Origin: Pseudomonadota bacterium
Lineage (GTDB): Bacteria; Pseudomonadota; Gammaproteobacteria; Halothiobacillales; Halothiobacillaceae
NCBI GenBank assembly: GCA_021801265.1
Contig: JAJYYE010000008.1
Span: 1-64,000, forward strand
Length of the DNA: 64,000 bases
Direction: 5' to 3'
This document shows, piece by piece, positions 1 to 64,000 of this stretch. The notes under the pieces were generated by a model, which ran no database searches, was not told the origin of the DNA, and saw nothing but the letters and a program-made list of their open reading frames with translations. Numbering within the stretch: position 1 is the first letter of the stretch; every line of letters begins with the position of its first letter. A program made the translations under genes and the position numbers.

Positions 1-27
1 TCTGCGCTTCGGATTCAAGGGAGGCGC

Positions 28-55
28 ATTATATACACCCCTCACTTCCTGTCAA
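28..55 (-). promoter_or_regulatory. Strong rRNA-type promoter, proximal of two, reading out of the window
   Basis: On the minus strand there is a perfect -35 (TTGACA, 50-55), a 16-bp spacer and a perfect -10 (TATAAT, 28-33), followed at once by a GC-rich GCGCC discriminator. A consensus promoter with such a discriminator is the signature of stringently controlled stable-RNA promoters. The downstream text (GCCTCCC then GAAGCGCAGA, 1-27) is repeated after the second promoter. The driven gene lies left of the window; an rRNA or tRNA operon is inferred, not seen. Confidence 0.75.
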
Positions 56-132
56 CGCTTCCCGTTCAGCGCCAACCCAAACCCTAAGCCTCTCAGCTCA
101 GCCCTGACGCCATCTGCGCTTCAGGGAGGCGA

Positions 133-160
133 ACTATACGCCGTTTGCCTTTAGTGTCAA
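133..160 (-). promoter_or_regulatory. Strong rRNA-type promoter, distal of two
   Basis: Minus strand: -35 TTGACA (155-160), a 16-bp spacer, -10 TATAGT (133-138), then TCGCCTCCCTGAAGCGCAGA, nearly the same as the sequence behind the promoter at 28-55. The two promoters are 105 bp apart and both point left, like a P1/P2 pair of an rRNA operon. It lies just downstream of tRNA-Lys, so readthrough from that gene may add to it. Confidence 0.7.
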
Positions 161-181
161 ACATTATTTAACACTGAAATT

Positions 182-257
182 TGGTGGGTCGTGCGGGATT
201 CGAACCTGCGACCAATTGATTAAAAGTCAACTGCTCTACCAGCTGAGCTAACGACCC
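182..257 (-). tRNA. tRNA-Lys (TTT)
   Basis: A full cloverleaf on the minus strand. The acceptor starts GGGTCGT and ends ACGACCC followed by discriminator A and an encoded CCA (182-184). The anticodon loop reads CTTTTAA, giving anticodon TTT. The T-loop GGTTCGAATCC is intact. Its own promoter is visible upstream at 273-300. Confidence 0.97.
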
Positions 258-272
258 GTTCAAGAGGTGCGT

Positions 273-300
273 ATTGTACATACCTGCGTTTTAGGCGCAA
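273..300 (-). promoter_or_regulatory. Promoter of tRNA-Lys
   Basis: Minus strand: -35 TTGCGC (295-300), a 16-bp spacer and -10 TACAAT (273-278), about 15 bp before the mature tRNA 5' end. It lies in the short gap between the queC stop and the tRNA. Confidence 0.6.
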
Positions 301-326
301 GCGCTTTTAACGCGGTTTTTCTGAAT

Positions 327-1025
327 CTATTCGGCGTACTTGGTCACGTCAGGGACACCTGCATCAATAAAGCCTTGTTTCCTATAGTGACAGGCATCAC
401 AGCGACCACAAGCCCGACCCTGTTCATCTGGGTTATAGCAGGAGATCGTTTCACTGTAATCGATGCCAAGGGCAGAACCCGTCCGGATGATTTCGGCTTT
501 TGTCATGAATTGCAGTGGGGCTATTATTGCGAATGGATGCTGATTAACTTCTGCCGCTGTCGCCAAGTTCGCCACTTTTTCAAACTGTTGAATGAATTCT
601 GGCCGACAATCGGGATAGCCCGAATAATCTACTGCATTCACGCCGATGTATATTCGCCGAGCACCCAAAATTTCTGCCCAACCAAGCGCTAATGAGAGAA
701 AAGTTAAATTTCTCGCTGGCACGTACGTTATGGGAATATCTTCGGTAGCGCGTTCCTGGTAATCGGGTACGGCTAACTGTGTATCTGTTAAGGCGGAACC
801 ACCCACACCATTTAAATCTATATGGATGGTTTTATGATGTTTAATACCCAGTTGTCGCGCAACTCGATTGGCAGCATCCAGTTCAACTTTGTGCCGCTGG
901 CCGTAATCAAAACTGACCGCATAGACCTGGAAACCCTCGCTTTGTGCGATGGCTGAAACCGTCGCGGAATCGAGACCGCCAGAGAGCAAAACGACGGCTT
1001 TTGCTTGTTCAGTGTCCAGGTTCAT
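327..1025 (-). CDS. queC: 7-cyano-7-deazaguanine synthase QueC
   Basis: QueC converts 7-carboxy-7-deazaguanine to preQ0 using ATP and ammonia, a step in queuosine tRNA modification. The 232-residue protein has the PP-loop ATP pyrophosphatase motif SGGLDS (residues 15-20) and the C-terminal zinc site C196, C206, C209, C212 (ACGRCDAC). Length is normal for the family. It overlaps the end of queE by 17 bp, the gene that makes its substrate, so the two are translationally linked at the tail of the tol-pal-type operon. Confidence 0.96.
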
Positions 1026-1674
1026 TACCCCATATCATTTTATGTAGTTGCATTTGCATGCGTAGGCGCAGCCCCGTTCCGAGCACCCATTCGGCGAGCA
1101 TCAGCGGAGTTACCATGCCAAAGACCGGCGAGACCAACACGTTAAAGCGTCGATCAAGTTGGTGATGCTGCACCTGCGCTTCGGCCCACTGGAAGTCTTC
1201 TGTGCTGCCCACGACAAATTTAATCTCATCTGAGGCTTTTAAGTGGTCCAAATTTTCGAGTAAATTTCTCCCAGACTCACCGGAGCTGGGGGTCTTTAAA
1301 TCCATCACAATGCGAACGCGCGGATCTACACCGGCAATATCTATTGCACCGCTGGTCTCCAAACTGACCGCGTAACCTGCATCGCATAGTGCTTTTAATA
1401 ATGAAAGGCATGCGGGCTGGGCCAACGGCTCCCCCCCGGTGACACATACGTCTTTGGTTTGATGCGCTTGAACTTGCATCATTATTTCGTTGATCGCCAT
1501 GCGCTGACCGCCCGTGAACGCATAAGCCGTATCACAATAAACGCAACGCAAGGGACACCCCGTTAGCCGGACAAAAACGGTAGGCCAGCCCACGCTATCG
1601 GACTCACCTTGAAGTGAGCGGAATATTTCCGTGATCCGTAATTGCGGATGTTCTTTTAACTCTATGGCACTCAT
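1009..1674 (-). CDS. queE: 7-carboxy-7-deazaguanine synthase QueE (radical SAM)
   Basis: QueE is the radical SAM enzyme that contracts 6-carboxytetrahydropterin to 7-carboxy-7-deazaguanine. The 221-residue protein shows the CxxxCxxC iron-sulfur motif as C40, C44, C47 ([10 protein letters not shown]), the FRSLQGE substrate loop near residue 20, and the CVTGGEPL glycine-rich SAM motif. Its start overlaps the cpoB stop by 4 bp (ATGA type). QueD and QueF are not in the window. Confidence 0.95.
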
Positions 1675-2612
1675 CGTTTCTCAGAGACCATTCGCGCCAG
1701 ACGCTGCTTGGCTAAATTAGCGGCCTGACTCTGAGGGTATTGCGTGACAACTTTTTGGAAAATTGATCGTGCCTCAGTATTCTTGTTTTCGTCATAGGCG
1801 ATATAACCTGTTTTCAGGAGCGCATCAGGCACTCGATCACTTTGAGGGAACTGTGTCAGAATTTTTTGATAGGCCGCATCGGCCTGTCCACGTTTTTGCT
1901 GCACATAATATGCCTCACCTTGCCAGAATAAGGCACTTGGCGTCCATTGGCCCTGCGGGTCTGCGTCAATAGCGGCTTGGAAGCCCTTGATTGCATCATC
2001 GTAACTGCCGTTTTTCAATTGAGTAAATGCGGCGTTATATAAATTTTGCTGCTTTGAATCGTTAGCCGAATGTACCGGGGTTGACGGCGATGCACTCGCG
2101 GCCGGCGCAGGCACTGATGTCGCACTTGGAGCCGGTACAACCGGGGCGGGGGGTATAGCCGATTGTGCGCCACTCGGTGCACTTGCTCCGCCGGGTTGTT
2201 CCAGCTTGGTGAGGCGGTCGTCAAGCGACCCGAATCCTGATTGCTGTGTTTTTTGGAGCCGTTGAATCTGATTACTTTGTTCTTCAACCTGACCACGTAA
2301 ATCCCGTACCTGCTCCTGTAATTGAGATACGTTATTCAGCAAATTTTGAATAATGACCGTTTGACCTGAACTGGCAGAGGTGGCATCACCCGCGCCCAAG
2401 GGCGGCGCACCCAGTGGTTGGGTCGTTGCGACCATGGGGGTAGTGACTGGTGTCTCCGCTGCAGGGGCGGATGCTGGTTTTTGTGCTGCCGATCCGTTCC
2501 AATCCAGCCAAGTTGGTGGCGTTTGCGCCTGAGCCACCGACCCCACGGCCAGACTCACCAAGGTGAATGCCATGATTCGCTTAAGCACGGTCTGATTCTT
2601 AAATTGGTTCAT
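1671..2612 (-). CDS. cpoB: Cell division coordinator CpoB (YbgF)
   Basis: A periplasmic protein that links PBP1b activity with the Tol system during division. It has a signal peptide ending VAQAQ, a coiled-coil trimerisation part (about residues 85-140, heptad-like QLQEQVRDL), a Pro/Ala-rich linker, and C-terminal TPR repeats in the last 120 residues (NLYNAAFTQLKNGSYDDAI). I chose the ATG at 2612; a TTG at 2624 would add four residues. In most proteobacteria pal lies directly upstream, but here only 72 bp separate it from tolB. Confidence 0.92.
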   Translation of the reverse strand: MNQFKNQTVLKRIMAFTLVSLAVGSVAQAQTPPTWLDWNGSAAQKPASAPAAETPVTTPMVATTQPLGAPPLGAGDATSASSGQTVIIQNLLNNVSQLQEQVRDLRGQVEEQSNQIQRLQKTQQSGFGSLDDRLTKLEQPGGASAPSGAQSAIPPAPVVPAPSATSVPAPAASASPSTPVHSANDSKQQNLYNAAFTQLKNGSYDDAIKGFQAAIDADPQGQWTPSALFWQGEAYYVQQKRGQADAAYQKILTQFPQSDRVPDALLKTGYIAYDENKNTEARSIFQKVVTQYPQSQAANLAKQRLARMVSEKR

Positions 2613-2684
2613 TGCATATCTCAATCTTTTTAGTAATGCGAGCCAAACATTCGCCGCATAAATGGTTTGTTTTCCGTTCGCGCG

Positions 2685-3995
2685 TTACTGCTCTGTGCCC
2701 TGAAATGGCCCCCAGGCAGGATCACGGACCTGACCGCTGGCAAAGCGAAGTGTCTGGCTACCGGCACCCGCCAATGGGCTAACTTTAAGTACAGAACCAC
2801 CACCGGCTTGAGAGGCATAAATCAGCATGGTGCCATTAGGCGCGAAACTGGGGCGCTCTTCAGAGCCGCCGTTGCTGATATAACGCAAATCATTGCCCCC
2901 CCCGGATAACGACTGCACTGCGACCCGGTACCCCCCATTGCCTCCCGCCAACATGGCCAGCGTTTTCCCATCAGGAGATACCGCGCCGCCCGCTGCGTAG
3001 GAAACACCAAACGTTAAGCGCTGTGCCGATCGCGAACCCGATGCCTGCTCAAATATTTGTGGAGAGCCCGAACGATCTGATGTAAACACCAAAGTTTGAT
3101 TATCCGGCATCCAAGCAGCTTCGGTATTAATGGAACCATCATTCGTTACCTGGGTTAACGCGCGGGTGTCCAAATCCACCACATAAATATTGGGGCTACC
3201 GAACTTAGATAGCGTAAGTGCAATTTTATTGCCTTTAGGCGACCAGCTTGGCGCACCATTGATTCCGGGGAATTTGGTCAACTGATAGCGCTGACCGGTA
3301 CGCAAATCTTGCACCCAAATACCCGAGCGGCGCCCTTCAAATGATACATAGGCCAGTTTCGTCCCATCAGGCGACCACGTGGGCGACATCAAGGGATAGG
3401 TTGAGCTCAATACCGTTTGTGGATTAGCACCATCTGAATCAGCCACTTCCAGGGTATAACGGCGTTTATTCATGGGGCCGTCCGTTTCAGTCACGTAGGC
3501 AATCTTGGTGTCAAACGCCCCACGCACGCCGGTAATCTGCTTGAACACAATGTCAGCGATACGATGAGCGATGCTGCGTTCAGCCGAAATAGGTGCAGAA
3601 ATCACGCGTCCCGCCATCTGCTGGCCATTGGAGACATTTAACAGGTAAAAAGTCGCTTGATAAGACGCGCCTTGTTGCTCGACTTTACCAATAACCAAGT
3701 ATTGCGCTTTACCCGAACGCCATTGATCAAACTGAACCTGCTCAGGTGCGGAAGGCTGACCCGGCATTTGATCGGTGCTTAACGGCGCGAACTGCCCCGA
3801 GCGTGCCAGATCCGCTCGAATAATACTGGCGAAATCTGTATTGGTTGTGGTCGAAAATGGCACCACAGCGATGGGAACACCGCTTTCCTGCCCGCCACTA
3901 ATGACGATATTGAGTTCGGCATGACCGACCATAGGCAATCCCATAAGGAGCCAAGCCATCACCCATAAACTCCAGTGTTGAATCCGTGCTTTCAT
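2685..3995 (-). CDS. tolB: Tol-Pal system protein TolB
   Basis: Periplasmic TolB binds Pal and the TolA C-terminal domain as part of the envelope-constriction machine. The sequence shows a signal peptide ending in GHA, the N-terminal TolB domain (about 25-155) and a WD40-like beta-propeller with repeated SPDGTKLAY, SPKGNKIAL and SPDGKTLAM blades. The ATG at 3995 is preferred because AGGTGG lies 5 bp upstream; a GTG at 4004 is in frame. About 436 residues, normal size. No pal follows. Confidence 0.95.
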   Translation of the reverse strand: MKARIQHWSLWVMAWLLMGLPMVGHAELNIVISGGQESGVPIAVVPFSTTTNTDFASIIRADLARSGQFAPLSTDQMPGQPSAPEQVQFDQWRSGKAQYLVIGKVEQQGASYQATFYLLNVSNGQQMAGRVISAPISAERSIAHRIADIVFKQITGVRGAFDTKIAYVTETDGPMNKRRYTLEVADSDGANPQTVLSSTYPLMSPTWSPDGTKLAYVSFEGRRSGIWVQDLRTGQRYQLTKFPGINGAPSWSPKGNKIALTLSKFGSPNIYVVDLDTRALTQVTNDGSINTEAAWMPDNQTLVFTSDRSGSPQIFEQASGSRSAQRLTFGVSYAAGGAVSPDGKTLAMLAGGNGGYRVAVQSLSGGGNDLRYISNGGSEERPSFAPNGTMLIYASQAGGGSVLKVSPLAGAGSQTLRFASGQVRDPAWGPFQGTEQ

Positions 3996-4080
3996 GCTGA
4001 CCACCTAAATGTACTCAAAACGTATTGGGGAAAACTGCCAGACTTTTGCCGAAGTGCTAAACACGCTGACGGCCCCGCTA

Positions 4081-5157
4081 TCAAGGCTTCGCCTGAAACG
4101 TAAAGTTAATGCTCGACTGAAACAAACTCATATCCGAGGGTAGCGGTAAGGGCGAAGCCCGTTCGATGGCCTGTTGTACCGAGCGTTGAAACAACTGATC
4201 GCCATCGCATTGCAACACTTTAACATTGATTACTGTGCCATCAGAAGCTTGGGAAATTCGCACATTACATTGCCATTGTGGCTCCCAGCCCGGTGGCTTA
4301 TACCATTGCGCTTGAACTTTATTTTTAATCGCTGCGGCATAGGCATCCATCACGCCCTTGGATTGACTTTGCCGAAGTTCATTTTGCAATTGATTTTGCA
4401 GCGCAGACTCTTGTGATTGTCGCGCTTTGACGGCAGCCGCTTTTGCTGCCTTGTCAGCGGCTTCTTTTGCTGATTTTTCCCGAGTGGCTTCCTTCGCCGC
4501 TACCGCTGCGGCCTCTTTGGCCGCCTGGGCCTGAGCGGCCTTATCTGCAGCGGCTTTTTCTGCCGATGCTTTCTCGGCAGCTTGTTTGCTCACCTGGGCA
4601 GCCTTTGCCGCAGCCTGCTTGGCCGCTGCTGCCGCTGATTTTTCTTTTGCCACCTCTGCTTGAGCGGCTTGTTTTTGGGCATCCGCCTGCGCCGTTTCTT
4701 GCTGGATTTTCTCTAATGCTTTTTGCTGAGCATCCAGTGTTTTCTGCGCTTGCTTTTGGGCTTCCTGCGCGGCCTTGAGTTGCTGTTCTTGGGCGGCGGT
4801 TGCTTGCTGCTTTGCTTCGCGCATCGCTTCCAATTGTTGCAAGCGAGCTTGTTCGGCACGGCGAGCGGCGGCGGCTTGTTCTGCGGCAGCCTGGGCTTTT
4901 TCTGCCTCGGATTTTTGTTGCTTTAAGGTCTGATCACGTTGCACATCAGCACTTTTCAGGCGATTCAACTGCTGGTCGATCGCCGATTGGGGCACGGATT
5001 GCGCCTGAATGGTTTGCTCAGTGGGCGTGTTGGATGCCTCAGAGGCCGGAGAAAACGCATTCATTTTGAAGGAAATAAATATCGCCAAAATAATCAACAG
5101 ATGGAGCGCAATTGCCAGCAAAATAGACAGTGGCATGCGGGTAAACCAACGGAACAT
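4081..5157 (-). CDS. tolA: Tol-Pal system protein TolA
   Basis: Inner-membrane TolA spans the periplasm and transmits proton-motive force from TolQR to the outer membrane. The 358-residue protein has one N-terminal membrane segment (about 10-30, LSILLAIALHLLIILAIFI), a long Ala/Lys/Gln-rich helical domain (about 60-260) and a compact C-terminal domain with the TolA/TonB-like fold (YAAAIKNKVQAQWYKPPG to the end). It sits 2 bp after tolR. The helical domain is shorter than in E. coli. Confidence 0.94.
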   Translation of the reverse strand: MFRWFTRMPLSILLAIALHLLIILAIFISFKMNAFSPASEASNTPTEQTIQAQSVPQSAIDQQLNRLKSADVQRDQTLKQQKSEAEKAQAAAEQAAAARRAEQARLQQLEAMREAKQQATAAQEQQLKAAQEAQKQAQKTLDAQQKALEKIQQETAQADAQKQAAQAEVAKEKSAAAAAKQAAAKAAQVSKQAAEKASAEKAAADKAAQAQAAKEAAAVAAKEATREKSAKEAADKAAKAAAVKARQSQESALQNQLQNELRQSQSKGVMDAYAAAIKNKVQAQWYKPPGWEPQWQCNVRISQASDGTVINVKVLQCDGDQLFQRSVQQAIERASPLPLPSDMSLFQSSINFTFQAKP

Positions 5158-5159
5158 GA

Positions 5160-5615
5160 TTATTTACCCCCGCCCGATTTGAGTCCCGAAGTACCCGGTT
5201 GATCAGTTACCAAACCGACCTTGTCTACCCCTGCACTTTGCATGGCCACCATCGCATCCATCACAAATTGATAGTTCGCTTCTTTATCCCCTTTGACCAA
5301 CACGGGAATTTTGGGATTGAGTTGCCGGGAAGCCAAGACATACGCCTGAATTTCATGAATCGATACCGTACCCGAGGGGGCCGCTTTGCCCGATACGGAA
5401 TATTCGCCCATTTTACTCACGGCCACCACAATGGGCAGATCATCACTGGGTGCTAACGCCTTCGATGCCGCACTGGGCGGCGTGACTTCCACACCTTGCT
5501 GTAACATGGGCGCAGTCACCATAAAAATCACCAGCAGCACCAACATCACGTCGATGTAGGGCACCACGTTGATTTCGGCAACCACTTTTCGGCTGCGCCG
5601 CACGCGACGATCCAT
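5160..5615 (-). CDS. tolR: Tol-Pal system protein TolR
   Basis: TolR is the small partner of TolQ in the proton-driven motor. Of 151 residues, one membrane helix near 20-40 carries the conserved aspartate in NVVPYIDVMLVLLVIFMVT, with a periplasmic domain after it. Family: ExbD/TolR. It sits 3 bp after tolQ and 2 bp before tolA, clearly one transcription unit. Confidence 0.95.
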   Translation of the reverse strand: MDRRVRRSRKVVAEINVVPYIDVMLVLLVIFMVTAPMLQQGVEVTPPSAASKALAPSDDLPIVVAVSKMGEYSVSGKAAPSGTVSIHEIQAYVLASRQLNPKIPVLVKGDKEANYQFVMDAMVAMQSAGVDKVGLVTDQPGTSGLKSGGGK

Positions 5616-5618
5616 GGC

Positions 5619-6311
5619 TTACTGCCCCCCGATCTGGCGCTGGAGCAGGCCTAAGAACTCGTCGGTAAAGCGGTCGTAACGACCATACAGTTCATCTACT
5701 TGTGTTGAATAGCGGTTGTAGGCAACGACCGCCGGAATCGCAGCAAACAAGCCCATCGCGGTGGCGATCAAGGCCTCGGCAATCGGCGGTGCAACGGTCG
5801 CCAACGTCGCATTTTGAGCATTCCCGAGATTCATGAAGGCACTCATGATGCCCCAAACCGTGCCAAATAGACCAATATATGGACTGACTGAACCAATGGT
5901 AGCCAGAATGGGCAGCCCTTCTTCAAAGCGTTCGATTTGACGATGTAACGTGACACGCATCGCCCGCTCTACGCCTTCAATCAGCTCAACCGAGCTGCGG
6001 CCCTCGACTTGACGTAAACGCTTGAACTCGCGAAAGCCTGATTCAAAAATGGCTTCCTGACCTTCACGCGGGCGGGTGTCGCGGCTGATACGATCATATA
6101 AATCGTTCAAACTTCCGCCACTCCAGAATCCTTCTTCAAATTGTTTTGCTCGAGCGCGCGCTGCACGCAGCAAGGAGGATTTGTGAAAAATCAGCGCCCA
6201 TGAAGCCACCGAGGCGACCAACAAAATCAACAGCACGATTTGCACGGGCAAACTCGCGCCCAAAATAAGATGCACGACAGACGGTTCAGTACTCACAAAC
6301 ACTTGCTCCAC
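5619..6311 (-). CDS. tolQ: Tol-Pal system protein TolQ
   Basis: TolQ is the proton-channel subunit of the motor and a member of the MotA/TolQ/ExbB family. The 230-residue protein has three membrane segments (about 15-40, 130-160, 170-195); the second contains the family motif in LATIGSVSPYIGLFGTVWGIM. It follows ybgC with a 1-bp gap. Confidence 0.95.
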   Translation of the reverse strand: MEQVFVSTEPSVVHLILGASLPVQIVLLILLVASVASWALIFHKSSLLRAARARAKQFEEGFWSGGSLNDLYDRISRDTRPREGQEAIFESGFREFKRLRQVEGRSSVELIEGVERAMRVTLHRQIERFEEGLPILATIGSVSPYIGLFGTVWGIMSAFMNLGNAQNATLATVAPPIAEALIATAMGLFAAIPAVVAYNRYSTQVDELYGRYDRFTDEFLGLLQRQIGGQ

Positions 6312-6312
6312 A

Positions 6313-6711
6313 TCACATTAACCCCATCTCTTTAGGAATGGGTTTTGGTTTAAAACTGGTTGCATCCACACACACGATCTGAACCTTTGCTTCGGACAGT
6401 TGCACGCCATCTGAAGTTCGTTCAACCACTTGATAAAAATGTAGCGCCGCCGCCGATTGCTTTTGCAGATGGCAACTCACCCGCAGGATGTCATTAAATT
6501 TGGCCGCACGTTGGTATTCTACTTGCAGCTGGGATACGACAAAAACGATCCCGTGCTCCTCGCGCAACGTATCTTGCTCAAATCCCCCCGCACGCAGCCA
6601 TTCTGTGCGGGCGCGCTCGTAAAATTTCAAGTAATTGGCGTAATACACCACACCCACTAGGTCAGTATCTTCGTAATACACCCGCACGGGCCAATAGAAA
6701 GGGGTAATCAT
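6313..6711 (-). CDS. ybgC: Acyl-CoA thioester hydrolase YbgC
   Basis: A cytoplasmic hotdog-fold thioesterase, routinely the first gene of tol-pal operons. The 132 residues carry the YbgC signature [19 protein letters not shown] (residues 12-30), with the catalytic aspartate of the DTD motif. The start overlaps the ruvB stop by 4 bp (ATGA), which joins the ruv and tol genes into one unit. Confidence 0.94.
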
Positions 6712-7751
6712 GAGTTTTCTTCGGCCAATAACGTGCCTTGCTGTGATTCAAATCCAGCGGGCGGGCGAAACCCAAAATGAGCATAGGTTAAACGAGTCGC
6801 CATGCGACCTCGGGCGGTGCGCACTAAAAAACCCTGTTGAATCAAAAAGGGTTCGAGCACGTCTTCGATGGTGTCGCGCGCCTCACCAATGGCCGCTGCA
6901 ATATTATCGAGCCCGACGGGGCCGCCATCGAATTTGTGAATCACGGCTTCCAGCAGTTTTCGATCTTGCTGATCGAACCCTCGCCCATCCACTTGCAAAA
7001 GATTGAGTGCATCATTCGCCAAGGCCTGATTCACCTTGCCATCGCCCCGCACTTCGGCAAAATCACGCACGCGCCGCAGCAGCCGATTGGCGATCCGCGG
7101 CGTACCCCGTGCACGGGCGGCGATTTCATGCGCGCCGCCCGCATCAATGCTAACGCCCATGAGCTTGGCCGAGCGGGTGACAATGTGGGTTAAATCGGCC
7201 ACAGAATAAAACTCCAGGCGCTGAATGATGCCGAACCGATCGCGCAGCGGGCCAGTGAGCATCCCCGCGCGGGTTGTGGCACCCACGAGTGTGAACGGCG
7301 GTAAATCGAGTTTAATCGAACGGGCGGCGGGCCCTTCGCCGATCATGATGTCGATTTGATAATCTTCCATCGCGGGGTACAGAATTTCTTCAACGATGGC
7401 CGATAACCGATGAATTTCATCGATAAACAATACGTCATTGGGTTCGAGGTTAGTCAGCAGTGCGGCTAAATCGCCGGGGCGTTCCAACACAGGGCCTGAG
7501 GTTTGCTTCAACCCCACCCCCATCTCGTGCGCAATAATGTTGGCCAGCGTGGTTTTACCTAGGCCCGGCGGGCCGAAAATCAACACATGATCCAGCGATT
7601 CACCGCGCTGGCGCGCCGCTGGAATAAAGATCTGCATCTGCTCGACCACAGCCGGCTGACCCACGTAATCACTCAGCCGTTTGGGGCGCAGCGCACGCTC
7701 AATGGCTTCCTCTTCAGATACGCTTTCTGCGTTAATAATGCGCTCGATCAT
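6708..7751 (-). CDS. ruvB: Holliday junction branch migration ATPase RuvB
   Basis: RuvB is the hexameric AAA+ motor that drives branch migration of Holliday junctions together with RuvA. The 347-residue protein has Walker [10 protein letters not shown] (60-68), Walker B with DEIH (111-114), sensor 1 GATTRAG, the arginine finger in GPLRDRFG, and the C-terminal winged helix. Spacing to ruvA is 5 bp. Confidence 0.97.
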
Positions 7752-7756
7752 GAGAA

Positions 7757-8377
7757 TTATCCAGCCAATGGCTTGAGTGCGAGCCGGATAAGCTGCTCGA
7801 CAGAGTGCGAATCAGCATCGGGGACGGCTTTCACCATCCGCAGCGCTTCAGCCGGTTTATAACCCAAGGCCTCTAACGCGCTCATCGCCTCATGCGTGAC
7901 GCCCGCCCGCAGCCCCGTTGCGTTCGTTGGAGGACCAAGCCCCCCCGAGACGATAAGCGCGCCATCGCCAAAATCATCTTTCAGCCGGTCACGCAGGTCA
8001 ATCACCAAGCGCTCTGCGGTTTTTCGGCCAATACCCGGCAAACGAATCAAGGCGGCAATATCGTTGCGCGCAATGGCAGAGGCAAATTCATCGGCGTTCA
8101 TGCCGGACAAAATTGCCAAGGCTAATTTGGCACCGACGCCAGTCACTTTGAGCAGATGGCGGAATAACCGCCGTTCGACCTCCCGCGAGAATCCATACAG
8201 CAGGAATGCATCTTCCCGCACCACGGTATGAATCAGCAGAGTGGCCTCAATACCGATATTCGGCAAATCAAACAGCGTGGACAATGGCACCTCAACTTCA
8301 TAGCCCACGCCTTGCACGTCAAGCAACAACCAAGGCGGCTGCTTGCTGATTAAAACCCCTTTCAAACGGCCAATCAT
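7757..8377 (-). CDS. ruvA: Holliday junction DNA-binding protein RuvA
   Basis: RuvA tetramers hold the four-way junction and load RuvB. The 206-residue sequence has the N-terminal OB domain ([20 protein letters not shown]), two helix-hairpin-helix motifs ([13 protein letters not shown] and [16 protein letters not shown]) and the C-terminal RuvB-binding domain ([20 protein letters not shown]). It overlaps the ruvC stop by 4 bp. Confidence 0.97.
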
Positions 8378-8940
8378 CGACTGCGCCTGCGATATCGGGA
8401 TTGCGCCAGGAGTTGCATGGCCGTTTTTCCTACCCCGACCTCAGGCGCTGACACACCCGCCAGCGAGGTTCGGCGATAGCAATGACACAGCGCCACGGCC
8501 GCCGCATCCGCGCCATCGGCGGGCGGATCAATTGATAATGATAACAACCGTTTGACCATGTGCTGAACCTGTAACTTATCCGCTCGCCCCGTGCCCACCA
8601 CCGCCAGCTTCACGACCGCTGGCATGTATTCATGCACGGCCAAACCCTGCCGCACGGCCGCGGCAATGGCCACGCCACGCGCTTGGGCAAGTTTTAGGGA
8701 GGATTCAGGACTGCGGTACATAAAAATCTGCTCAATGGCGAATTCATGCGGCGCATGTTCGGTAATGAGGTGATCGACTGCGGTGTAAATCGCACCCAAT
8801 CGCTGCGTGAAGCTCCCGTGCGATTTCAGGGGAATACTTTGCAGATGGACATTGCGCGCCGCACCACGTTCAAAATCAATCACCGCCACTCCCATCGTGA
8901 CCGATCCTGGATCAATACCCATCACGCGAAAAACTGCCAC
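8374..8940 (-). CDS. ruvC: Holliday junction resolvase RuvC
   Basis: RuvC is the dimeric nuclease that cleaves Holliday junctions. Acidic residues of the RNase H-like site are visible in MGIDPGS, FAIEQIF and the C-terminal PADGADAAAVA. I start it at the GTG at 8940, which lies 1 bp after the yebC stop and gives an N-terminus (MAVFRVMGIDPG) that fits the family (188 aa). A longer frame starting at 8997 would run into yebC and has no family support. Confidence 0.94.
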   Translation of the reverse strand: MAVFRVMGIDPGSVTMGVAVIDFERGAARNVHLQSIPLKSHGSFTQRLGAIYTAVDHLITEHAPHEFAIEQIFMYRSPESSLKLAQARGVAIAAAVRQGLAVHEYMPAVVKLAVVGTGRADKLQVQHMVKRLLSLSIDPPADGADAAAVALCHCYRRTSLAGVSAPEVGVGKTAMQLLAQSRYRRRSR

Positions 8941-8941
8941 G

Positions 8942-9682
8942 CTAAACGTAGGCCTCTTCGGGAATTTCCGCGTTATGGAACACTTCCTGTACATCATCGA
9001 GGTCTTCGAGCATGTCGATCATTTTCACCAATTTAATCGCGTTATCACCTTCAACCGGCGCATTCAACGCAGCACGCATGGCAATTTCGCTTTCTTCGGG
9101 CGCAAAACCTGCCGCTGTGAGCACATCCTTCACGGCCATATAGTTTTCTGGCGTGGTAATGACCTCAATGGCACCTTCATCATCAACCTGCACATCATCG
9201 GCACCCGCTTCCAACGCGGCATCCATCAAGGCATCTTCAGCCACGCCGGGGGGGTAATACAGCACACCTTGCTTTTTGAAGAGATAGGCGACCGAACCAT
9301 CGGTACCAAGATTACCGCCGTTTTTGCTGAACGCATGCCGTACATCGGCCACCGTGCGGGTGTGATTATCGGTCATGCAGAATACAAGCACCGCCGCACC
9401 GCCGGGGCCGTAGCCTTCATACAGGATTTCTTCAAATTGCTCGCCATCACCTGCGCCAATACCGCGCTTGGCAGCGCGCTCCATCGTGTCTTTGGGCATA
9501 TTGGCAGAAAGCGCTTTATCCCAAGCCAGACGCAGACGCGGGTTTGCCACGGGGTCGGCAGACTTGCCGATCCGCGCCGCCGCAGTGATTTCCCGAATGA
9601 CTTTGGTCCAAATTTTGCCGCGTTTATTATCTTGGCGCGCCTTGCGGTGCTTGATGTTTGCCCATTTGCTATGGCCGGCCAT
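8942..9682 (-). CDS. yebC: YebC/PmpR family protein
   Basis: A conserved cytoplasmic protein usually annotated as a transcriptional regulator; members have also been implicated in translation of proline-rich stretches. The 246-residue sequence starts with the family hallmark [18 protein letters not shown] and has the usual length. It heads the yebC-ruvCAB run, and a palindromic mobile element lies 45 bp upstream of its start, where its promoter is expected. Confidence 0.95.
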
Positions 9683-9727
9683 CGTTGCCTTCCTCGTACG
9701 GTGATTCGATATAAAGGAGGTATTCTA

Positions 9728-9890
9728 GCAGCCTGCCGGACTTAACGCAGTCCTACTGCAGAAAAGTCGGATTTGGTCATACGTTCCCCGCTTTTTCGTT
9801 AAATGGAACAACCATTCGCCTCAAAAGCGTGAAAAATCCACCTCAAACCGGACTTTTCTTCGTGACGGAGGGTTAAGCCCGACAGGCTGC
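9728..9890. mobile_element. MITE-like palindromic element, copy 1 (163 bp)
   Basis: A non-coding element with terminal inverted repeats: left GCAGCCTGCCGGACTTAAC (from 9728), right the complement of GTTAAGCCCGACAGGCTGC (ending 9890). A second inverted pair lies inside (AAAAGTCGGATTTG against CAAACCGGACTTTT). The whole element matches 13551-13702 in reverse orientation, with about 80 percent identity by eye and one internal gap of roughly 10 bp. No transposase is encoded. It lies between the MFS stop and the yebC start and could act as a terminator or promoter carrier. No clear target duplication is seen at this copy. Confidence 0.8.
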
Positions 9891-9948
9891 CAGCACAGGT
9901 GCCTTGATTTCGGCGGAAGAATCAGGTGACTTGGGCTAAACGACAACC

Positions 9949-11199
9949 TTAGGGGCATATCGGGGCGCGTTCACTGGCAAAACCCAATCGGGGCGCATGG
10001 CGCAGCCAAGTCAGCCAAATCAGGCAGGCCAGCGCCCATAGCACAGCCATGCCCAGTGCCAGCCAGAGCAGGTTTTTGGCGAGTAGTGCCACCGCGAACC
10101 CTGACACAACCCCTGCCAGGGTCATCTGAATAAATCCCTGCAGCGCCGAGGCCAACCCGCGTTGTGCGGGGATGTAATCCAATCCCATTAAATTCAAAGC
10201 GGGCATCGCGGTGGCCATGCCCATGGCGTAAAACATAATCGGTGACACCGTCCACCAAATCTGAGCGGGGTTGGGTGTTAAATGCTGCGCAAACCACAGG
10301 CCTTGCATCACATTAAAGAACACGGCAAGGGCAGCAATCAAAATACCCATGCTCACGGTTCGCGTTGGGGCATACCGGCGGGCCAGAAAATTACTGACTC
10401 GACTGCCCATAATCAGCCCCACGACAAGGGGTACGAAAAATTTCCAGAAACCGGTGGAGGGTTGCCCCAAATGCCCGATGAGCACGATCGGGGCGGCGGC
10501 GATGTATAAGAACATCCCGGAAAACAAGAGCGCAAAAACCAAGGTTAGCCCCATAAATGGTCGGTGAATTAACGCCTTGAGATAACTTATGACAATAAAT
10601 TTCGGCGCTATCGATTGGCGATTATGCGCACCGATGGTTTCAGGCATGAATCCCAACACACCCAGCATCGACACGCCGGCAAACAGGGCGAGAAACCAAA
10701 ACACCGAGCGCCAGCCAAACACTGCGTCCAACCCACCACCAATAATGGGTGCAATCGCTGGGGCGGCGGCAAACACAAAAGTAATGTTCGACATCACCCG
10801 TTGCGCGGTGGCGCCTTCAAATAAATCCCGCACCAACGCTCGGCCAATCACCACACCTGCACCCGCCGCAATGCCTTGCACAATTCGTGCGGCAATCAGT
10901 TCATTAATCGTGCCTGCCAGCGCTGCACCCACCGAAGCCACCGCATAAATCATGAGCGAAACCAGCACCATGTGTCGGCGGCCAAAGCGGTCCGACAATG
11001 GCCCATGCACCAGCATCATGCCGCCGAAAAACCAGAGATATAAGCTCAAGGTGAGTTGCATGGTGGCATCATCGACGCCAAATTCCTGCGCGATGGCGGG
11101 GAACGAGGGTAAATAGGCATCAACGGTGAACGGGGCAATCATGAGTAAGCTCGCGACGAGCGGCACGATCACCCAAACCCGCGTGGCGGGTGCGTTCAT
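9949..11199 (-). CDS. Bcr/CflA-family multidrug efflux MFS transporter
   Basis: A 12-helix major facilitator protein of 416 residues. The family motif between helices 2 and 3 reads [14 protein letters not shown], and the N-terminus ([29 protein letters not shown]) is characteristic of Bcr/CflA drug exporters such as bicyclomycin or chloramphenicol efflux pumps. The substrate cannot be told. The start overlaps the upstream glutaminase stop by 4 bp (ATGA), so the two are co-translated, although no functional link is evident. Confidence 0.88.
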
Positions 11200-11804
11200 G
11201 CGCCTACGGAATCGCGCACAGCGCTCTGGTATCCAAGAAAGGTCCGCAATTGTTGGTGACCGTGTTCGGTCAGGATTGATTCGGGGTGAAACTGCACACC
11301 GTCCACGACGAACTCACGGTGCTGCAAGCCCATGATTTCATCAATCCGGCCATCGGCATGTTGCGTCCACGCGGTGATTTCAAGCACCTCCGGCAAGCTG
11401 GACTGCTCGACCACCAGCGAGTGATAGCGTGTCGCGGCAAATGGGTTCGGTAACCCCGCGAATACCCCTTCCCCCCGATGGAAAATGGGCGATACTTTGC
11501 CGTGCATGACTTCTTTCGCGCGAACGACATGGCCGCCAAAAGCCTGCCCAATGGCCTGATGCCCCAAACACACCCCCAAAATCGGAATTTTGCCTGCAAA
11601 GGCATGAATCACGTCAATGGAGATACCCGCCTCCGTAGGCGAACAGGGGCCAGGGGAAATCACAATATGCGAAGGCGCACGCGCGGCAATTTCGTCAACC
11701 GTGACCTGATCGTTGCGCGCAACCCAAACTTCTTCGCCTAACTCGCCCAAATACTGTACGAGGTTAAAGGTGAATGAATCGTAGTTATCGAGCATGAGTA
11801 CCAT
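11196..11804 (-). CDS. pabA: Glutamine amidotransferase subunit of aminodeoxychorismate/anthranilate synthase (PabA/TrpG)
   Basis: A class I glutaminase that supplies ammonia to chorismate for folate (PabB) or tryptophan (TrpE). The catalytic triad is visible: C79 (LGVCLGHQ), H173 and E175 (VQFHPES). The N-terminus [20 protein letters not shown] is typical. In many proteobacteria one protein serves both pathways. trpE, pabB, trpD and trpC are absent here, so which synthase it serves cannot be decided; it is therefore possibly trpG. Confidence 0.9.
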
Positions 11805-11837
11805 GATCTGTTTTCCTTAAAATATCGAAAGAACGGG

Positions 11838-12644
11838 TTATTCGGCAATCTGGACAAGCTGTGCCAGGGGCAAGGGCAAGGCGGTACCAAACGCTAAAAA
11901 CGAAGGATTCAATACCGATTCGCGCTGATTATAGGTCAACCGCTCACCCTTCAAATTGATCACCTGCCCGCCTGCGGCTTCCAATACACATTGAGAGGCG
12001 GCCGTATCCCATTCCGATGTCGGCCCAAAACGCGGGTATAAATCAGCAACACCTTCGGCCACCAAACACGTTTTAAGCGCACTGCCACAGCGGATCACCA
12101 CAGGATCAATCAATGCATCCACTAAAGCTTGCTCGCGGCGGCTGCCATGTGAGCGACTTAATGCCAAGGTGATGGGCAGCGCGTGCGCCGGACGAACAAA
12201 AATCGACTGCATGCCCGCTGCGGCAAATCGCCAACTTCCCTCACCCAAAATGCCCGCATAATCGGCGCCAGTCGCAGGCGCATAGACCACACCCAGTACA
12301 GGTTGATGCTGTTCAATCAAGGCGATATTGACCGAAAACTCACCGTTGCGTTTTACGAACTCACGGGTACCGTCTAACGGATCGACTAACCAATACCGCG
12401 ACCAATGCTGGCGAATTGACCAATCTGGCAGACCACCTTCTTCGGTGAGTATGGGAATATCAGGAGTCAGCGCCTCCAAACCCGCCACAATCACATGATG
12501 AGCCGCCATATCCGCTGCGGTGACGGGCGAATTATCAGCCTTGTGTGCAATGGAAAAATCGCTGGCATACACCCGCATAATCGCCTCGCCCGCTTCGTGC
12601 GCGATGGCACGAACCTGATCCCGCCACCGGGAATAATCACTCAT
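11838..12644 (-). CDS. cysQ: 3'(2'),5'-bisphosphate nucleotidase CysQ
   Basis: CysQ hydrolyses PAP, the by-product of sulfate assimilation, to AMP. The 268-residue protein has the lithium-sensitive phosphatase metal motifs: EEGG near residue 70, DPLDGTREF (DPxDGT motif) and WDTAASQCVLEAAGG near the C-terminus. I start it at ATG 12644 (MSDYSRWRD), which overlaps the nudE stop by 8 bp; a longer in-frame extension lacks family similarity and covers nudE. CysQ next to NudE is a common gammaproteobacterial pairing. Confidence 0.93.
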   Translation of the reverse strand: MSDYSRWRDQVRAIAHEAGEAIMRVYASDFSIAHKADNSPVTAADMAAHHVIVAGLEALTPDIPILTEEGGLPDWSIRQHWSRYWLVDPLDGTREFVKRNGEFSVNIALIEQHQPVLGVVYAPATGADYAGILGEGSWRFAAAGMQSIFVRPAHALPITLALSRSHGSRREQALVDALIDPVVIRCGSALKTCLVAEGVADLYPRFGPTSEWDTAASQCVLEAAGGQVINLKGERLTYNQRESVLNPSFLAFGTALPLPLAQLVQIAE

Positions 12645-13236
12645 GAATCGGCTCCGCATCAGGCAACCCTTGGGCATGCTCGGATAATTGTTCGGCCAAA
12701 TAGGCACGCACCAGATATAAAGCCGCAATGGAGCGCGCCTCGCTGCATCGCTCATCCACAGCCAGTTGGTCTAAATCAACCAATGGCCAAAAAACCACTT
12801 CCAATGGCTCCGGCTCATCGCCCTGCAGGCGGGCGGGATACAAGCCCATGGCCAAAACTACTTGCGTGCGCTGCCCGGAATAAGCAGGGGCGGAGGTTAA
12901 TTCACGCAAAAAAATCAGGTTTTCGGCCCCAAAGCCCGCTTCTTCCATTAATTCCCGATTTGCTGCCACCAAAATGGGTTCATCCAACTCGATCCGTCCC
13001 TTGGGTAAGCCCAACTCATAGCGTTCGGTACCGCAGGCATATTCTCGAATTAACACAATCTGGCCATCTGCTGTAATGGGCACCACCAGCACCGCACCCT
13101 GTCCTTTGCCGGTTAAACGCTCAAACTCGACTTCCGTCCCATTGGAGAAAGTCAGATCAACCGCTTCAATCTGAAAAAAACGCGTGGTCGCCAACGAACG
13201 AACGGCGCGGATTTTAGGTAAGTGCTGGATGGGCAT
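12637..13236 (-). CDS. nudE: ADP compounds hydrolase NudE (Nudix)
   Basis: A Nudix hydrolase acting on ADP-ribose, NADH and related ADP compounds. The 199-residue protein has the full Nudix box starting at G80, with E86 and RELMEEAG (94-101). It shares with NudE the N-terminal pattern FQIEAVDLTFSNG, IREYACGTERYELGLPKG and the acidic DEPEPLEVVFWP segment. It is first of a four-gene minus-strand run nudE-cysQ-pabA-MFS. Confidence 0.92.
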   Translation of the reverse strand: MPIQHLPKIRAVRSLATTRFFQIEAVDLTFSNGTEVEFERLTGKGQGAVLVVPITADGQIVLIREYACGTERYELGLPKGRIELDEPILVAANRELMEEAGFGAENLIFLRELTSAPAYSGQRTQVVLAMGLYPARLQGDEPEPLEVVFWPLVDLDQLAVDERCSEARSIAALYLVRAYLAEQLSEHAQGLPDAEPIHE

Positions 13237-13434
13237 CGATCAAACCCTAGTCAAAAATAAAATTTAGTACGTGCAGTATACCGACAGAGGGTGAACCCGG
13301 ACACGACATCAGCCGCTCAAAGAACCTGTTCAATGGCGCTTCTGGGAAAATCCAACGACTTCAAATCCTTAGGCCATCGCCTATTAATTAATTTAACTCA
13401 TTTTAATCATGATAAAATATCAAACTGATTTCGC

Positions 13435-13459
13435 TTGACGTGTCACCGCATCACGTCAA
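13435..13459. repeat. Inverted repeat upstream of the cobalamin riboswitch
   Basis: A perfect 8-bp inverted repeat, TTGACGTG (13435-13442) and CACGTCAA (13452-13459), separated by 9 bp, about 20 bp upstream of the first conserved riboswitch base. The left arm also reads as a possible -35 box (TTGACG), with a poor -10 (AAAATG, 13458-13463) 17 bp further. It may be an operator at the btuB promoter or chance; no regulator is identifiable. Confidence 0.4.
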
Positions 13460-13477
13460 AATGCGCGGCTTGTATTT

Positions 13478-13789
13478 AAGGTGTCCGCCCCGATCACACC
13501 GTGAACAGCGGCGGATGAAACTGGGAAACAGGTACGGATCAGCGCGACCAGCAATCTCTCGGATTTGACCATCTGTCACGAGGAAAAGTCCGGTTTGAGG
13601 CGGATTTTTCACTCTTTTGAGGCGAATAGTTATTCTATTTAACAAAAAAGAGGGGGAATATGGCTTTGCCGCAATAGGACTGCGTTCAGTCCGACGGATT
13701 GCCAGGCGCGACCAAAACCTGTGCTGCCCCCGCAACGGTAGGCGCTGCCCGAATAATTTCGGCCGCGCGAGCCCGGAGACCGGCCTTGA
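13478..13789 (+). promoter_or_regulatory. Cobalamin riboswitch, interrupted by a MITE
   Basis: The 5' half (13478-13550) has the GGTGTCCGCC / GGCGGATGAAAC stem and the conserved GGGAAACAGGT. The 3' half (13703-13789) has CCTGTGCTGCCCCCGCAAC (B12 box), GGTAGGCG and CGAGCCCGGAGACCGGCC. Joined together they give a normal class-I adenosylcobalamin aptamer, with ACAGG pairing CCTGT. Between them sits the 152-bp element at 13551-13702, flanked by near-identical CAGCGCGACCA (13540-13550) and CAGGCGCGACCA (13703-13714). The gene controlled is btuB. A GTGTGC/GCACAC hairpin follows at about 13805-13821. Whether the switch still works is unknown. Confidence 0.88.
13551..13702. mobile_element. MITE-like palindromic element, copy 2 (152 bp), inside the B12 riboswitch
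   Basis: The termini are GCAATCTCTCGGATTTGACC (from 13551) and, at the right end, the complement of GCAATCCGTCGGACT (ending 13702). The body aligns end to end with the reverse complement of 9728-9890, including GTCACGA.GAAAAGTCCGGT and TTTTGAGGCGAAT. An 11-12 bp near-direct repeat flanks it and reads as a target-site duplication. It carries no gene. The terminal repeats would let the RNA fold into one long hairpin on top of the aptamer stem it interrupts. Confidence 0.82.
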
Positions 13790-13842
13790 ATGTTTTCCAC
13801 ATCAGTGTGCGGTGGGCACACTTAAGATCGTGAGTGATTACT

Positions 13843-15705
13843 ATGTCCATGCCCCGTACAACTGGCCGCCATTCGTTGACACTGGCCTGTTTATCCGCTT
13901 TTTCCCTGACCACACCCATCGCCGTCTTATCCATTTCGGCCTTACCGCTCTCTGCATGGGCCGATGAAGCAGCAACTCTGCCCGATGTGAACATCACCGC
14001 CAGTCATGGCGCACCTGTGGCGTTTGCGGGCGTGCCCGAAACGGTGATTACCCGTGCTGAGATTGATCGACTGCAGGCCACCTCGGTTTTATCCTTACTG
14101 GAAAATCGGGCGGGTTTGAATTTAGTCAACTCTGGCGGTGCAGGCAAACTCACCACCGCCTCGATTTGGGGCATGAGTGGGGGACAAACATTAGTGTTAG
14201 TCGATGGCGTGCGCATTGGCTCGCTCACCGCGGGCGCGGCCTATCTTGAAAACTTGCCTGTCGCACTGATTGAACGCATTGAAATTATCCGCGGCCCACG
14301 TTCAGGTCAATACGGCGCCGATGCGATGGGCGGCGTGATTCAAATCTTTACCCGCAAGGGCAAGGAAGGCGTGCAACCTTCGTTCAGCGTAGGCGGTGGC
14401 AGCAATAAAACCTTTGAAACTTCAGCTAATTTGAGTGGCGGTTCGGGCCCCTTGGATTATTCGATCGGCGCATCGCATCAAGGTACCGGCGGCTTTAACG
14501 CCTTTACCGATAAAACCGGCTCACCGTATGCGGTCAATCAACCCGACGATGATGGCTACCGCAACAATTCAGCTCAAGGTCGGCTCAATTACACCGGCGA
14601 AAACGGTGCCCGCCTGGGCGCGCATTGGCTCGGTACCAATGCATTTAATGATTACGATGGATTCACTAATCAAACCCGCACCCGCCAGCAAACCTTCGGG
14701 CTAGACGGCGCGCTCATGAAAATGGGCAACTGGCAATTACGCGGTAGTGCGGGACGCAGCATTGATCGTCAAACCAATTATTTTAACGGCGCGTACAAAT
14801 CTGAATTTAATGGCCAACAAGACGCCTACAGCCTCGCTAACGACTTAAATTTCGGCCAAAGCCTGCTCACGCTCGGCGCCGATCGCTTAAACGATCAAAT
14901 TTCCAGCAGCACGAAATACACCGTCACCAATCGTCACAATAATGGTGTATTCGCGCAATATGCCACGCAAATTGCCGCCCTTTCTGTGCAAACGGCACTT
15001 CGCCACGACAGCAACAGCCAATTTGGTAGCGCCAATACGGGTTCGATCGACCTGAGCTGGCAATTGAACCCCGCGTTGTCACTCACCGGCGGCTATGGCA
15101 CCGGTTTTCATGTACCCAGCTTCAACTATTTGTATTATCCCGGTTACGCCAATCCGAATTTACAACCCGAACGTTCACACACGGCGCGCATGGGGATGAA
15201 TTGGCAAAATAACGCGGGCTGGACGTCAAGCCTCACGGGTTTTCGCACCCGCACGCAAGATTTGATCGCCTCCAGCGCGAGTACAAACTATGTCCCGTAC
15301 AACATCAATCAAGCGCAATCATTGGGTGCCGAATGGCAATTGGGTTGGCGCAATACCGATTGGGCGCTGAACAGCAGCGCGACATGGATTTCTGCGGTGG
15401 ATCGCAGCACCGGCCTGAGTATCCCCCGCCAACCCAAATGGAGCGGCCGCATCGATTTAGATCGGCAATTTGGCGTATGGAATACAGGCGTTACCTTGCG
15501 TGGTCAAACGGCCACGCATGAATCGACGGCCACGCAAATCAACGCCGGTTTTGTGACGGCGGATCTACGGATGGGGTATCAATTCGCTAAAAACTGGCAT
15601 GTGGATGCCAAACTGGTCAACTTGGCGGATAAAACCTATCAAACCGCCTATGGCTACAACCAAGCGGGGCGGACGGCGATGTTCACCTTGCGGTACGGCC
15701 TATAA
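13843..15705 (+). CDS. btuB: TonB-dependent vitamin B12 outer-membrane receptor BtuB
   Basis: A 22-stranded outer-membrane receptor that imports cobalamin with TonB energy. The sequence shows a signal peptide ending LSAWADEA, a TonB-box-like start (LPDVNITAS), the plug domain (VLSLLENRAGLN, LVDGVRIGS, IERIEIIRGPRSGQYGADAMGGVIQIFTRK) and a beta-barrel with a terminal aromatic-rich strand (AMFTLRYGL). About 620 residues, normal for BtuB. The ATG at 13843 is 8 bp after GTGAG; an in-frame GTG at 13834 is possible. The upstream cobalamin riboswitch supports the substrate. Confidence 0.93.
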   Translation: MSMPRTTGRHSLTLACLSAFSLTTPIAVLSISALPLSAWADEAATLPDVNITASHGAPVAFAGVPETVITRAEIDRLQATSVLSLLENRAGLNLVNSGGAGKLTTASIWGMSGGQTLVLVDGVRIGSLTAGAAYLENLPVALIERIEIIRGPRSGQYGADAMGGVIQIFTRKGKEGVQPSFSVGGGSNKTFETSANLSGGSGPLDYSIGASHQGTGGFNAFTDKTGSPYAVNQPDDDGYRNNSAQGRLNYTGENGARLGAHWLGTNAFNDYDGFTNQTRTRQQTFGLDGALMKMGNWQLRGSAGRSIDRQTNYFNGAYKSEFNGQQDAYSLANDLNFGQSLLTLGADRLNDQISSSTKYTVTNRHNNGVFAQYATQIAALSVQTALRHDSNSQFGSANTGSIDLSWQLNPALSLTGGYGTGFHVPSFNYLYYPGYANPNLQPERSHTARMGMNWQNNAGWTSSLTGFRTRTQDLIASSASTNYVPYNINQAQSLGAEWQLGWRNTDWALNSSATWISAVDRSTGLSIPRQPKWSGRIDLDRQFGVWNTGVTLRGQTATHESTATQINAGFVTADLRMGYQFAKNWHVDAKLVNLADKTYQTAYGYNQAGRTAMFTLRYGL

Positions 15706-15710
15706 TCTAG

Positions 15711-15746
15711 GCCGCCTGTCGGATTGCGTTAAGTCCGACAGGCGGC
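15711..15746. repeat. REP-like hairpin related to MITE ends
   Basis: A perfect 13-bp stem, GCCGCCTGTCGGA (15711-15723) and TCCGACAGGCGGC (15734-15746), with a 10-base loop, 5 bp after the btuB stop. The core GCGTTAAGTCCG.CAGGC also occurs in the ends of the elements at 9728-9890 and 13551-13702, so this looks like a solo palindrome of the same family. It could protect the btuB mRNA 3' end. Confidence 0.7.
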
Positions 15747-15797
15747 TGTTGTGGATGGATAGTCAAAAAATTCCAGGCGCCATTTTGGCCACATCTG

Positions 15798-15839
15798 AGC
15801 GAATGCATGCCCACTCGGCGCGGTATTCGCTTTTTTTTT
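15798..15839 (+). terminator. Rho-independent terminator after btuB
   Basis: AGCGAAT (15798-15804) pairs with ATTCGCT (15825-15831), and a run of nine T follows. The loop is long (20 bases), but the stem plus T-tract is convincing. It separates btuB from the btuM-like gene, which has its own short leader. Confidence 0.65.
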
Positions 15840-15939
15840 GACGAAAATATGGGCCGTCCTGCGCAAATCCTGTAATAATCTCGCTGCCTCACCTTGCCAT
15901 CAGGCAGCGGGGATTCCCGTATTTTTTTGGAGCGTTCGT

Positions 15940-16599
15940 ATGTCTGCCTTACCTGGAGCAATCCGCACCAATGAATCCCTTTTAGGCGACAATTCGCCCT
16001 CGAACGCCTTAACCTGGGGGCTGTTTGTGTTGCTTGCGCTATCAATGGCCGCCACGCGCTACCACCATTTCAGCTCGGTGCTGCACATCGCGGATACGTC
16101 TTGGGCGGTGTTTTTTATCGCCGGGTTATATTTGCGCCCACGCTGGATGTTTCCTGCTCTGCTGGGCTTGGCCGTAGCCATTGATTTGGTGGCGGTTTGG
16201 ATGGACGGTACCGGCGTGAGCGGCTGTTTTTCCCCAGCGTACCCTGGTTTGCTGCTGGCGTACGGCGCCCTTTGGGGCGCCGGCCGGTTGGCCCACACGC
16301 TGATGTGGTCTGTGCGCCCATCAGCAGCAGCGCCCTCGACGATGATGGCCGTACACATTCTTGAAATTTCCGGCTGGCTTACTCTCGGTGTACTGGGTGC
16401 ATTTGCCCTGTCAAACCTCACTTTCTGGGCGTGGTCAGGGCATTTTGCCGCAATGCCCTTGGGAGAGTACAGTGGTCGAGTTATCGACTATCTTGGCCGC
16501 TATTTAGTCGTTACAGGCTTTTATGTCGGTTTGGTTGTCTCAGGTATTCGCTTCATTCACATACTGAAAAGTATCAACACACCCCAAGCCGCTCATTGA
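15940..16599 (+). CDS. BtuM-like cobalamin uptake membrane protein
   Basis: A 219-residue integral membrane protein with about six hydrophobic segments. It resembles the solitary ECF-type S-component BtuM described in Thiobacillus, which takes up and decyanates cobalamin through a conserved cysteine. Here C96 in GVSGCFSPAYPG is the candidate cobalt ligand. Start: ATG 15940, with GGAGCG 6 bp upstream; longer frames to 15838 run back through the btuB terminator. Position directly after riboswitch-controlled btuB supports the role. No ECF ATPase or BtuCDF genes are nearby. The family call is from recognition of the pattern, not a search. Confidence 0.7.
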   Translation: MSALPGAIRTNESLLGDNSPSNALTWGLFVLLALSMAATRYHHFSSVLHIADTSWAVFFIAGLYLRPRWMFPALLGLAVAIDLVAVWMDGTGVSGCFSPAYPGLLLAYGALWGAGRLAHTLMWSVRPSAAAPSTMMAVHILEISGWLTLGVLGAFALSNLTFWAWSGHFAAMPLGEYSGRVIDYLGRYLVVTGFYVGLVVSGIRFIHILKSINTPQAAH

Positions 16600-16627
16600 G
16601 CAGAAGATGAATTCATTCGCCCCCCCT

Positions 16628-16661
16628 GGTTTTCAAGGGCGATTAATTGCCCTTGAAAACC
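16628..16661. terminator. Perfect hairpin between convergent genes
   Basis: GGTTTTCAAGGGC (16628-16640) and GCCCTTGAAAACC (16649-16661) form a 13-bp perfect stem with an 8-base loop. It lies between the stop codons of the btuM-like gene and the CheW-like gene, the usual place for a bidirectional terminator, though neither side has a clear T-tract. Confidence 0.6.
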
Positions 16662-16688
16662 CGCCACGATCAATCCATCCATTATCCG

Positions 16689-17294
16689 TCAGGGATTAGG
16701 GTGACTCATCTCGCGCTCAAAGCGCAGGCGCATTTCATCAATCCGGGTCTCCAGTACGCGAATGTCCGGCACGGCGATTCTCCGCCCCGCCAGCAGGGCG
16801 GTCATCCGCCATAGCCCACCATCACCCGAGGTTTCTTCACTGAGACTCTCCGCCAGGATTTCTTCGGAACGCGGCACGCCAGAAAGCAAAATGGCATAAT
16901 AGGGCAATGCAATCTCCGGGTTGGTGCCATACATCACCGCGCAACGCACGCGTTGCCCAATCGTGGGTAAAGGCTCGTTGAGCATCGCCTCCAAGCTGAC
17001 CAATGGCACCCGTTGCGCGCGCCAGTCCACCAAGGCGGCATCTAATCGACTCAAGTGCGTTTCCCCTTCCGGGAGAATCACCTCGGTAATTTCCGCAATC
17101 AGGGCATAGGGCACAATCAGTTCGAGCTGTGTTATTTGCGTGGGCAATCGAACAATCCGCAGCCTATTGGCCAATGGGGTCTGCCGACTGGATTGCGAAC
17201 CCGCCCCCAAACCTATTTCATGCGCAGTTTCAGTGTCGACCAAAGGAAGATCCAATAAAGGATGTGCGGATTCGTCTGAGCTATTCATGCCCAC
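16689..17294 (-). CDS. chpC: CheW-like adaptor ChpC of the Pil-Chp system
   Basis: A single CheW-like domain of 201 residues (from about residue 45: LRIVRLPTQITQLELIVPYALIAEI to VLETRIDEM). CheW domains couple receptors to the CheA-type kinase. It sits directly downstream of the giant ChpA gene (27 bp), where P. aeruginosa has chpC. Unlike that cluster, no cheB-like chpB lies between them. The assignment rests on domain type and position. Confidence 0.78.
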   Translation of the reverse strand: MGMNSSDESAHPLLDLPLVDTETAHEIGLGAGSQSSRQTPLANRLRIVRLPTQITQLELIVPYALIAEITEVILPEGETHLSRLDAALVDWRAQRVPLVSLEAMLNEPLPTIGQRVRCAVMYGTNPEIALPYYAILLSGVPRSEEILAESLSEETSGDGGLWRMTALLAGRRIAVPDIRVLETRIDEMRLRFEREMSHPNP

Positions 17295-17321
17295 CTCTCA
17301 TTGTTCCTGTTGTGGTTCATG

Positions 17322-20300
17322 CTATTGGCTGGTCTTCTCAGCCAGTTGGCTGCGCTTTTCAGTAAGAAATTGTTCAATTCGCCCAATCAAATCAGCTTCG
17401 GCGTAGGGTTTGCCGAGATAGGCGCTCACCCCCAAGGCCTCAGCTCGATTCCGATGTTTTTGCCCCGTACGGGAAGAAATCATGATGACGGGTACCGTGC
17501 GGGTTTGTGGATCATTGCGAATCGCCCCCAACAACTCAAAACCATCCATGCGGGGCATTTCAATATCGGTTAAAACCACATCCGGCTGCTGTTCGTGCAG
17601 GATACCGAGGGCCTCAACGCCATCACGTGCCAAAATAACGTCGAGATTATTACGCTCTAGGGTACGAGCAGTCACTTTGCGCACGGTCAGCGAATCGTCA
17701 ACGACCAACACGACCGGACGACGACGCGTGCCCAAATTCTGTGTCAAATCAACCGACCGATCATCGCGGCGCTGGAATTGCCTCACGAGCTCGAAGAGCT
17801 CCATCACCAGAATCACATTGCCATCATCGGCAATGGTTGCCCCCGAAAGCCCCGGGATTCGGCCCAACTGTGGCCCCAGCGATTTAACAAAGAGCTGAAT
17901 ACCCCCCAATTGGTAATCCACCTGGATAGCGAAGCGCCGCTCACCCAACTTGAACAGGAATACTGGTCGAATGCCCGCTTCTTGCGACTCTACGTTAAAC
18001 GGCTCATGACTAAGCAGCTCGCCCAAATAAAACAAGGGATAACGCTCACCATTTAAGAGAACCGCAGGCTTGGCACTCGCATATTGCTCAGCCAATTGAA
18101 TCGCAGTCATGCGAGTGACGGATACCACGCCCTTATAGGGAATAGCGTACCGATCCTCGCCCACCGAAACCAAAATGCCGCGTGTCATGGCCTGAGTCAG
18201 CGGCAAATTCAATTGAATACGGGTAAAACACCCCAGCTCAGAGTGCAGATCCACAAATCCGCCCATTTCCCGCACGGCACTTGCGACGACATCCATCCCG
18301 ACACCGCGACCGGCCACTTGCGAGACATTGCCCGCTGTCGAGAAACCGGGCAAGAAGATCAAAGCGCGGGCTTCATCATCAGTTAACTCAATATCTGCGG
18401 GTACCAATTTACGTTCAATCGCTTTACGGCGAATGGTATCGATATCTAAACCACGGCCATCATCTTTGAGTTCGAGTGTCACGTTGCCGCCCGCGCTCTC
18501 AATCGTGATTTCGATTTGCCCCATCTCGGGCTTGCCTTTGGCGTGCCGTTCGGCGGGTGATTCAATTCCATGCGCCAGGCTATTGCGGATCATGTGTTCA
18601 AGCGATGGCATCAGCCCAACCAACGTCACACGGTCAAGCTCCGTCTCGCCATTGTGGACAATCAGCTCGGCATTGCGGCCCATTTCGTCACCCACTTGCC
18701 GGACTACGCGTCTCAGTCGGCCAACGACATCATTAAACCGCACCATCCGCAGCGCTAACATGCCATCCTGCAATTTACGGCCCAAACGCGATTGTTGCAG
18801 AAGCAATAATTGTGATTGTTCGGTGAGGTCGCTCATGGCCTCTTCGATACTGGATATATCGCCCAAGCTTTCCATGATGCCGCGGCTTAGCTCTTGCACC
18901 TGCGTGAAGCGGTCAAATTCCAACGGATCAAATTCTTCGGCAGCCAACCCGGATTCAGCCAAAAGCTCCGCCTTCATTTGCGACTCGGTTTCAATCTCCA
19001 ACCGCCGCAACTGGCCACGCAGCCGCGATAAGGTTTGCTGCAGTTCAAACAAATGCCGCTCAAACCCATTCACTTGACGATCGACGCGCGCCTGCAACAA
19101 CACGCTTTCACCCACTTGGTTAACCATGGCATCAATGCGATCGGCATCAACCCGAATTTGTTCTCGCCGAACTTCATTCGCCGATCCACTCATTTGAGTC
19201 GATACGATGTTCGCCGTCATTTCTTCCGGTTCAAGTCCATGCTCAAGCTCAGGCGCCAAGACATCCGATGCCAGTAAGGGCTCAAAGCCTGTGTTATTGG
19301 ATTGCCATGCTTCTTCAGGTTGGCCAGCAATCGTGTTGGCCGCCACAGTCGTCTCCCGCACGACGACATCTTCACTAACGATTTGCGCCAGCAAGGCCAC
19401 CTGAGCGGGAATGGGTTCTTGCTGCCGAACCAGGTCCAGCATTTTGCCCAACGCATCGTAGGTATGCTGAACCAAAATAATCAAGTGATCGACCCGCTCA
19501 ACGCCCCGGTCTCGAGCCCGATCTAACCGATCTTCCAGCAAATGGGTGACATCAGCGAGATTCAGCAGCCCTGCCATCCGTGCCCCACCCTTTAGGGTAT
19601 GCAGATTGCGATGCAGTAGCCGAATCGAATCCAGATCGTGGGGATGTGAACGCCAATGCGCAATATAACCATCAGCTTTTTCCAGCAACTCTTCAGCTTC
19701 TTCCAGAAAAATTTGCAGGATATCCGGATCCTGCTCGGATGGCTGATCGTCGGGGCGAATAGAAAGGCCGAAATCGACCGCTTGCGGGTGCGCAAATAAC
19801 GACTCAGCGGCTGTCGCAATGACTGATTTCTCAGCACCGAAGCCGACAACCTCCGACTCATCTCGATCTAAATACGCACCATGGGCACGATTGCCCAACG
19901 TAAAATCTGTCGCTGCAATCAAATGGTCGTTCGCGTCAAGAACAGACTCTGTGCCCAGCATCTGTTCTTGCGCCAGAATCTGATCAATATGTGCGACAAG
20001 TTCCAGCTCAATCGGCTGTTCATCCGGTTGGGCAAAACTGGGGTCAATCGCCCACTGCCGCAAACGATCCATCATGAGTAGCGCACGCTGGAATGTCGCT
20101 AAATCGGCATACTCAAGCACCTTGCTCTGATCTTCGAGCAGTCGCACCCATTCCTCCAACCGATGGGCAATGGTTGCAATGGGTTTCACGCCTGCAGTGC
20201 GCGCCGACCCGAGCAAGGTGTGTACCAATCGAGCCAGTTCTTTATCGCAGGTCATTGAAACCTGGTTCATCAGCGCATGGTCAACTTGATGGCGTAAGGC

Positions 20301-23300
20301 CTGGATATAACCTGACGATTCCGCATCAAATATCTCACGCAATACCGGATCGTGGATGACAGGCTGATTATCCTGGGGCGTTAACCCACCATGCGCCAAT
20401 GGCTCTGGGTGTCGAGATTCCGTGACCGTCTTCCCTGCCGAGAACAGCGCGTCTAATTCAATAGCTCTGGATGGGAAAGCGGCCTCTGCAGGTAGCGGAC
20501 CATTTGATTCCAGTGCAGGGGAAAGCCCGGAATCGGCCGGCATAAGCCCATCGAACAGTTCAGCCGCTTCAATCTGTTCTGAACTGTGACGATCTGAAGT
20601 GTCATAAGCGGGCCGTTCGAACGCGAGCACCTCCTCCAATCCCGGGCCGTCTGATTCAGCGAATAATTCTTCTTGCGCTTCAGCATCTTGCGACATCGTC
20701 GCAGCGGTGCCTACTTCCAACAAGTTGCTCCACGCCTCAGCCTGGCGCAATGAGTCTTGCCAATACGCGGCAGGCGGCTGGTCTCCAGCGGCCAAGAGCG
20801 GTAATGCCTGAACCATCAAGTCGACCGCCGCCAGCACATCGGCACGTATCGCTTGAGAACCCGCAATCCGATCATCCAGAACATGATTCAAGAGATGCTC
20901 AAACGCCCAACCCCAGGCGCCAATTCCAGTTAAGCCCACCATTCGGCTACTGCCTTTAATGGTATGGAAACCCCGGCGAACAATCATCAGAGAATCCCGT
21001 TCACCAATATCAAGCCAGCGCTGTGCTGCGGCATAAATAGCGGGAACCTCCTCCGCCATTTCTTCCGCGAATACGCCCCGCATTTCGAGCACCATGGAAT
21101 CGCGTGTTTCAGATCCTGACGACATCGCATCGAATGACGGAACAGCCAGCTCAACTGAGGTTTTATCCTCATCAATCGCGGTAACAGCCACTTGATCGGC
21201 AGTACGCGCCATCACTGAATCCAGTGCGGGCAAGACCTCTGTGGCCTCCTGGGCCACATCGGCCAGGAAGATATCGCCCGACGGCTCAAACAAGCCGGGT
21301 AATGCGGTTTCAAAAGCTTGGGCGATCAATAAGGGGGGTTCTAAGGCGTTCGGCGCCCCTGTCTCACCGGATAGTTCAGGCCATGCTTCAACAGACTCAG
21401 CGTCAGGTGCGGTGCTGGCTAGCTCTAAGGATAAAGATGCTTCGGGCAATAGCCAATCCTCAGATTGAACTGGGGGCGGAGTATGATCGGGCAGTGCATC
21501 TGACGTCAGTTCAATCGGCTCTGTGCCGACACGTGCAACGTCAGGTGCGAACGCTTCTGCCGCATCAAGGGGAAGCTCAATCCACTCGGGCACCGTGCCT
21601 TTTGGCGACTCCATGGTCTCTACAACGGATGATTCTGGCGCCGTCGCAAAACCAATATCCGTTTGTACAGATTCGGCTTGAGCATCAATGGCCGGGATAA
21701 CAGACTGAATCTGTTCATCCTCAAAACTTGGTAGCGATAACTGGGCAATTAAGTCATCTATGCTGGCGAGCGATTCATCAATCACGCCACCTGAAATGGG
21801 CTCAGAAACTGATTCCGGGGCAAGTTCAACCACCTGCGTTATTGCCGACGCTACCCCGTCATCGCGCTGCAATACGGGCAACGTCAAAAGCGCACCACTC
21901 AGGAACTGCAGCATTTCTTTTTGATGATCGCGTAGATTTTCCAGATAAAACTCAATCGCAGCCGACACCTCCGCTAGCGCGGAAAGCCCCTTGGGGGTGA
22001 CATGGGTGAGATCTGACGCATGGCCAGATAGCCAAACACGCATGCCTTCAATTAACGGCATTGCTGCGTGCAATTGGGCAATGGAAAGTGCATTACGGAC
22101 ACCCGCCACCAAATCAGCCGCATGACTTAACGCATCGGCAGAAACAAGCTGGCCACTCGGGCGTAAAGCGGTGTTAACGATTTCTTTGGCCGCAATGACA
22201 TCCTCATAACAGGCAGTCGCCAACGGCAGCAGTGCTTGCTTGGCGATGCGATCAATCGTCGTAAAGGATTGATCGGTATCCACAATATGCTGCCCAATTT
22301 GTGAAACCACTTGCTCGGTCGTCATGACCGCGATCGCCAACCTCATCAAGAAAGCGTCACTCAAAAGCACGGAACCCCGAATCACCAAAATAAGCTCATC
22401 CAAGGCTTGGTGAATCAGCGCTGACTCGTGGTCGTAATTGAGTGCGCCCAAAACGCCAACGATCTGTTCCAGGCGGGGTTGAATACGCGACAGTGGCTCC
22501 AAATCGGACTTGGCGCTACGCACAAATAAATCCAATACATCTTGTGCCGCATTCAGTTCTTCCGCCAAAACCTCGGCGACCTGTTTCAGCGCAGCGGTTT
22601 CCAGACCTAAAAAATGAAGACGTTCTTGATCCGTTGACAGGCTCGAACGCCAGACATGAACCGGCTCGCCATACAGCAGCTGATCATCAGGGAGCGATGC
22701 CACCAGTTCAAGCAGCAAATCAGTCGCGAATTCAATCGCTTCAAACCGGATCAGTAACTGATCGCGCCCCTGCATTTCCATGCGAAATAGACGCAGAACC
22801 CGACCAATCATCCGTTTCGCGACGGGCAAATATCGCTCTTGATCACGATAAACAGCATTTAAAAGCTCTTCAAATGCCTGGGTTGCAACGACAACTGCGC
22901 GGTTAATTTCGCGATCAATAATGGAATCAAACGTACGCAATAGATCAGGGATGGCTTCAATATCCCCCCGCATCAAAAGCAGAATTTGTTGCTCCATTTG
23001 CTGCAACGTCCGTTGAGATGCGGAGTGGTTATCCTGAGCGCCCGGCTGAAGGCCGAGATACGGACGGACAAAAACACGACTTTCCGACCAAAGAATGCTG
23101 GATCGTGCCAATACGTTTTCCGTATCCAAAACGGATAAGCCTTGAGCAAGACGTAACCGATTGATTATCGGCAATAAGCTCATGGCATTGACTGCCGCGC
23201 CGATACTGAGTCGATCCAAAACGGCACGCAGTAACCAAGCGGCTTCCGTTACCGCTGTGAGTAAAGCGATGGTTTGCTCCGGTTTGATTTCAAGCAGAAC

Positions 23301-23534
23301 AAGCGCCGCCATTTGCTCTTTAAGCAAAACGCGCAACACATGGAAATCCGAGATTGCCAAAACGGCATCAATGGTTTTAACCGCCTGCAATGACTCAAAT
23401 ACATGCTCATTACCACCAATACCGCTGCTTAAATCATCCAGCGCACGAAGTAATTGATCGAGTTTCTCGGTCAGCCCTTCCCTGAGCCAATCAAGAACAA
23501 TTGAGTCCACCTTTGATTCTGTGCGCATGGTCAC
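17322..23534 (-). CDS. chpA: Hybrid chemosensory histidine kinase ChpA (PilL type)
   Basis: A 2070-residue CheA-like kinase controlling type IV pilus motility. From N to C: a long helical region; an Hpt domain with FHTIKGSSRMVG (about residue 858); an Hpt-like domain with VHTLLGSARTAG (about 1106), where the usual lysine after the histidine is leucine; a third Hpt with LHTLKGGARMAG (about 1312); the dimerisation helices from about 1448; the kinase core with HMIRNSLAHGIE (about 1648), DDGRGLD and GRGVGMDVV (about 1744); a CheW domain; and a receiver domain with VVDDS and the phospho-acceptor in LTDIEMPRMDG (about 1991). P. aeruginosa ChpA is larger, with more Hpt-type domains. Confidence 0.93.
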   Translation of the reverse strand: MTMRTESKVDSIVLDWLREGLTEKLDQLLRALDDLSSGIGGNEHVFESLQAVKTIDAVLAISDFHVLRVLLKEQMAALVLLEIKPEQTIALLTAVTEAAWLLRAVLDRLSIGAAVNAMSLLPIINRLRLAQGLSVLDTENVLARSSILWSESRVFVRPYLGLQPGAQDNHSASQRTLQQMEQQILLLMRGDIEAIPDLLRTFDSIIDREINRAVVVATQAFEELLNAVYRDQERYLPVAKRMIGRVLRLFRMEMQGRDQLLIRFEAIEFATDLLLELVASLPDDQLLYGEPVHVWRSSLSTDQERLHFLGLETAALKQVAEVLAEELNAAQDVLDLFVRSAKSDLEPLSRIQPRLEQIVGVLGALNYDHESALIHQALDELILVIRGSVLLSDAFLMRLAIAVMTTEQVVSQIGQHIVDTDQSFTTIDRIAKQALLPLATACYEDVIAAKEIVNTALRPSGQLVSADALSHAADLVAGVRNALSIAQLHAAMPLIEGMRVWLSGHASDLTHVTPKGLSALAEVSAAIEFYLENLRDHQKEMLQFLSGALLTLPVLQRDDGVASAITQVVELAPESVSEPISGGVIDESLASIDDLIAQLSLPSFEDEQIQSVIPAIDAQAESVQTDIGFATAPESSVVETMESPKGTVPEWIELPLDAAEAFAPDVARVGTEPIELTSDALPDHTPPPVQSEDWLLPEASLSLELASTAPDAESVEAWPELSGETGAPNALEPPLLIAQAFETALPGLFEPSGDIFLADVAQEATEVLPALDSVMARTADQVAVTAIDEDKTSVELAVPSFDAMSSGSETRDSMVLEMRGVFAEEMAEEVPAIYAAAQRWLDIGERDSLMIVRRGFHTIKGSSRMVGLTGIGAWGWAFEHLLNHVLDDRIAGSQAIRADVLAAVDLMVQALPLLAAGDQPPAAYWQDSLRQAEAWSNLLEVGTAATMSQDAEAQEELFAESDGPGLEEVLAFERPAYDTSDRHSSEQIEAAELFDGLMPADSGLSPALESNGPLPAEAAFPSRAIELDALFSAGKTVTESRHPEPLAHGGLTPQDNQPVIHDPVLREIFDAESSGYIQALRHQVDHALMNQVSMTCDKELARLVHTLLGSARTAGVKPIATIAHRLEEWVRLLEDQSKVLEYADLATFQRALLMMDRLRQWAIDPSFAQPDEQPIELELVAHIDQILAQEQMLGTESVLDANDHLIAATDFTLGNRAHGAYLDRDESEVVGFGAEKSVIATAAESLFAHPQAVDFGLSIRPDDQPSEQDPDILQIFLEEAEELLEKADGYIAHWRSHPHDLDSIRLLHRNLHTLKGGARMAGLLNLADVTHLLEDRLDRARDRGVERVDHLIILVQHTYDALGKMLDLVRQQEPIPAQVALLAQIVSEDVVVRETTVAANTIAGQPEEAWQSNNTGFEPLLASDVLAPELEHGLEPEEMTANIVSTQMSGSANEVRREQIRVDADRIDAMVNQVGESVLLQARVDRQVNGFERHLFELQQTLSRLRGQLRRLEIETESQMKAELLAESGLAAEEFDPLEFDRFTQVQELSRGIMESLGDISSIEEAMSDLTEQSQLLLLQQSRLGRKLQDGMLALRMVRFNDVVGRLRRVVRQVGDEMGRNAELIVHNGETELDRVTLVGLMPSLEHMIRNSLAHGIESPAERHAKGKPEMGQIEITIESAGGNVTLELKDDGRGLDIDTIRRKAIERKLVPADIELTDDEARALIFLPGFSTAGNVSQVAGRGVGMDVVASAVREMGGFVDLHSELGCFTRIQLNLPLTQAMTRGILVSVGEDRYAIPYKGVVSVTRMTAIQLAEQYASAKPAVLLNGERYPLFYLGELLSHEPFNVESQEAGIRPVFLFKLGERRFAIQVDYQLGGIQLFVKSLGPQLGRIPGLSGATIADDGNVILVMELFELVRQFQRRDDRSVDLTQNLGTRRRPVVLVVDDSLTVRKVTARTLERNNLDVILARDGVEALGILHEQQPDVVLTDIEMPRMDGFELLGAIRNDPQTRTVPVIMISSRTGQKHRNRAEALGVSAYLGKPYAEADLIGRIEQFLTEKRSQLAEKTSQ

Positions 23535-23731
23535 AAACCGCTCCTAGGATTTAATCGACAGCCTTACGCCGCCGCCGATTCGCCGTTCCACCAGCCAAGC
23601 TATGCGCTGAGAAAACGATCATTCTGTATGAATCACCATCGAACAGCGGCATCACCAAGGGGAAAACCACCCCAAGCCCATGTGCTGATCGAATCCGTTA
23701 CCTCAAAACCATTAACATTCGAAACGAAATG

Positions 23732-25747
23732 TTATCGATCAGGCATTTTGAAGCCGGCTACCGAGTTATTGAGCTCTTGGGACAATGAACCCAACGCCCC
23801 AATTTCATCCGCCGCACGAATCACTTTATCGGTTGTATCTTGAGTTTCGGCACGAATATCGTTCACCGTTTCACGCAGGCTGGTGGCCACCGAGGCCTCC
23901 TGCTCCGTCACCTTGGCAATCTCACTGATCTGCTCGGATAAGTTGAGTGATACCGTTTCAATTTCACGCAGTGCCTTACCCGCGTTTTCCGCAAGGGTTG
24001 CACCACTCACCACGTTTGTCGTGGTTTGCTCCATCGCCAACATCGCCTCAGAGGTATCCGTTTGAATCGTATTGACCAGCAATTCAATCTGACGGGTTGC
24101 CTTACCGACCCGCTCCGCAAGGCGCTGAACTTCGTCCGCGACCACCGCGAAACCGCGGCCCGCCTCACCCGCCATGGCTGCTTGAATCGCTGCGTTGAGC
24201 GCCAAAATGTTGGTTTGATCAGCAATGTCGGTGATCAAACCCACGATGTCGCCAATCTCTTGGGAAGATTCACCCAGCCGTTTGATCCGTTTTGCGGTTT
24301 CCTGAATCTGCTCGCGAATGTTCGCCATCCCCGTGATCGTTTCCCGCACCGCATTACCGCCACGATGCGCCACATCAACGGAAGACTGCGCCATCGTTGC
24401 TGATTGCTGTGCGTTAAAGGACACCGCTTCAATCTGGTCGGCCATCTGAGCGATCGCATCCGACACGGTGCTAATTTGTTGCGCTTGTGTCCGGGAAATA
24501 TCGGCCAAGGCGCGAGAATCAGATTGTGAGCGCAGAACGGCACCCGATACGCGAACCGAGGTGTCATTGATCGTGCCGACCAAATCGCGCAAGGCATCAA
24601 TGGAGTAATTAACGGAGTCGGCGATCGCCCCCGTGATCTCTTCCGTTACGGTGGTATGGGAAGATAAATCACCGTCAGCCAGCGTCATCATCTCATCGAG
24701 CAAACGCAGAATAGCCTGTTGATTTCGTTGATTCTGCGCCTCAGTAGAGCGCAGCGCGCGCCGTGAATCCTGAACCAGAACCACACCCAGCCACAGTAAA
24801 ATGAGCAGCGCTACCGCACCAGTCAGGTAGCCGATGTAGGCCAACTGCCCCGCATGAACCTGATCATCCGTCAGTGCCGATGAGAGTTTCGAAACATCGG
24901 ACGTAAATACACCGGCCGTCTTATCAATCGTACTTGCCGCCTGGTTAGCCGCCAGCAAAGCGGGCGCTTGCGCCAACACATCAGAACCACCTTGGTTGAT
25001 GGTTGCAAATAGCACCGCGACATCCCGCAATTTAGCGCGAACCGCCGCATCGGTGACCTGAGGAGCCATCCGATTGCCATTCAAAAACCCGTTCAACACG
25101 CCCCCGAACAAGGCCACATCCCGACCAAAACGGTCAGAGGCATTCGCGGCGTCCTGATCCCCGCCAGTGATTTCACCCATGGTAAGACCAATGCGTTCGA
25201 CCAACATCAATTGGCGCGTTGCCAAGTAAACCACCTGAGGTGTCGCTTGTCCGGCGATCAAGGATTGCACCGCATCATCGGAGCTGGACAATAAATCGGG
25301 CAGCAATTGATTGATTTGCCCCGCCAAACTCGCCACACCCAAAATGGCTTTCTGACCTTCCAGTACCTTGGCCAGCGCGAGGTTATACTGCACCCAGCTT
25401 TTCTGTACCGCAGCCAACTCGGCCGCACGATTTGCAGGCACTTTCGCATCAAGACGTTTGCCATCTTTGCCGCTCAACGCCTCTAAATCTGCAACAAATT
25501 TTGCACGTAATGACAGCACGGTATCAAATGAGGCCTTATTCCCTCGAACTGCCCGCAGGGTCTCAATGGTCATTTCCTGAGATGACCGTTCGAGCTGCGA
25601 TGCAATCAAGCGCCGATCCAACAACGATTGATCGTTCTGTGCAGAGATAATGAACATGACAACTGTGGCCAGTAATGCAATCGCCGCGACAGCGATTAGC
25701 ACGATAACTTGGCGACTGAGACCGCCTAACCTAACTCCAAGACTCAT
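23732..25747 (-). CDS. pilJ: Type IV pilus methyl-accepting chemotaxis protein PilJ
   Basis: The 671-residue receptor of the Pil-Chp array. It has membrane helices near 13-33 and around 305-325, a periplasmic all-helical PilJ-type sensor region between them, and a cytoplasmic signalling domain with the MCP hairpin tip in [29 protein letters not shown] written across residues about 510-540. The upstream gene is pilI. pilK (CheR-like methyltransferase), which follows pilJ in Pseudomonas, is missing here. Confidence 0.93.
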
Positions 25748-25850
25748 AGCAACTGCCCACTCCTAGCTGAAAAACAGGCGAATATCCTGTTGTGAAATCA
25801 TTTGACACCCTATCACTACTTCAAAGCACGCCGGCCAATCACTATGGCGC

Positions 25851-26372
25851 TCACGCCACTGCGTTCATAAATTGATCGCTTTCTGTTAACGCATCCAAAT
25901 TCAAAATTGGCAGCCATTCATTGTCGATCCGTGCTTCTCTCAGCACACCAACCCACCGAGACGGAGACGCACCAACCGGTCGCTCGGCACTAAACGGAAT
26001 CTGACGGATACCGTAAGATCGATCCACAATAAATGCCGCGCTAAACCGCGGGGTTTTGGCCAGAAAAACGACGGAATGACGATTGTGTTCTGCGGGCTGA
26101 TCAAAAAATAATCGAGATAAATCGTAGATACCGGTCAAATCGCCCCGCATGTTCGCCAAACCGGTCACCCAGGACTTGGCACCGGGGATACGAACTTGGC
26201 GGGGCGGGGGCAAAATGGCCCGCACTTGAATCAAGGGCACCAGCATCCGCTGCCCGCCCGTCCGAAAGAGAACAGCCTGCCAAGTCGCTTCGACTTTATC
26301 TGTTTTAGGCATTCCGACCGCATGAGATACCGCTTCCGCTTCAATCCAGCGAATGTATTCAAACAAATCCAT
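25851..26372 (-). CDS. pilI: Pil-Chp CheW-like adaptor PilI
   Basis: A 173-residue CheW-domain protein (QAVLFRTGGQRMLVPLIQVRAILPPPRQVRIPGAKSWVTGLANMRG is spread over residues about 32-77). It connects PilJ to the ChpA kinase. It lies 20 bp after pilH and about 100 bp before pilJ, in the standard pilG-H-I-J order. Confidence 0.9.
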   Translation of the reverse strand: MDLFEYIRWIEAEAVSHAVGMPKTDKVEATWQAVLFRTGGQRMLVPLIQVRAILPPPRQVRIPGAKSWVTGLANMRGDLTGIYDLSRLFFDQPAEHNRHSVVFLAKTPRFSAAFIVDRSYGIRQIPFSAERPVGASPSRWVGVLREARIDNEWLPILNLDALTESDQFMNAVA

Positions 26373-26392
26373 TCAAAACACCCCGCGCTGAA

Positions 26393-26755
26393 TTAACGCA
26401 AAACGGTACTCAAAATACCCATGAGATCCGATTCTCTAACCGGTTTCACCAGATAATCCTTGGCACCTTGGCGCATACCCCAGATTTTGTCGGTTTGCTG
26501 ATCTTTCGTCGTCACGATAATCACGGGGATGTGCAACGTATCAGAACCTTTGTTAAGTTCCCGCGTTGCCTGGAAGCCATTCATGCCGGGCATAACAACA
26601 TCCATCAGTACCGCATCAGGTTGAACCCGCTTGACCAAGGCAATGCCGTCTTCAGCATTTTTGGCGACAGAAACCTGATGACCGTTCCGTTCCAGCATTG
26701 TTTGTAAAACGTAAACCTCGGTCGGCGAATCATCTACTACCACAATATGTGCCAC
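26393..26755 (-). CDS. pilH: Type IV pilus response regulator PilH
   Basis: A stand-alone receiver domain of 120 residues: acidic pair in VVDDSPTE, phospho-acceptor aspartate in VLMDVVMPGMNGF, threonine in IVTTKDQ and lysine in YLVKPV. The sequence MAHIVVVDDSPTEVYVLQ is typical of PilH. It works with PilG to set the direction of pilus motor regulation by the Pil-Chp kinase. Confidence 0.92.
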   Translation of the reverse strand: MAHIVVVDDSPTEVYVLQTMLERNGHQVSVAKNAEDGIALVKRVQPDAVLMDVVMPGMNGFQATRELNKGSDTLHIPVIIVTTKDQQTDKIWGMRQGAKDYLVKPVRESDLMGILSTVLR

Positions 26756-26832
26756 AGCATCTTTCCTTAATAAATTTTATTTGCCCTAATCAACAACCCT
26801 GAATCAATTCAGAAAAAGCAACTTTCCCGCTA

Positions 26833-27276
26833 TCAAGCGGCGTGACTCGGTGCCCCTGCGCCCGCATCACCTGTGGCAAACCGACCAATAGCACCGAAAA
26901 GCTCTTCGCTGGTAAACGGCTTAGTGAGGTAATCCGAGGCGCCAACGATATTACCGCGTGCTTTATCGAAAATACTGTCCTTACTGGAGAGCATGATGAC
27001 GGGCGTATGAGAGAACCGCGCATTGTGCTTGATGATTGCGGTCGTTTGATACCCATCAAGGCGCGGCATGAGAATATCGATAATGACGATATCCGGTGAG
27101 AAGTCACCAATTTTAGCTAACGCGTCAAAGCCATCGACGGCGCTTTCAATCACGCATCCCGCTTTGGAGAGCAAGCTATCAGCCGTACGACGGATGGTTT
27201 TACTGTCATCGACAATGAGGACTTTAAGCCCAGGGAAAGCAAGAGTACCTGCAGACGATTCCATCGAATGTTCCAT
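26833..27276 (-). CDS. pilG: Type IV pilus response regulator PilG
   Basis: A stand-alone receiver domain: LIVDDSKTIRRTADSLL, phospho-acceptor in IVIIDILMPRLDGYQT, MLSSKDSIFDKARG and YLTKPF. It closely fits PilG, including the SKTIRRTA segment. I start it at ATG 27276 (147 aa); an ATG at 27264 with GGAA 7 bp upstream is equally possible, and longer in-frame starts up to 27393 add unconserved sequence. It is first of the pil-chp operon and divergent from gshA. Confidence 0.9.
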   Translation of the reverse strand: MEHSMESSAGTLAFPGLKVLIVDDSKTIRRTADSLLSKAGCVIESAVDGFDALAKIGDFSPDIVIIDILMPRLDGYQTTAIIKHNARFSHTPVIMLSSKDSIFDKARGNIVGASDYLTKPFTSEELFGAIGRFATGDAGAGAPSHAA

Positions 27277-27579
27277 GGTGATATACCCAGTAGTAATGAG
27301 CTGTCTATTGAACAGACAATTCGTAAAATATCCAATGTGGGGAATGTACCCAACGTGACAGGCTTTGGCAACGACTTCGGCATTTAACCCCAATGACAGT
27401 GAGATTACCGAGTTGCATCGCGGGCACGTTATAGCCAGTTAAGCTAGACTACCCCGTGAATTTGGACGCCGATTCCAATGGCGCCGCCCTATACTCAACC
27501 GATCAGGTGTGCCTTTCCGACGCATTCAGCGCGGCGCACCACGTTCAATAACCCAATGTATTGACAAGAGATTACTTTC

Positions 27580-28917
27580 ATGCCATCTGAACAGTCTCGT
27601 TCTTCACATCCCGAATTGGATGCCCACTACTGCGGCCCATTACTGGAAATCGAATCGCATATCATCAACCATCATCGGCAAATTGAAGCCTGGTTTCGCA
27701 GTGCGTGGCTGCGGCATCCTGCGCCTTTTTATGCCTCGGTTGATTTACGCAATGCCGGTTTCAAGCTCGCCCCCGTGGATACCAACCTATTCCCTGCCGG
27801 CTTTAACAACCTGAATCACATCTTCGATCCCTTGATGGTCCAGGCGATTCAAGCCGCAGTTGAGCATGCCTGCCCTGAAGCGCGCGACATTCTGATCATC
27901 CCCGAACGACATACCCGTAACCTGTTTTATCTGGAGTCTTTGGCTGCACTGGTCGATTTTGTAGAGCTTGCCGGCTTCGGCGTGCGAATTGGTTCACTCG
28001 AACCGATTATAGAGCCCGTGAAGTTCGAACTACCGTCTGGGCGAACACTTACCCAATATCCCATTTGCCGCGTGGGTCGGCGAATTGAAGTCGATGGCTT
28101 TTCCCCCTGCACAATTTTGCTGAACAACGATTTATCCGGCGGGCGCGTGGCCATCCTGGACGATTTGGAGCAAACCGTTATCCCCCCTGCCGAACTCGGT
28201 TGGTGGAATCGTTCGAAATTCGAGCATTTTTCGATTTATCAGCGCATAACGACTGAATTATGCACACTCATTAACCTCGACCCATGGCACCTCACGCCAC
28301 TCATGCGCGATTGTGGGCACATCGATTTCCTCAAGCGGGAAGGCGAAGAGTGCCTTGAACGGCAGGTACGTGAATTATTGGCTGAAATTCAAGCCAAATA
28401 CGATGAAAACCATATTAAAGAGCGGCCTTTTGTCGTCATAAAAGCCGATGCCGGGACGTACGGCATGGGCGTAATGACCGCGCAATCGCCTGAAGAAGTC
28501 ACCCAACTCAATCGTAAACAGCGCACCAAAATGAGCACCAGCAAAGAAGGCTTGGGCATTAACCGTGTATTGATTCAAGAAGGCGTGCACAGCTTTGAAA
28601 AAGTTGCGATTTCTGATGACAATCAACGCCATGTCGCAGAGCCCGTCATTTACATGGTCGATCATTTTGTGGTGGGCGGGTTTTATCGGGTACACACTGA
28701 AAAAGACATCAACGAAAGCCTCAACTCCCCCGGTGCATCGTTTGTCCCACTGCCCTTCAATGAAGCCTGCAGCCTGCCCACCACCGCCGCCTCCCCCGAT
28801 AGCGAACGTAACCGCCTCTATGTATACGGGGTGGTTGCCCGTCTGGCGCTATTGGCCGCCGCAATTGAATATCAATCCATTCGGAACGTGGCCAAAGCCG
28901 AGGTTGAAACCGCATGA
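27580..28917 (+). CDS. gshA: Glutamate-cysteine ligase, Thiobacillus/Acidithiobacillus type
   Basis: Catalyses the first step of glutathione synthesis, gamma-glutamylcysteine formation. The 445-residue sequence belongs to the ATP-grasp-like GshA group typed on Acidithiobacillus ferrooxidans, not the E. coli GshA family; recognised segments are FVVIKADAGTYGMGVMT and KRQ-rich NRKQRTKMSTSKEG, with IQEGVHSFE. It overlaps gshB by 4 bp (ATGA), so the two steps are co-translated. Confidence 0.88.
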   Translation: MPSEQSRSSHPELDAHYCGPLLEIESHIINHHRQIEAWFRSAWLRHPAPFYASVDLRNAGFKLAPVDTNLFPAGFNNLNHIFDPLMVQAIQAAVEHACPEARDILIIPERHTRNLFYLESLAALVDFVELAGFGVRIGSLEPIIEPVKFELPSGRTLTQYPICRVGRRIEVDGFSPCTILLNNDLSGGRVAILDDLEQTVIPPAELGWWNRSKFEHFSIYQRITTELCTLINLDPWHLTPLMRDCGHIDFLKREGEECLERQVRELLAEIQAKYDENHIKERPFVVIKADAGTYGMGVMTAQSPEEVTQLNRKQRTKMSTSKEGLGINRVLIQEGVHSFEKVAISDDNQRHVAEPVIYMVDHFVVGGFYRVHTEKDINESLNSPGASFVPLPFNEACSLPTTAASPDSERNRLYVYGVVARLALLAAAIEYQSIRNVAKAEVETA

Positions 28918-29867
28918 AACTCGGTATCGTGATGGACCCCATCAGCCAGATCAAACCCTACAAAGACACCTCATTCGCGCTATTGCTGGCCGCCCAGGCG
29001 CGGGGCTGGGCGGTGTTTTATCTCGAGCCCGACTGGCTCTACGCGGAAAATGGCCGAGCGAAATCCAAAGTGCACGCAATCACCGTGTTCGACCGCAACG
29101 CACAATGGTTCGAACTCGGCGCGGAGCAAACCCTGGATTTAGCCGAACTGGACATCATGATTCAACGCCAGGATCCACCAGTAACACTTGACTATCATTA
29201 TGTGACCGCCCTGCTGGAATTGGCAGAACGCCAAGGCGTGTTAGTTGCCAATCGCCCGAACGCACTCCGATCTGCCAATGAAAAGCTCCTCGCTCAACAC
29301 TACCCCGACTTATGCCCACCCACGCTGGTAAGCCGGGATTCCGCCCAACTCCGCACGTTTTTAAACGAACACAGGCATATCGTTCTCAAACCCCTGGATG
29401 CGATGGGCGGCAGCTCGATTTTTCAAATTCAGGCGGGTGATTTAAATACCTCGGTCATTATCGAAACCATGACCGCACAAGGCCTAACCATGGCGCAAAA
29501 GTTCCTGCCTGCGGTGCGCGAAGGCGACCGGCGAATTTTGTTGATTAACGGCCAGCCGGTGGATCACGCCTTATTACGCATACCCAAAGCCGATGAATTT
29601 CGCGCCAATCTGGCGGTCGGTGGCCGTGGGCAGGTAGTACCTTTATGCGACCGAGATCGAGAAATCGCTGCCCGCGTCGGTCCCGATTTGGCGGCAGCAG
29701 GCTTCTGGTTTGTTGGCCTGGATGTGATTGGGGATTCTCTGACCGAGATTAACGTGACCAGTCCCACCTGTGCCCGCGAAATTGATGCCGTTTGCCATAA
29801 TGATCCGGCGGGCCAATTGCTTGATTTTCTGGCGAACCGACGACGCGACGAGCCGTCGAAAGTGTAG
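28914..29867 (+). CDS. gshB: Glutathione synthetase GshB
   Basis: Adds glycine to gamma-glutamylcysteine. The 317-residue ATP-grasp enzyme shows the family N-terminus MDPISQIKPYKDTSFALLLA, the ATP-grasp segment HIVLKPLDAMGGSSIF, REGDRRILLINGQPV and the C-terminal INVTSPTCAREI. Standard length. In P. aeruginosa gshB lies between pilG and tonB3; that neighbourhood is kept here with gshA and apbE added. Confidence 0.96.
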   Translation: MKLGIVMDPISQIKPYKDTSFALLLAAQARGWAVFYLEPDWLYAENGRAKSKVHAITVFDRNAQWFELGAEQTLDLAELDIMIQRQDPPVTLDYHYVTALLELAERQGVLVANRPNALRSANEKLLAQHYPDLCPPTLVSRDSAQLRTFLNEHRHIVLKPLDAMGGSSIFQIQAGDLNTSVIIETMTAQGLTMAQKFLPAVREGDRRILLINGQPVDHALLRIPKADEFRANLAVGGRGQVVPLCDRDREIAARVGPDLAAAGFWFVGLDVIGDSLTEINVTSPTCAREIDAVCHNDPAGQLLDFLANRRRDEPSKV

Positions 29868-29911
29868 TGCACCCCTAAGAACAGGTTCCAAGCCCCGCAT
29901 CGAGAAGCCCT

Positions 29912-30985
29912 ATGCCAACCCGCCGTCATTTTTTGCAGTCTTTAGCCTTAAGCCCCCTCCTGCTGGCAGGATGCAGCAAACCACAAATGCAGATCGTCGA
30001 AGAAGGCTTTATGGTCTTCAATATGCCGATGACCCTGCGGTTTGCGAATGAATCGGCGTCCGCCATCACCCAAACCGTTAACGCGGCAGCTCGCATTGTC
30101 GAGCCGTTATATAAAAGCATTCACCCCTGGAAACCGAGTGATCTCACCCGCCTGAACGCACAACTGGTCACCGATGGCCACGGCACAGCCACCCCGGATA
30201 TCATTGCGCTTATTCAAATTTCCCGCACGCTATTCGATGCCACCGAGGGTGCCTTCGACCCGACCATTGGTGCGCTGATTGCCGCCTGGGGGTTTCATAG
30301 TAGCCACGTCACCGAATCGCACCCCCTTCCCTCGGACGAATTTCTGGACGAATGGCTCAAAAACCCACCCAGCATGAACGATGTGCAGGTGAATGGGCGA
30401 GAAGTGTCGGTGACCAACCGGCGCGTGCAATTTGATTTCAACGGCTGCGCCGAAGGCTATGCAGGACATTTGGTCATCAAGGCCGCTGAACAGGCCGGGA
30501 TTAAAAATTGCCTTTTTGACTCGGGTGGCGATTTATTCATGATCGGTCAGGCGGGGGATAAACCCTGGCACCTCGCGATTGAAAATCCATTAAAACGCAG
30601 CGTCTTAGCCAGTATCGACCTGTCGGGCCGCACCGCGGCCAATGGCCATCAATCCCTGAATAGCTCAGGTAATTACGAACATCGGTTCCTCTATAAAGGC
30701 GAAGCCTATTCGCACATCATCAACCCGAAAACAGCCCGCCCCGTGCGCAGGGTCGCGGGCAGCACGGTATGGGCCAATCATTACGCGATTAGCGACGGCA
30801 TAACGAAAGGCGTGATGATGCTCGAACCCGCCCAACTACCCGCCATGATTAAAAAGTTGAATTTGCAAGGTATTTTGTTCATGGAAGAAAATGGCCAACT
30901 GTGGATGAATCAACGGATGAAGGACACCATCCACCTGCTTGAACCGATTGCCGATCTCAGTGTCCTCAGGATCATCCCGGATTAA
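29912..30985 (+). CDS. apbE: ApbE-family FAD:protein FMN transferase (lipoprotein)
   Basis: ApbE attaches FMN covalently to proteins such as Nqr/Rnf subunits in the periplasm. The 357-residue protein has a twin-Arg/lipoprotein-like leader (PTRRHFLQSLALSPLLLAGC), then LFDATEGAFDPTIGALIAAWGF, DFNGCAEGYAGH in place of the usual DLGGIAKGYA, FDSGGDLFMIG and HIINPKTARPV, and the metal-binding end (AISDGITKGVMM). These departures make it a divergent member, so activity is probable but not certain. No Nqr or Rnf gene is in the window. Confidence 0.82.
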   Translation: MPTRRHFLQSLALSPLLLAGCSKPQMQIVEEGFMVFNMPMTLRFANESASAITQTVNAAARIVEPLYKSIHPWKPSDLTRLNAQLVTDGHGTATPDIIALIQISRTLFDATEGAFDPTIGALIAAWGFHSSHVTESHPLPSDEFLDEWLKNPPSMNDVQVNGREVSVTNRRVQFDFNGCAEGYAGHLVIKAAEQAGIKNCLFDSGGDLFMIGQAGDKPWHLAIENPLKRSVLASIDLSGRTAANGHQSLNSSGNYEHRFLYKGEAYSHIINPKTARPVRRVAGSTVWANHYAISDGITKGVMMLEPAQLPAMIKKLNLQGILFMEENGQLWMNQRMKDTIHLLEPIADLSVLRIIPD

Positions 30986-31066
30986 TATTCACTTCATACC
31001 CGCCGGATTGGCCCTGGCATGAGCAACAGCTCAACATCGGACAATAATATTTGTCAAGGACGCGAT

Positions 31067-31819
31067 ATGAATCACTGGGCACTCGACCAAAACACGGCGG
31101 CTAGCGACAAACGGTTTATTGCCGCCTTATTGATCGCCCTGATGATTCATGCGGTTTTTTTAGCCATTGTTTTTAATCGTCCCGCACCAATTCCCCCGCC
31201 ACCGCCACCCATTGAGCTCACATTGGACGCCCCGCTCGGCGCAAAAACGAACGATGCCACCCCCGTGCCGACACAAGAACTCAAAGAAATCATCACCCCG
31301 CCCGCCGTAGCCAGTGCGCAAGGAGCGCCTACGCCAACAACCGCCCTGCCCAAAGTCGGCGCAGGTATCACCACCATCGGCAATCAAGGCGTCACCGATA
31401 CACCCGCCACACAGCCTGCAGCGGATACATTCACGCGGCTAAATGAAGCGGTCAGCCAATCACTCAAAACCGGCTACATGACCAGCAGGCGTCAAGATGG
31501 CCCCATTGGGGCTTATCTTTCGAATTGGAAACGCCAAGTCGAGCGTTATGGCAATGCGCATTACCCCGCTGTACTGACGCAGCAACAGCTATCCGGCCAG
31601 CTCATTTTAGACGTCACCATCGATAAAAATGGCCACATTCTGAATATCGCCATTCATCAGTCATCGGGTAATCAGCAGATTGATGATGCCGCACGCCAAC
31701 TGGTGCAACTGGCATCACCCTATGCCCCTTTCCCCGAAGCCATGGCGGAAAAATTTGACCAAATCATCATCACCCGCACCTGGCAATTCTCCAGTGGCCA
31801 CGCACTTACCACGCATTGA
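31067..31819 (+). CDS. tonB: TonB-like energy transducer
   Basis: A 250-residue inner-membrane-anchored protein: one membrane helix (about 22-42, FIAALLIALMIHAVFLAIVF), a Pro-rich linker (PIPPPPPPIEL) and a TonB C-terminal domain (GQLILDVTIDKNGHILNIAIHQSS to the end). ATG 31067 is preferred because AAGGA lies 7 bp upstream; an ATG at 31019 is in frame. No exbB/exbD are adjacent. Position next to gshB and the pil-chp genes matches P. aeruginosa tonB3, reported to be needed for twitching motility; it could equally serve BtuB. Confidence 0.85.
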   Translation: MNHWALDQNTAASDKRFIAALLIALMIHAVFLAIVFNRPAPIPPPPPPIELTLDAPLGAKTNDATPVPTQELKEIITPPAVASAQGAPTPTTALPKVGAGITTIGNQGVTDTPATQPAADTFTRLNEAVSQSLKTGYMTSRRQDGPIGAYLSNWKRQVERYGNAHYPAVLTQQQLSGQLILDVTIDKNGHILNIAIHQSSGNQQIDDAARQLVQLASPYAPFPEAMAEKFDQIIITRTWQFSSGHALTTH

Positions 31820-31865
31820 AACCTCGATTCAACCAGAGTCCAAAAATATCGGGGCCACGCAATGA

Positions 31866-31894
31866 TTGCGCGCTCACGGCGAGAAACCTATACT
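31866..31894 (+). promoter_or_regulatory. Probable dksA promoter
   Basis: TTGCGC (31866-31871), a 17-bp spacer and TATACT (31889-31894), followed by a GC-rich CCGGGG stretch, about 105 bp upstream of the chosen dksA start. Confidence 0.5.
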
Positions 31895-31999
31895 CCGGGG
31901 TTGCTTGCGCGCCTGGATGATTAATTCTGGTACGCAATTGATTCAACTGAACTCAACACAATGCTTCGGCGATTTTCGCTGAATATGAGGTTTTGGCAC

Positions 32000-32416
32000 A
32001 TGGCAGTCACACTCCCTACTGGTTACAAGCCCTCGGAAACCGAGGAATACATGAACCCGATGCAGATCGAGTACTTTCGACAAAAGCTGCTGGCTTGGCG
32101 TGAAGAATTGGTCAAAGAGTCCGAGACGACCGTCAACCATATGCGGGAAGAAAACTGGCAAGAGCCGGACATCAATGACCGCGCCTCGCTCGAATCCGAT
32201 GCGGCACTCGAGCTACGCACCCGCGACCGCTACCGCAAACTCATTAATAAAATCGACAAAACCCTGAAGCAGATCGCCGACGGCAATTATGGTTTTTGCG
32301 AAGAAACGGGGGATGAGATCGGCATTCGTCGGCTGGAAGCCCGCCCAATCGCCACACTCACTATTGAAGCGCAAGAGCGTCACGAGCGGATGGAACGGGT
32401 ACAACGTGATGATTAA
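32000..32416 (+). CDS. dksA: RNA polymerase-binding transcription factor DksA with a broken zinc finger
   Basis: DksA binds the RNA polymerase secondary channel and acts with ppGpp to retune stable-RNA and amino-acid promoters. The 138-residue protein keeps the coiled-coil tip DINDRA (D57, D60, A62) and the C-terminal [10 protein letters not shown]. Of the four zinc cysteines only C100 remains; the others are T103, T121 and A124. Such cysteine-poor DksA forms are known (P. aeruginosa DksA2), but they normally keep two. GAGG 9 bp before ATG 32000 fixes the start. It overlaps the cyclophilin gene by 8 bp. Confidence 0.93.
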
Positions 32417-33023
32417 GTTGGCAAAGCGTCAGCTTCTGATGGCTATCGCTTTGAGCACAGCGGCCCTGATCGCGCCCGCCGCCTACGCCGACAAAGCGAC
32501 ACCCGCACCCACGATCAAACCGGTGTCCGTCGAAATTATCACCAATATGGGGAAAATCACGTTGGCGCTTGATCCAGCCAGGGCACCAAAATCCGTCGAA
32601 AATTTCCTGCATTATGCGCAGGATGGTTTTTATAACGGCACGATTTTTCATCGAGTGATTCCCGGCTTCATGATTCAAGGTGGTGGCTTCACCCCCAATT
32701 TCGAACAGAAGCCCACAGGCATGCCCATCGCCAATGAAGCGAATAATGGCCTCACCAATACCCGTGGCACCATCGCCATGGCGCGTACCAGTAACCCCAA
32801 CTCGGCGACCAGCCAATTTTTCATCAATGTCGCCGATAACACCTTCCTCAATTACAGCAGCCCAAGCCCTCAAGCTGCTGGCTATGCCGTGTTTGGGCAT
32901 GTCACCTCAGGCATGGATGTGGTTGATCAGATCGTGAAAACCCCAACGGGTAGCGCGGGGCCATTTCCCCAGGATGTACCGAAAAAAACCGTACTCATCG
33001 AATCGATCAAGGTTCTGCCCTGA
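32409..33023 (+). CDS. ppiA: Periplasmic peptidyl-prolyl cis-trans isomerase (cyclophilin)
   Basis: A cyclophilin-type proline isomerase. The 204-residue protein starts with a signal peptide ([16 protein letters not shown]... ending AAYA) and has the cyclophilin core: [46 protein letters not shown] and [15 protein letters not shown]. The signal peptide points to the periplasm, hence PpiA rather than PpiB. Translation is probably coupled to dksA by the 8-bp overlap. Confidence 0.9.
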
Positions 33024-33125
33024 TCCCGACAGCGATGCATTCGGTTAGCAGGATGGTGAAAAACGTCATGAGCGAAGGAAAAACACGGCAAAAATGGCCG
33101 AAAAACCGCAGTTTGTACCGCGTAA

Positions 33126-34322
33126 ATGAGGGTTTTGAGGCCATTTTCAACGCTGCATTTCCGAGCGCCATTGTTTTTCACCCGCCTGTGGGGCGACAAT
33201 GCTGAATCCTGTGGTGTGAGTACCGCATTGCCGCCCATTGTGTGTACCGACGACGAACTGCTGCAGGTATCTTCGCAGCTGGCCATCGCCCCGTGGGCCA
33301 CGCTCGACACCGAATTCATGCGGGAATCGACCTATTTCCCGCAATTGTGCCTGGTTCAAATTGCCACGCCAGATGCGCTGTGGCTATTGGATCCCCTCGT
33401 CGTTGATCTCGCCCCGCTGTGGGAGACGCTCAATACCACCTCGGCACCGATCGTGCTGCACTCCGCCGAGCAAGACCTCGAACTCATCTACCTCGCCTCA
33501 GGCCGGCTGCCACCCACCCTGCGCGATAGCCAAATTGCCGCCGCCTTTTTGGGACTGGGTGATCAAATTGGCTACGGCAACCTCGTGCAACGCCTGCTTG
33601 ATTTCGCACTGGATAAATCCCAAAGCCGCACAAATTGGGCGCAGCGGCCGCTGACCGACGCCCAGCGTCAATACGCCGCAGATGATGTGCGCTATTTAGC
33701 GCAAATTTACCCTGAACTGCGGCAGCGGTTGGCCGATACACATCGTCTGACCTGGTTTGATGAAGAATGTGCGATGCTCAGTAACCCGCAGCGTTTTGAA
33801 CCCCAAACGACCGGACTTTGGCGGCGGGTTCGCGGTCAGCAACAATTGCGCGCACCGCAACGCGTTATTCTGGATGCGATTGCCACCTGGCGAGAGCACT
33901 GGGCACGCCAACTCGACTTACCCCGTCGCTGGGTGCTCAGCGATGAGCAAGCGCTGGAACTGGCCAATTCACGCGGCTTTCGGGCTGATCTGCTTCACGG
34001 CACTCAAAACTTTCGGCATCGTTTTACGACAGAGCAAATCAGCGACCTGCGTGCCACCATGGATCGAGCTCGACAATTACCCGTTGAAGATGGACCACAA
34101 TGGCGTACCTTTAACCGACTCGATCCGGATACCGCCACATTACTGGCCCTCTTGCAATCCAAAGTCCACAGCCTCAGTCAAGAACTCGGCATCAGCGCCG
34201 CGTTGCTCGCCACCGCCGATGATATTCTGCAACTCATGCGCGCGCCCGATGCCCCCTGCAAACTCAACCAAGGTTGGCGCAATGCCGTGGTCGGTTTACC
34301 CTTAAAATCATTACTTCCCTAG
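33126..34322 (+). CDS. rnd: Ribonuclease D
   Basis: A 3'-to-5' exoribonuclease that trims tRNA and other small RNA ends. DEDDy motifs are all present: DTEFMRE, HSAEQDLEL and YAADDVRYL; the HRDC domain follows (DAIATWREHWARQLDLPRRWVLSDEQALELA lies across residues about 250-280). The first 30 residues are not RNase D-like, so the real start may be the GTG at 33216 (VSTALPPIVCTDDEL); neither candidate has a good ribosome binding site. Confidence 0.93.
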   Translation: MRVLRPFSTLHFRAPLFFTRLWGDNAESCGVSTALPPIVCTDDELLQVSSQLAIAPWATLDTEFMRESTYFPQLCLVQIATPDALWLLDPLVVDLAPLWETLNTTSAPIVLHSAEQDLELIYLASGRLPPTLRDSQIAAAFLGLGDQIGYGNLVQRLLDFALDKSQSRTNWAQRPLTDAQRQYAADDVRYLAQIYPELRQRLADTHRLTWFDEECAMLSNPQRFEPQTTGLWRRVRGQQQLRAPQRVILDAIATWREHWARQLDLPRRWVLSDEQALELANSRGFRADLLHGTQNFRHRFTTEQISDLRATMDRARQLPVEDGPQWRTFNRLDPDTATLLALLQSKVHSLSQELGISAALLATADDILQLMRAPDAPCKLNQGWRNAVVGLPLKSLLP

Positions 34323-34347
34323 AAATCCCAATCACTGAGGCTCATCC

Positions 34348-34569
34348 ATGAATCCTGTCGATCTAATCCAACTTATTCAAGCCGCCATTCCCGATGCCAT
34401 CGTGCACCCCGAAGGCGAAGGCTGCAGCTTCAAGATTTCAGTCACCAGCCGGGAATTTGTCGGGAAAACCCTGTTGCAGCAGCATCAAATGGTGAATAAA
34501 ATTCTCGCCCCCGCGCTGGCATCAGGTGCGCTCCACGCCGTCACCCTAAACACTCAAACGCCACGATAA
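34348..34569 (+). CDS. BolA/IbaG-family protein
   Basis: A 73-residue BolA-fold protein (IVHPEGEGCSFKISVTSREFVGKTLLQQHQMV at residues about 18-50, then the terminal HAVTLNTQTP). The family binds monothiol glutaredoxins and handles iron-sulfur clusters; the short form with HAV...TP resembles IbaG. It is the first gene of a short set with DUF1244 and a CDF protein. Confidence 0.85.
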   Translation: MNPVDLIQLIQAAIPDAIVHPEGEGCSFKISVTSREFVGKTLLQQHQMVNKILAPALASGALHAVTLNTQTPR

Positions 34570-34582
34570 AAGGAGCGAGCCC

Positions 34583-34909
34583 TTGATGACACAACGCACT
34601 GAAACCTCAGACATACCATCGGAAAAAACCGAGTGGGAAGCCGCCACATTTCGCCGCCTGGTCGCGCATCTGCAAGAACGTACCGACGTGCAAAATATCG
34701 ACATGATGAACCTCACCGGATTCTGTCGGAATTGCCTGTCGCGCTGGTATCGGGAAGCCGCCCAAGCCCGTGGCACCGAGTTAAGCGATGTTGATGCCCG
34801 CGTGGCCGTGTACGGCATGCCATACGACGCATGGAAAGCGCGTTATCAAAACGAGGCCACCCCTGCGCAGCAAGCGCAATTTGTTGAAGCCATCAAACAG
34901 CATGAATAA
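34583..34909 (+). CDS. DUF1244 family protein
   Basis: A 108-residue cytoplasmic protein of unknown function. The diagnostic segment is DMMNLTGFCRNCLSRWYREAA (residues about 52-72), with a CxxC pair, followed by GMPYDAWKARYQ. It lies 13 bp after the BolA-like gene, and its last 8 bases overlap the CDF-family gene. Confidence 0.88.
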   Translation: MMTQRTETSDIPSEKTEWEAATFRRLVAHLQERTDVQNIDMMNLTGFCRNCLSRWYREAAQARGTELSDVDARVAVYGMPYDAWKARYQNEATPAQQAQFVEAIKQHE

Positions 34910-35507
34910 CCCGAGTCAATCGCCACTCCACCGTGCCATCATCTGGGTGGCCGTACTGAATTTCAGTTATTTCTGGGTTGAATTTGCCGTAGCGCAATCG
35001 ATTGGATCGGTTTCGCTATTCGCCGATTCCATTGATTTTCTGGAAGATACCGCCATCAATGGCTTGATTTTGTTTGGGCTGGGTTTGAGCCTCCTTTATC
35101 GAGCGCGGCTCGGCATGCTGCTCGCGGGAATTTTGCTGATACCGGGCATCGCCACACTGTGGATGGCCTGGCACAAGTTTGTCAGCCCGGTCCCACCCGA
35201 TGCCTTCATTTTAAGCTTAACGGGGTTTGGTGCCTTGCTGGTGAACCTGACCTGCGCGATATTGCTGGTTCGGTTTCGCAGTCACTCCGGCAGTTTGACT
35301 CGGGCGGCCTTCCTTTCGGCGCGCAATGACGTGTTAGCCAATATCGCCATTATTGGCGCAGGCTTGACCACCCTCGCATGGGTTTCAGCCTGGCCCGATC
35401 TGGTTGTGGGCTTAGGGATTTTTTTAATGAATTTAGATGCCGCCCGCGATGTGTATCAAGCGGCACGCCGAGAACACAGAAGCGCCATGCCATCGCCACG
35501 GCCCTGA
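34902..35507 (+). CDS. Cation diffusion facilitator-like membrane protein
   Basis: A 201-residue protein with about six membrane helices. It resembles the transmembrane half of CDF (zinc/cobalt/cadmium) transporters: SVSLFADSIDFLEDTAINGLIL corresponds to the metal-binding helix, and SARNDVLANIAIIGAG to the second metal-site helix. The usual cytoplasmic C-terminal domain is absent, as in several short CDF proteins. Start ATG 34902 overlaps DUF1244 by 8 bp. Confidence 0.75.
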   Translation: MNNPSQSPLHRAIIWVAVLNFSYFWVEFAVAQSIGSVSLFADSIDFLEDTAINGLILFGLGLSLLYRARLGMLLAGILLIPGIATLWMAWHKFVSPVPPDAFILSLTGFGALLVNLTCAILLVRFRSHSGSLTRAAFLSARNDVLANIAIIGAGLTTLAWVSAWPDLVVGLGIFLMNLDAARDVYQAARREHRSAMPSPRP

Positions 35508-35522
35508 TTGCGCCACACTCGC

Positions 35523-36428
35523 CTACAGCTTAGGCCATTGCCCTTGCGCGATGGCTTTGGCAGCTTGATCGGTAAAGTAGGCAACCTGGGCATTCTCATA
35601 GGGCTGCGTATCGTTTGCGGTCATCACCCGATACCAACCCGTATAAATCGCCGTGAGTTGCACGGGGGTGTAATCGTCCACCGTACGCGGGTCGGGGTTA
35701 TCGTTCGCCAACGCGGCCAGTTGTTTTTGCGTGAGCTCAGCAATATGCACAATGGTTTCGACCAGCAAATCCTTACTGTGTGCCGGCGCTGTGTGCGCCA
35801 GGATCGCGGCCGCATCTTTCACGGCATTGGGGTGCGGTTGCACCAGCCTGGCCACGGCATCCAACATGGGTGCCGTCCCGCGCAACGCCATGCGGGCGGG
35901 TACCGGGAATCCATTCCCACCGGTTGATTCCACTTGCAGTCTGGCGATGGCAACGACCTCTCGCAGTCGGGGCAAATTCAATGCCCGCGCGCGGCGATCG
36001 GCGATCTTGAGCGAATCAGGCGTGATGGCCATGCCACTGCCCAGCCATTTTTGAATGGTCGTAGAAAGGTTTTCCCGCTCGATGTACTGCATTTGGCCGA
36101 TATTCCAAGGGAGAATTTTATCCACCGGCACGTCTTGAACCAATTTTTTCTCGCCTGATTCCGCACTACTGGGCGCCGTCATAATTTGCGTGCTGCCCGT
36201 GGGGCTACAGGTGCCATACAGCGTTTTATCATCACCATTGATGACATCAGACAAGGTAATATTCACCGTGCCATCGGGGTTAATCGCCGCAATCAAGCCG
36301 TCGGCATAGCCATCGTTCATCAAGTTTTCGGAATACAGTGGGATAAACACTCGGTCGCCCACCTCAAACGGGGCGGCCTGCGCCAAATTGCCCACCAGTA
36401 ACAGCAACAGGGTAAATACGACTTTCAT
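35523..36428 (-). CDS. Exported protein of unknown function
   Basis: I do not recognise this 301-residue protein. It has a clear signal peptide (MKVVFTLLLLLVGNLAQA, cleaved before AP), a short beta-type segment (VGDRVFIPLYSENLMNDGY), and a mostly helical, soluble C-terminal two-thirds. It is convergent with the CDF gene and divergent from the spermidine-synthase-like gene. Codon use and base composition look like the neighbours, so it is probably a real, expressed lineage-specific envelope protein. Confidence 0.75.
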   Translation of the reverse strand: MKVVFTLLLLLVGNLAQAAPFEVGDRVFIPLYSENLMNDGYADGLIAAINPDGTVNITLSDVINGDDKTLYGTCSPTGSTQIMTAPSSAESGEKKLVQDVPVDKILPWNIGQMQYIERENLSTTIQKWLGSGMAITPDSLKIADRRARALNLPRLREVVAIARLQVESTGGNGFPVPARMALRGTAPMLDAVARLVQPHPNAVKDAAAILAHTAPAHSKDLLVETIVHIAELTQKQLAALANDNPDPRTVDDYTPVQLTAIYTGWYRVMTANDTQPYENAQVAYFTDQAAKAIAQGQWPKL

Positions 36429-36470
36429 GAATCAACCTTTAATTAAAATGACACTCAGGTTATAGCATCG

Positions 36471-37232
36471 ATGGAACTGAAAAAATATGCGGTGCGTGAT
36501 GCCTGGGGTTTGCTGGAAGTCGTCCAAATTGAAAACGAAATTACCTTGCAATTTGGCAATCACACCGCGCAATCCGGCTGGAACCCAGCGAGGCCCGAGC
36601 AGTTGGCCTTTGGCTACTACCAAGCGCTCTGCGTTGGGCTTGTGCTGCACCCCGAGCCCTTGCGACTAAACCTCTATGGCTTAGGTGGCGGCGTCCTCGC
36701 GCGCTATTTGTTGGAATATACCGAAATTTCGGTGCATGTGCTCGATTTACGCCCAATACTGGCCGAAATCGCCCGCCAGTATTTTGGCCTGAATATCGAA
36801 CACCCGCGCCTGACGCTGCATTTTGCCGATATGAGCGCGAGCGATGAGCTGACCGCGATCCCCCCCGCCGACATCATTTGGATTGATCTTTTCGATGAGC
36901 AAGGCATGGTGCCTATCCCGACGCGAAGTTTGGCAGTTTTGGCCAAACAACTTGATGACACCGGCGTGCTGTGCATCAATATCTGGCGCAATGCGCTGGA
37001 TGAAGTCACCGACATCACCCGCGCGCTGGCACATTTTTTTGATGAAACGCCACTCACCATTCATGTGCCCGATCGCTACAATACGGTGCTGTGCTATCGC
37101 AAAACCCCGTGGACAGCGGCCGATTTAATGCGCATTCATGGCCGTGTTGGTGATTTTACCGCCGCCATTCAAGCAACCTTGCGCGAAGCGCTTCATTGGG
37201 TTCAACCATTGGCGAATAAGCGCGCCCGCTAA
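36471..37232 (+). CDS. Spermidine synthase-fold protein
   Basis: A 253-residue protein with the class I methyltransferase/spermidine-synthase fold: LRLNLYGLGGGVLARYLLEYT is the nucleotide-type glycine loop, HVLDLRPILAEIARQYFGL the second strand, and ADIIWIDLFDEQG the acidic motif. The polyamine-site residues of true SpeE are not evident, so spermidine synthesis itself is doubtful. Confidence 0.75.
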   Translation: MELKKYAVRDAWGLLEVVQIENEITLQFGNHTAQSGWNPARPEQLAFGYYQALCVGLVLHPEPLRLNLYGLGGGVLARYLLEYTEISVHVLDLRPILAEIARQYFGLNIEHPRLTLHFADMSASDELTAIPPADIIWIDLFDEQGMVPIPTRSLAVLAKQLDDTGVLCINIWRNALDEVTDITRALAHFFDETPLTIHVPDRYNTVLCYRKTPWTAADLMRIHGRVGDFTAAIQATLREALHWVQPLANKRAR

Positions 37233-37234
37233 AA

Positions 37235-37717
37235 TCAGGCCAGTGCCGCCAGCACCGCTTCTGCCGATGAGTTCGCCAGCCCCGATTCATCCAGGCCCAA
37301 CCATTCAACTACGCCATTTTTAACAATCATCGCATAGCGTTTGGAGCGCATGCCCATCGCGCCATTGCTCATATCGCGTTCCATGCCGAGTGCGCGGGTG
37401 AACATGCCGTTGCCATCAGAAAGAAACCGAATGGTTTGCTCGCCCACGCCCAAATGCTGCGCCCAAAATTTCATCACGAACGGGTCATTGACGGCAACGC
37501 AATAAATCTCATCAATGCCCTTGGCTCGAATGGCTTCGTTATGCACGACAAAGCCGGGCACATGGCTATCTGAGCAGGTGGGTGTAAATGCGCCCGGTAC
37601 GGCAAAAATTACGATGCGCAACCCAGCGGTGAGCTCACCCACCGGGCAGCCATTCAATCCCTGCTCACCGCGATAATGCAAGGTGGCATCGGGCAATTTC
37701 TGGCCTACTTCAATCAT
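37235..37717 (-). CDS. Peroxiredoxin, Prx5 type
   Basis: A thiol peroxidase that reduces hydrogen peroxide and organic peroxides. The 160-residue protein has the peroxidatic cysteine C48 in VPGAFTPTCSDSHVPGF and the Prx5 pattern GIDEIYCVAVNDPFVM. It lacks a fused glutaredoxin domain. With gshA and gshB in the genome, glutathione is a plausible reductant. Its stop meets the stop of the spermidine-synthase-like gene (2 bp apart). Confidence 0.93.
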   Translation of the reverse strand: MIEVGQKLPDATLHYRGEQGLNGCPVGELTAGLRIVIFAVPGAFTPTCSDSHVPGFVVHNEAIRAKGIDEIYCVAVNDPFVMKFWAQHLGVGEQTIRFLSDGNGMFTRALGMERDMSNGAMGMRSKRYAMIVKNGVVEWLGLDESGLANSSAEAVLAALA

Positions 37718-37745
37718 GGTGCATCCCCTTAATCTCTTGATTCAA

Positions 37746-37776
37746 TAAAAAACCCGCACCAGTTCGGATGCGGGCT
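37746..37776 (-). terminator. Rho-independent terminator of thiC
   Basis: On the minus strand AGCCCGCAT pairs with TGCGGGTT across a 9-base loop and a run of six T follows (37746-37751 as A). It lies 36 bp after the thiC stop. Confidence 0.75.
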
Positions 37777-37811
37777 ACTTTTAAGCCTCACGCCGCATTG
37801 AGCCCGGTTAA

Positions 37812-39734
<1,923 letters not shown>

Positions 39735-39767
39735 CTAACGGGGGGATCGTGCAGAATGGAGGCTGCC

Positions 39768-39853
39768 CGACTTCCCTCCGCCGGTGCAAGCCGGATCAGG
39801 TTCCAAGGGACTCTCTCAGCCACGCGACGAAAAATCGTAGGCGGCACCCCCAG
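39768..39853 (-). promoter_or_regulatory. TPP (thiamine pyrophosphate) riboswitch
   Basis: Minus strand, 5' to 3': GGGGGTGCCGCC, GGCTGAGAGAGTCCCTT, GGAACCTGATCCGG, CACCGGCGGAGGGAAG. These are the conserved THI-box elements in order (CTGAGA, ACCTGATC, GCGGAGGGAA). It ends about 55 bp before thiC, which it controls. Confidence 0.95.
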
Positions 39854-40064
39854 TCGATAGGCGTGACCGTAGCGCAGGCAGCTCAAAAAGTCCATTGTTT
39901 ACACAACCGCTCACGCAAGGGCCTGCACAATGAAACTCGACAAATCCGCATGGTCATTGCACCCGGCATTCGGTATATTTACACACATTGTATGCGGCAG
40001 AGGGCACACAGGCCCGTGACATCCCGCCGCCGCCCCTTCATTTTTAACAGGATTGTCCCCCAAC

Positions 40065-40730
40065 ATGATGGCTTTCGATACCGAACTCGCGCGTTTCAAT
40101 ATGGTTGAGCAACAAATTCGCCCGTGGGACGTGCTTGATAAGCGGGTATTGGACACCCTGTTCAAAATCCCGCGAGAGCAATTCGTCTCCGCCGAACAGA
40201 GGAATTTCGCTTTTTCCGACACGCCGTTGCCCATCGGTCACGGCGAGACCCTGCTCCCCCCCGTAGTTGAAGGCCGAATTCTGCAATCGCTTGCCATTGA
40301 ACCACAGGAACGTATTTTAGAAATTGGCACCGGCACGGGGTTTTTCACGGCCTGCCTCGCGAATCTCGGCAATAGTGTGCACAGTGTGGATATTCATGCG
40401 GACTTCACTACAGCTGCCGGCGAGCGACTCAAAGCCTTGGGCATTGAGCGGGTCGTGCTCGAAACAGGCGATGCCATCGGCGGTTGGGCGCAAAACGAAC
40501 GCTTTGATGTCATCGTCATCACGGGTGCCGTACAAACGATTGCGGAATCGTATCGGCAGCAGTTGAATGTGGGCGGGCGGTTATTCGCGATTGTCGGCAA
40601 AGCGCCGATCATGTCAGGGCTGTTAATTACCCGCCATCCGGATGATCGGTTCACCACCGAAAATCTATTTGAAACCGCCACCAAGTACCTCAAAGGCGCC
40701 GAACCCAAACCGCAATTTTCATTTAATTAA
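40065..40730 (+). CDS. Protein-L-isoaspartate O-methyltransferase-like protein
   Basis: A 221-residue SAM-dependent methyltransferase of the Pcm family: MVEQQIRPWDVLD, FVSAEQRNFAFSD.PLPIGHGE and the SAM loop ILEIGTGTGFFTACL. This shorter-branch Pcm homolog is commonly found directly upstream of tolC, as here; its true substrate is not established. ATG 40065 chosen (AGGA 12 bp upstream); a TTG at 40053 is in frame. Confidence 0.88.
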   Translation: MMAFDTELARFNMVEQQIRPWDVLDKRVLDTLFKIPREQFVSAEQRNFAFSDTPLPIGHGETLLPPVVEGRILQSLAIEPQERILEIGTGTGFFTACLANLGNSVHSVDIHADFTTAAGERLKALGIERVVLETGDAIGGWAQNERFDVIVITGAVQTIAESYRQQLNVGGRLFAIVGKAPIMSGLLITRHPDDRFTTENLFETATKYLKGAEPKPQFSFN

Positions 40731-40763
40731 TGCGCCACGCCCTCGAAAGCGGGAGATCGGCAA

Positions 40764-40896
40764 GTAGGAGGGGATTTATCCCCGACAGCACGGCCAAACG
40801 AGAATACCGGCGGCCAATTTAACCACCGGGCGGGGATAGACTGGAACGCACGGTGCTCATCGCCAACCTCTGCGTCGGGGCTAAATCCCCTCCTAC
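40764..40896. mobile_element. Small inverted-repeat element between pcm-like gene and tolC
   Basis: A 133-bp stretch bounded by 23-bp inverted repeats (40764-40786 and 40874-40896) that differ at one position; the repeat begins GTAGGAGGGGATTTA and ends CCCCGAC, and is itself a short hairpin (GGGG...CCCC). No coding potential. This is the style of REP/MITE elements common in gammaproteobacterial genomes. A related half copy lies at 42494-42516. Confidence 0.75.
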
Positions 40897-40934
40897 ACCA
40901 AAGCCGGATTTTGCGCTAAAGTAGAATTAATTAG

Positions 40935-42443
40935 ATGACTAACAATATTCAGGGAATATCTATCGTGGCTCTTGCACACAAAATTATTCGCTTAAAACAG
41001 ATGCTGATGGCCCTCACTATCGTCAGTGGCACGGGGTACGGCCTACCGGCCTTTTCAGCCAACTTGCTCGACATTGTCAATTTGGCGGCGAAAAACGATC
41101 AAATCCTGAAGGCAGCCGATCAAAATCGCATGGCGATTGCCGAAAACCGCCCCATCGCCCAGTCCGGTTTACTGCCGCAAATCGCGGGCGCGGCAGGGCT
41201 AAGCTACAACCGCACCGATATCCAATCCGGCGGGCTGGCCACCGCGCCCTCGGTCATCAAGGGCAGCGGCAGCAACGTCGGCCTCAGCCTGAATCAAGTG
41301 ATTTACAACCGCATCGATAACCTCAATCTGGGTGTAGCCGATCTTCAAGCCAAGCAAGCGGATTTGGATTATGCCGCAGCGCAGCAAAACTTAATCCTGC
41401 GCGCAAGTCAGGCCTACTTTGCGGTACTGAAAGCCAACGCCAGCCTGCAACTCAGCATCGCCAGCCAAAAAGCCTTCAGAAACCAACTCGAACAAGCCCA
41501 AAAACGCTTTGAAGTCGGCCTGATTGCCGTCACCGATGTGGCGAACGCGCAGGCCAATTTCGACAAGGCCAATGCGGACATTATCACCAATCGCAATGCC
41601 TTGGAAAACGCTCAAGCCGCGCTGGCGACCATGATCGGCCAAGAGCCGAGCGAACTCGATGATGTCCAAACCAATCTGGCAACCCCGCACCCCAATCCCG
41701 AAAACCTCAGTGCCTGGACTGAGTTGGCCGTTAAGCAAAACATCACCCTCCAAAGTGCCGAAATTGGCGGCCAAATCAGCCAGGAAAATGTCGCCATCAA
41801 CCGGGCGGCTTCGGCACCCACGGTCAATCTCACCGGACAATATGGCTATAACAGCGCACCCAGCCCATTCAACGGGAACCAAACCAGCAACCTTGCGGGC
41901 AGTATTGGTGTGCAAGTCGCCGTGCCGCTCTACACCGGTGGGCGCATCAACGCCAAATCTCGCCAAGCCGCTTTTCAATATCAACAAACGCAAAATCAAA
42001 TTGAAAACCTGCGCCGCAGCACCCAACAAGGCACGGCCAACGATTATCGCGGCGTGCTCACCACCATCAGCGAAATTACCGCCTACGAGCAAGCCGTAGA
42101 ATCGGCCCGCACCAGCCTGGCGGCCACCGAAGCGGGGTACCAGGTGGGCACACGCACCATCGTGGACGTACTGAACGCCCAAGCCCAAGTATTCACCGCC
42201 ATGGCCAGTTTTCTCAATGCCCGCTACAACTACCTCGTCAGCTCACTCCAACTGAAAGCCGATACCGGCCAATTGACGATTGACGACATCAAGGCAATTA
42301 ACGACCAACTCGTACCGGGCAAAATCAACGCCCTCATCGCCCCGTTAATGAATGGCGATCAAGAGGGCCGGAAGGCCCAACAGCAAATGATCGAGCGGGT
42401 GATTCAACGCGCAGCCAAAACCGTGGGAACCAACGCGAAATAA
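40935..42443 (+). CDS. tolC: Outer-membrane channel TolC
   Basis: The trimeric exit duct for type I secretion and tripartite efflux pumps. It has a signal peptide ending PAFSA and the duplicated coiled-coil/beta-barrel repeat of the family (LILRASQAYFAVLKANASLQL and LRRSTQQGTANDYRGVLTTISEI). The GTG at 40965 with AGGGA about 8 bp upstream may be the real start, giving 492 residues instead of 502. No pump genes are adjacent. Confidence 0.93.
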   Translation: MTNNIQGISIVALAHKIIRLKQMLMALTIVSGTGYGLPAFSANLLDIVNLAAKNDQILKAADQNRMAIAENRPIAQSGLLPQIAGAAGLSYNRTDIQSGGLATAPSVIKGSGSNVGLSLNQVIYNRIDNLNLGVADLQAKQADLDYAAAQQNLILRASQAYFAVLKANASLQLSIASQKAFRNQLEQAQKRFEVGLIAVTDVANAQANFDKANADIITNRNALENAQAALATMIGQEPSELDDVQTNLATPHPNPENLSAWTELAVKQNITLQSAEIGGQISQENVAINRAASAPTVNLTGQYGYNSAPSPFNGNQTSNLAGSIGVQVAVPLYTGGRINAKSRQAAFQYQQTQNQIENLRRSTQQGTANDYRGVLTTISEITAYEQAVESARTSLAATEAGYQVGTRTIVDVLNAQAQVFTAMASFLNARYNYLVSSLQLKADTGQLTIDDIKAINDQLVPGKINALIAPLMNGDQEGRKAQQQMIERVIQRAAKTVGTNAK

Positions 42444-42493
42444 GGCACATCCATTCACATCTTTTCAAAGGGATTGAGGAGATTCGTGATTCT

Positions 42494-42516
42494 GCAGGAG
42501 GGGGTTCATCCCCGAC
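42494..42516. repeat. Half copy of the 23-bp repeat
   Basis: GCAGGAGGGGGTTCATCCCCGAC matches the terminal repeat of the element at 40764-40896 in the same orientation as its left end. It lies 50 bp after tolC; the partner end is not found in the gap before murU. Confidence 0.6.
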
Positions 42517-42658
42517 AACGCCAACACACGTCGCCCATCGCAGCAAAGCCATTCCCAACGTGTACCCGTGCAGAGAAAACCCAGCCACCGCCCCCCTCGA
42601 CAAATAAATTCTGCTATCTTGAATTCATCAAACCCCAATCCCCCAAAAAACAAGATCC

Positions 42659-43417
42659 ATGCGCACTCGCCTCCAAAACCCCATTCGCGCCCTAATCCTC
42701 GCCGCCGGCCGGGGCGAGCGCCTGCGACCCTTAACTGACCACACCCCCAAGCCACTTATCCCCGTACGCGGCAAGCCACTGATTGAATACCACATCGAAC
42801 GGCTGGCTTTGGCAGGCATCACCGATATCGTCATCAACCTCGCGCATCTGGCCGAACACATCCCCACCGCACTCGGCGATGGCGCCCGCTGGCATGTGCG
42901 GTTGCATTACTCATGGGAAAACCATTTGCGCGAAGGCCTGGAAACCGCCGGTGGCATTCGCCATGCCATCCATTTATTGAGCGAGCCCTTCATCCTGGTG
43001 AATGGCGATATTTTAACCGACTACCCGTTTGAAGAATTGCTCAACACCAAGCTGGCGCCCGATGTCGACTTTCACCTCGTGATGGTGAACAACCCCGCGC
43101 ACCACCCAGAAGGCGATTTTGCCCTCAATCAAGCAACCCTCCAACCGTGCATCCAAAACAACAGCACCGAACGCCCAGCATCACCCAGCCCTTGCCTCAC
43201 CTACGCCGGCATCGGCCTATACCGTAAAAGCCTGTTCGCCGCCCTGCCCGAAGGCCGCCGCGCATTGGGGCCACTCCTAAAACAACAAATCGCCCAACAC
43301 CGCGGGCAAGGCCAGCACTACAGCGGGCAGTGGATTGATGTCGGCACACCCGAGCGCTTGCTTGAAGCGCAAACCACCCCCACCCCAGCCCTCCCCCATG
43401 AAGGGGGAGGGAGTTAA
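42659..43417 (+). CDS. murU: N-acetylmuramate alpha-1-phosphate uridylyltransferase MurU
   Basis: A nucleotidyltransferase of the peptidoglycan recycling route that makes UDP-MurNAc without MurA. The 252-residue protein has ILAAGRGERLRPLTDHTPKPL, PLIEYHIERLALAGITDIVIN, LVNGDILTDY and HYSGQWIDVGTPERL. Its usual partner amgK is not adjacent. The last residues (TPTPALPHEGGGS) are encoded by the start of the repeat cluster that follows, so the native C-terminus was probably altered by repeat insertion. Confidence 0.87.
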   Translation: MRTRLQNPIRALILAAGRGERLRPLTDHTPKPLIPVRGKPLIEYHIERLALAGITDIVINLAHLAEHIPTALGDGARWHVRLHYSWENHLREGLETAGGIRHAIHLLSEPFILVNGDILTDYPFEELLNTKLAPDVDFHLVMVNNPAHHPEGDFALNQATLQPCIQNNSTERPASPSPCLTYAGIGLYRKSLFAALPEGRRALGPLLKQQIAQHRGQGQHYSGQWIDVGTPERLLEAQTTPTPALPHEGGGS

Positions 43418-43615
43418 AACCCCCTCCTTGTGGGGAAGATACGCCCACCCCCTTGCAGAGAGGATGCTCTTAAATCCACCACCCCCTTGCAGAGAGGATG
43501 CTCTTAAACCCACCGCCCCCTGCAGAGAGGATGCTCTTAAGTTCCCCTCCCCCTAGTGGGGAGAATACTCATAAATCCCCCTCCCCCTTGTGGGGAGGGG
43601 TTAGGGGAGGGGGGA
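43413..43615. repeat. Tandem degenerate repeats of about 33 bp
   Basis: Six imperfect units follow one another without spacers. Three are close copies containing GCAGAGAGGATGCTCTTAA (about 43454, 43489, 43521); the flanking ones contain TTGTGGGGA or TAGTGGGGA with ACTCATAAA. The last ends in a GGGGAGGGGTTAGGGGAGG tract. Non-coding, GC-skewed, starting at the murU stop codon. Confidence 0.8.
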
Positions 43616-43726
43616 GCAAAATCAAGACAGCCACTTACCACTCATAGGAAGGGGCACGCCTACCCTCCCTCTTTTTACGGGGAGGATACAAGTCAATGCC
43701 TATCCATCTTCTAATTTTGCGGGCGA

Positions 43727-45130
43727 CTAATACGCATTCTTGTTTACAAAACCGCGCAGCAGCGTTAAAAAAATAATTTTCAAATCAAAACCCAGCGACC
43801 AGTGTTCAATGTAATACAAATCATATTCCACACGTTTTTGCATTTTTTCCAGCGTGTCCGTTTCGCCGCGCCAGCCGTTCACCTGCGCCCAGCCCGTAAT
43901 ACCCGGTTTCACTTTATGGCGGAGCATATAGCCGTCCACTAGAGCCTTATAGGCTTCGTTATGCTCGACGGCATGAGGACGCGGGCCGACAATCGACATC
44001 CGACCCTGTAACACATTGATAAATTGGGGCAGCTCATCCAGGCTGGTGCGCCGTAAAAAACCCCCAAACCAGGTTAAGCGCGGATCACCCCGCGATGCCT
44101 GCACCACCTCCCCTGCCGAAGCCTCGTGCTGGCGCATGCTGCGGAATTTGTAAATCGTAAAGGTCTGCCCGCCCCAACCGAGCCGTTTTTGCCGAAAAAA
44201 AACCGGTCCCTTTGAACTGAGCTTAACCCCCACCGCGATCAACAAAAGCAATGGGCTGATGATCAGCATAATCAACAATGCCAGCACCCGATCCTCAATC
44301 CCTTTAACAATCCGGTTGGTCCCCGTCATCGGCGAGGCGGTCAAATCAATCATCGGCACATCCATAATCTCGGATATGCCATGGTTAATGAGGAACAAGC
44401 CAAACAAATCCGGCACGAAGCGCACATTGGCGGTCGAAAATCGCAGTTTTTCCAGTACATCTTTCAATTGCAGGCTTTGATCCAGCGGCACCGCGATCCA
44501 CACCTCATCAACCGGGCTCGCCGATACAAACGCGAACAGCGCATCCAGCGGCTCCACCGCGTGCGCAGTCAGTATCGAGTCTTGCGGGTTACTGCAAAAT
44601 ACCCGAACCACATCAAAGCCGGCCCAACGCTCGGTTTCGGCCCGCAGAATCAGATTTTGCGCCAGCGCCCCACAGCCGACCACCACGGCCTTGTGATGAT
44701 TCATCCCCCGTTGGCGCAGCATCCGCAACATCAGGTACACGCCGAACCGTAAAACGGCCAAGGCAGCACCACTGACCAACCACCACTGAGTTAACCATAG
44801 CCGAGAAAAGGTTTCCGCCTCCTTGGCCAGCACCAAGCCGATCAGCAATGCCATGAACACCAACGACCAAGCGCCGAACACGCGCAACGCAGGAGAAGCC
44901 AAACCCCGAGCACGCCAAGAGTCATAGACGCCAAGCAACGGGAACACCACAGCAACCAGCAATCCGCCAATCACCATCAAGGTTCCGTAGGCAACCGGCA
45001 AAGGAAAAACATCCCAACCAAAGCGAAGGCCAAAGGTAAATAAGCCGCTCGCGCCGACCAGGAGGATATCCAGAATGCGGGTAAGCCAACCAATCAGCAC
45101 AGCGTGGGAGCGAAAATGCGTGGGAACCAT
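43727..45130 (-). CDS. Undecaprenyl-phosphate glycosyl-1-phosphate transferase (WcaJ/WbaP type)
   Basis: Starts polysaccharide repeat synthesis by moving a sugar-1-phosphate onto undecaprenyl phosphate. The 467-residue protein has four N-terminal membrane helices, a Rossmann-like middle domain (VVVGCGALAQNLILRA), a fifth hydrophobic segment (about 290-310) and the catalytic domain with FFRQKRLGWGGQTFTIYKFRSM, RRTSLDELPQFINVL and MSIVGPRPHAV. Whether glucose or galactose is moved cannot be told. Confidence 0.92.
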   Translation of the reverse strand: MVPTHFRSHAVLIGWLTRILDILLVGASGLFTFGLRFGWDVFPLPVAYGTLMVIGGLLVAVVFPLLGVYDSWRARGLASPALRVFGAWSLVFMALLIGLVLAKEAETFSRLWLTQWWLVSGAALAVLRFGVYLMLRMLRQRGMNHHKAVVVGCGALAQNLILRAETERWAGFDVVRVFCSNPQDSILTAHAVEPLDALFAFVSASPVDEVWIAVPLDQSLQLKDVLEKLRFSTANVRFVPDLFGLFLINHGISEIMDVPMIDLTASPMTGTNRIVKGIEDRVLALLIMLIISPLLLLIAVGVKLSSKGPVFFRQKRLGWGGQTFTIYKFRSMRQHEASAGEVVQASRGDPRLTWFGGFLRRTSLDELPQFINVLQGRMSIVGPRPHAVEHNEAYKALVDGYMLRHKVKPGITGWAQVNGWRGETDTLEKMQKRVEYDLYYIEHWSLGFDLKIIFLTLLRGFVNKNAY

Positions 45131-45478
45131 GGAAAACTCTTTATGGAAAGATCACATAGATGTCAAACGAACGCCAAAAAAGCCATCCGAAGCACTGAGA
45201 ATACGCCAAGGGGGAAGGCTCGGGTGGGGGTGAACAATGGGCACGGCCCAAGCCTTGGGCGGGGATACCTCAGAGGCGTGAGAACAGGGCGCGCGCTTTG
45301 GTGGGAGTATAAACAATAACGACCTGAAATTTTGGTGATAGTGTCACCATTTCCCTCCACGCCCCCTGATAATCATCGGTGTCATCACTCAAGATTCGCT
45401 GAATGGGGCAACCCGCTGACACACTGGGTGGCCAAACTGCCGCCGGCATTTTCGGCCACTCCGAAGCGGAGAGAACGG
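45131..45478. other. Intergenic region, no gene seen
   Basis: The 348-bp gap between the start of the sugar-phosphate transferase and the stop of the lipoprotein gene. I see no convincing coding frame, RNA or strong promoter; an ops/JUMPstart element, often found before polysaccharide genes, is not visible. Confidence 0.5.
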
Positions 45479-46321
45479 CTAGTTTCCAATTGGCGCCTCC
45501 GCGTGCGCACTGCAACTGACCGTATCTCTACCCTGTGTGCGGATAAAATCCCCTTTTCGAGGTGGCGAAATCCTGCGTATTGCCTCTGAGATAGGTCCCA
45601 CCGAAACGCTGCCGTCATGGGATCCGGCAATCGCCTCAATGTAATCACCCACCTTCACATCCATACCGATTGGTATGCGAACCTTCCACAATATCCAAGA
45701 ATCGCCCCCAGGTGAACATTCGCCCATAACAATACGTCCGGTCCGAAGCTCTGCATCGCTTATTTCGCTGTTTCGGGCTGCTTCGGCCTTGGCAAAGGCG
45801 TAGTCCCACGAATGCACAGGTGAAATAACGGCCACCTGCATTTCTCCTGTCGACGAAACGGGGCCGCATCTGAATGCCTTACCGAAGATGGCATCATCAA
45901 AATAGTTAGCACCAACGGCAGAATATTTCCGAAGATAACGCCCGAAAAATCGGGCATACGGGCCATCGGTGCCATCCGCCTCTTCAGCGGAAATTGTAAT
46001 CACTTCGTGGCGCGCTACTTTTACCCCCTCGGGCAAAAGCGTAAAACCGAATCGCCTGCCCGCTGGTCCAGCTTTTTGTATATAACACCCCGTCCGGACC
46101 AATCTACCCGCCGAGACATCCTCCTCAGTTACCCCCCGTTTCAATGCGAGAGAAAGCCCGGGGTAGTCCTGAAGCTGCTGTCTTATCGCGGGGAAGCCTG
46201 TCACCACCATGACAAATTTCTCACCCGGCGCGGGCATGGACACGCAAGCGGTCAACCCCGTCATCGACAACAGAATAATTGAGACGGCTTTCCATATCGG
46301 GATTTGCATGAGCAGTCTCAC
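45479..46321 (-). CDS. Putative lipoprotein with a duplicated module
   Basis: A 280-residue protein that I do not recognise. It has a lipobox (GLTAC, C26), so it is probably membrane-anchored. Two stretches of about 50 residues look homologous: EDVSAGRLVRTGCYI...LLPEGVKVARHEVITISA (about 67-116) and AELRTGRIVMGECSP...RIPIGMDVKVGDYIEAIAG (about 188-235). A similar W..V..P.G..V..GD.IE pattern suggests a small beta-domain. It lies in the polysaccharide locus, which makes an envelope role plausible. Confidence 0.72.
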   Translation of the reverse strand: MRLLMQIPIWKAVSIILLSMTGLTACVSMPAPGEKFVMVVTGFPAIRQQLQDYPGLSLALKRGVTEEDVSAGRLVRTGCYIQKAGPAGRRFGFTLLPEGVKVARHEVITISAEEADGTDGPYARFFGRYLRKYSAVGANYFDDAIFGKAFRCGPVSSTGEMQVAVISPVHSWDYAFAKAEAARNSEISDAELRTGRIVMGECSPGGDSWILWKVRIPIGMDVKVGDYIEAIAGSHDGSVSVGPISEAIRRISPPRKGDFIRTQGRDTVSCSAHAEAPIGN

Positions 46322-46364
46322 GGTGTTACCACCGTATCAGATGAGCATTGCAGCCAAACCATCC

Positions 46365-47264
46365 TCACCAAAACCCCCGGTGCATACTCAGAACTCGCTT
46401 GAGGGAAACGGGCAAACGGCCTTCGATTCGCCCCAGGCGATACCCCAAATACTTCAAGCCGGTGCGCAGCAGCGCGGAAGGAATCAGCCAGGGCGCATTT
46501 TTTCTCAAATAAGACAACTCAGAACGCACAAACCGCCCGCCCTCCCCCTCGGGTTTGCCGAATGCAGTGAGCATCCAATATTCACGGTGATGAAACACCC
46601 CAATATCGAAATACCGGCGGAACTCCTGAACATAAGAATAACCATGCGAGTGGAACACCAGGGCATCGGCCTGATAAGCCACCTTCCACCCCGCCAACAA
46701 CATCCTGGCGGCCACAAACGTATCTTCACCCAAGATAATGTCGCGCGGAAACCCACCCACCGCTTGCAGCGCCGAGCGTCGATAGGCCGCGAACGAATTT
46801 GATGAAAACGCTGCCTTAATCCCCATCCGATCCCGATCCACCAGCGTGGCGACATGACTTTTATCGGGATAATTAAACAACCGCGCATGCGATTCAATCA
46901 AACCCGCCTGCGGCCGGGGCAACTGCCGACCATACGCCACACCCACTTGCGGGTCATCAAAGGCAGCGATCAAACGAGAAAGTGCGTGATTATCGGCAAG
47001 AATCGCATCCTGCGTCATAAAGACAATAATTTCGGCATCGGGCAACAGTTCAACTGCCAACTGGCGCGTGCCGCCGTGGTTGAAGTCAGCCTTCGGGATG
47101 GACCTGACGGCAAAACCGGCCGAAGTAGCGAGAGAAACCGTGCCATCGGTAGAGCCTGAATCCATGACTAAAACTTCGGGGCCAATCGATTGCGCTACAA
47201 TCTGCCCGAGAGATTCCGCCCAATGTACGCCCGCATTAACCGTGGGAATGATGACTCGAACCAT
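46365..47264 (-). CDS. Family 2 glycosyltransferase, rhamnosyltransferase-like
   Basis: A 299-residue GT-A enzyme: VIIPTVNAG, VMDSGSTDGT and MTQDAILAD (the DxD-type position), NSFAAYRRSALQAVGGFPRDIILGEDTFVAARM. The HGGTRQLAVE segment and overall layout fit the rhamnosyltransferase branch of GT2, consistent with rfbBDAC 9 kb away. Acceptor unknown. Confidence 0.85.
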   Translation of the reverse strand: MVRVIIPTVNAGVHWAESLGQIVAQSIGPEVLVMDSGSTDGTVSLATSAGFAVRSIPKADFNHGGTRQLAVELLPDAEIIVFMTQDAILADNHALSRLIAAFDDPQVGVAYGRQLPRPQAGLIESHARLFNYPDKSHVATLVDRDRMGIKAAFSSNSFAAYRRSALQAVGGFPRDIILGEDTFVAARMLLAGWKVAYQADALVFHSHGYSYVQEFRRYFDIGVFHHREYWMLTAFGKPEGEGGRFVRSELSYLRKNAPWLIPSALLRTGLKYLGYRLGRIEGRLPVSLKRVLSMHRGFW

Positions 47265-47328
47265 ATAAATACGTACTCAAACCTAAGTGAACCGTGCTCA
47301 TCACTGCACTAAACAAATTTAAGAGAAC

Positions 47329-48276
47329 TTGAACGTGGATCAGATTTCATCACCAACTGTGCACATTCTACTCGCGACCTATCAAGGTGCGGAACACATA
47401 GAAGAACAACTGAAATCCATAGCAATGCAAACCTACACACAATGGCGATTACTCATCAGTGATGATGGCTCAAAGGATGCAACCATCGAGATCGTTGAAG
47501 AATTCGCAAAACAACACCCCCAGAAAGTAACCCTGATAAAAGGCCCCTGCAAAGGCTCTACATTTAATTTTTTCAACTTAATTCAAAAGGTTGAGTATCG
47601 CAATGATATAGACCTGTTCGCATTTTGCGATCAGGACGATCTATGGCTCCCAGACAAATTAGAGATGGCTGCCAATTATCATCAAAAAAATCCATCAACC
47701 CCATTGCCGAACCTTTATTGCGGCAGAACGCGAATTACCAATGGAAAACTCGACCCAATCGGATTAACCAAAATCCCGAAACGCCCGCTCACGTTTGGGA
47801 ACGCGCTGACCCAAAATATCGCCAGCGGAAATACTATGGTGTTTAACGTCCCACTGCTGAAGATTATGCGGCACATAGCTCCTGAGCACTCGGTTTGGCA
47901 CGACTGGACAGCCTATCTAGCCACCACCGCATGCGGAGGCACGGTTTTCTATGACAAGGAGCCGCAGTTGCTTTATAGGCAACATTCGACAAACGTCATA
48001 GGCGCCAACGATGGGTTAATAACACGGTTCAGCCGATTGATACCAAACTTAAAAGGAAAATATAAAGCATGGGGAGGGCTGAATGAAAAAGCATTATCAA
48101 GTATTGAAAATTTCATGAACACCAAAACAAAAATCACATACCAGGCATTCAAAAAAATCCGGGACTCAAAAAATATTAGAGCGCGCTTACAAAATGCGCT
48201 TTTAGCAAAGCTGTACAGACAGTCAATTTTCGAGAGCATAATTTTATATGGCGCAATCATACTTAAGCGCACATAA
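47329..48276 (+). CDS. Family 2 glycosyltransferase
   Basis: A 315-residue GT2 enzyme: VHILLATYQGAEHIEEQLKSI, LISDDGSKDAT, FCDQDDLWLPDKL (donor-metal motif). HDWTAYLATTACGG and YRQHSTNVIGAND resemble rhamnosyltransferases. The only plus-strand gene in the locus; its start is either TTG 47329 or GTG 47335 (AAGAGA upstream). Clearly AT-richer than the core genome on either side. Confidence 0.87.
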   Translation: MNVDQISSPTVHILLATYQGAEHIEEQLKSIAMQTYTQWRLLISDDGSKDATIEIVEEFAKQHPQKVTLIKGPCKGSTFNFFNLIQKVEYRNDIDLFAFCDQDDLWLPDKLEMAANYHQKNPSTPLPNLYCGRTRITNGKLDPIGLTKIPKRPLTFGNALTQNIASGNTMVFNVPLLKIMRHIAPEHSVWHDWTAYLATTACGGTVFYDKEPQLLYRQHSTNVIGANDGLITRFSRLIPNLKGKYKAWGGLNEKALSSIENFMNTKTKITYQAFKKIRDSKNIRARLQNALLAKLYRQSIFESIILYGAIILKRT

Positions 48277-48277
48277 A

Positions 48278-49627
48278 TCAAGTCTTCACTTGTCGCCAGA
48301 AATCAAATATAAAATCAACATACTCAGAAGTTGACTTGGGTTTTATTGCATTGGCACTCAATTGTTTAGCAATCACAGGGAAGGATATCAATTTCACCAA
48401 ATTTTCAGCAAGATCTTTAAAATCACCTGGCTCAAAAAGCAAACCATTCACTTGATCATGAATAACGGTAGAAATCCCCGGAAAACGAGAGGCAACAACA
48501 GGGCAGCGAGCGAACTGCGCGGAATAAAGCACAAGCGGAGTATTTTCAAACCAAAGTGAAGGTATAACCAAAACATCCATATCCAATAAAATTTCGTTAA
48601 TACGAGAATTATGGAACGTCCCTCTAAACTCTATATCTGACCGTCCGGCTGAGAGTCCCTTTAATTTATCGAAATAATCGGGAGAATCTGCGCCATCACC
48701 ATAGATTATTAAGACCGATGAACCTTCAGGAATCAACCTATATGCCTCAAGTAAAATATGACAACCTTTGTGCGGCAACAAAGTACCAATAAACCCGATC
48801 CTAAATGGATTATGTGGGCCAAGACGCTCGCCTCGCCCATCAACATCAGGTACATTCACACCGAAGGCAAACTCAGCGATCAAATCAGGATGCACCCCGT
48901 GTGAAACTAATTTATCAGTCATGAAACGATTAGGGGAAATAATTTTATCCAGCAAGTTAAGTCGATTGATGTTTTTTTCTAAACGTGAGCCTATTGCTTT
49001 TACTTCAGTGCAATAGGGATATGATTTCAAAAGGCCCAACTGAGTTGATCTCGAGAGAAAATCTAAAGCAGTTGTTGGAAAAAATTTAACGATCCCACCA
49101 ACAGATGCACTACGCCTATTAGTTGCAAAGTGTTTTATACAATTTCCAGCATATTTCGAAGGGCCCTGACATAAATTGCCATCCTCAAGAAGCAATTGCC
49201 CCGTTGGACAAATACTCCAGAAATCAGTTGGCGTCCAAAAAACAGGAACGCCCGCATTTACAGCAGTTTCAATAAGACCAGTACCCAATCTATTCAAATG
49301 AAATAAATGAACAACATCCGGGCTATATCCATCCAATATTTGGCGAAAAAAACGATTGGCTAGGTGATTATCAAAACTCAATTCAATCAGCGATGTTTGA
49401 TCACCCATCGGTTCATATGAATGAAAAAAACGATAAATATGAATGTGTTCATAAAAATATTCATCACATCTTAGCTCATCCAGAATTTTCTCTTCGGTAG
49501 GATAAGCGGTTAGAACTCGAACTTCGTGACCTCTATCTATTAGATTTTTAGCGACGGAGTATGTCAGAACCTCCGTACCTGCAGCATATTGGGGGAAGAA
49601 CTGATGAACAGTTAAAAGAATTTTCAT
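48278..49627 (-). CDS. Family 4 glycosyltransferase
   Basis: A 449-residue GT-B enzyme. N-terminal domain HQFFPQYAAGTEVLTYSVAKNL, C-terminal domain with IGFIGTLLPHKGCHILLEAY, LIIYGDGADSPD and the donor-binding LVIPSLWFENTPLVLYSAQFARCPVVAS. The extended HLFHLNRLGTGLIE and TPTDFWSICPTGQLL segments are typical of O-antigen or capsule GT4 enzymes. It is convergent with the GT2 gene (1-bp gap). AT-rich. Confidence 0.87.
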   Translation of the reverse strand: MKILLTVHQFFPQYAAGTEVLTYSVAKNLIDRGHEVRVLTAYPTEEKILDELRCDEYFYEHIHIYRFFHSYEPMGDQTSLIELSFDNHLANRFFRQILDGYSPDVVHLFHLNRLGTGLIETAVNAGVPVFWTPTDFWSICPTGQLLLEDGNLCQGPSKYAGNCIKHFATNRRSASVGGIVKFFPTTALDFLSRSTQLGLLKSYPYCTEVKAIGSRLEKNINRLNLLDKIISPNRFMTDKLVSHGVHPDLIAEFAFGVNVPDVDGRGERLGPHNPFRIGFIGTLLPHKGCHILLEAYRLIPEGSSVLIIYGDGADSPDYFDKLKGLSAGRSDIEFRGTFHNSRINEILLDMDVLVIPSLWFENTPLVLYSAQFARCPVVASRFPGISTVIHDQVNGLLFEPGDFKDLAENLVKLISFPVIAKQLSANAIKPKSTSEYVDFIFDFWRQVKT

Positions 49628-49651
49628 TAAATTTATTTCATCGAAAGAAGA

Positions 49652-50590
49652 TCAAACAATCCTTGACATTTCAGATTCAACCCAAGCAGCTGTTTTTACA
49701 AGACCATCTCGCAGCGAGATTAAAGGCTTCCAACTCAACTCTTTTAGAGCAGAATCATTGCACAATACACTCTTCTGAACATCAAAAGGCCTGGCAGGTA
49801 AATAGATGCGATCTATGGATCGACAAAGTACGATTTCAAGGTCGTTAATAAGCTCATTCAAACTAGTCCCCACACCTGAACTTATATTAAAACAGTGCTC
49901 ATCACCTTGATATTCAATAGCGCGCACAAAGGCCTCAGCGACATCACTGACATGAATATAATCCCGAGTAATACTCCCATTGCCCCAAATATCAATAGGT
50001 TTATATTTTAAGGCATTGTGAATAAAAACCCCAACTGCCCCTTGCGCTGTTTCAACACGCTGACGCTCTCCATAAGGGTTTGCAACACGCAAACTAATAG
50101 CAGTAATCCCATGCAAATAACTGTACATTTGTAAATACTTTTCAATTGCAAGCTTAGTAATTCCGTATGAAACTAAAGGTTCCGTAGGATGCTGCTCATT
50201 AATTGGCAAATATTGAGGTCTGCCATATACGGTACCTCCTGAAGAGATGAAAACAATCCTTTTGATTTTTTGACAAACCATTTCATTAAGCAGTTGAAGT
50301 GTTGATATAACATTGCTTTGAACATCATAAATAGGATCATTATTAGAGCTTTTTGGCAGAGTTGTGGAAACCAAGTGTAGAACCACCTCCATTCCATGAA
50401 TGGCTTCCGACACATCATGGGCGCTTGAAAAATCGCCAGAAAGCCATTCAACACGCTCATCTCTCGAAAAAACCCGGAAAGGTTCGACTCTTGGCCGCTC
50501 AAAAACTCTAAGCTCATGCCCATCTCTCAACAATCTATCCACAATTGCTGAACCAATAAATCCACCACCACCAAAAATAATAATTTTCAT
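49652..50590 (-). CDS. NAD-dependent sugar epimerase/dehydratase
   Basis: A 312-residue extended short-chain dehydrogenase: nucleotide loop FGGGGFIGSAI, SSGGTVYGRP and catalytic YGITK. It resembles UDP-glucose 4-epimerases and related sugar-nucleotide enzymes; the exact substrate is open. Start ATG 50590 (MKIIIFGGGG); a longer frame to 50626 is not family-like. Confidence 0.85.
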   Translation of the reverse strand: MKIIIFGGGGFIGSAIVDRLLRDGHELRVFERPRVEPFRVFSRDERVEWLSGDFSSAHDVSEAIHGMEVVLHLVSTTLPKSSNNDPIYDVQSNVISTLQLLNEMVCQKIKRIVFISSGGTVYGRPQYLPINEQHPTEPLVSYGITKLAIEKYLQMYSYLHGITAISLRVANPYGERQRVETAQGAVGVFIHNALKYKPIDIWGNGSITRDYIHVSDVAEAFVRAIEYQGDEHCFNISSGVGTSLNELINDLEIVLCRSIDRIYLPARPFDVQKSVLCNDSALKELSWKPLISLRDGLVKTAAWVESEMSRIV

Positions 50591-50627
50591 ACAAAGCACC
50601 TGCGAGCATTCCTCAACACAAAACACA

Positions 50628-52895
50628 TCATCTTTGCAATTTATTTTTTATGAAAATAGCTATTTTCCGAGCAATTTTTTTTCTAGAAACCCACTGTCCA
50701 AGAGAAGTTCGATATAATAAAACAAAAAAATATGCAACTTTATACTCATCATTCGACGGAACTCTATTTGAGGCACCACTCCATCCCTCATGATGCCTGT
50801 AATAATGAAACTCTTCACCCAACCTATTATAATCCAAGGAAAGTTTAGTCAATTCAATTGCGAAACGAGGAGAAATTAAAATTCTACTTGATGCCACTCG
50901 ATTACTTTCCGCGACATCTAAAAGCGATTGAAATCTATCAATCATTCCACTCCATGAGAGTCGATTGAATGCGATCAATCTGCACTGCTCAGACATTGAA
51001 GCCAAATCCGCCGGATTCGATAGCAAATAGCCCAGAGCATCCAAGTAATCTTGGAGCTCTGTATCTGAATGCGGGATTAGCATTCCAGCCTGAGGATCAA
51101 CAATTTCCTCCTGCCCTCCCACTAATGCGACAACTGGAACAACACCCGCCGCCATAGATTCCAAAAGTGTGATAGAAATACCCTCGTACTCAGAAGGCAT
51201 TAAAAGAATGTCCGCTGTAGTAAGAATATCCAGCCATCTTTGATGATCAACGGATCCAAGCATTTTTACATGATTGACTAAACCATATTGCTTAATTAAT
51301 TGCTCGAAATTAGGTCTGTGATCACCATCACCAATTATCAGAGATTGGAATCTTAGCCCGCGATCTTTTAAACCATTTAGAATTTTGGCCAATATTTCTG
51401 GCCGCTTTTGAGCACACATTCTTCCGGCGAAAACAATGACAGGAATATCATCAGAAATATTTAATTCGGAGCGAATCATTTTTCGAAAAACTACAGAGCG
51501 TTCAAGTGAAATTGCACGTACACCGGTATACATAACATGAATTTGTGATCGATCTGCTCCCCGATCGACCATCCAATCAGATAAATGTCGTGTCGTGACG
51601 ATATTAAGGTTTAAAAAGTCCTGGTAGCCCACTCCAAAACGTGGATGACCACCATTTAGCCAGTTGGGTTCCTCAACATGACACATGTCTACAAATGATA
51701 CGGCTGATGAGAAAACATTCAGATATGGGAGAAGTTGATAACCAGTTGTACTTCCGGTAACCACAACAGTATCAATCTTTCTAGACTGAATTAGATAAAT
51801 CAAAAATCGAGGAAAGTCAGCACTGGACAACAAATTCGGCAGCACAAAAATATCTTGGGTAAAACGACTAAACTCACTTTCCCAATTATGAACTGCAGAC
51901 AATGTCGCACAAATAGTCACATCATGGCCACGATTAGACAACCCCTCAATTAAATCCAAATTAACCCGATCTGCGCCTCCGGTAACCATCCATGGGATTA
52001 TAAACATAATACGTCGGCCGGAATAATTACCAACCAGTGGGTTCTGAATATAAATATCAGTAATAATCGACTCAAAAGGGGTTTGTATTTTCCTTGAAGG
52101 GGTTGGAAAACAACCTGTTAGTTCAGAGTATTTATCCTGTATCTCTTTTTCAAACGTGCGATTGACGTTGCCGGAACTCATGATTTGTTCAAAACGACCA
52201 CCGGCCCGTTTCCGGTACCACTGCAGATACTCTGGGATTGTGTAACCCCAATGTCCGGCCCTAGCCATTGATAGCCAAAAATCCCAGTCCTCATGTCCGA
52301 ATTTTATTGACTCATCAAACCCCCCACAGTCCAGAAATGCCGAACGACGAATGACAGAGATTGGTGGTCCACTATTCGCCTGAACATGTGCACTTCCACG
52401 CTCAAAGCCAGTGGTCCAGAGATATTCTTGCTCGCCAAAAACAACACTAAAGGAATTACAAAAAGCAAACTCATTATTTGACTCAAGAAACCAAATACAC
52501 TTTTCGATGTAAGTTGGCTCAAGCATATCATCACTATCCAAAAGACAAATATACTGCCCTTTAGAATGATTAAATGCCATATTTCGAGCCGCGCTCGGAC
52601 CCGCATTTTCCTGCCTAATGACTTTTATACGAGAATCACTTTCAGCGACTCTCGAAAGCCGCTCGATAGCATCCAGGTCCGTTGAACCATCATCAACGAT
52701 AATCCATTCCCAGTTTTGAAATGATTGACCTTGAAGCGAAACAAAAGTTTCTGAAAAGAATTCTTCAGTATTATAGTAAGGGGTTATCACAGAAACATCG
52801 ATACGATCAACCGCGCTTTCATCTCGCACAAAAGCCCTTGACGCCCTCCTCCTGCCCGGTGAATCATTAAAGTCAACATTTCGAATATCAATCAC
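50628..52895 (-). CDS. Two-domain glycosyltransferase (GT2-GT4 fusion)
   Basis: A 755-residue protein with two transferase domains. Residues about 33-280 are GT2: VSVITPYYNTEEFFSETF, IIVDDGSTDLDAIE, CLLDSDDMLEPTYIEKC. Residues about 290-690 are GT4: MFIIPWMVTGGADRVNLDLIEGL, IVFAGRMCAQKRPEILAKIL and LLMPSEYEGISITLLESMAAGVVPVVA. One polypeptide may add two successive sugars. AT-rich, surrounded by other surface-glycan genes. Confidence 0.88.
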   Translation of the reverse strand: MIDIRNVDFNDSPGRRRASRAFVRDESAVDRIDVSVITPYYNTEEFFSETFVSLQGQSFQNWEWIIVDDGSTDLDAIERLSRVAESDSRIKVIRQENAGPSAARNMAFNHSKGQYICLLDSDDMLEPTYIEKCIWFLESNNEFAFCNSFSVVFGEQEYLWTTGFERGSAHVQANSGPPISVIRRSAFLDCGGFDESIKFGHEDWDFWLSMARAGHWGYTIPEYLQWYRKRAGGRFEQIMSSGNVNRTFEKEIQDKYSELTGCFPTPSRKIQTPFESIITDIYIQNPLVGNYSGRRIMFIIPWMVTGGADRVNLDLIEGLSNRGHDVTICATLSAVHNWESEFSRFTQDIFVLPNLLSSADFPRFLIYLIQSRKIDTVVVTGSTTGYQLLPYLNVFSSAVSFVDMCHVEEPNWLNGGHPRFGVGYQDFLNLNIVTTRHLSDWMVDRGADRSQIHVMYTGVRAISLERSVVFRKMIRSELNISDDIPVIVFAGRMCAQKRPEILAKILNGLKDRGLRFQSLIIGDGDHRPNFEQLIKQYGLVNHVKMLGSVDHQRWLDILTTADILLMPSEYEGISITLLESMAAGVVPVVALVGGQEEIVDPQAGMLIPHSDTELQDYLDALGYLLSNPADLASMSEQCRLIAFNRLSWSGMIDRFQSLLDVAESNRVASSRILISPRFAIELTKLSLDYNRLGEEFHYYRHHEGWSGASNRVPSNDEYKVAYFFVLLYRTSLGQWVSRKKIARKIAIFIKNKLQR

Positions 52896-52919
52896 AACTT
52901 AAATCCCATAATATTTTAT

Positions 52920-53711
52920 TTAGCACAGCAATCCATACTTTTTGAATATATAATCATATTCACCAATCACGGCATCAGTTGCCCGATCAAACGGAGCAAA
53001 TCTGGAAACACACTCATATATCAAGCGGCCGTCTTTTACATAAAAATCAAGATCACGATCGACCAAATTCACCAATTTAACATTTCCACTCCCATAGGGA
53101 TCAATAAAACCAAAAATAGCACTGAATTGCTCTTTATTAATCTCCCTATTTGATTTAATGAAATATAAAACAGATTCTCTCGCCAGAATTTGAGAACGCC
53201 ACTTTTCAAGCAAATAAATAACCTTAGAGTACTCCGCTTGATATACCTGTTTTCTTTCTACCTCTTCATGCAAAAATACGCGTACGCCATCCACAATGCT
53301 TGATTTCATATCAGAGTGAAAAGCTATACCATATTTAACATCACGCACCATATCGTCGTAGCTTGGTACTAAATTTTCAAATAAGAAAATACCATTGAAT
53401 TCATTTTCAATCAGATTGGCCAATGAATCTATATCGCAGGCCACATATCTAAAAAAACTGCTTTCATTATAACCATAACGCATAAACTGCAGGCCAACCT
53501 CGCAATTATCACCCAAAGAAATATAGTGATCGAATTTTTTATATTCCAATATATCGCCCCCACGGGGTCTTAAAACATAGCCCAGCACTTTACTTGATTT
53601 TTCTTTCAACGTATAAAAAATCAGATTAAAAACCTTCTTCAAATATCGTAGCGGACGGGTAATTTTCCATGATAGCGAGTTGTAAATACACTTAATTTCA
53701 GATTTAGTCAT
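52920..53711 (-). CDS. DUF1796-like putative cysteine peptidase-fold protein
   Basis: A 263-residue protein. HYISLGDNCEVGLQFMRYG (C70) followed by SSFFRYVACD resembles the DUF1796 pattern SLG.NC.V...LR, proposed to be a papain-like fold. The N-terminus YNSLSWKITRPLRYLKKVF is a motif often found at the ends of bacterial glycosyltransferases. Its role is unknown; it may modify the glycan. No histidine partner could be fixed by eye. AT-rich. Confidence 0.6.
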   Translation of the reverse strand: MTKSEIKCIYNSLSWKITRPLRYLKKVFNLIFYTLKEKSSKVLGYVLRPRGGDILEYKKFDHYISLGDNCEVGLQFMRYGYNESSFFRYVACDIDSLANLIENEFNGIFLFENLVPSYDDMVRDVKYGIAFHSDMKSSIVDGVRVFLHEEVERKQVYQAEYSKVIYLLEKWRSQILARESVLYFIKSNREINKEQFSAIFGFIDPYGSGNVKLVNLVDRDLDFYVKDGRLIYECVSRFAPFDRATDAVIGEYDYIFKKYGLLC

Positions 53712-53812
53712 GATAATTCCCTCAATTTACATACAACTGATTTATTTTTTCTCATGGCACCCACTAAATCATGAACTGACTTGATACAAGCCACCTCTAT
53801 CTTCCGAAAATG

Positions 53813-54358
53813 TCATATAAATAAGTCAGCATTTTTTAAAGGTACGGCTTCTTGATCTTTAGTCGAAAGAATCGGGCTTCTTTCACTCGGCCATTTAATC
53901 CCAATTTCAGCATCATCCCAAACTATGCTCCGTTCAAATTCCGAGGCGTAGTAATCAGTAGTTTTGTATGTAAAATAAACCACTTCGCTTAATACGAAGA
54001 AACCATGGGCAAAGCCTGCGGGTACCCAGAGCTGGCGATGATTTTCTTCCGAAAGCTCAACACCCACCCACTGGCCAAAAGTTGGTGAGCTTTTGCGAAT
54101 ATCGACAGCAACATCAAACACTGCGCCACAGACAACCTGCATGAGCTTGCCTTGCGGTTGCTGTATTTGATAATGCAGGCCGCGCAATACGCCTTTGCTT
54201 GAGCGCGAGTGGTTATCTTGCACAAACTGCACATCCAGGCCCGTGGCCTCAAAGAATTTGCGCGCATTAAAGCTTTCCATAAAAAAGCCGCGCTCATCAC
54301 CGAATACCTTGGGCTCCAATATCAGTACATCAGGGATTTTGGTGGGGGTTACGTTCAT
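53813..54358 (-). CDS. rfbC: dTDP-4-dehydrorhamnose 3,5-epimerase RfbC
   Basis: Third step of dTDP-L-rhamnose synthesis. The 181-residue cupin has the family sequences GDERGFFMESFNARKF, VQDNHSRSSKGVLRGLHYQ (catalytic histidine) and WVPAGFAHGFFVLSE. Its ATG overlaps the rfbA stop by 1 bp (TAATG). Last of the rfbBDAC run. Confidence 0.97.
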   Translation of the reverse strand: MNVTPTKIPDVLILEPKVFGDERGFFMESFNARKFFEATGLDVQFVQDNHSRSSKGVLRGLHYQIQQPQGKLMQVVCGAVFDVAVDIRKSSPTFGQWVGVELSEENHRQLWVPAGFAHGFFVLSEVVYFTYKTTDYYASEFERSIVWDDAEIGIKWPSERSPILSTKDQEAVPLKNADLFI

Positions 54359-55254
54359 TAAAACACCCGTTCTTTCAAGATTTGATACAAAAACTGCCCG
54401 TAGCCACTTTTTGCCAGGGGTTGTGCAAGGGCTTCCAGTTCGGCATCGGTGATCCAGTTTTGCCGCCAGGCAATTTCTTCCGGGCAGGCAATTTTCAGCC
54501 CCTGGCGTTTTTCGATGGTTTGAATGAATTGCCCGGCCTCTAACAAGGATTCATGCGTGCCGGTATCGAGCCAGGCATCACCGCGTCCCATCAGTTGCAC
54601 CGTAAGCTGCTCACGTGCCAGATAGATGCGATTGACGTCGGTAATCTCTAATTCACCCCGGGGTGAGGGCTTGAGGTTTTTTGCGATATCGACGACGGTG
54701 GAGTCGTAAAAATACAATCCTGTCACGGCATAGTGACTCTTGGGGGTTTGCGGCTTTTCTTCCAGACTGATTGCACGACCCGAATCGTTGAATTCAACCA
54801 CGCCATAACGCTCGGGGTCCTTGACGCGATAGGCGAATACCGTGGCGCCCTGTGTCTGGCTGCCGGCCTCGTGGAGTTGCCGCTGAAGATCGTGGCCGTA
54901 AAACAGGTTATCGCCCAACACCAGCGCCGAGGGGGCGTTGTCTAAAAACTCGGCCCCTATCGTGAATGCCTGCGCCAGACCATCGGGTGAGGGCTGCACA
55001 GCGTAACTCAGGTTGATGCCCCACTGGCTGCCGTCGCCCAAGAGCTGGGTAAACCGCGGCGTATCCTGTGGGGTTGAAATAATGAGGATATCGCGGATGC
55101 CCGCCAGCAATAGGGTGCTGAGCGGGTAGTAGATCATCGGTTTATCGTACACGGGCATGAGCTGTTTACTCACCGCCAAGGTGACGGGGTGCAGGCGGGT
55201 GCCGCTGCCGCCCGCGAGGATAATGCCTTTACGGGGTGTTTGATTAGCTTTCAT
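54358..55254 (-). CDS. rfbA: Glucose-1-phosphate thymidylyltransferase RfbA
   Basis: First step of the pathway: makes dTDP-glucose. The nucleotidyltransferase signature [23 protein letters not shown] and the later LGDNLFYGH and [13 protein letters not shown] are present. I start it at ATG 55254 (298 aa), overlapping rfbD by 11 bp; the longer frame to 55323 adds residues unlike the family. Confidence 0.97.
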
Positions 55255-56149
55255 GATGTTTGTCCATAAATTCATCCTGCATCCGCAACACACCCGATTG
55301 CCAATGGGGCATGTGCAGCCCAAATGATGCCGTCAGTTTGGTCGTATCTAACCGTGAATTGAGCGGGCGTTGCGCAGGCGTGGGATATTGGCGGGTGGGA
55401 ATGGGGGCGATCTCGGTCACTTTGAGCGCCCGGCCCTGCGCACGCGCCGTATTGATGACGAATTCGGCATACCCATGCCATGAGGTTTCGCCCGCGGCCG
55501 CGAGGTGATAAATCCCCACCAGATTCGGGTTGTGGCGTGTGGCACGAATGGCATGGGCGGTGACATCGCTAATCAGCTCCGCCCCCGTGGGTGCACCGAT
55601 TTGATCGTCAATCACGTTCAAACGTTCACGCTCGGCGGCCAGGCGCAGCATGGTTTTGGCAAAATTGTTACCGCGGGCGGCATACACCCAACTGGTGCGG
55701 AAGATCAGATGCGCGCAACCGCTATCGATAATGGCCTGTTCACCCGCCAATTTGGTTTGGCCGTACACCGACAAGGGCGCCGTGGTGTCGGTTTCGCGCC
55801 AAGGCTGGCTGCCGCTGCCATTAAACACATAATCGGTGGAGTAATGCACGAGCAATGCGCCTGTTGAATACGCGATTTCGGCCAATGCACCTACCGCATC
55901 GGCGTTGATGCGCTGAGCGTGTTCTGGCTCGCTTTCGGCACGATCCACGGTGGTGTAGGCGGCGGCATTAACGATGACATCAGGGGCAAGGGCGCGCACG
56001 GTACGGCAGAGCAACTCTGGCGTGGAAAGATCGCCGCAGAAGCCCGCAGCGCCCGCTCGATCCAGGGCGATCAGCTCGCCCAATGGCGCTAATGCGCGCT
56101 GGAGTTCCCAACCGACCTGGCCGTTTTTACCCAACAGCAGGATTTTCAT
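55244..56149 (-). CDS. rfbD: dTDP-4-dehydrorhamnose reductase RfbD
   Basis: Last step to dTDP-L-rhamnose. A 301-residue short-chain reductase: [42 protein letters not shown] and catalytic YGQTKLAGE. Start ATG 56149 overlaps the rfbB stop by 4 bp (ATGA). Confidence 0.97.
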
Positions 56150-57204
56150 AGGCCGTACTGTTTGTTCGTCCAATCGCGGTAGGCACCGCTGGTGATGTGC
56201 GCGACCCAATCCGGGTTCGCCAAATACCAGCGCACGGTTTTGCGAATGCCGCTTTCGAAGGTTTCGGCAGGCTTCCAGCCGAGTTCGCGTTCCAGTTTGC
56301 TGGCATCAATCGCATAGCGACGGTCGTGACCGGGGCGATCCTTAACAAAGCTGATTTGCGTGGCATAGGATAACCCGTCTGCGCGCGGCTGCTCTTCATC
56401 CAAAATGGCGCAGAGGGTTTTCACCACCTCCAGATTGGCTTTTTCATTCCAGCCACCCACGTTGTACACCTCGCCTAAACTTCCGGCTTCGAGCACGCGG
56501 CGAATGGCGCTGCAATGATCTTTCACATACAACCAATCACGAATCTGCTGCCCATCGCCATAAATCGGCAGGGGTTGCCCCGTCAGTGCATTGTGAATAC
56601 ACAGCGGGATAAGCTTTTCGGGGAAATGATATGGCCCATAGTTGTTCGAGCAATTGGTCGTCAGCACTGGCAAGCCGTAGGTGTGGTGATAGGCGCGCAC
56701 GAGGTGATCGGATGCCGCCTTGCTGGCTGAGTAGGGGCTGTTGGGTTCGTACCGATGCGTTTCGGTGAAGGCAGGCGCGGTTTTATCGAGCGAGCCGTAC
56801 ACCTCATCAGTCGACACATGCAGAAACCGGAACGCGGCACGATCGTGATCGCTCAAACGTGACCAGTACGCACGAGTGGCCTCCAGCAAGCGAAATGTGC
56901 CGACGATATTGGTTTGAATAAAATCTTCCGGCCCGGTAATCGAACGATCGACATGGCTTTCTGCCGCGAAATTAATGATGGCACGCGGCTGATGCTCGGC
57001 CAGAAGGCGGCTTACGAGCGCAGAATCGCCAATGTCGCCCTGTACAAACTGATAGTGAGGGTGATCGGCAACACGGTTCAGCGTTTCGAGATTACCCGCG
57101 TAGGTGAGCAAATCCAGGTTAACCACCGGCTCATCTTGGACATCCAACCAATCCAGCACAAAATTTCCGCCGATAAAACCGGCACCGCCTGTAACCAAAA
57201 TCAT
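56146..57204 (-). CDS. rfbB: dTDP-glucose 4,6-dehydratase RfbB
   Basis: Second step: oxidises and dehydrates dTDP-glucose. The 352-residue protein has [32 protein letters not shown], catalytic [10 protein letters not shown] and [14 protein letters not shown]. Overlaps the ABC ATPase stop by 4 bp (ATGA), so sugar supply and export genes share one mRNA. Confidence 0.97.
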
Positions 57205-57944
57205 TGTTCGGACTGCTCCAAAATTTTTGTATGAAAGTCGGGCAAGTGGGTCATTTTCCCATGCTTTAGCTCATACACACTGCTGCATAGGTTGCCCAGC
57301 ATGACGTGATCGTGCGAAGCAAATACAAAAATTTCAGCATTCGCAATCAGATCATGCATGCGCGCTTTGGCTTTTTCCTGAAAGCCTGCATCGCCGGTGC
57401 CGAACATTTCATCCACGAGCAAAATTTCCGGCTGAAAACTGGTACCTACGGCGAACATCAAGCGCATCGTCATGCCCGATGAATAGGTGCGTACGGGCAG
57501 GTTCAAAAAGTCGCCCAGTTCGGTGAATTCTTCGATTTCCGGGATTTTACTGCGGGCTTCTTTGAGCGACATCCCCATCAGCATCCCCATGCGCAGGATG
57601 TTTTCATAGCCAGAAAGCTCAGGATCCATGCCCGAGCCGATTTCCAGCACCGTGGCAATGCGCCCCTCCCGAATAATGCGTCCCGAATCCTGGGTATAGA
57701 TGCCGGCCATGGTACGTAGCAAAGTGCTTTTGCCTGCGCCGTTGTGGCCGATCAGGCCGATGGAATCGCCGCTGTTGAGTTCAAAACTCACCTCATCCAG
57801 CGCGGTGACAGAAACGGTATGTCCCGCCTCTGCCGCAATGCGCCCGCCGGTGGCAATGCGCATGAATTGGTGCCGCAAGGATTGTGCGCGAGCGTTGTAA
57901 ATCGGGTAGCGGACAGAGACATTCTCGAAAACAAGACGAGCCAT
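57201..57944 (-). CDS. wzt: Polysaccharide ABC exporter ATPase (Wzt type, short form)
   Basis: ATP-binding subunit of the exporter that flips undecaprenyl-linked glycan. Walker [11 protein letters not shown], signature YSSGMTMRL (here [13 protein letters not shown]) and Walker [10 protein letters not shown] are present. At 247 residues it ends after the nucleotide-binding domain and lacks the C-terminal carbohydrate-binding domain of Wzt proteins that recognise capped O-antigen chains, so it is more like KpsT or Klebsiella O2-type Wzt. Confidence 0.9.
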
Positions 57945-57959
57945 AGTGATATCCAGGAT

Positions 57960-58751
57960 TCAAATCCAATAAGGAATGCGGGTGCGACGCGAATTAAACA
58001 TCCATAGGGTGATCGCCCAGCCCAGAATCGCCATACCAATAGCGACAGGCCATACAAACGAGGGGGTGGGAAAGTTCAATAAGGGGTCGCGCACCACGCT
58101 GATGAAATAACTAAACGGATTGAGCCACACCACCCACGCGCCTATGCCCAATTGCTCGGCCTTGAACAGTACCGGCGACATAAAAAATAGCAGCGGCATA
58201 AAGTTCGTGATCGCCGTTTCCGTATCCCGGTATCGGGCGGCGAACATGCCGATAAATAAACTCATCCAAATCAAGTTCAACACCACCAGCAGAAAGCCGG
58301 GAATGGCCAACAAGATACCCGGATGCCAATGCGGCGGATAAATCAAAAATACAATCACAATAACCACCGCGTTGTGCGCGAGATTAATTAAATGCCGCAA
58401 AACCAGTTTGATGGGATAAAAAAACAGTGGGATGCGTAAATTGCGGATAATTTGCGCGTTTTGCACAAAAAGCTGGCTGCTTTCGGTCACGATGCCTGCA
58501 ATAAACCCCCAAAGGATCAACCCGACGCTGAGCAGCGGGATGAAGGTTGCCTTGTCCATCTTGAACAAGGTGCTCCACACAAAGCCCAACCCCCCCACAC
58601 CAATGGCGGTGCCCAGCGTCAACCAGAACGGGCCAAGCATGCTGCGCTTGTAACGCGCCCTGGTATCGCTCCAGGACAAAAACAAGGCAGCGGGCAGGCG
58701 ATTTAACGCCTCAGATATATCGCGACGGGTTTCGAGCCAACGGGATGACAT
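57960..58751 (-). CDS. wzm: Polysaccharide ABC exporter permease (Wzm type)
   Basis: A 263-residue ABC-2 permease with six membrane helices. The N-terminal WSDTRARYKRSMLGPFWLTL is the typical amphipathic segment, and the C-terminal part has FSYFISVVRDPLLNF. It starts the minus-strand export and rhamnose operon (wzm-wzt-rfbBDAC). Confidence 0.92.
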   Translation of the reverse strand: MSSRWLETRRDISEALNRLPAALFLSWSDTRARYKRSMLGPFWLTLGTAIGVGGLGFVWSTLFKMDKATFIPLLSVGLILWGFIAGIVTESSQLFVQNAQIIRNLRIPLFFYPIKLVLRHLINLAHNAVVIVIVFLIYPPHWHPGILLAIPGFLLVVLNLIWMSLFIGMFAARYRDTETAITNFMPLLFFMSPVLFKAEQLGIGAWVVWLNPFSYFISVVRDPLLNFPTPSFVWPVAIGMAILGWAITLWMFNSRRTRIPYWI

Positions 58752-59242
58752 AGATACTCATAGTAAAATTGGTTTGGCCTGCATCATATCGGAAAGCCAA
58801 TTTAAACGGGACAACCGCATCATTCCGCAGAAAGACGACCCAAGAAAAAAGCCGTATCTTTCGATATGGCTTTTGAGGATTTGGCGCGCGAGATGGACTA
58901 ACTATATAGGCCGAGATCCGGACGGTAGCATCCATAACAGTGAGAGTCAGGAGTTCGGCCAAAACGGACGATTGCATTCATACCTGCTGACGTCCGCTCC
59001 CAATCCACAGCAGCCAGTCAACACTCAGATAAATCAAACAAGAAAGCATCCTGTATAACAGCTTGCAAAAGAGGATGACCAGGCACACACAGTCCAAATG
59101 AGTGAATGCTATAGTTACGCGCACGAGCCTCGGCTCGAAAACGATCTCTATCAAACTGATAGATGATAAAACCCCAAAACAGAAAGGTGGGTGGGAGATT
59201 GGGATGAATAGCAATAGGGAATTAAATCCACATAAAAAGTCA
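58752..59242. other. Non-coding junction region at the left edge of the accessory block
   Basis: About 490 bp between wzm and the first attC-like site. It holds a terminator-type hairpin (58847-58874) and a possible remnant of a tRNA 3' end next to it (about 58880-58900, minus strand reading AGTCCATCTCGCGCGCCA). Otherwise I see only unconvincing short frames. Confidence 0.5.
58847..58874 (-). terminator. Rho-independent terminator of a missing minus-strand transcript
   Basis: AAAAGCCGTAT (58847-58857) pairs with ATATGGCTTTT (58864-58874); read on the minus strand the hairpin is followed by TTTTTTC. No gene to its right on the minus strand is intact, so its original gene has probably been lost or displaced. 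Confidence 0.6.
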
Positions 59243-59307
59243 GTCAACCGGTCGTCAAACCCGTCGCTTCGCTTTGGGTCTCCCTCCGGTTACTTCTAAC
59301 GTTAGGC
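59243..59307 (+). other. attC-like site 1 (left end of cassette array)
   Basis: The right core box GTTAGGC (59301-59307) is intact and preceded by AACCGG...CCGGTT and CAAACCC...TTTGGGT pairings. The left core box is not clear, so this site is degenerate or its left half belongs to a lost cassette. The next gene begins 7 bp after the box, as usual in integron cassettes. Confidence 0.6.
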
Positions 59308-59314
59308 CACAACG

Positions 59315-60097
59315 ATGTCAGTCGCCGTAGATGGTTTCCTTAGCGAATCGCTAGATCATGTTCGTTCCCATGTGCGCGAGAAATATGCTGCGTGGCGCGG
59401 TCTACTTATGCGCGTGAATCAACTTGCAGTAGCGAATCAGCATGCGATCGTGATCCACACAGACAGTAATGTCGAGCGATACAGCGCAGTATTATTTGCG
59501 AGAACGTTGGCGACCACTCAAGCGAGCACGCTGCTCTTGGAGGCGGGGCTGGTTTCTCAGGCACGCGTCCTCCTACGCTCTGCGCTGGAGACACTTTTTG
59601 CGCTTGCTGCTATTGCCAAAGATGCAAACATCGTGGAGGAGTTAATAGAGGGTCACTTTGCGGAACAGAAGCGGTTTGCTAAAAATGCTCAACTTTGGCA
59701 GGACGACGAACTTAAAAAAATCGCCGAGGCAGAGACGGTTTCTGGCCAACTACAGTCGGTCCTAAATAGTTCAGCAACCGCTTTATCAACGTTTGACTTA
59801 GCCCAGAAGGCGGGGCTGGAAGATTGGTATCGAACGGTATATATGGTCTTCAGTTGGCCAGTCCATGGTGCAGCGGTGGACTTAAATCGTCATGTTGTCA
59901 TCAGTGGAGATGGTAACGTCGAAGCATTTCGTAACGAGCCTGAAGTGGACGATCAAGAATCATTGTGGCTGTGTGGAATTGAAGTTCTCCTTAAAGCCAT
60001 TGCCGCGCTAGCTACGACCTTCCCGAATGTCGATCAAGGTTCGATGGAGCAATACTATGTCGAAGCCCGTAATCTGGAGTCCACAATTGCGGGCTAA
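59315..60097 (+). CDS. DUF5677-like cassette-borne protein
   Basis: A 260-residue soluble, mainly helical protein. LVSQARVLLRSALETLFALAAIA resembles the RS.lE core of DUF5677, a family frequent in integron cassettes; the molecular function is unknown. The conserved VFSWPVHGAAVDLNRHV segment could hold polar site residues. It starts 7 bp after attC 1, and its stop codon lies in the left core box of attC 2, a compact one-gene cassette. Confidence 0.65.
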   Translation: MSVAVDGFLSESLDHVRSHVREKYAAWRGLLMRVNQLAVANQHAIVIHTDSNVERYSAVLFARTLATTQASTLLLEAGLVSQARVLLRSALETLFALAAIAKDANIVEELIEGHFAEQKRFAKNAQLWQDDELKKIAEAETVSGQLQSVLNSSATALSTFDLAQKAGLEDWYRTVYMVFSWPVHGAAVDLNRHVVISGDGNVEAFRNEPEVDDQESLWLCGIEVLLKAIAALATTFPNVDQGSMEQYYVEARNLESTIAG

Positions 60098-60150
60098 CCC
60101 ATCGCTCTACCCGACCGCGCACCGGCGGCGGGTTAGCTCAAACGTTAGGC
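60092..60150 (+). other. attC recombination site 2
   Basis: A 59-bp element with left core GGCTAAC (60092-60098) and right core GTTAGGC (60144-60150). Inside, CTAACCC and CCCGAC pair with GGGTTAG and the GC-rich middle, with the GCTCAAACG spacer before the right core. Length and layout match the short attC sites of classical cassettes such as aadA. Confidence 0.85.
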
Positions 60151-60219
60151 CGTCACGAAGACGGCAGCGCGACTTCCTAGAAGGGACATACGCACGCAGT
60201 CACCAATCGGATTGAATCA

Positions 60220-62106
60220 ATGGTAAACAATGAGCACGTTCGGGAATTTTTAAAATACTATTGCGACCTCCCGAAAGAGCCTCAATATGCGGTCTTGCTG
60301 ACCGGCTTATGGGGAAGCGGCAAAACTTGGTTCATCAAGAACTTCATTGCCAATCACTTACAGCAGCCCGGCCGAGTACTGTACTTGAGTTTGTATGGAG
60401 TGCAATCCTTTGACGACATTGAGTCGGAATTCTTCCGCTTGCTTCATCCTGTACTTGGTTCAAAACCGGTTCGCATTCTGCATCGCTTGGCACGCGGAGT
60501 TATCAAAACTTCTATTAATTTCGACCTAGACGGGGACGGCGAGTCGGATGGCAGTGTCTCCTGCGGAATCTCGACGGAAAAGATGCTGGAAAGAATCTCC
60601 CTGGACCCCAGCCAGATTTTGGTGCTTGATGATCTCGAGCGATGCTCAATTCCAACTGCCGATCTCCTGGGTTACGTCAATCAATTTATTGAACATGGTG
60701 GAATAAAGGCAGTTCTAATCGCAAATGAGGCGGAACTCCTGAAGCACGACCCAGGAACAGACCTAGGCTACGCCCGAATCAAGGAGAAGTTGATCGGGCG
60801 CACATTTGAAGTTATTCCGGAAGTTGCCTCGGCACTTGAATCCTTTGCTGCAGACCTACCCAGCGTTAGGGCCCAAAAAGTTGTTCGCGCCAATTTCGCA
60901 CTAATCTCACAAGTCTACGAGTGCTCAAAGTACAAGAACCTCCGACTCGTTCGTCACGCGCTTTGGGAATTCGATCGCCTTACACAGTCGTTGGACACTG
61001 CCGCGTTGCGTTCCGATCCACTACTAGCCGATTTGCTAGCGCTATTCCTGTCGTACTCCTTCGAAGTGCACAGCGGGACTGTGAAGGCATCCGAAATAAA
61101 AAAGCTACACGATAGCTGGTCGCTTTACTTCAAACAAAACAAGGACCAACCCGATCCCGACCAACGCTTTCATGACATTCGCAGTAAGTATTCCGGCCTA
61201 CATCTCTACACATCGCTTACCACGGACGCGGTTTGGGAGGCTATATTCTCAACCGGATCAATCCCACGATCCGACCTGAATGAATCGCTACTGAAGAGCA
61301 AATACTTCCAGAATGAAAACCAACCTAACTGGGTCAAATTCTGGTACGGCATGAACCTGTCCGACGATGACTTCGCCGACGTGATGGCACAAGTTGAAGC
61401 AGAGTGGAATTCTTGCCAGTATCGACTTCTAGGAGAGGTCGTTCACGTCACCGGATTGTTTGTCAGATATGCGAGGAACGGCATTTATAACAAAACTGTG
61501 GAGGAAGTGATTCAATCGGCGAAGGAATACATTGATCAGTTGCTGGCAAGTGGAGAGATACCTGTTATTCAGCCAAACTCGCGTCCGTTCCCATTCGAGA
61601 GAGATGCCTACGCAGGCCTTGGCTTCGCAAGCTTGGAGGATGAACAATTCAAAGCCTTCCTCGAATATATCGAAGAACGGCGCCGAGAAGCTTTGAGCTC
61701 AAGCTTTCCTGCACAAGCGACCAATCTGCTGGCTTTAGTGGGCACCGACACAAACCTCTTCTACCGCCGGATCATCCTCAACAATGATCCAGAGAACGTC
61801 TACTACCAGACACCCATTCTTCATCTGATATCTCCTGCTGAGTTTGTTGGACACCTACTGGGAGCCTCTCCTGAGGACAGGAGCACCGTGGCCTATGCAA
61901 TCAAGGAACGGTACGGTATTCGACAGTTTAATGTGGAGTTACTGCCTGAACTAGATTGGCTCTACAGCGTTGCCGATCTGCTACGAACTGAAATTGGAAC
62001 GCGCGACGGCAAAGTGAGTTCACTTTCCATAAAGTGGCTCGTCGATCCGTATATCACTGATGCAATTTCTCAACTTGAAATGGCTAAGCCAGCTGCATCA
62101 GCGTGA
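60220..62106 (+). CDS. KAP-family P-loop NTPase, candidate phage-defence protein
   Basis: A 628-residue protein with an N-terminal NTPase of the KAP type: Walker A GLWGSGKT (29-36), Walker B ILVLDDLE (133-140) and the sensor-like VLIANEAELLKH about 30 residues later. The remaining 400 residues are helical and unrecognised, without clear membrane segments. KAP NTPases occur in several proposed antiphage proteins, and integron cassettes often carry defence genes, so defence is a reasonable hypothesis only. It lies between two attC sites and is the second cassette. Confidence 0.75.
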   Translation: MVNNEHVREFLKYYCDLPKEPQYAVLLTGLWGSGKTWFIKNFIANHLQQPGRVLYLSLYGVQSFDDIESEFFRLLHPVLGSKPVRILHRLARGVIKTSINFDLDGDGESDGSVSCGISTEKMLERISLDPSQILVLDDLERCSIPTADLLGYVNQFIEHGGIKAVLIANEAELLKHDPGTDLGYARIKEKLIGRTFEVIPEVASALESFAADLPSVRAQKVVRANFALISQVYECSKYKNLRLVRHALWEFDRLTQSLDTAALRSDPLLADLLALFLSYSFEVHSGTVKASEIKKLHDSWSLYFKQNKDQPDPDQRFHDIRSKYSGLHLYTSLTTDAVWEAIFSTGSIPRSDLNESLLKSKYFQNENQPNWVKFWYGMNLSDDDFADVMAQVEAEWNSCQYRLLGEVVHVTGLFVRYARNGIYNKTVEEVIQSAKEYIDQLLASGEIPVIQPNSRPFPFERDAYAGLGFASLEDEQFKAFLEYIEERRREALSSSFPAQATNLLALVGTDTNLFYRRIILNNDPENVYYQTPILHLISPAEFVGHLLGASPEDRSTVAYAIKERYGIRQFNVELLPELDWLYSVADLLRTEIGTRDGKVSSLSIKWLVDPYITDAISQLEMAKPAASA

Positions 62107-62107
62107 G

Positions 62108-62165
62108 GCCTAACCCCTCATTTCAGCGGATCGCCTTCGGCCGCCGCTGAACTCAAACATTGACG
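62108..62165 (+). other. attC recombination site 3 with a mutated right core
   Basis: Left core GCCTAAC (62108-62114) is perfect, TTCAGCGG and CCGCTGAA form the stem around a GC-rich loop, and ACTCAAAC precedes the right core as in site 2. The right core reads ATTGACG (62159-62165) instead of GTTAGGC-type, so the site is probably inactive. It starts 1 bp after the KAP gene stop. Confidence 0.75.
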
Positions 62166-62277
62166 AGTAAGCGCCGAACACCGGTCATATGGAGCGGTCA
62201 GCCTGACAGGCCCCTTAGGCCGAAAAGCAGACCATTGCATCCCTAATAATGATATACAGGAATTCGGGATACCATCG

Positions 62278-63561
62278 CTATCCCACCATACCGAAATTGC
62301 CCTGAATCACATTCTTAGAATCACGCAGCTCATCCAGATAATCCGCCCACACCTGCATCATCTTCTTGCGGGTTTCTAAATGCTTGGTGCGGTTATATGC
62401 CCTGCCCAGTGGATCACGGACGGCATGGGCAAGCTGAAGCTCGATGACTTCGGGCCTGAAGTTATGGACTTCTTCTAATACCGTGCGCGCCATTGCTCGG
62501 AAGCCGTGGCCGGTCAGTTCGGTTTGTGTGTCGATGCCTAGGCGCTTCAGTGCCCCGTTGACGGTATTTTCACTCATGGGGCGGGTGTCACTCCGTGCGC
62601 CAGTGAAAACGTAGCGTGAGTGGCCTGTGAGGGGCTGCAACTCGATCAGGGCCGCGACCACTTGCCGAGCAAGAGGCACGATATGCTCCTGCCCTGTCTT
62701 GCTGGCGGTGTAACGCCATTCAAAGGTTTCAAAATCAATATCTGCCCATTGCATGTGCCTGAGTTCACCAATACGCACGAACACACAGGGGGCAATGGTT
62801 AGCGCGGCACGGGTAATTGGTGATCCACGATAACCGGCCATGATGCGCAGCAGTGGGGCGATGTCCTTGGGTTCGGTCGGTGCCGCATGGTTTTTGTCTT
62901 TCGGCATGGGGGCAATGGCTTTGTTCAGCGCCATTGTCACGTCGAACAATTCACGGCGACCTGTGGCAATTGCATAACGCAGAATTTGCCCAATATTTTG
63001 TTTTACCCGGTGGGCACTTTCGATGATTCCGCGTGCTTCAATGCGCTGCAAAACCTTTAATACCATGGGTGCAGTCACATCAGCGACAGGCGCCCGGCCA
63101 ATGTAGGGGTAAACCTCCGCCTTCAGCCGGTTGATAACCTTGTTGCGGTATTTTTCCGATTTGTCGGCAAGATACATATTCACCCACTCATCACCAATTT
63201 CCTCGAACGAACCGGGCAAAGCCTCGCCCGCCTGAATCATGGCTTCGATCTTTACAGCTTCGGCCTCCTCTCGCCTTGACTCAGTTATGGTGGTTTTTTC
63301 CGCCTTCCTCAGTTCGGCAGGGTCGGTGCCGTTGGCAATGAGTTGGCGGGCTTCGTCGCGGTATACCCTGGCCTGCTTCAGGTTTACGTCGGGATACCCA
63401 CCAAGAGCTAGCGTCTTTCGTTTACCTTCAAAGCGGTAATCAAGCCGCCACAACTTGCCCCCGGCTGGTGTGACGAATAAATATAGCCCTTTCTCATCCG
63501 TAACCTTATAAGGCTTAGCTTCTGGCTTTACGGCTTTGATCGCGGTATCTGTAAGTGCCAT
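62278..63561 (-). CDS. P4-type tyrosine integrase (DUF4102 family)
   Basis: A site-specific recombinase of genomic islands and phages. The start is ATG 63561 (427 aa), giving MALTDTAIKAVKPEAKPYKV; a longer frame to 63642 runs through the repeat boxes. N-terminal DUF4102 domain (GLYLFVTPAGGKLWRLDYRFEGKRK), then catalytic residues: Arg in RIGELRHMQW, HGFRAMART (HxxR), and the tyrosine in GRAYNRTKH. All are present, so it looks intact. It lies 200 bp from tRNA-Asp, the likely att site. Confidence 0.92.
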   Translation of the reverse strand: MALTDTAIKAVKPEAKPYKVTDEKGLYLFVTPAGGKLWRLDYRFEGKRKTLALGGYPDVNLKQARVYRDEARQLIANGTDPAELRKAEKTTITESRREEAEAVKIEAMIQAGEALPGSFEEIGDEWVNMYLADKSEKYRNKVINRLKAEVYPYIGRAPVADVTAPMVLKVLQRIEARGIIESAHRVKQNIGQILRYAIATGRRELFDVTMALNKAIAPMPKDKNHAAPTEPKDIAPLLRIMAGYRGSPITRAALTIAPCVFVRIGELRHMQWADIDFETFEWRYTASKTGQEHIVPLARQVVAALIELQPLTGHSRYVFTGARSDTRPMSENTVNGALKRLGIDTQTELTGHGFRAMARTVLEEVHNFRPEVIELQLAHAVRDPLGRAYNRTKHLETRKKMMQVWADYLDELRDSKNVIQGNFGMVG

Positions 63562-63634
63562 GACGGTATCCTTTGACGGTATTTTTTCACAGGCTGACGG
63601 TATCAACACCGTCATACCGTCAAAAGTACCGTCA
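63561..63634. promoter_or_regulatory. Six TGACGGTA-type boxes over the integrase start
   Basis: Three boxes face right (TGACGGTAT at 63561-63569, 63574-63582, 63595-63603) and three face left (63606-63614, 63614-63622, 63626-63634, the complements of TGACGGTGT, TGACGGTAT, TGACGGTAC). They start on the integrase ATG and fill its promoter. They could be arm-type binding sites for the integrase or an excisionase, or operator boxes. Confidence 0.7.
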
Positions 63635-63682
63635 AGAACCACTGGCTGTAAAGAGATGTTTTAGGACGCTATAGGCGTAAAA

Positions 63683-63713
63683 AAACCCGCATACCTAGCT
63701 GGAATGCGGGTTT
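63683..63713 (-). terminator. Rho-independent terminator of the tRNA operon
   Basis: AAACCCGCAT and ATGCGGGTTT form a 10-bp stem; on the minus strand seven T follow. It lies about 45 bp beyond tRNA-Asp. It also separates the tRNA genes from the integrase promoter. Confidence 0.75.
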
Positions 63714-63757
63714 GATTAAGGTTTTAAAACTTCTTCGGACGTTGTAAAACCATTGAA

Positions 63758-63834
63758 TGGCGCAGCGGACGGGACTCGAACCCGCGACCCCCGGCGTGAC
63801 AGGCCGGTATTCTAACCAACTGAACTACCGCTGC
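63758..63834 (-). tRNA. tRNA-Asp (GTC)
   Basis: Minus strand: acceptor GCAGCGG / CCGCTGC, discriminator G and encoded CCA (63758-63760). The anticodon loop reads CTGTCAC, anticodon GTC. 77 nt. Last of three tRNAs, facing the integrase. Confidence 0.97.
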
Positions 63835-63845
63835 TAATTTTGATG

Positions 63846-63921
63846 TGGTGGGTGATGAGAGGCTCGAACTCCCGACCTACGCCTTGTAAGGGCGCCGCTC
63901 TACCAACTGAGCTAATCACCC
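63846..63921 (-). tRNA. tRNA-Val (TAC)
   Basis: Minus strand: acceptor GGGTGAT / ATCACCC, discriminator A and CCA. The anticodon loop reads CTTACAA, anticodon TAC. 76 nt; spaced 11 bp from tRNA-Asp. Confidence 0.97.
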
Positions 63922-63922
63922 G

Positions 63923-63998
63923 TGGAGCGGGAAACGAGATTCGAACTCGCGACCTCAACCTTGGCAAGGTTGCGCTCTACCAGCTGAGCTATTCCCGC
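63923..63998 (-). tRNA. tRNA-Gly (GCC)
   Basis: Minus strand: acceptor GCGGGAA / TTCCCGC, discriminator T and encoded CCA. The anticodon loop reads TTGCCAA, anticodon GCC. 76 nt; first of the three in this window, so the operon promoter lies beyond the right edge. Confidence 0.96.
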
Positions 63999-64000
63999 AC

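Follow-up and report, generated by a model that had tools for sequence, protein, structure and literature searches.

Excerpts of Barrick and Breaker (2007, PMC2258182) describe the loop of P4 in cobalamin riboswitches as a T-loop composed of two G-C pairs, a U-A pair, a GNR sequence and two bulged nucleotides, in which the GNR is sometimes interrupted at a specific position by a base-paired helix. Extra stem-loops of this kind are known at fixed sites in riboswitches, and their origin is not addressed in those excerpts. According to extracts of PMC10907184, the L4 T-loop docks with L6, organizing the junction, and a kissing loop between L5 and L13 hides the ribosome site. In the pneumococcal trp operon a BOX element lies between two T-box riboswitches, and regulation was judged from RNA-seq to be kept (PMC3049150, in the part available), while a review of bacterial MITEs states that such elements might conceivably form riboswitches or terminators (PMC10969869). 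The portion of the review at hand names pneumococcal repeats and no insertion inside a metabolite aptamer. No report of a mobile element inside a metabolite aptamer was found in the open-licence literature searched, and the BOX element, as presented in the available part of its paper, is the closest published case found there.

The locus described here lies in a 64,000-nucleotide stretch of DNA (the window), where the leader of a btuB-like gene contains a class-I cobalamin riboswitch in two halves with a 152-bp palindrome between them. It has the core and the interruption point of the RF00174 riboswitches with the optional P4 T-loop helix, and likewise a stable stem-loop inserted outside the core; the arm differs from the helices in the excerpts of PMC2258182 in being a dispersed mobile repeat that is absent from congeners. 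As with pneumococcal BOX, a bacterial MITE-like repeat is built into a riboswitch leader, but BOX sits between two complete aptamers, whereas the element in the window interrupts a single aptamer, within a loop of the core domain. The element resembles the bacterial MITEs of the reviewed portion of PMC10969869 (short, non-coding, with terminal inverted repeats (TIRs), many copies and a stable RNA structure). There is also a likeness to the short REP and REP-like palindromes (PMC3733652), and a riboswitch in gammaproteobacterium G283 carries such repeats (see below); the window element differs in its length of ~150-165 bp and its paired TIRs, in a genome where no match to PF01797 was found. We consider it probable that a MITE-like repeat has inserted in L4 of the btuB cobalamin riboswitch and has been tolerated, with B12 control kept.

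A cobalamin riboswitch in two halves

The core motifs GGGAAACAGGT (13523-13533), CCTGTGCTGCCCCCGCAAC (13718-13736) and GGAGACCGGCC (13775-13785) are all found in the leader (Table 1), and their spaced pattern has a single occurrence in the window, while none of 100 shuffled sequences contains it. With a profile HMM built from the riboswitches of nine congeners, window excluded, the intact leader gives two separate collinear matches. Without the element and one of its flanking repeats, the halves join into a single full riboswitch match of 111.1 bits, and removal of 13551-13702 only also gives one match (109.8 bits). On the intact DNA, Rfam RF00174 reports 41.6 bits (cut-off 31.5) over 13603-13802, a match whose 5' half is built from letters of the element, so that its boundary is wrong. 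Both here and in the nrdA leader discussed below, one half of the split riboswitch is placed wrongly by standard covariance searches.

Table 1. Features of the btuB-like locus, with positions in the window
Feature	Position	Strand	Remarks
Candidate promoter TTGACG-16-CAAAAT, 5' of the leader	13435-13462	+	Consensus scan; 1 found vs 0.8 expected by chance
5' half of cobalamin riboswitch	13460-13538	+	Profile positions 2-71; 29.6 bits, E 1.6e-8
P1, 5' strand	13474-13482	+	Partner strand 13783-13791; helix predicted at 0.69-0.82 in the intact leader
P2 hairpin (TCCGCC...GGCGGA)	13484-13515	+	Predicted probability 0.96-0.98
P4, 5' strand (ACAGG)	13528-13532	+	Pairs with 13718-13722
Left flanking direct repeat CAGCGCGACCA	13540-13550	+	Abuts the element
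MITE-like palindromic element, TIRs GCAATCTCTCGGATTT / CAGTCCGACGGATTGC	13551-13702	+	152 bp; dispersed family
Right flanking direct repeat CAGGCGCGACCA	13703-13714	+	Abuts the element
3' half of riboswitch (rest of P4, P5/L5, P6, B12 box, P13)	13713-13823	+	Profile positions 68-174; 72.3 bits, E 1.3e-21
P4, 3' strand (CCTGT)	13718-13722	+	Preceded by T-loop nucleotide A13715 and bulge A13716-A13717
P5/L5 (GCTGCCCCCGC)	13723-13733	+	Invariant in genus alignment; 2-bp P5 has probability 0 in the fold
P13/L13 expression-platform hairpin GTGTG-CGGTGGG-CACAC	13805-13821	+	Stem pairs in all genus rows
btuB-like TonB-dependent receptor gene	13834-15705	+	623 aa, uninterrupted; Pfam Plug, TonB_dep_Rec_b-barrel

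The element is located in L4, the T-loop capping P4. Set against the T-loop pattern GG-U-NN-[helix]-RA-NN-CC, the window reads GG-U-AC-[178 nt, 13536-13713]-A-A-AA-CC, and by inspection its P4 T-loop comprises five pairs, U13533, A13715 and the bulge A13716-A13717, with A13534 at the G of the GNR, a deviation that counts against a tolerated insertion. Two congeners have ordinary L4 hairpins at the same place (GCAU-GUUA-AUGC in G005 and GCGUGC-GUUCAU-GCACGC in G007). The sequence-only reading had proposed a class-I cobalamin aptamer split by a palindrome within the loop of the ACAGG/CCTGT hairpin, between near-identical repeats. Its motifs and coordinates agree with ours, the split is borne out by the two collinear matches, the repeats CAGCGCGACCA and CAGGCGCGACCA do adjoin the element, and the insertion point is refined to the T-loop L4, apical on P4. 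Two of the checks that it suggested also came out in its favour, in that the halves rejoin without the element (by profile HMM, not Infernal) and the site is free of the element in related leaders.

The same btuB riboswitch is contiguous in all nine congeners (65.6-82.9 bits, one per genome), and the element is absent from it in 9 of 9. The genus alignment has 96 columns that are invariant in the congeners; 10 of these fall outside the stretch aligned for the window, and 81 of the 86 comparable columns are unchanged in it. Two of the five changed columns form the outer pair of P4, swapped from G-C to A-U in the window, and in P1 one column gives a two-sided U-A and another a U-G. The fifth is directly below P13, at a base that can still form A-U. 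P4 pairs in every row of the alignment. Taking P1, P2, P4 and P13 together, 95.6% of cells are paired and 13 of 24 pairs have two-sided changes, with 0 of 500 shuffles as high.

An alternative that we regard as unlikely, but give some weight, is that the insertion disabled the riboswitch, so that btuB lost B12 control (locked on or off) and the core is an undecayed remnant. No core position has decayed, however, and the five differing columns pair or can pair. If the insertion is recent, the conserved positions may simply not yet have decayed. The pairing-preserving changes show, at the level of the alignment, a maintained riboswitch lineage and not function after the insertion, since they go back to the divergence of the species and need not postdate the insertion.

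The expression platform is, judged by its letters, intact. In the genus alignment P13 has both-sided changes in 4 of 5 pairs and a nearly constant loop; L13 reads CGGTGGG and L5 contains CCGC, and the P13 loop is predicted to be able to pair with L5. The protein encoded downstream is 65-86% identical to the congener proteins, and GTG 13834 or ATG 13843 may serve as the start codon. An arrangement similar to the candidate promoter (TTGAC...AAT-like) is also visible upstream in the six congeners examined that far.

The inserted palindrome and its family

The 2.66-Mb genome to which the window belongs has 18 matches to the element, 17 of them elsewhere, with 69-89% identity apart from the self match. 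Among the congeners, 8 matches are found in G003 and none at the same threshold in the other eight. Most full copies measure 151-165 nt from TIR to TIR, and the ends of the family consensus, GCAGCCTGTCGGACTT ... AAGTCCGACAGGCTGC, are in most cases followed by CTAG/CCAG-like letters. Shorter palindromes that share these ends are also present. At up to 3 mismatches, the TIR pattern matches the genome 38 times forward and 33 times in reverse (10 and 15 for the reversed-pattern control). The idea that the palindrome is an old integral part of the riboswitch lineage rather than a mobile insertion could draw on the existence of long natural L4 arms, but is contradicted by the 17 further matches and by the nine congeners that lack the element at btuB; we hold it to be very improbable.

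Two other members of the family were observed in the window. A second full-size copy lies between two genes on the minus strand (9737-9885), and a 36-nt palindrome with the element's ends (15711-15746) begins 6 nt past the btuB stop codon, so that btuB has a member of this repeat family on either side.

Relative to the family consensus, the btuB copy deviates at 22 of 147 sites, of which 7 are private, and it therefore need not be very young, which speaks against a loss of control concealed by lack of time. Its two flanking repeats differ by one inserted base only, which fits a young insertion, a point for a riboswitch that has been disabled. These repeats are atypical of the family. The flank-repeat score is 9 for the btuB copy and at best 6 for the 31 other copies (one of which, L080, is badly delimited), and 0 of 992 pairs of left and right flanks taken from different copies score as high as btuB's (maximum 7). 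A long target-site duplication was rejected as a family trait, as the flanks of the other copies score like mismatched pairs (32 copies including btuB's); a clear flanking repeat of 9-12 nt is found at btuB only, and a duplication of 4 bp (CTAG/CCAG) may have occurred. The case for a long target-site duplication is accordingly uncertain, and the btuB flanks fit equally a long duplication made once or a pre-existing tandem repeat in the loop combined with a CCAG duplication.

The family thus described is short and non-coding, with many dispersed copies and terminal inverted repeats, as is typical of MITEs. The earlier designation as a MITE stands with regard to size, TIRs and copy number, and is less secure with regard to the target duplication, which is indistinct, and to the transposase, for which the search was limited to Y1_Tnp. 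That search (PF01797, the only family covered) gave 0 matches in the genome, in contrast to what a REP/RAYT system would have; a cognate enzyme may be lost or present in another strain. An autonomous parent element was also looked for and the idea dropped, as paired TIR ends occur only at short spacing (by eye) and the Y1 transposase is absent.

As RNA the element is predicted to fold with -51.9 kcal/mol (z -3.9; none of 200 shuffles reaches this value). This strong structure, together with a weak terminator-like hairpin inside the element (13583-13610), could suggest that the element adds its own control by partial termination or an internal start, and that btuB answers a signal other than B12 whether or not the aptamer works. 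Promoter- and terminator-like sites occur at chance frequency (1 found of each, against 0.8 and 0.9 expected), however, and the consensus scan found no promoter-like sites inside the element; we judge such an added control improbable.

Consequences for the riboswitch

The mechanism that would follow from a tolerated insertion begins with a palindromic mobile repeat landing in L4, the apical T-loop of P4, and leaving the core whole. Being self-complementary, the RNA of the repeat would fold on itself into a closed arm above P4, leaving the four-way junction undisturbed. The RNA would then still bind cobalamin, dock L13 on L5 and repress translation of btuB, with the repeat now serving as a peripheral helix of the riboswitch. 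The sequence-only reading had already put forward that the palindromic RNA may extend the hairpin and leave the B12 fold intact, and the predicted ensemble of the intact leader is in keeping with this: P4 (0.77-0.83) and P13 (0.83) are retained along with P1 and P2, and the 2-bp P5 is given no probability (Table 1). We take B12 control of btuB to be likely retained. When the letters of the element were shuffled, the mean probability of P4 fell to 0.25, with 7 of 60 shuffles at 0.8 or more, suggesting that the palindrome disturbs P4 less than an ordinary sequence of its composition. The folding gives no sign that the element helps P4, since two of the three element-free versions, in which both flanking repeats were kept, fold P4 better (0.91-0.99) than the intact leader; P4 was 0.02 in the version that also lacked one flanking repeat.

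These predictions refer to secondary structure only. The docking of the L4 T-loop with L6, described in extracts of PMC10907184, could be blocked by the 178 nt, and this would favour a disabled riboswitch.

Other L4 inserts and the origin of variable helices

A scan of 84,980 genomes, one per species, for the core with 126-186 nt in L4 returned 27 stretches, of which four were left after inspection (L092, L098, L103 and L115). In 22 of the 27 a GGGAA...GGT lies nearer, and the match further upstream is most plausibly due to chance; L095, which has a nearer GGGAA, was set aside as a matter of judgement. Within the class, 3 of 369 genomes have a gap of 61-121 nt in L4. The L4 arms of L092, L098 and L103 are long, and that of L092 is single-copy in its genome.

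The arm of L115, from a Zoogloeaceae MAG, is a 105-nt palindrome (2807-2911) that its genome contains at 24 places (29 matches, less five that read listed copies backwards). It is unrelated to the element in the window, and the downstream gene encodes the large subunit of ribonucleotide reductase (nrdA). In a relative (L168, 82% identical in its nrdA DNA) the same riboswitch lacks the repeat and bears a short arm of its own, and Rfam again draws the 5' half of L115 inside the repeat. With an unrelated repeat in the same loop in another lineage, L4 appears to be a tolerant landing site for self-folding mobile DNA. The predicted folding of the nrdA leader does not support a tolerated insertion, as P4 has a probability of 0.01 with the repeat and 0.48-0.56 without it, and 9 of 60 shuffles do equally well or better; a fold that does not favour P4 is a point for the btuB riboswitch, too, having been disabled by its insert. 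Against such a loss, Rfam-level riboswitches with L4 inserts of 61-147 nt exist elsewhere (L098, L103, L119, L120 and L121), and one long insert is common to two Phyllobacterium species. L121, from G283 (1286-1636, minus strand), has REP-like repeats both in L4 and in a second variable loop before the B12 box, with 12 and 5 other matches in the genome, mostly partial (20-56 nt), and the riboswitch with its two repeats reaches 75.1 bits with Rfam.

The finding of a mobile repeat at the exact site of the optional helix, of relatives without the element and of a second, unrelated case makes the origin of variable helices testable with reporters, and suggests that RNA sensors can incorporate mobile DNA. 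More tentatively, and with rather low confidence, we propose that the variable helices of riboswitches have repeatedly originated from mobile palindromic repeats, with L4 as a landing site where a ready-made arm is then kept by selection. In the btuB copy two neighbouring TIR positions are changed on both strands (GCAGCC/GGCTGC to GCAATC/GATTGC). A count by hand, in which one copy with an indel was left out, finds pairing preserved at 4 of the 6 deviating positions of the btuB copy against 25 of 81 in 29 other copies, and two-sided changes account for 2 of 6 against 3 of 81. These compensated changes, small in number, hint that the arm is under selection as RNA; they could also have arisen by template switching across the palindrome or been inherited from the source copy.

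Several further arrangements were noted around cobalamin riboswitches. A Pseudomonas lini leader (L093, ~5130-5300) has two GGGAA...GGT cores upstream of a single L5, at distances of 140 and 5 nt, which may reflect partial duplication of the riboswitch or a match by chance. The btuB riboswitch of G022, from another genus (L043, 3342-3564, minus strand), carries in L4 a GC-rich hairpin of 25 nt that is peculiar to it among the members of that genus examined; the resemblance of the flank CAGGCGCGACC to this hairpin is taken as coincidence. A palindrome whose ends resemble those of the element (GGAGCCTATCGGACTTGAG ... CTCAAGTTCGATAGGCTCC) directly precedes the btuB riboswitch of G011, a genome from a different genus in the family (L046, ~1060-1230). 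Elsewhere in the window, the minus strand carries a TPP riboswitch at 39756-39861 (Rfam RF00059, 65.9 bits).
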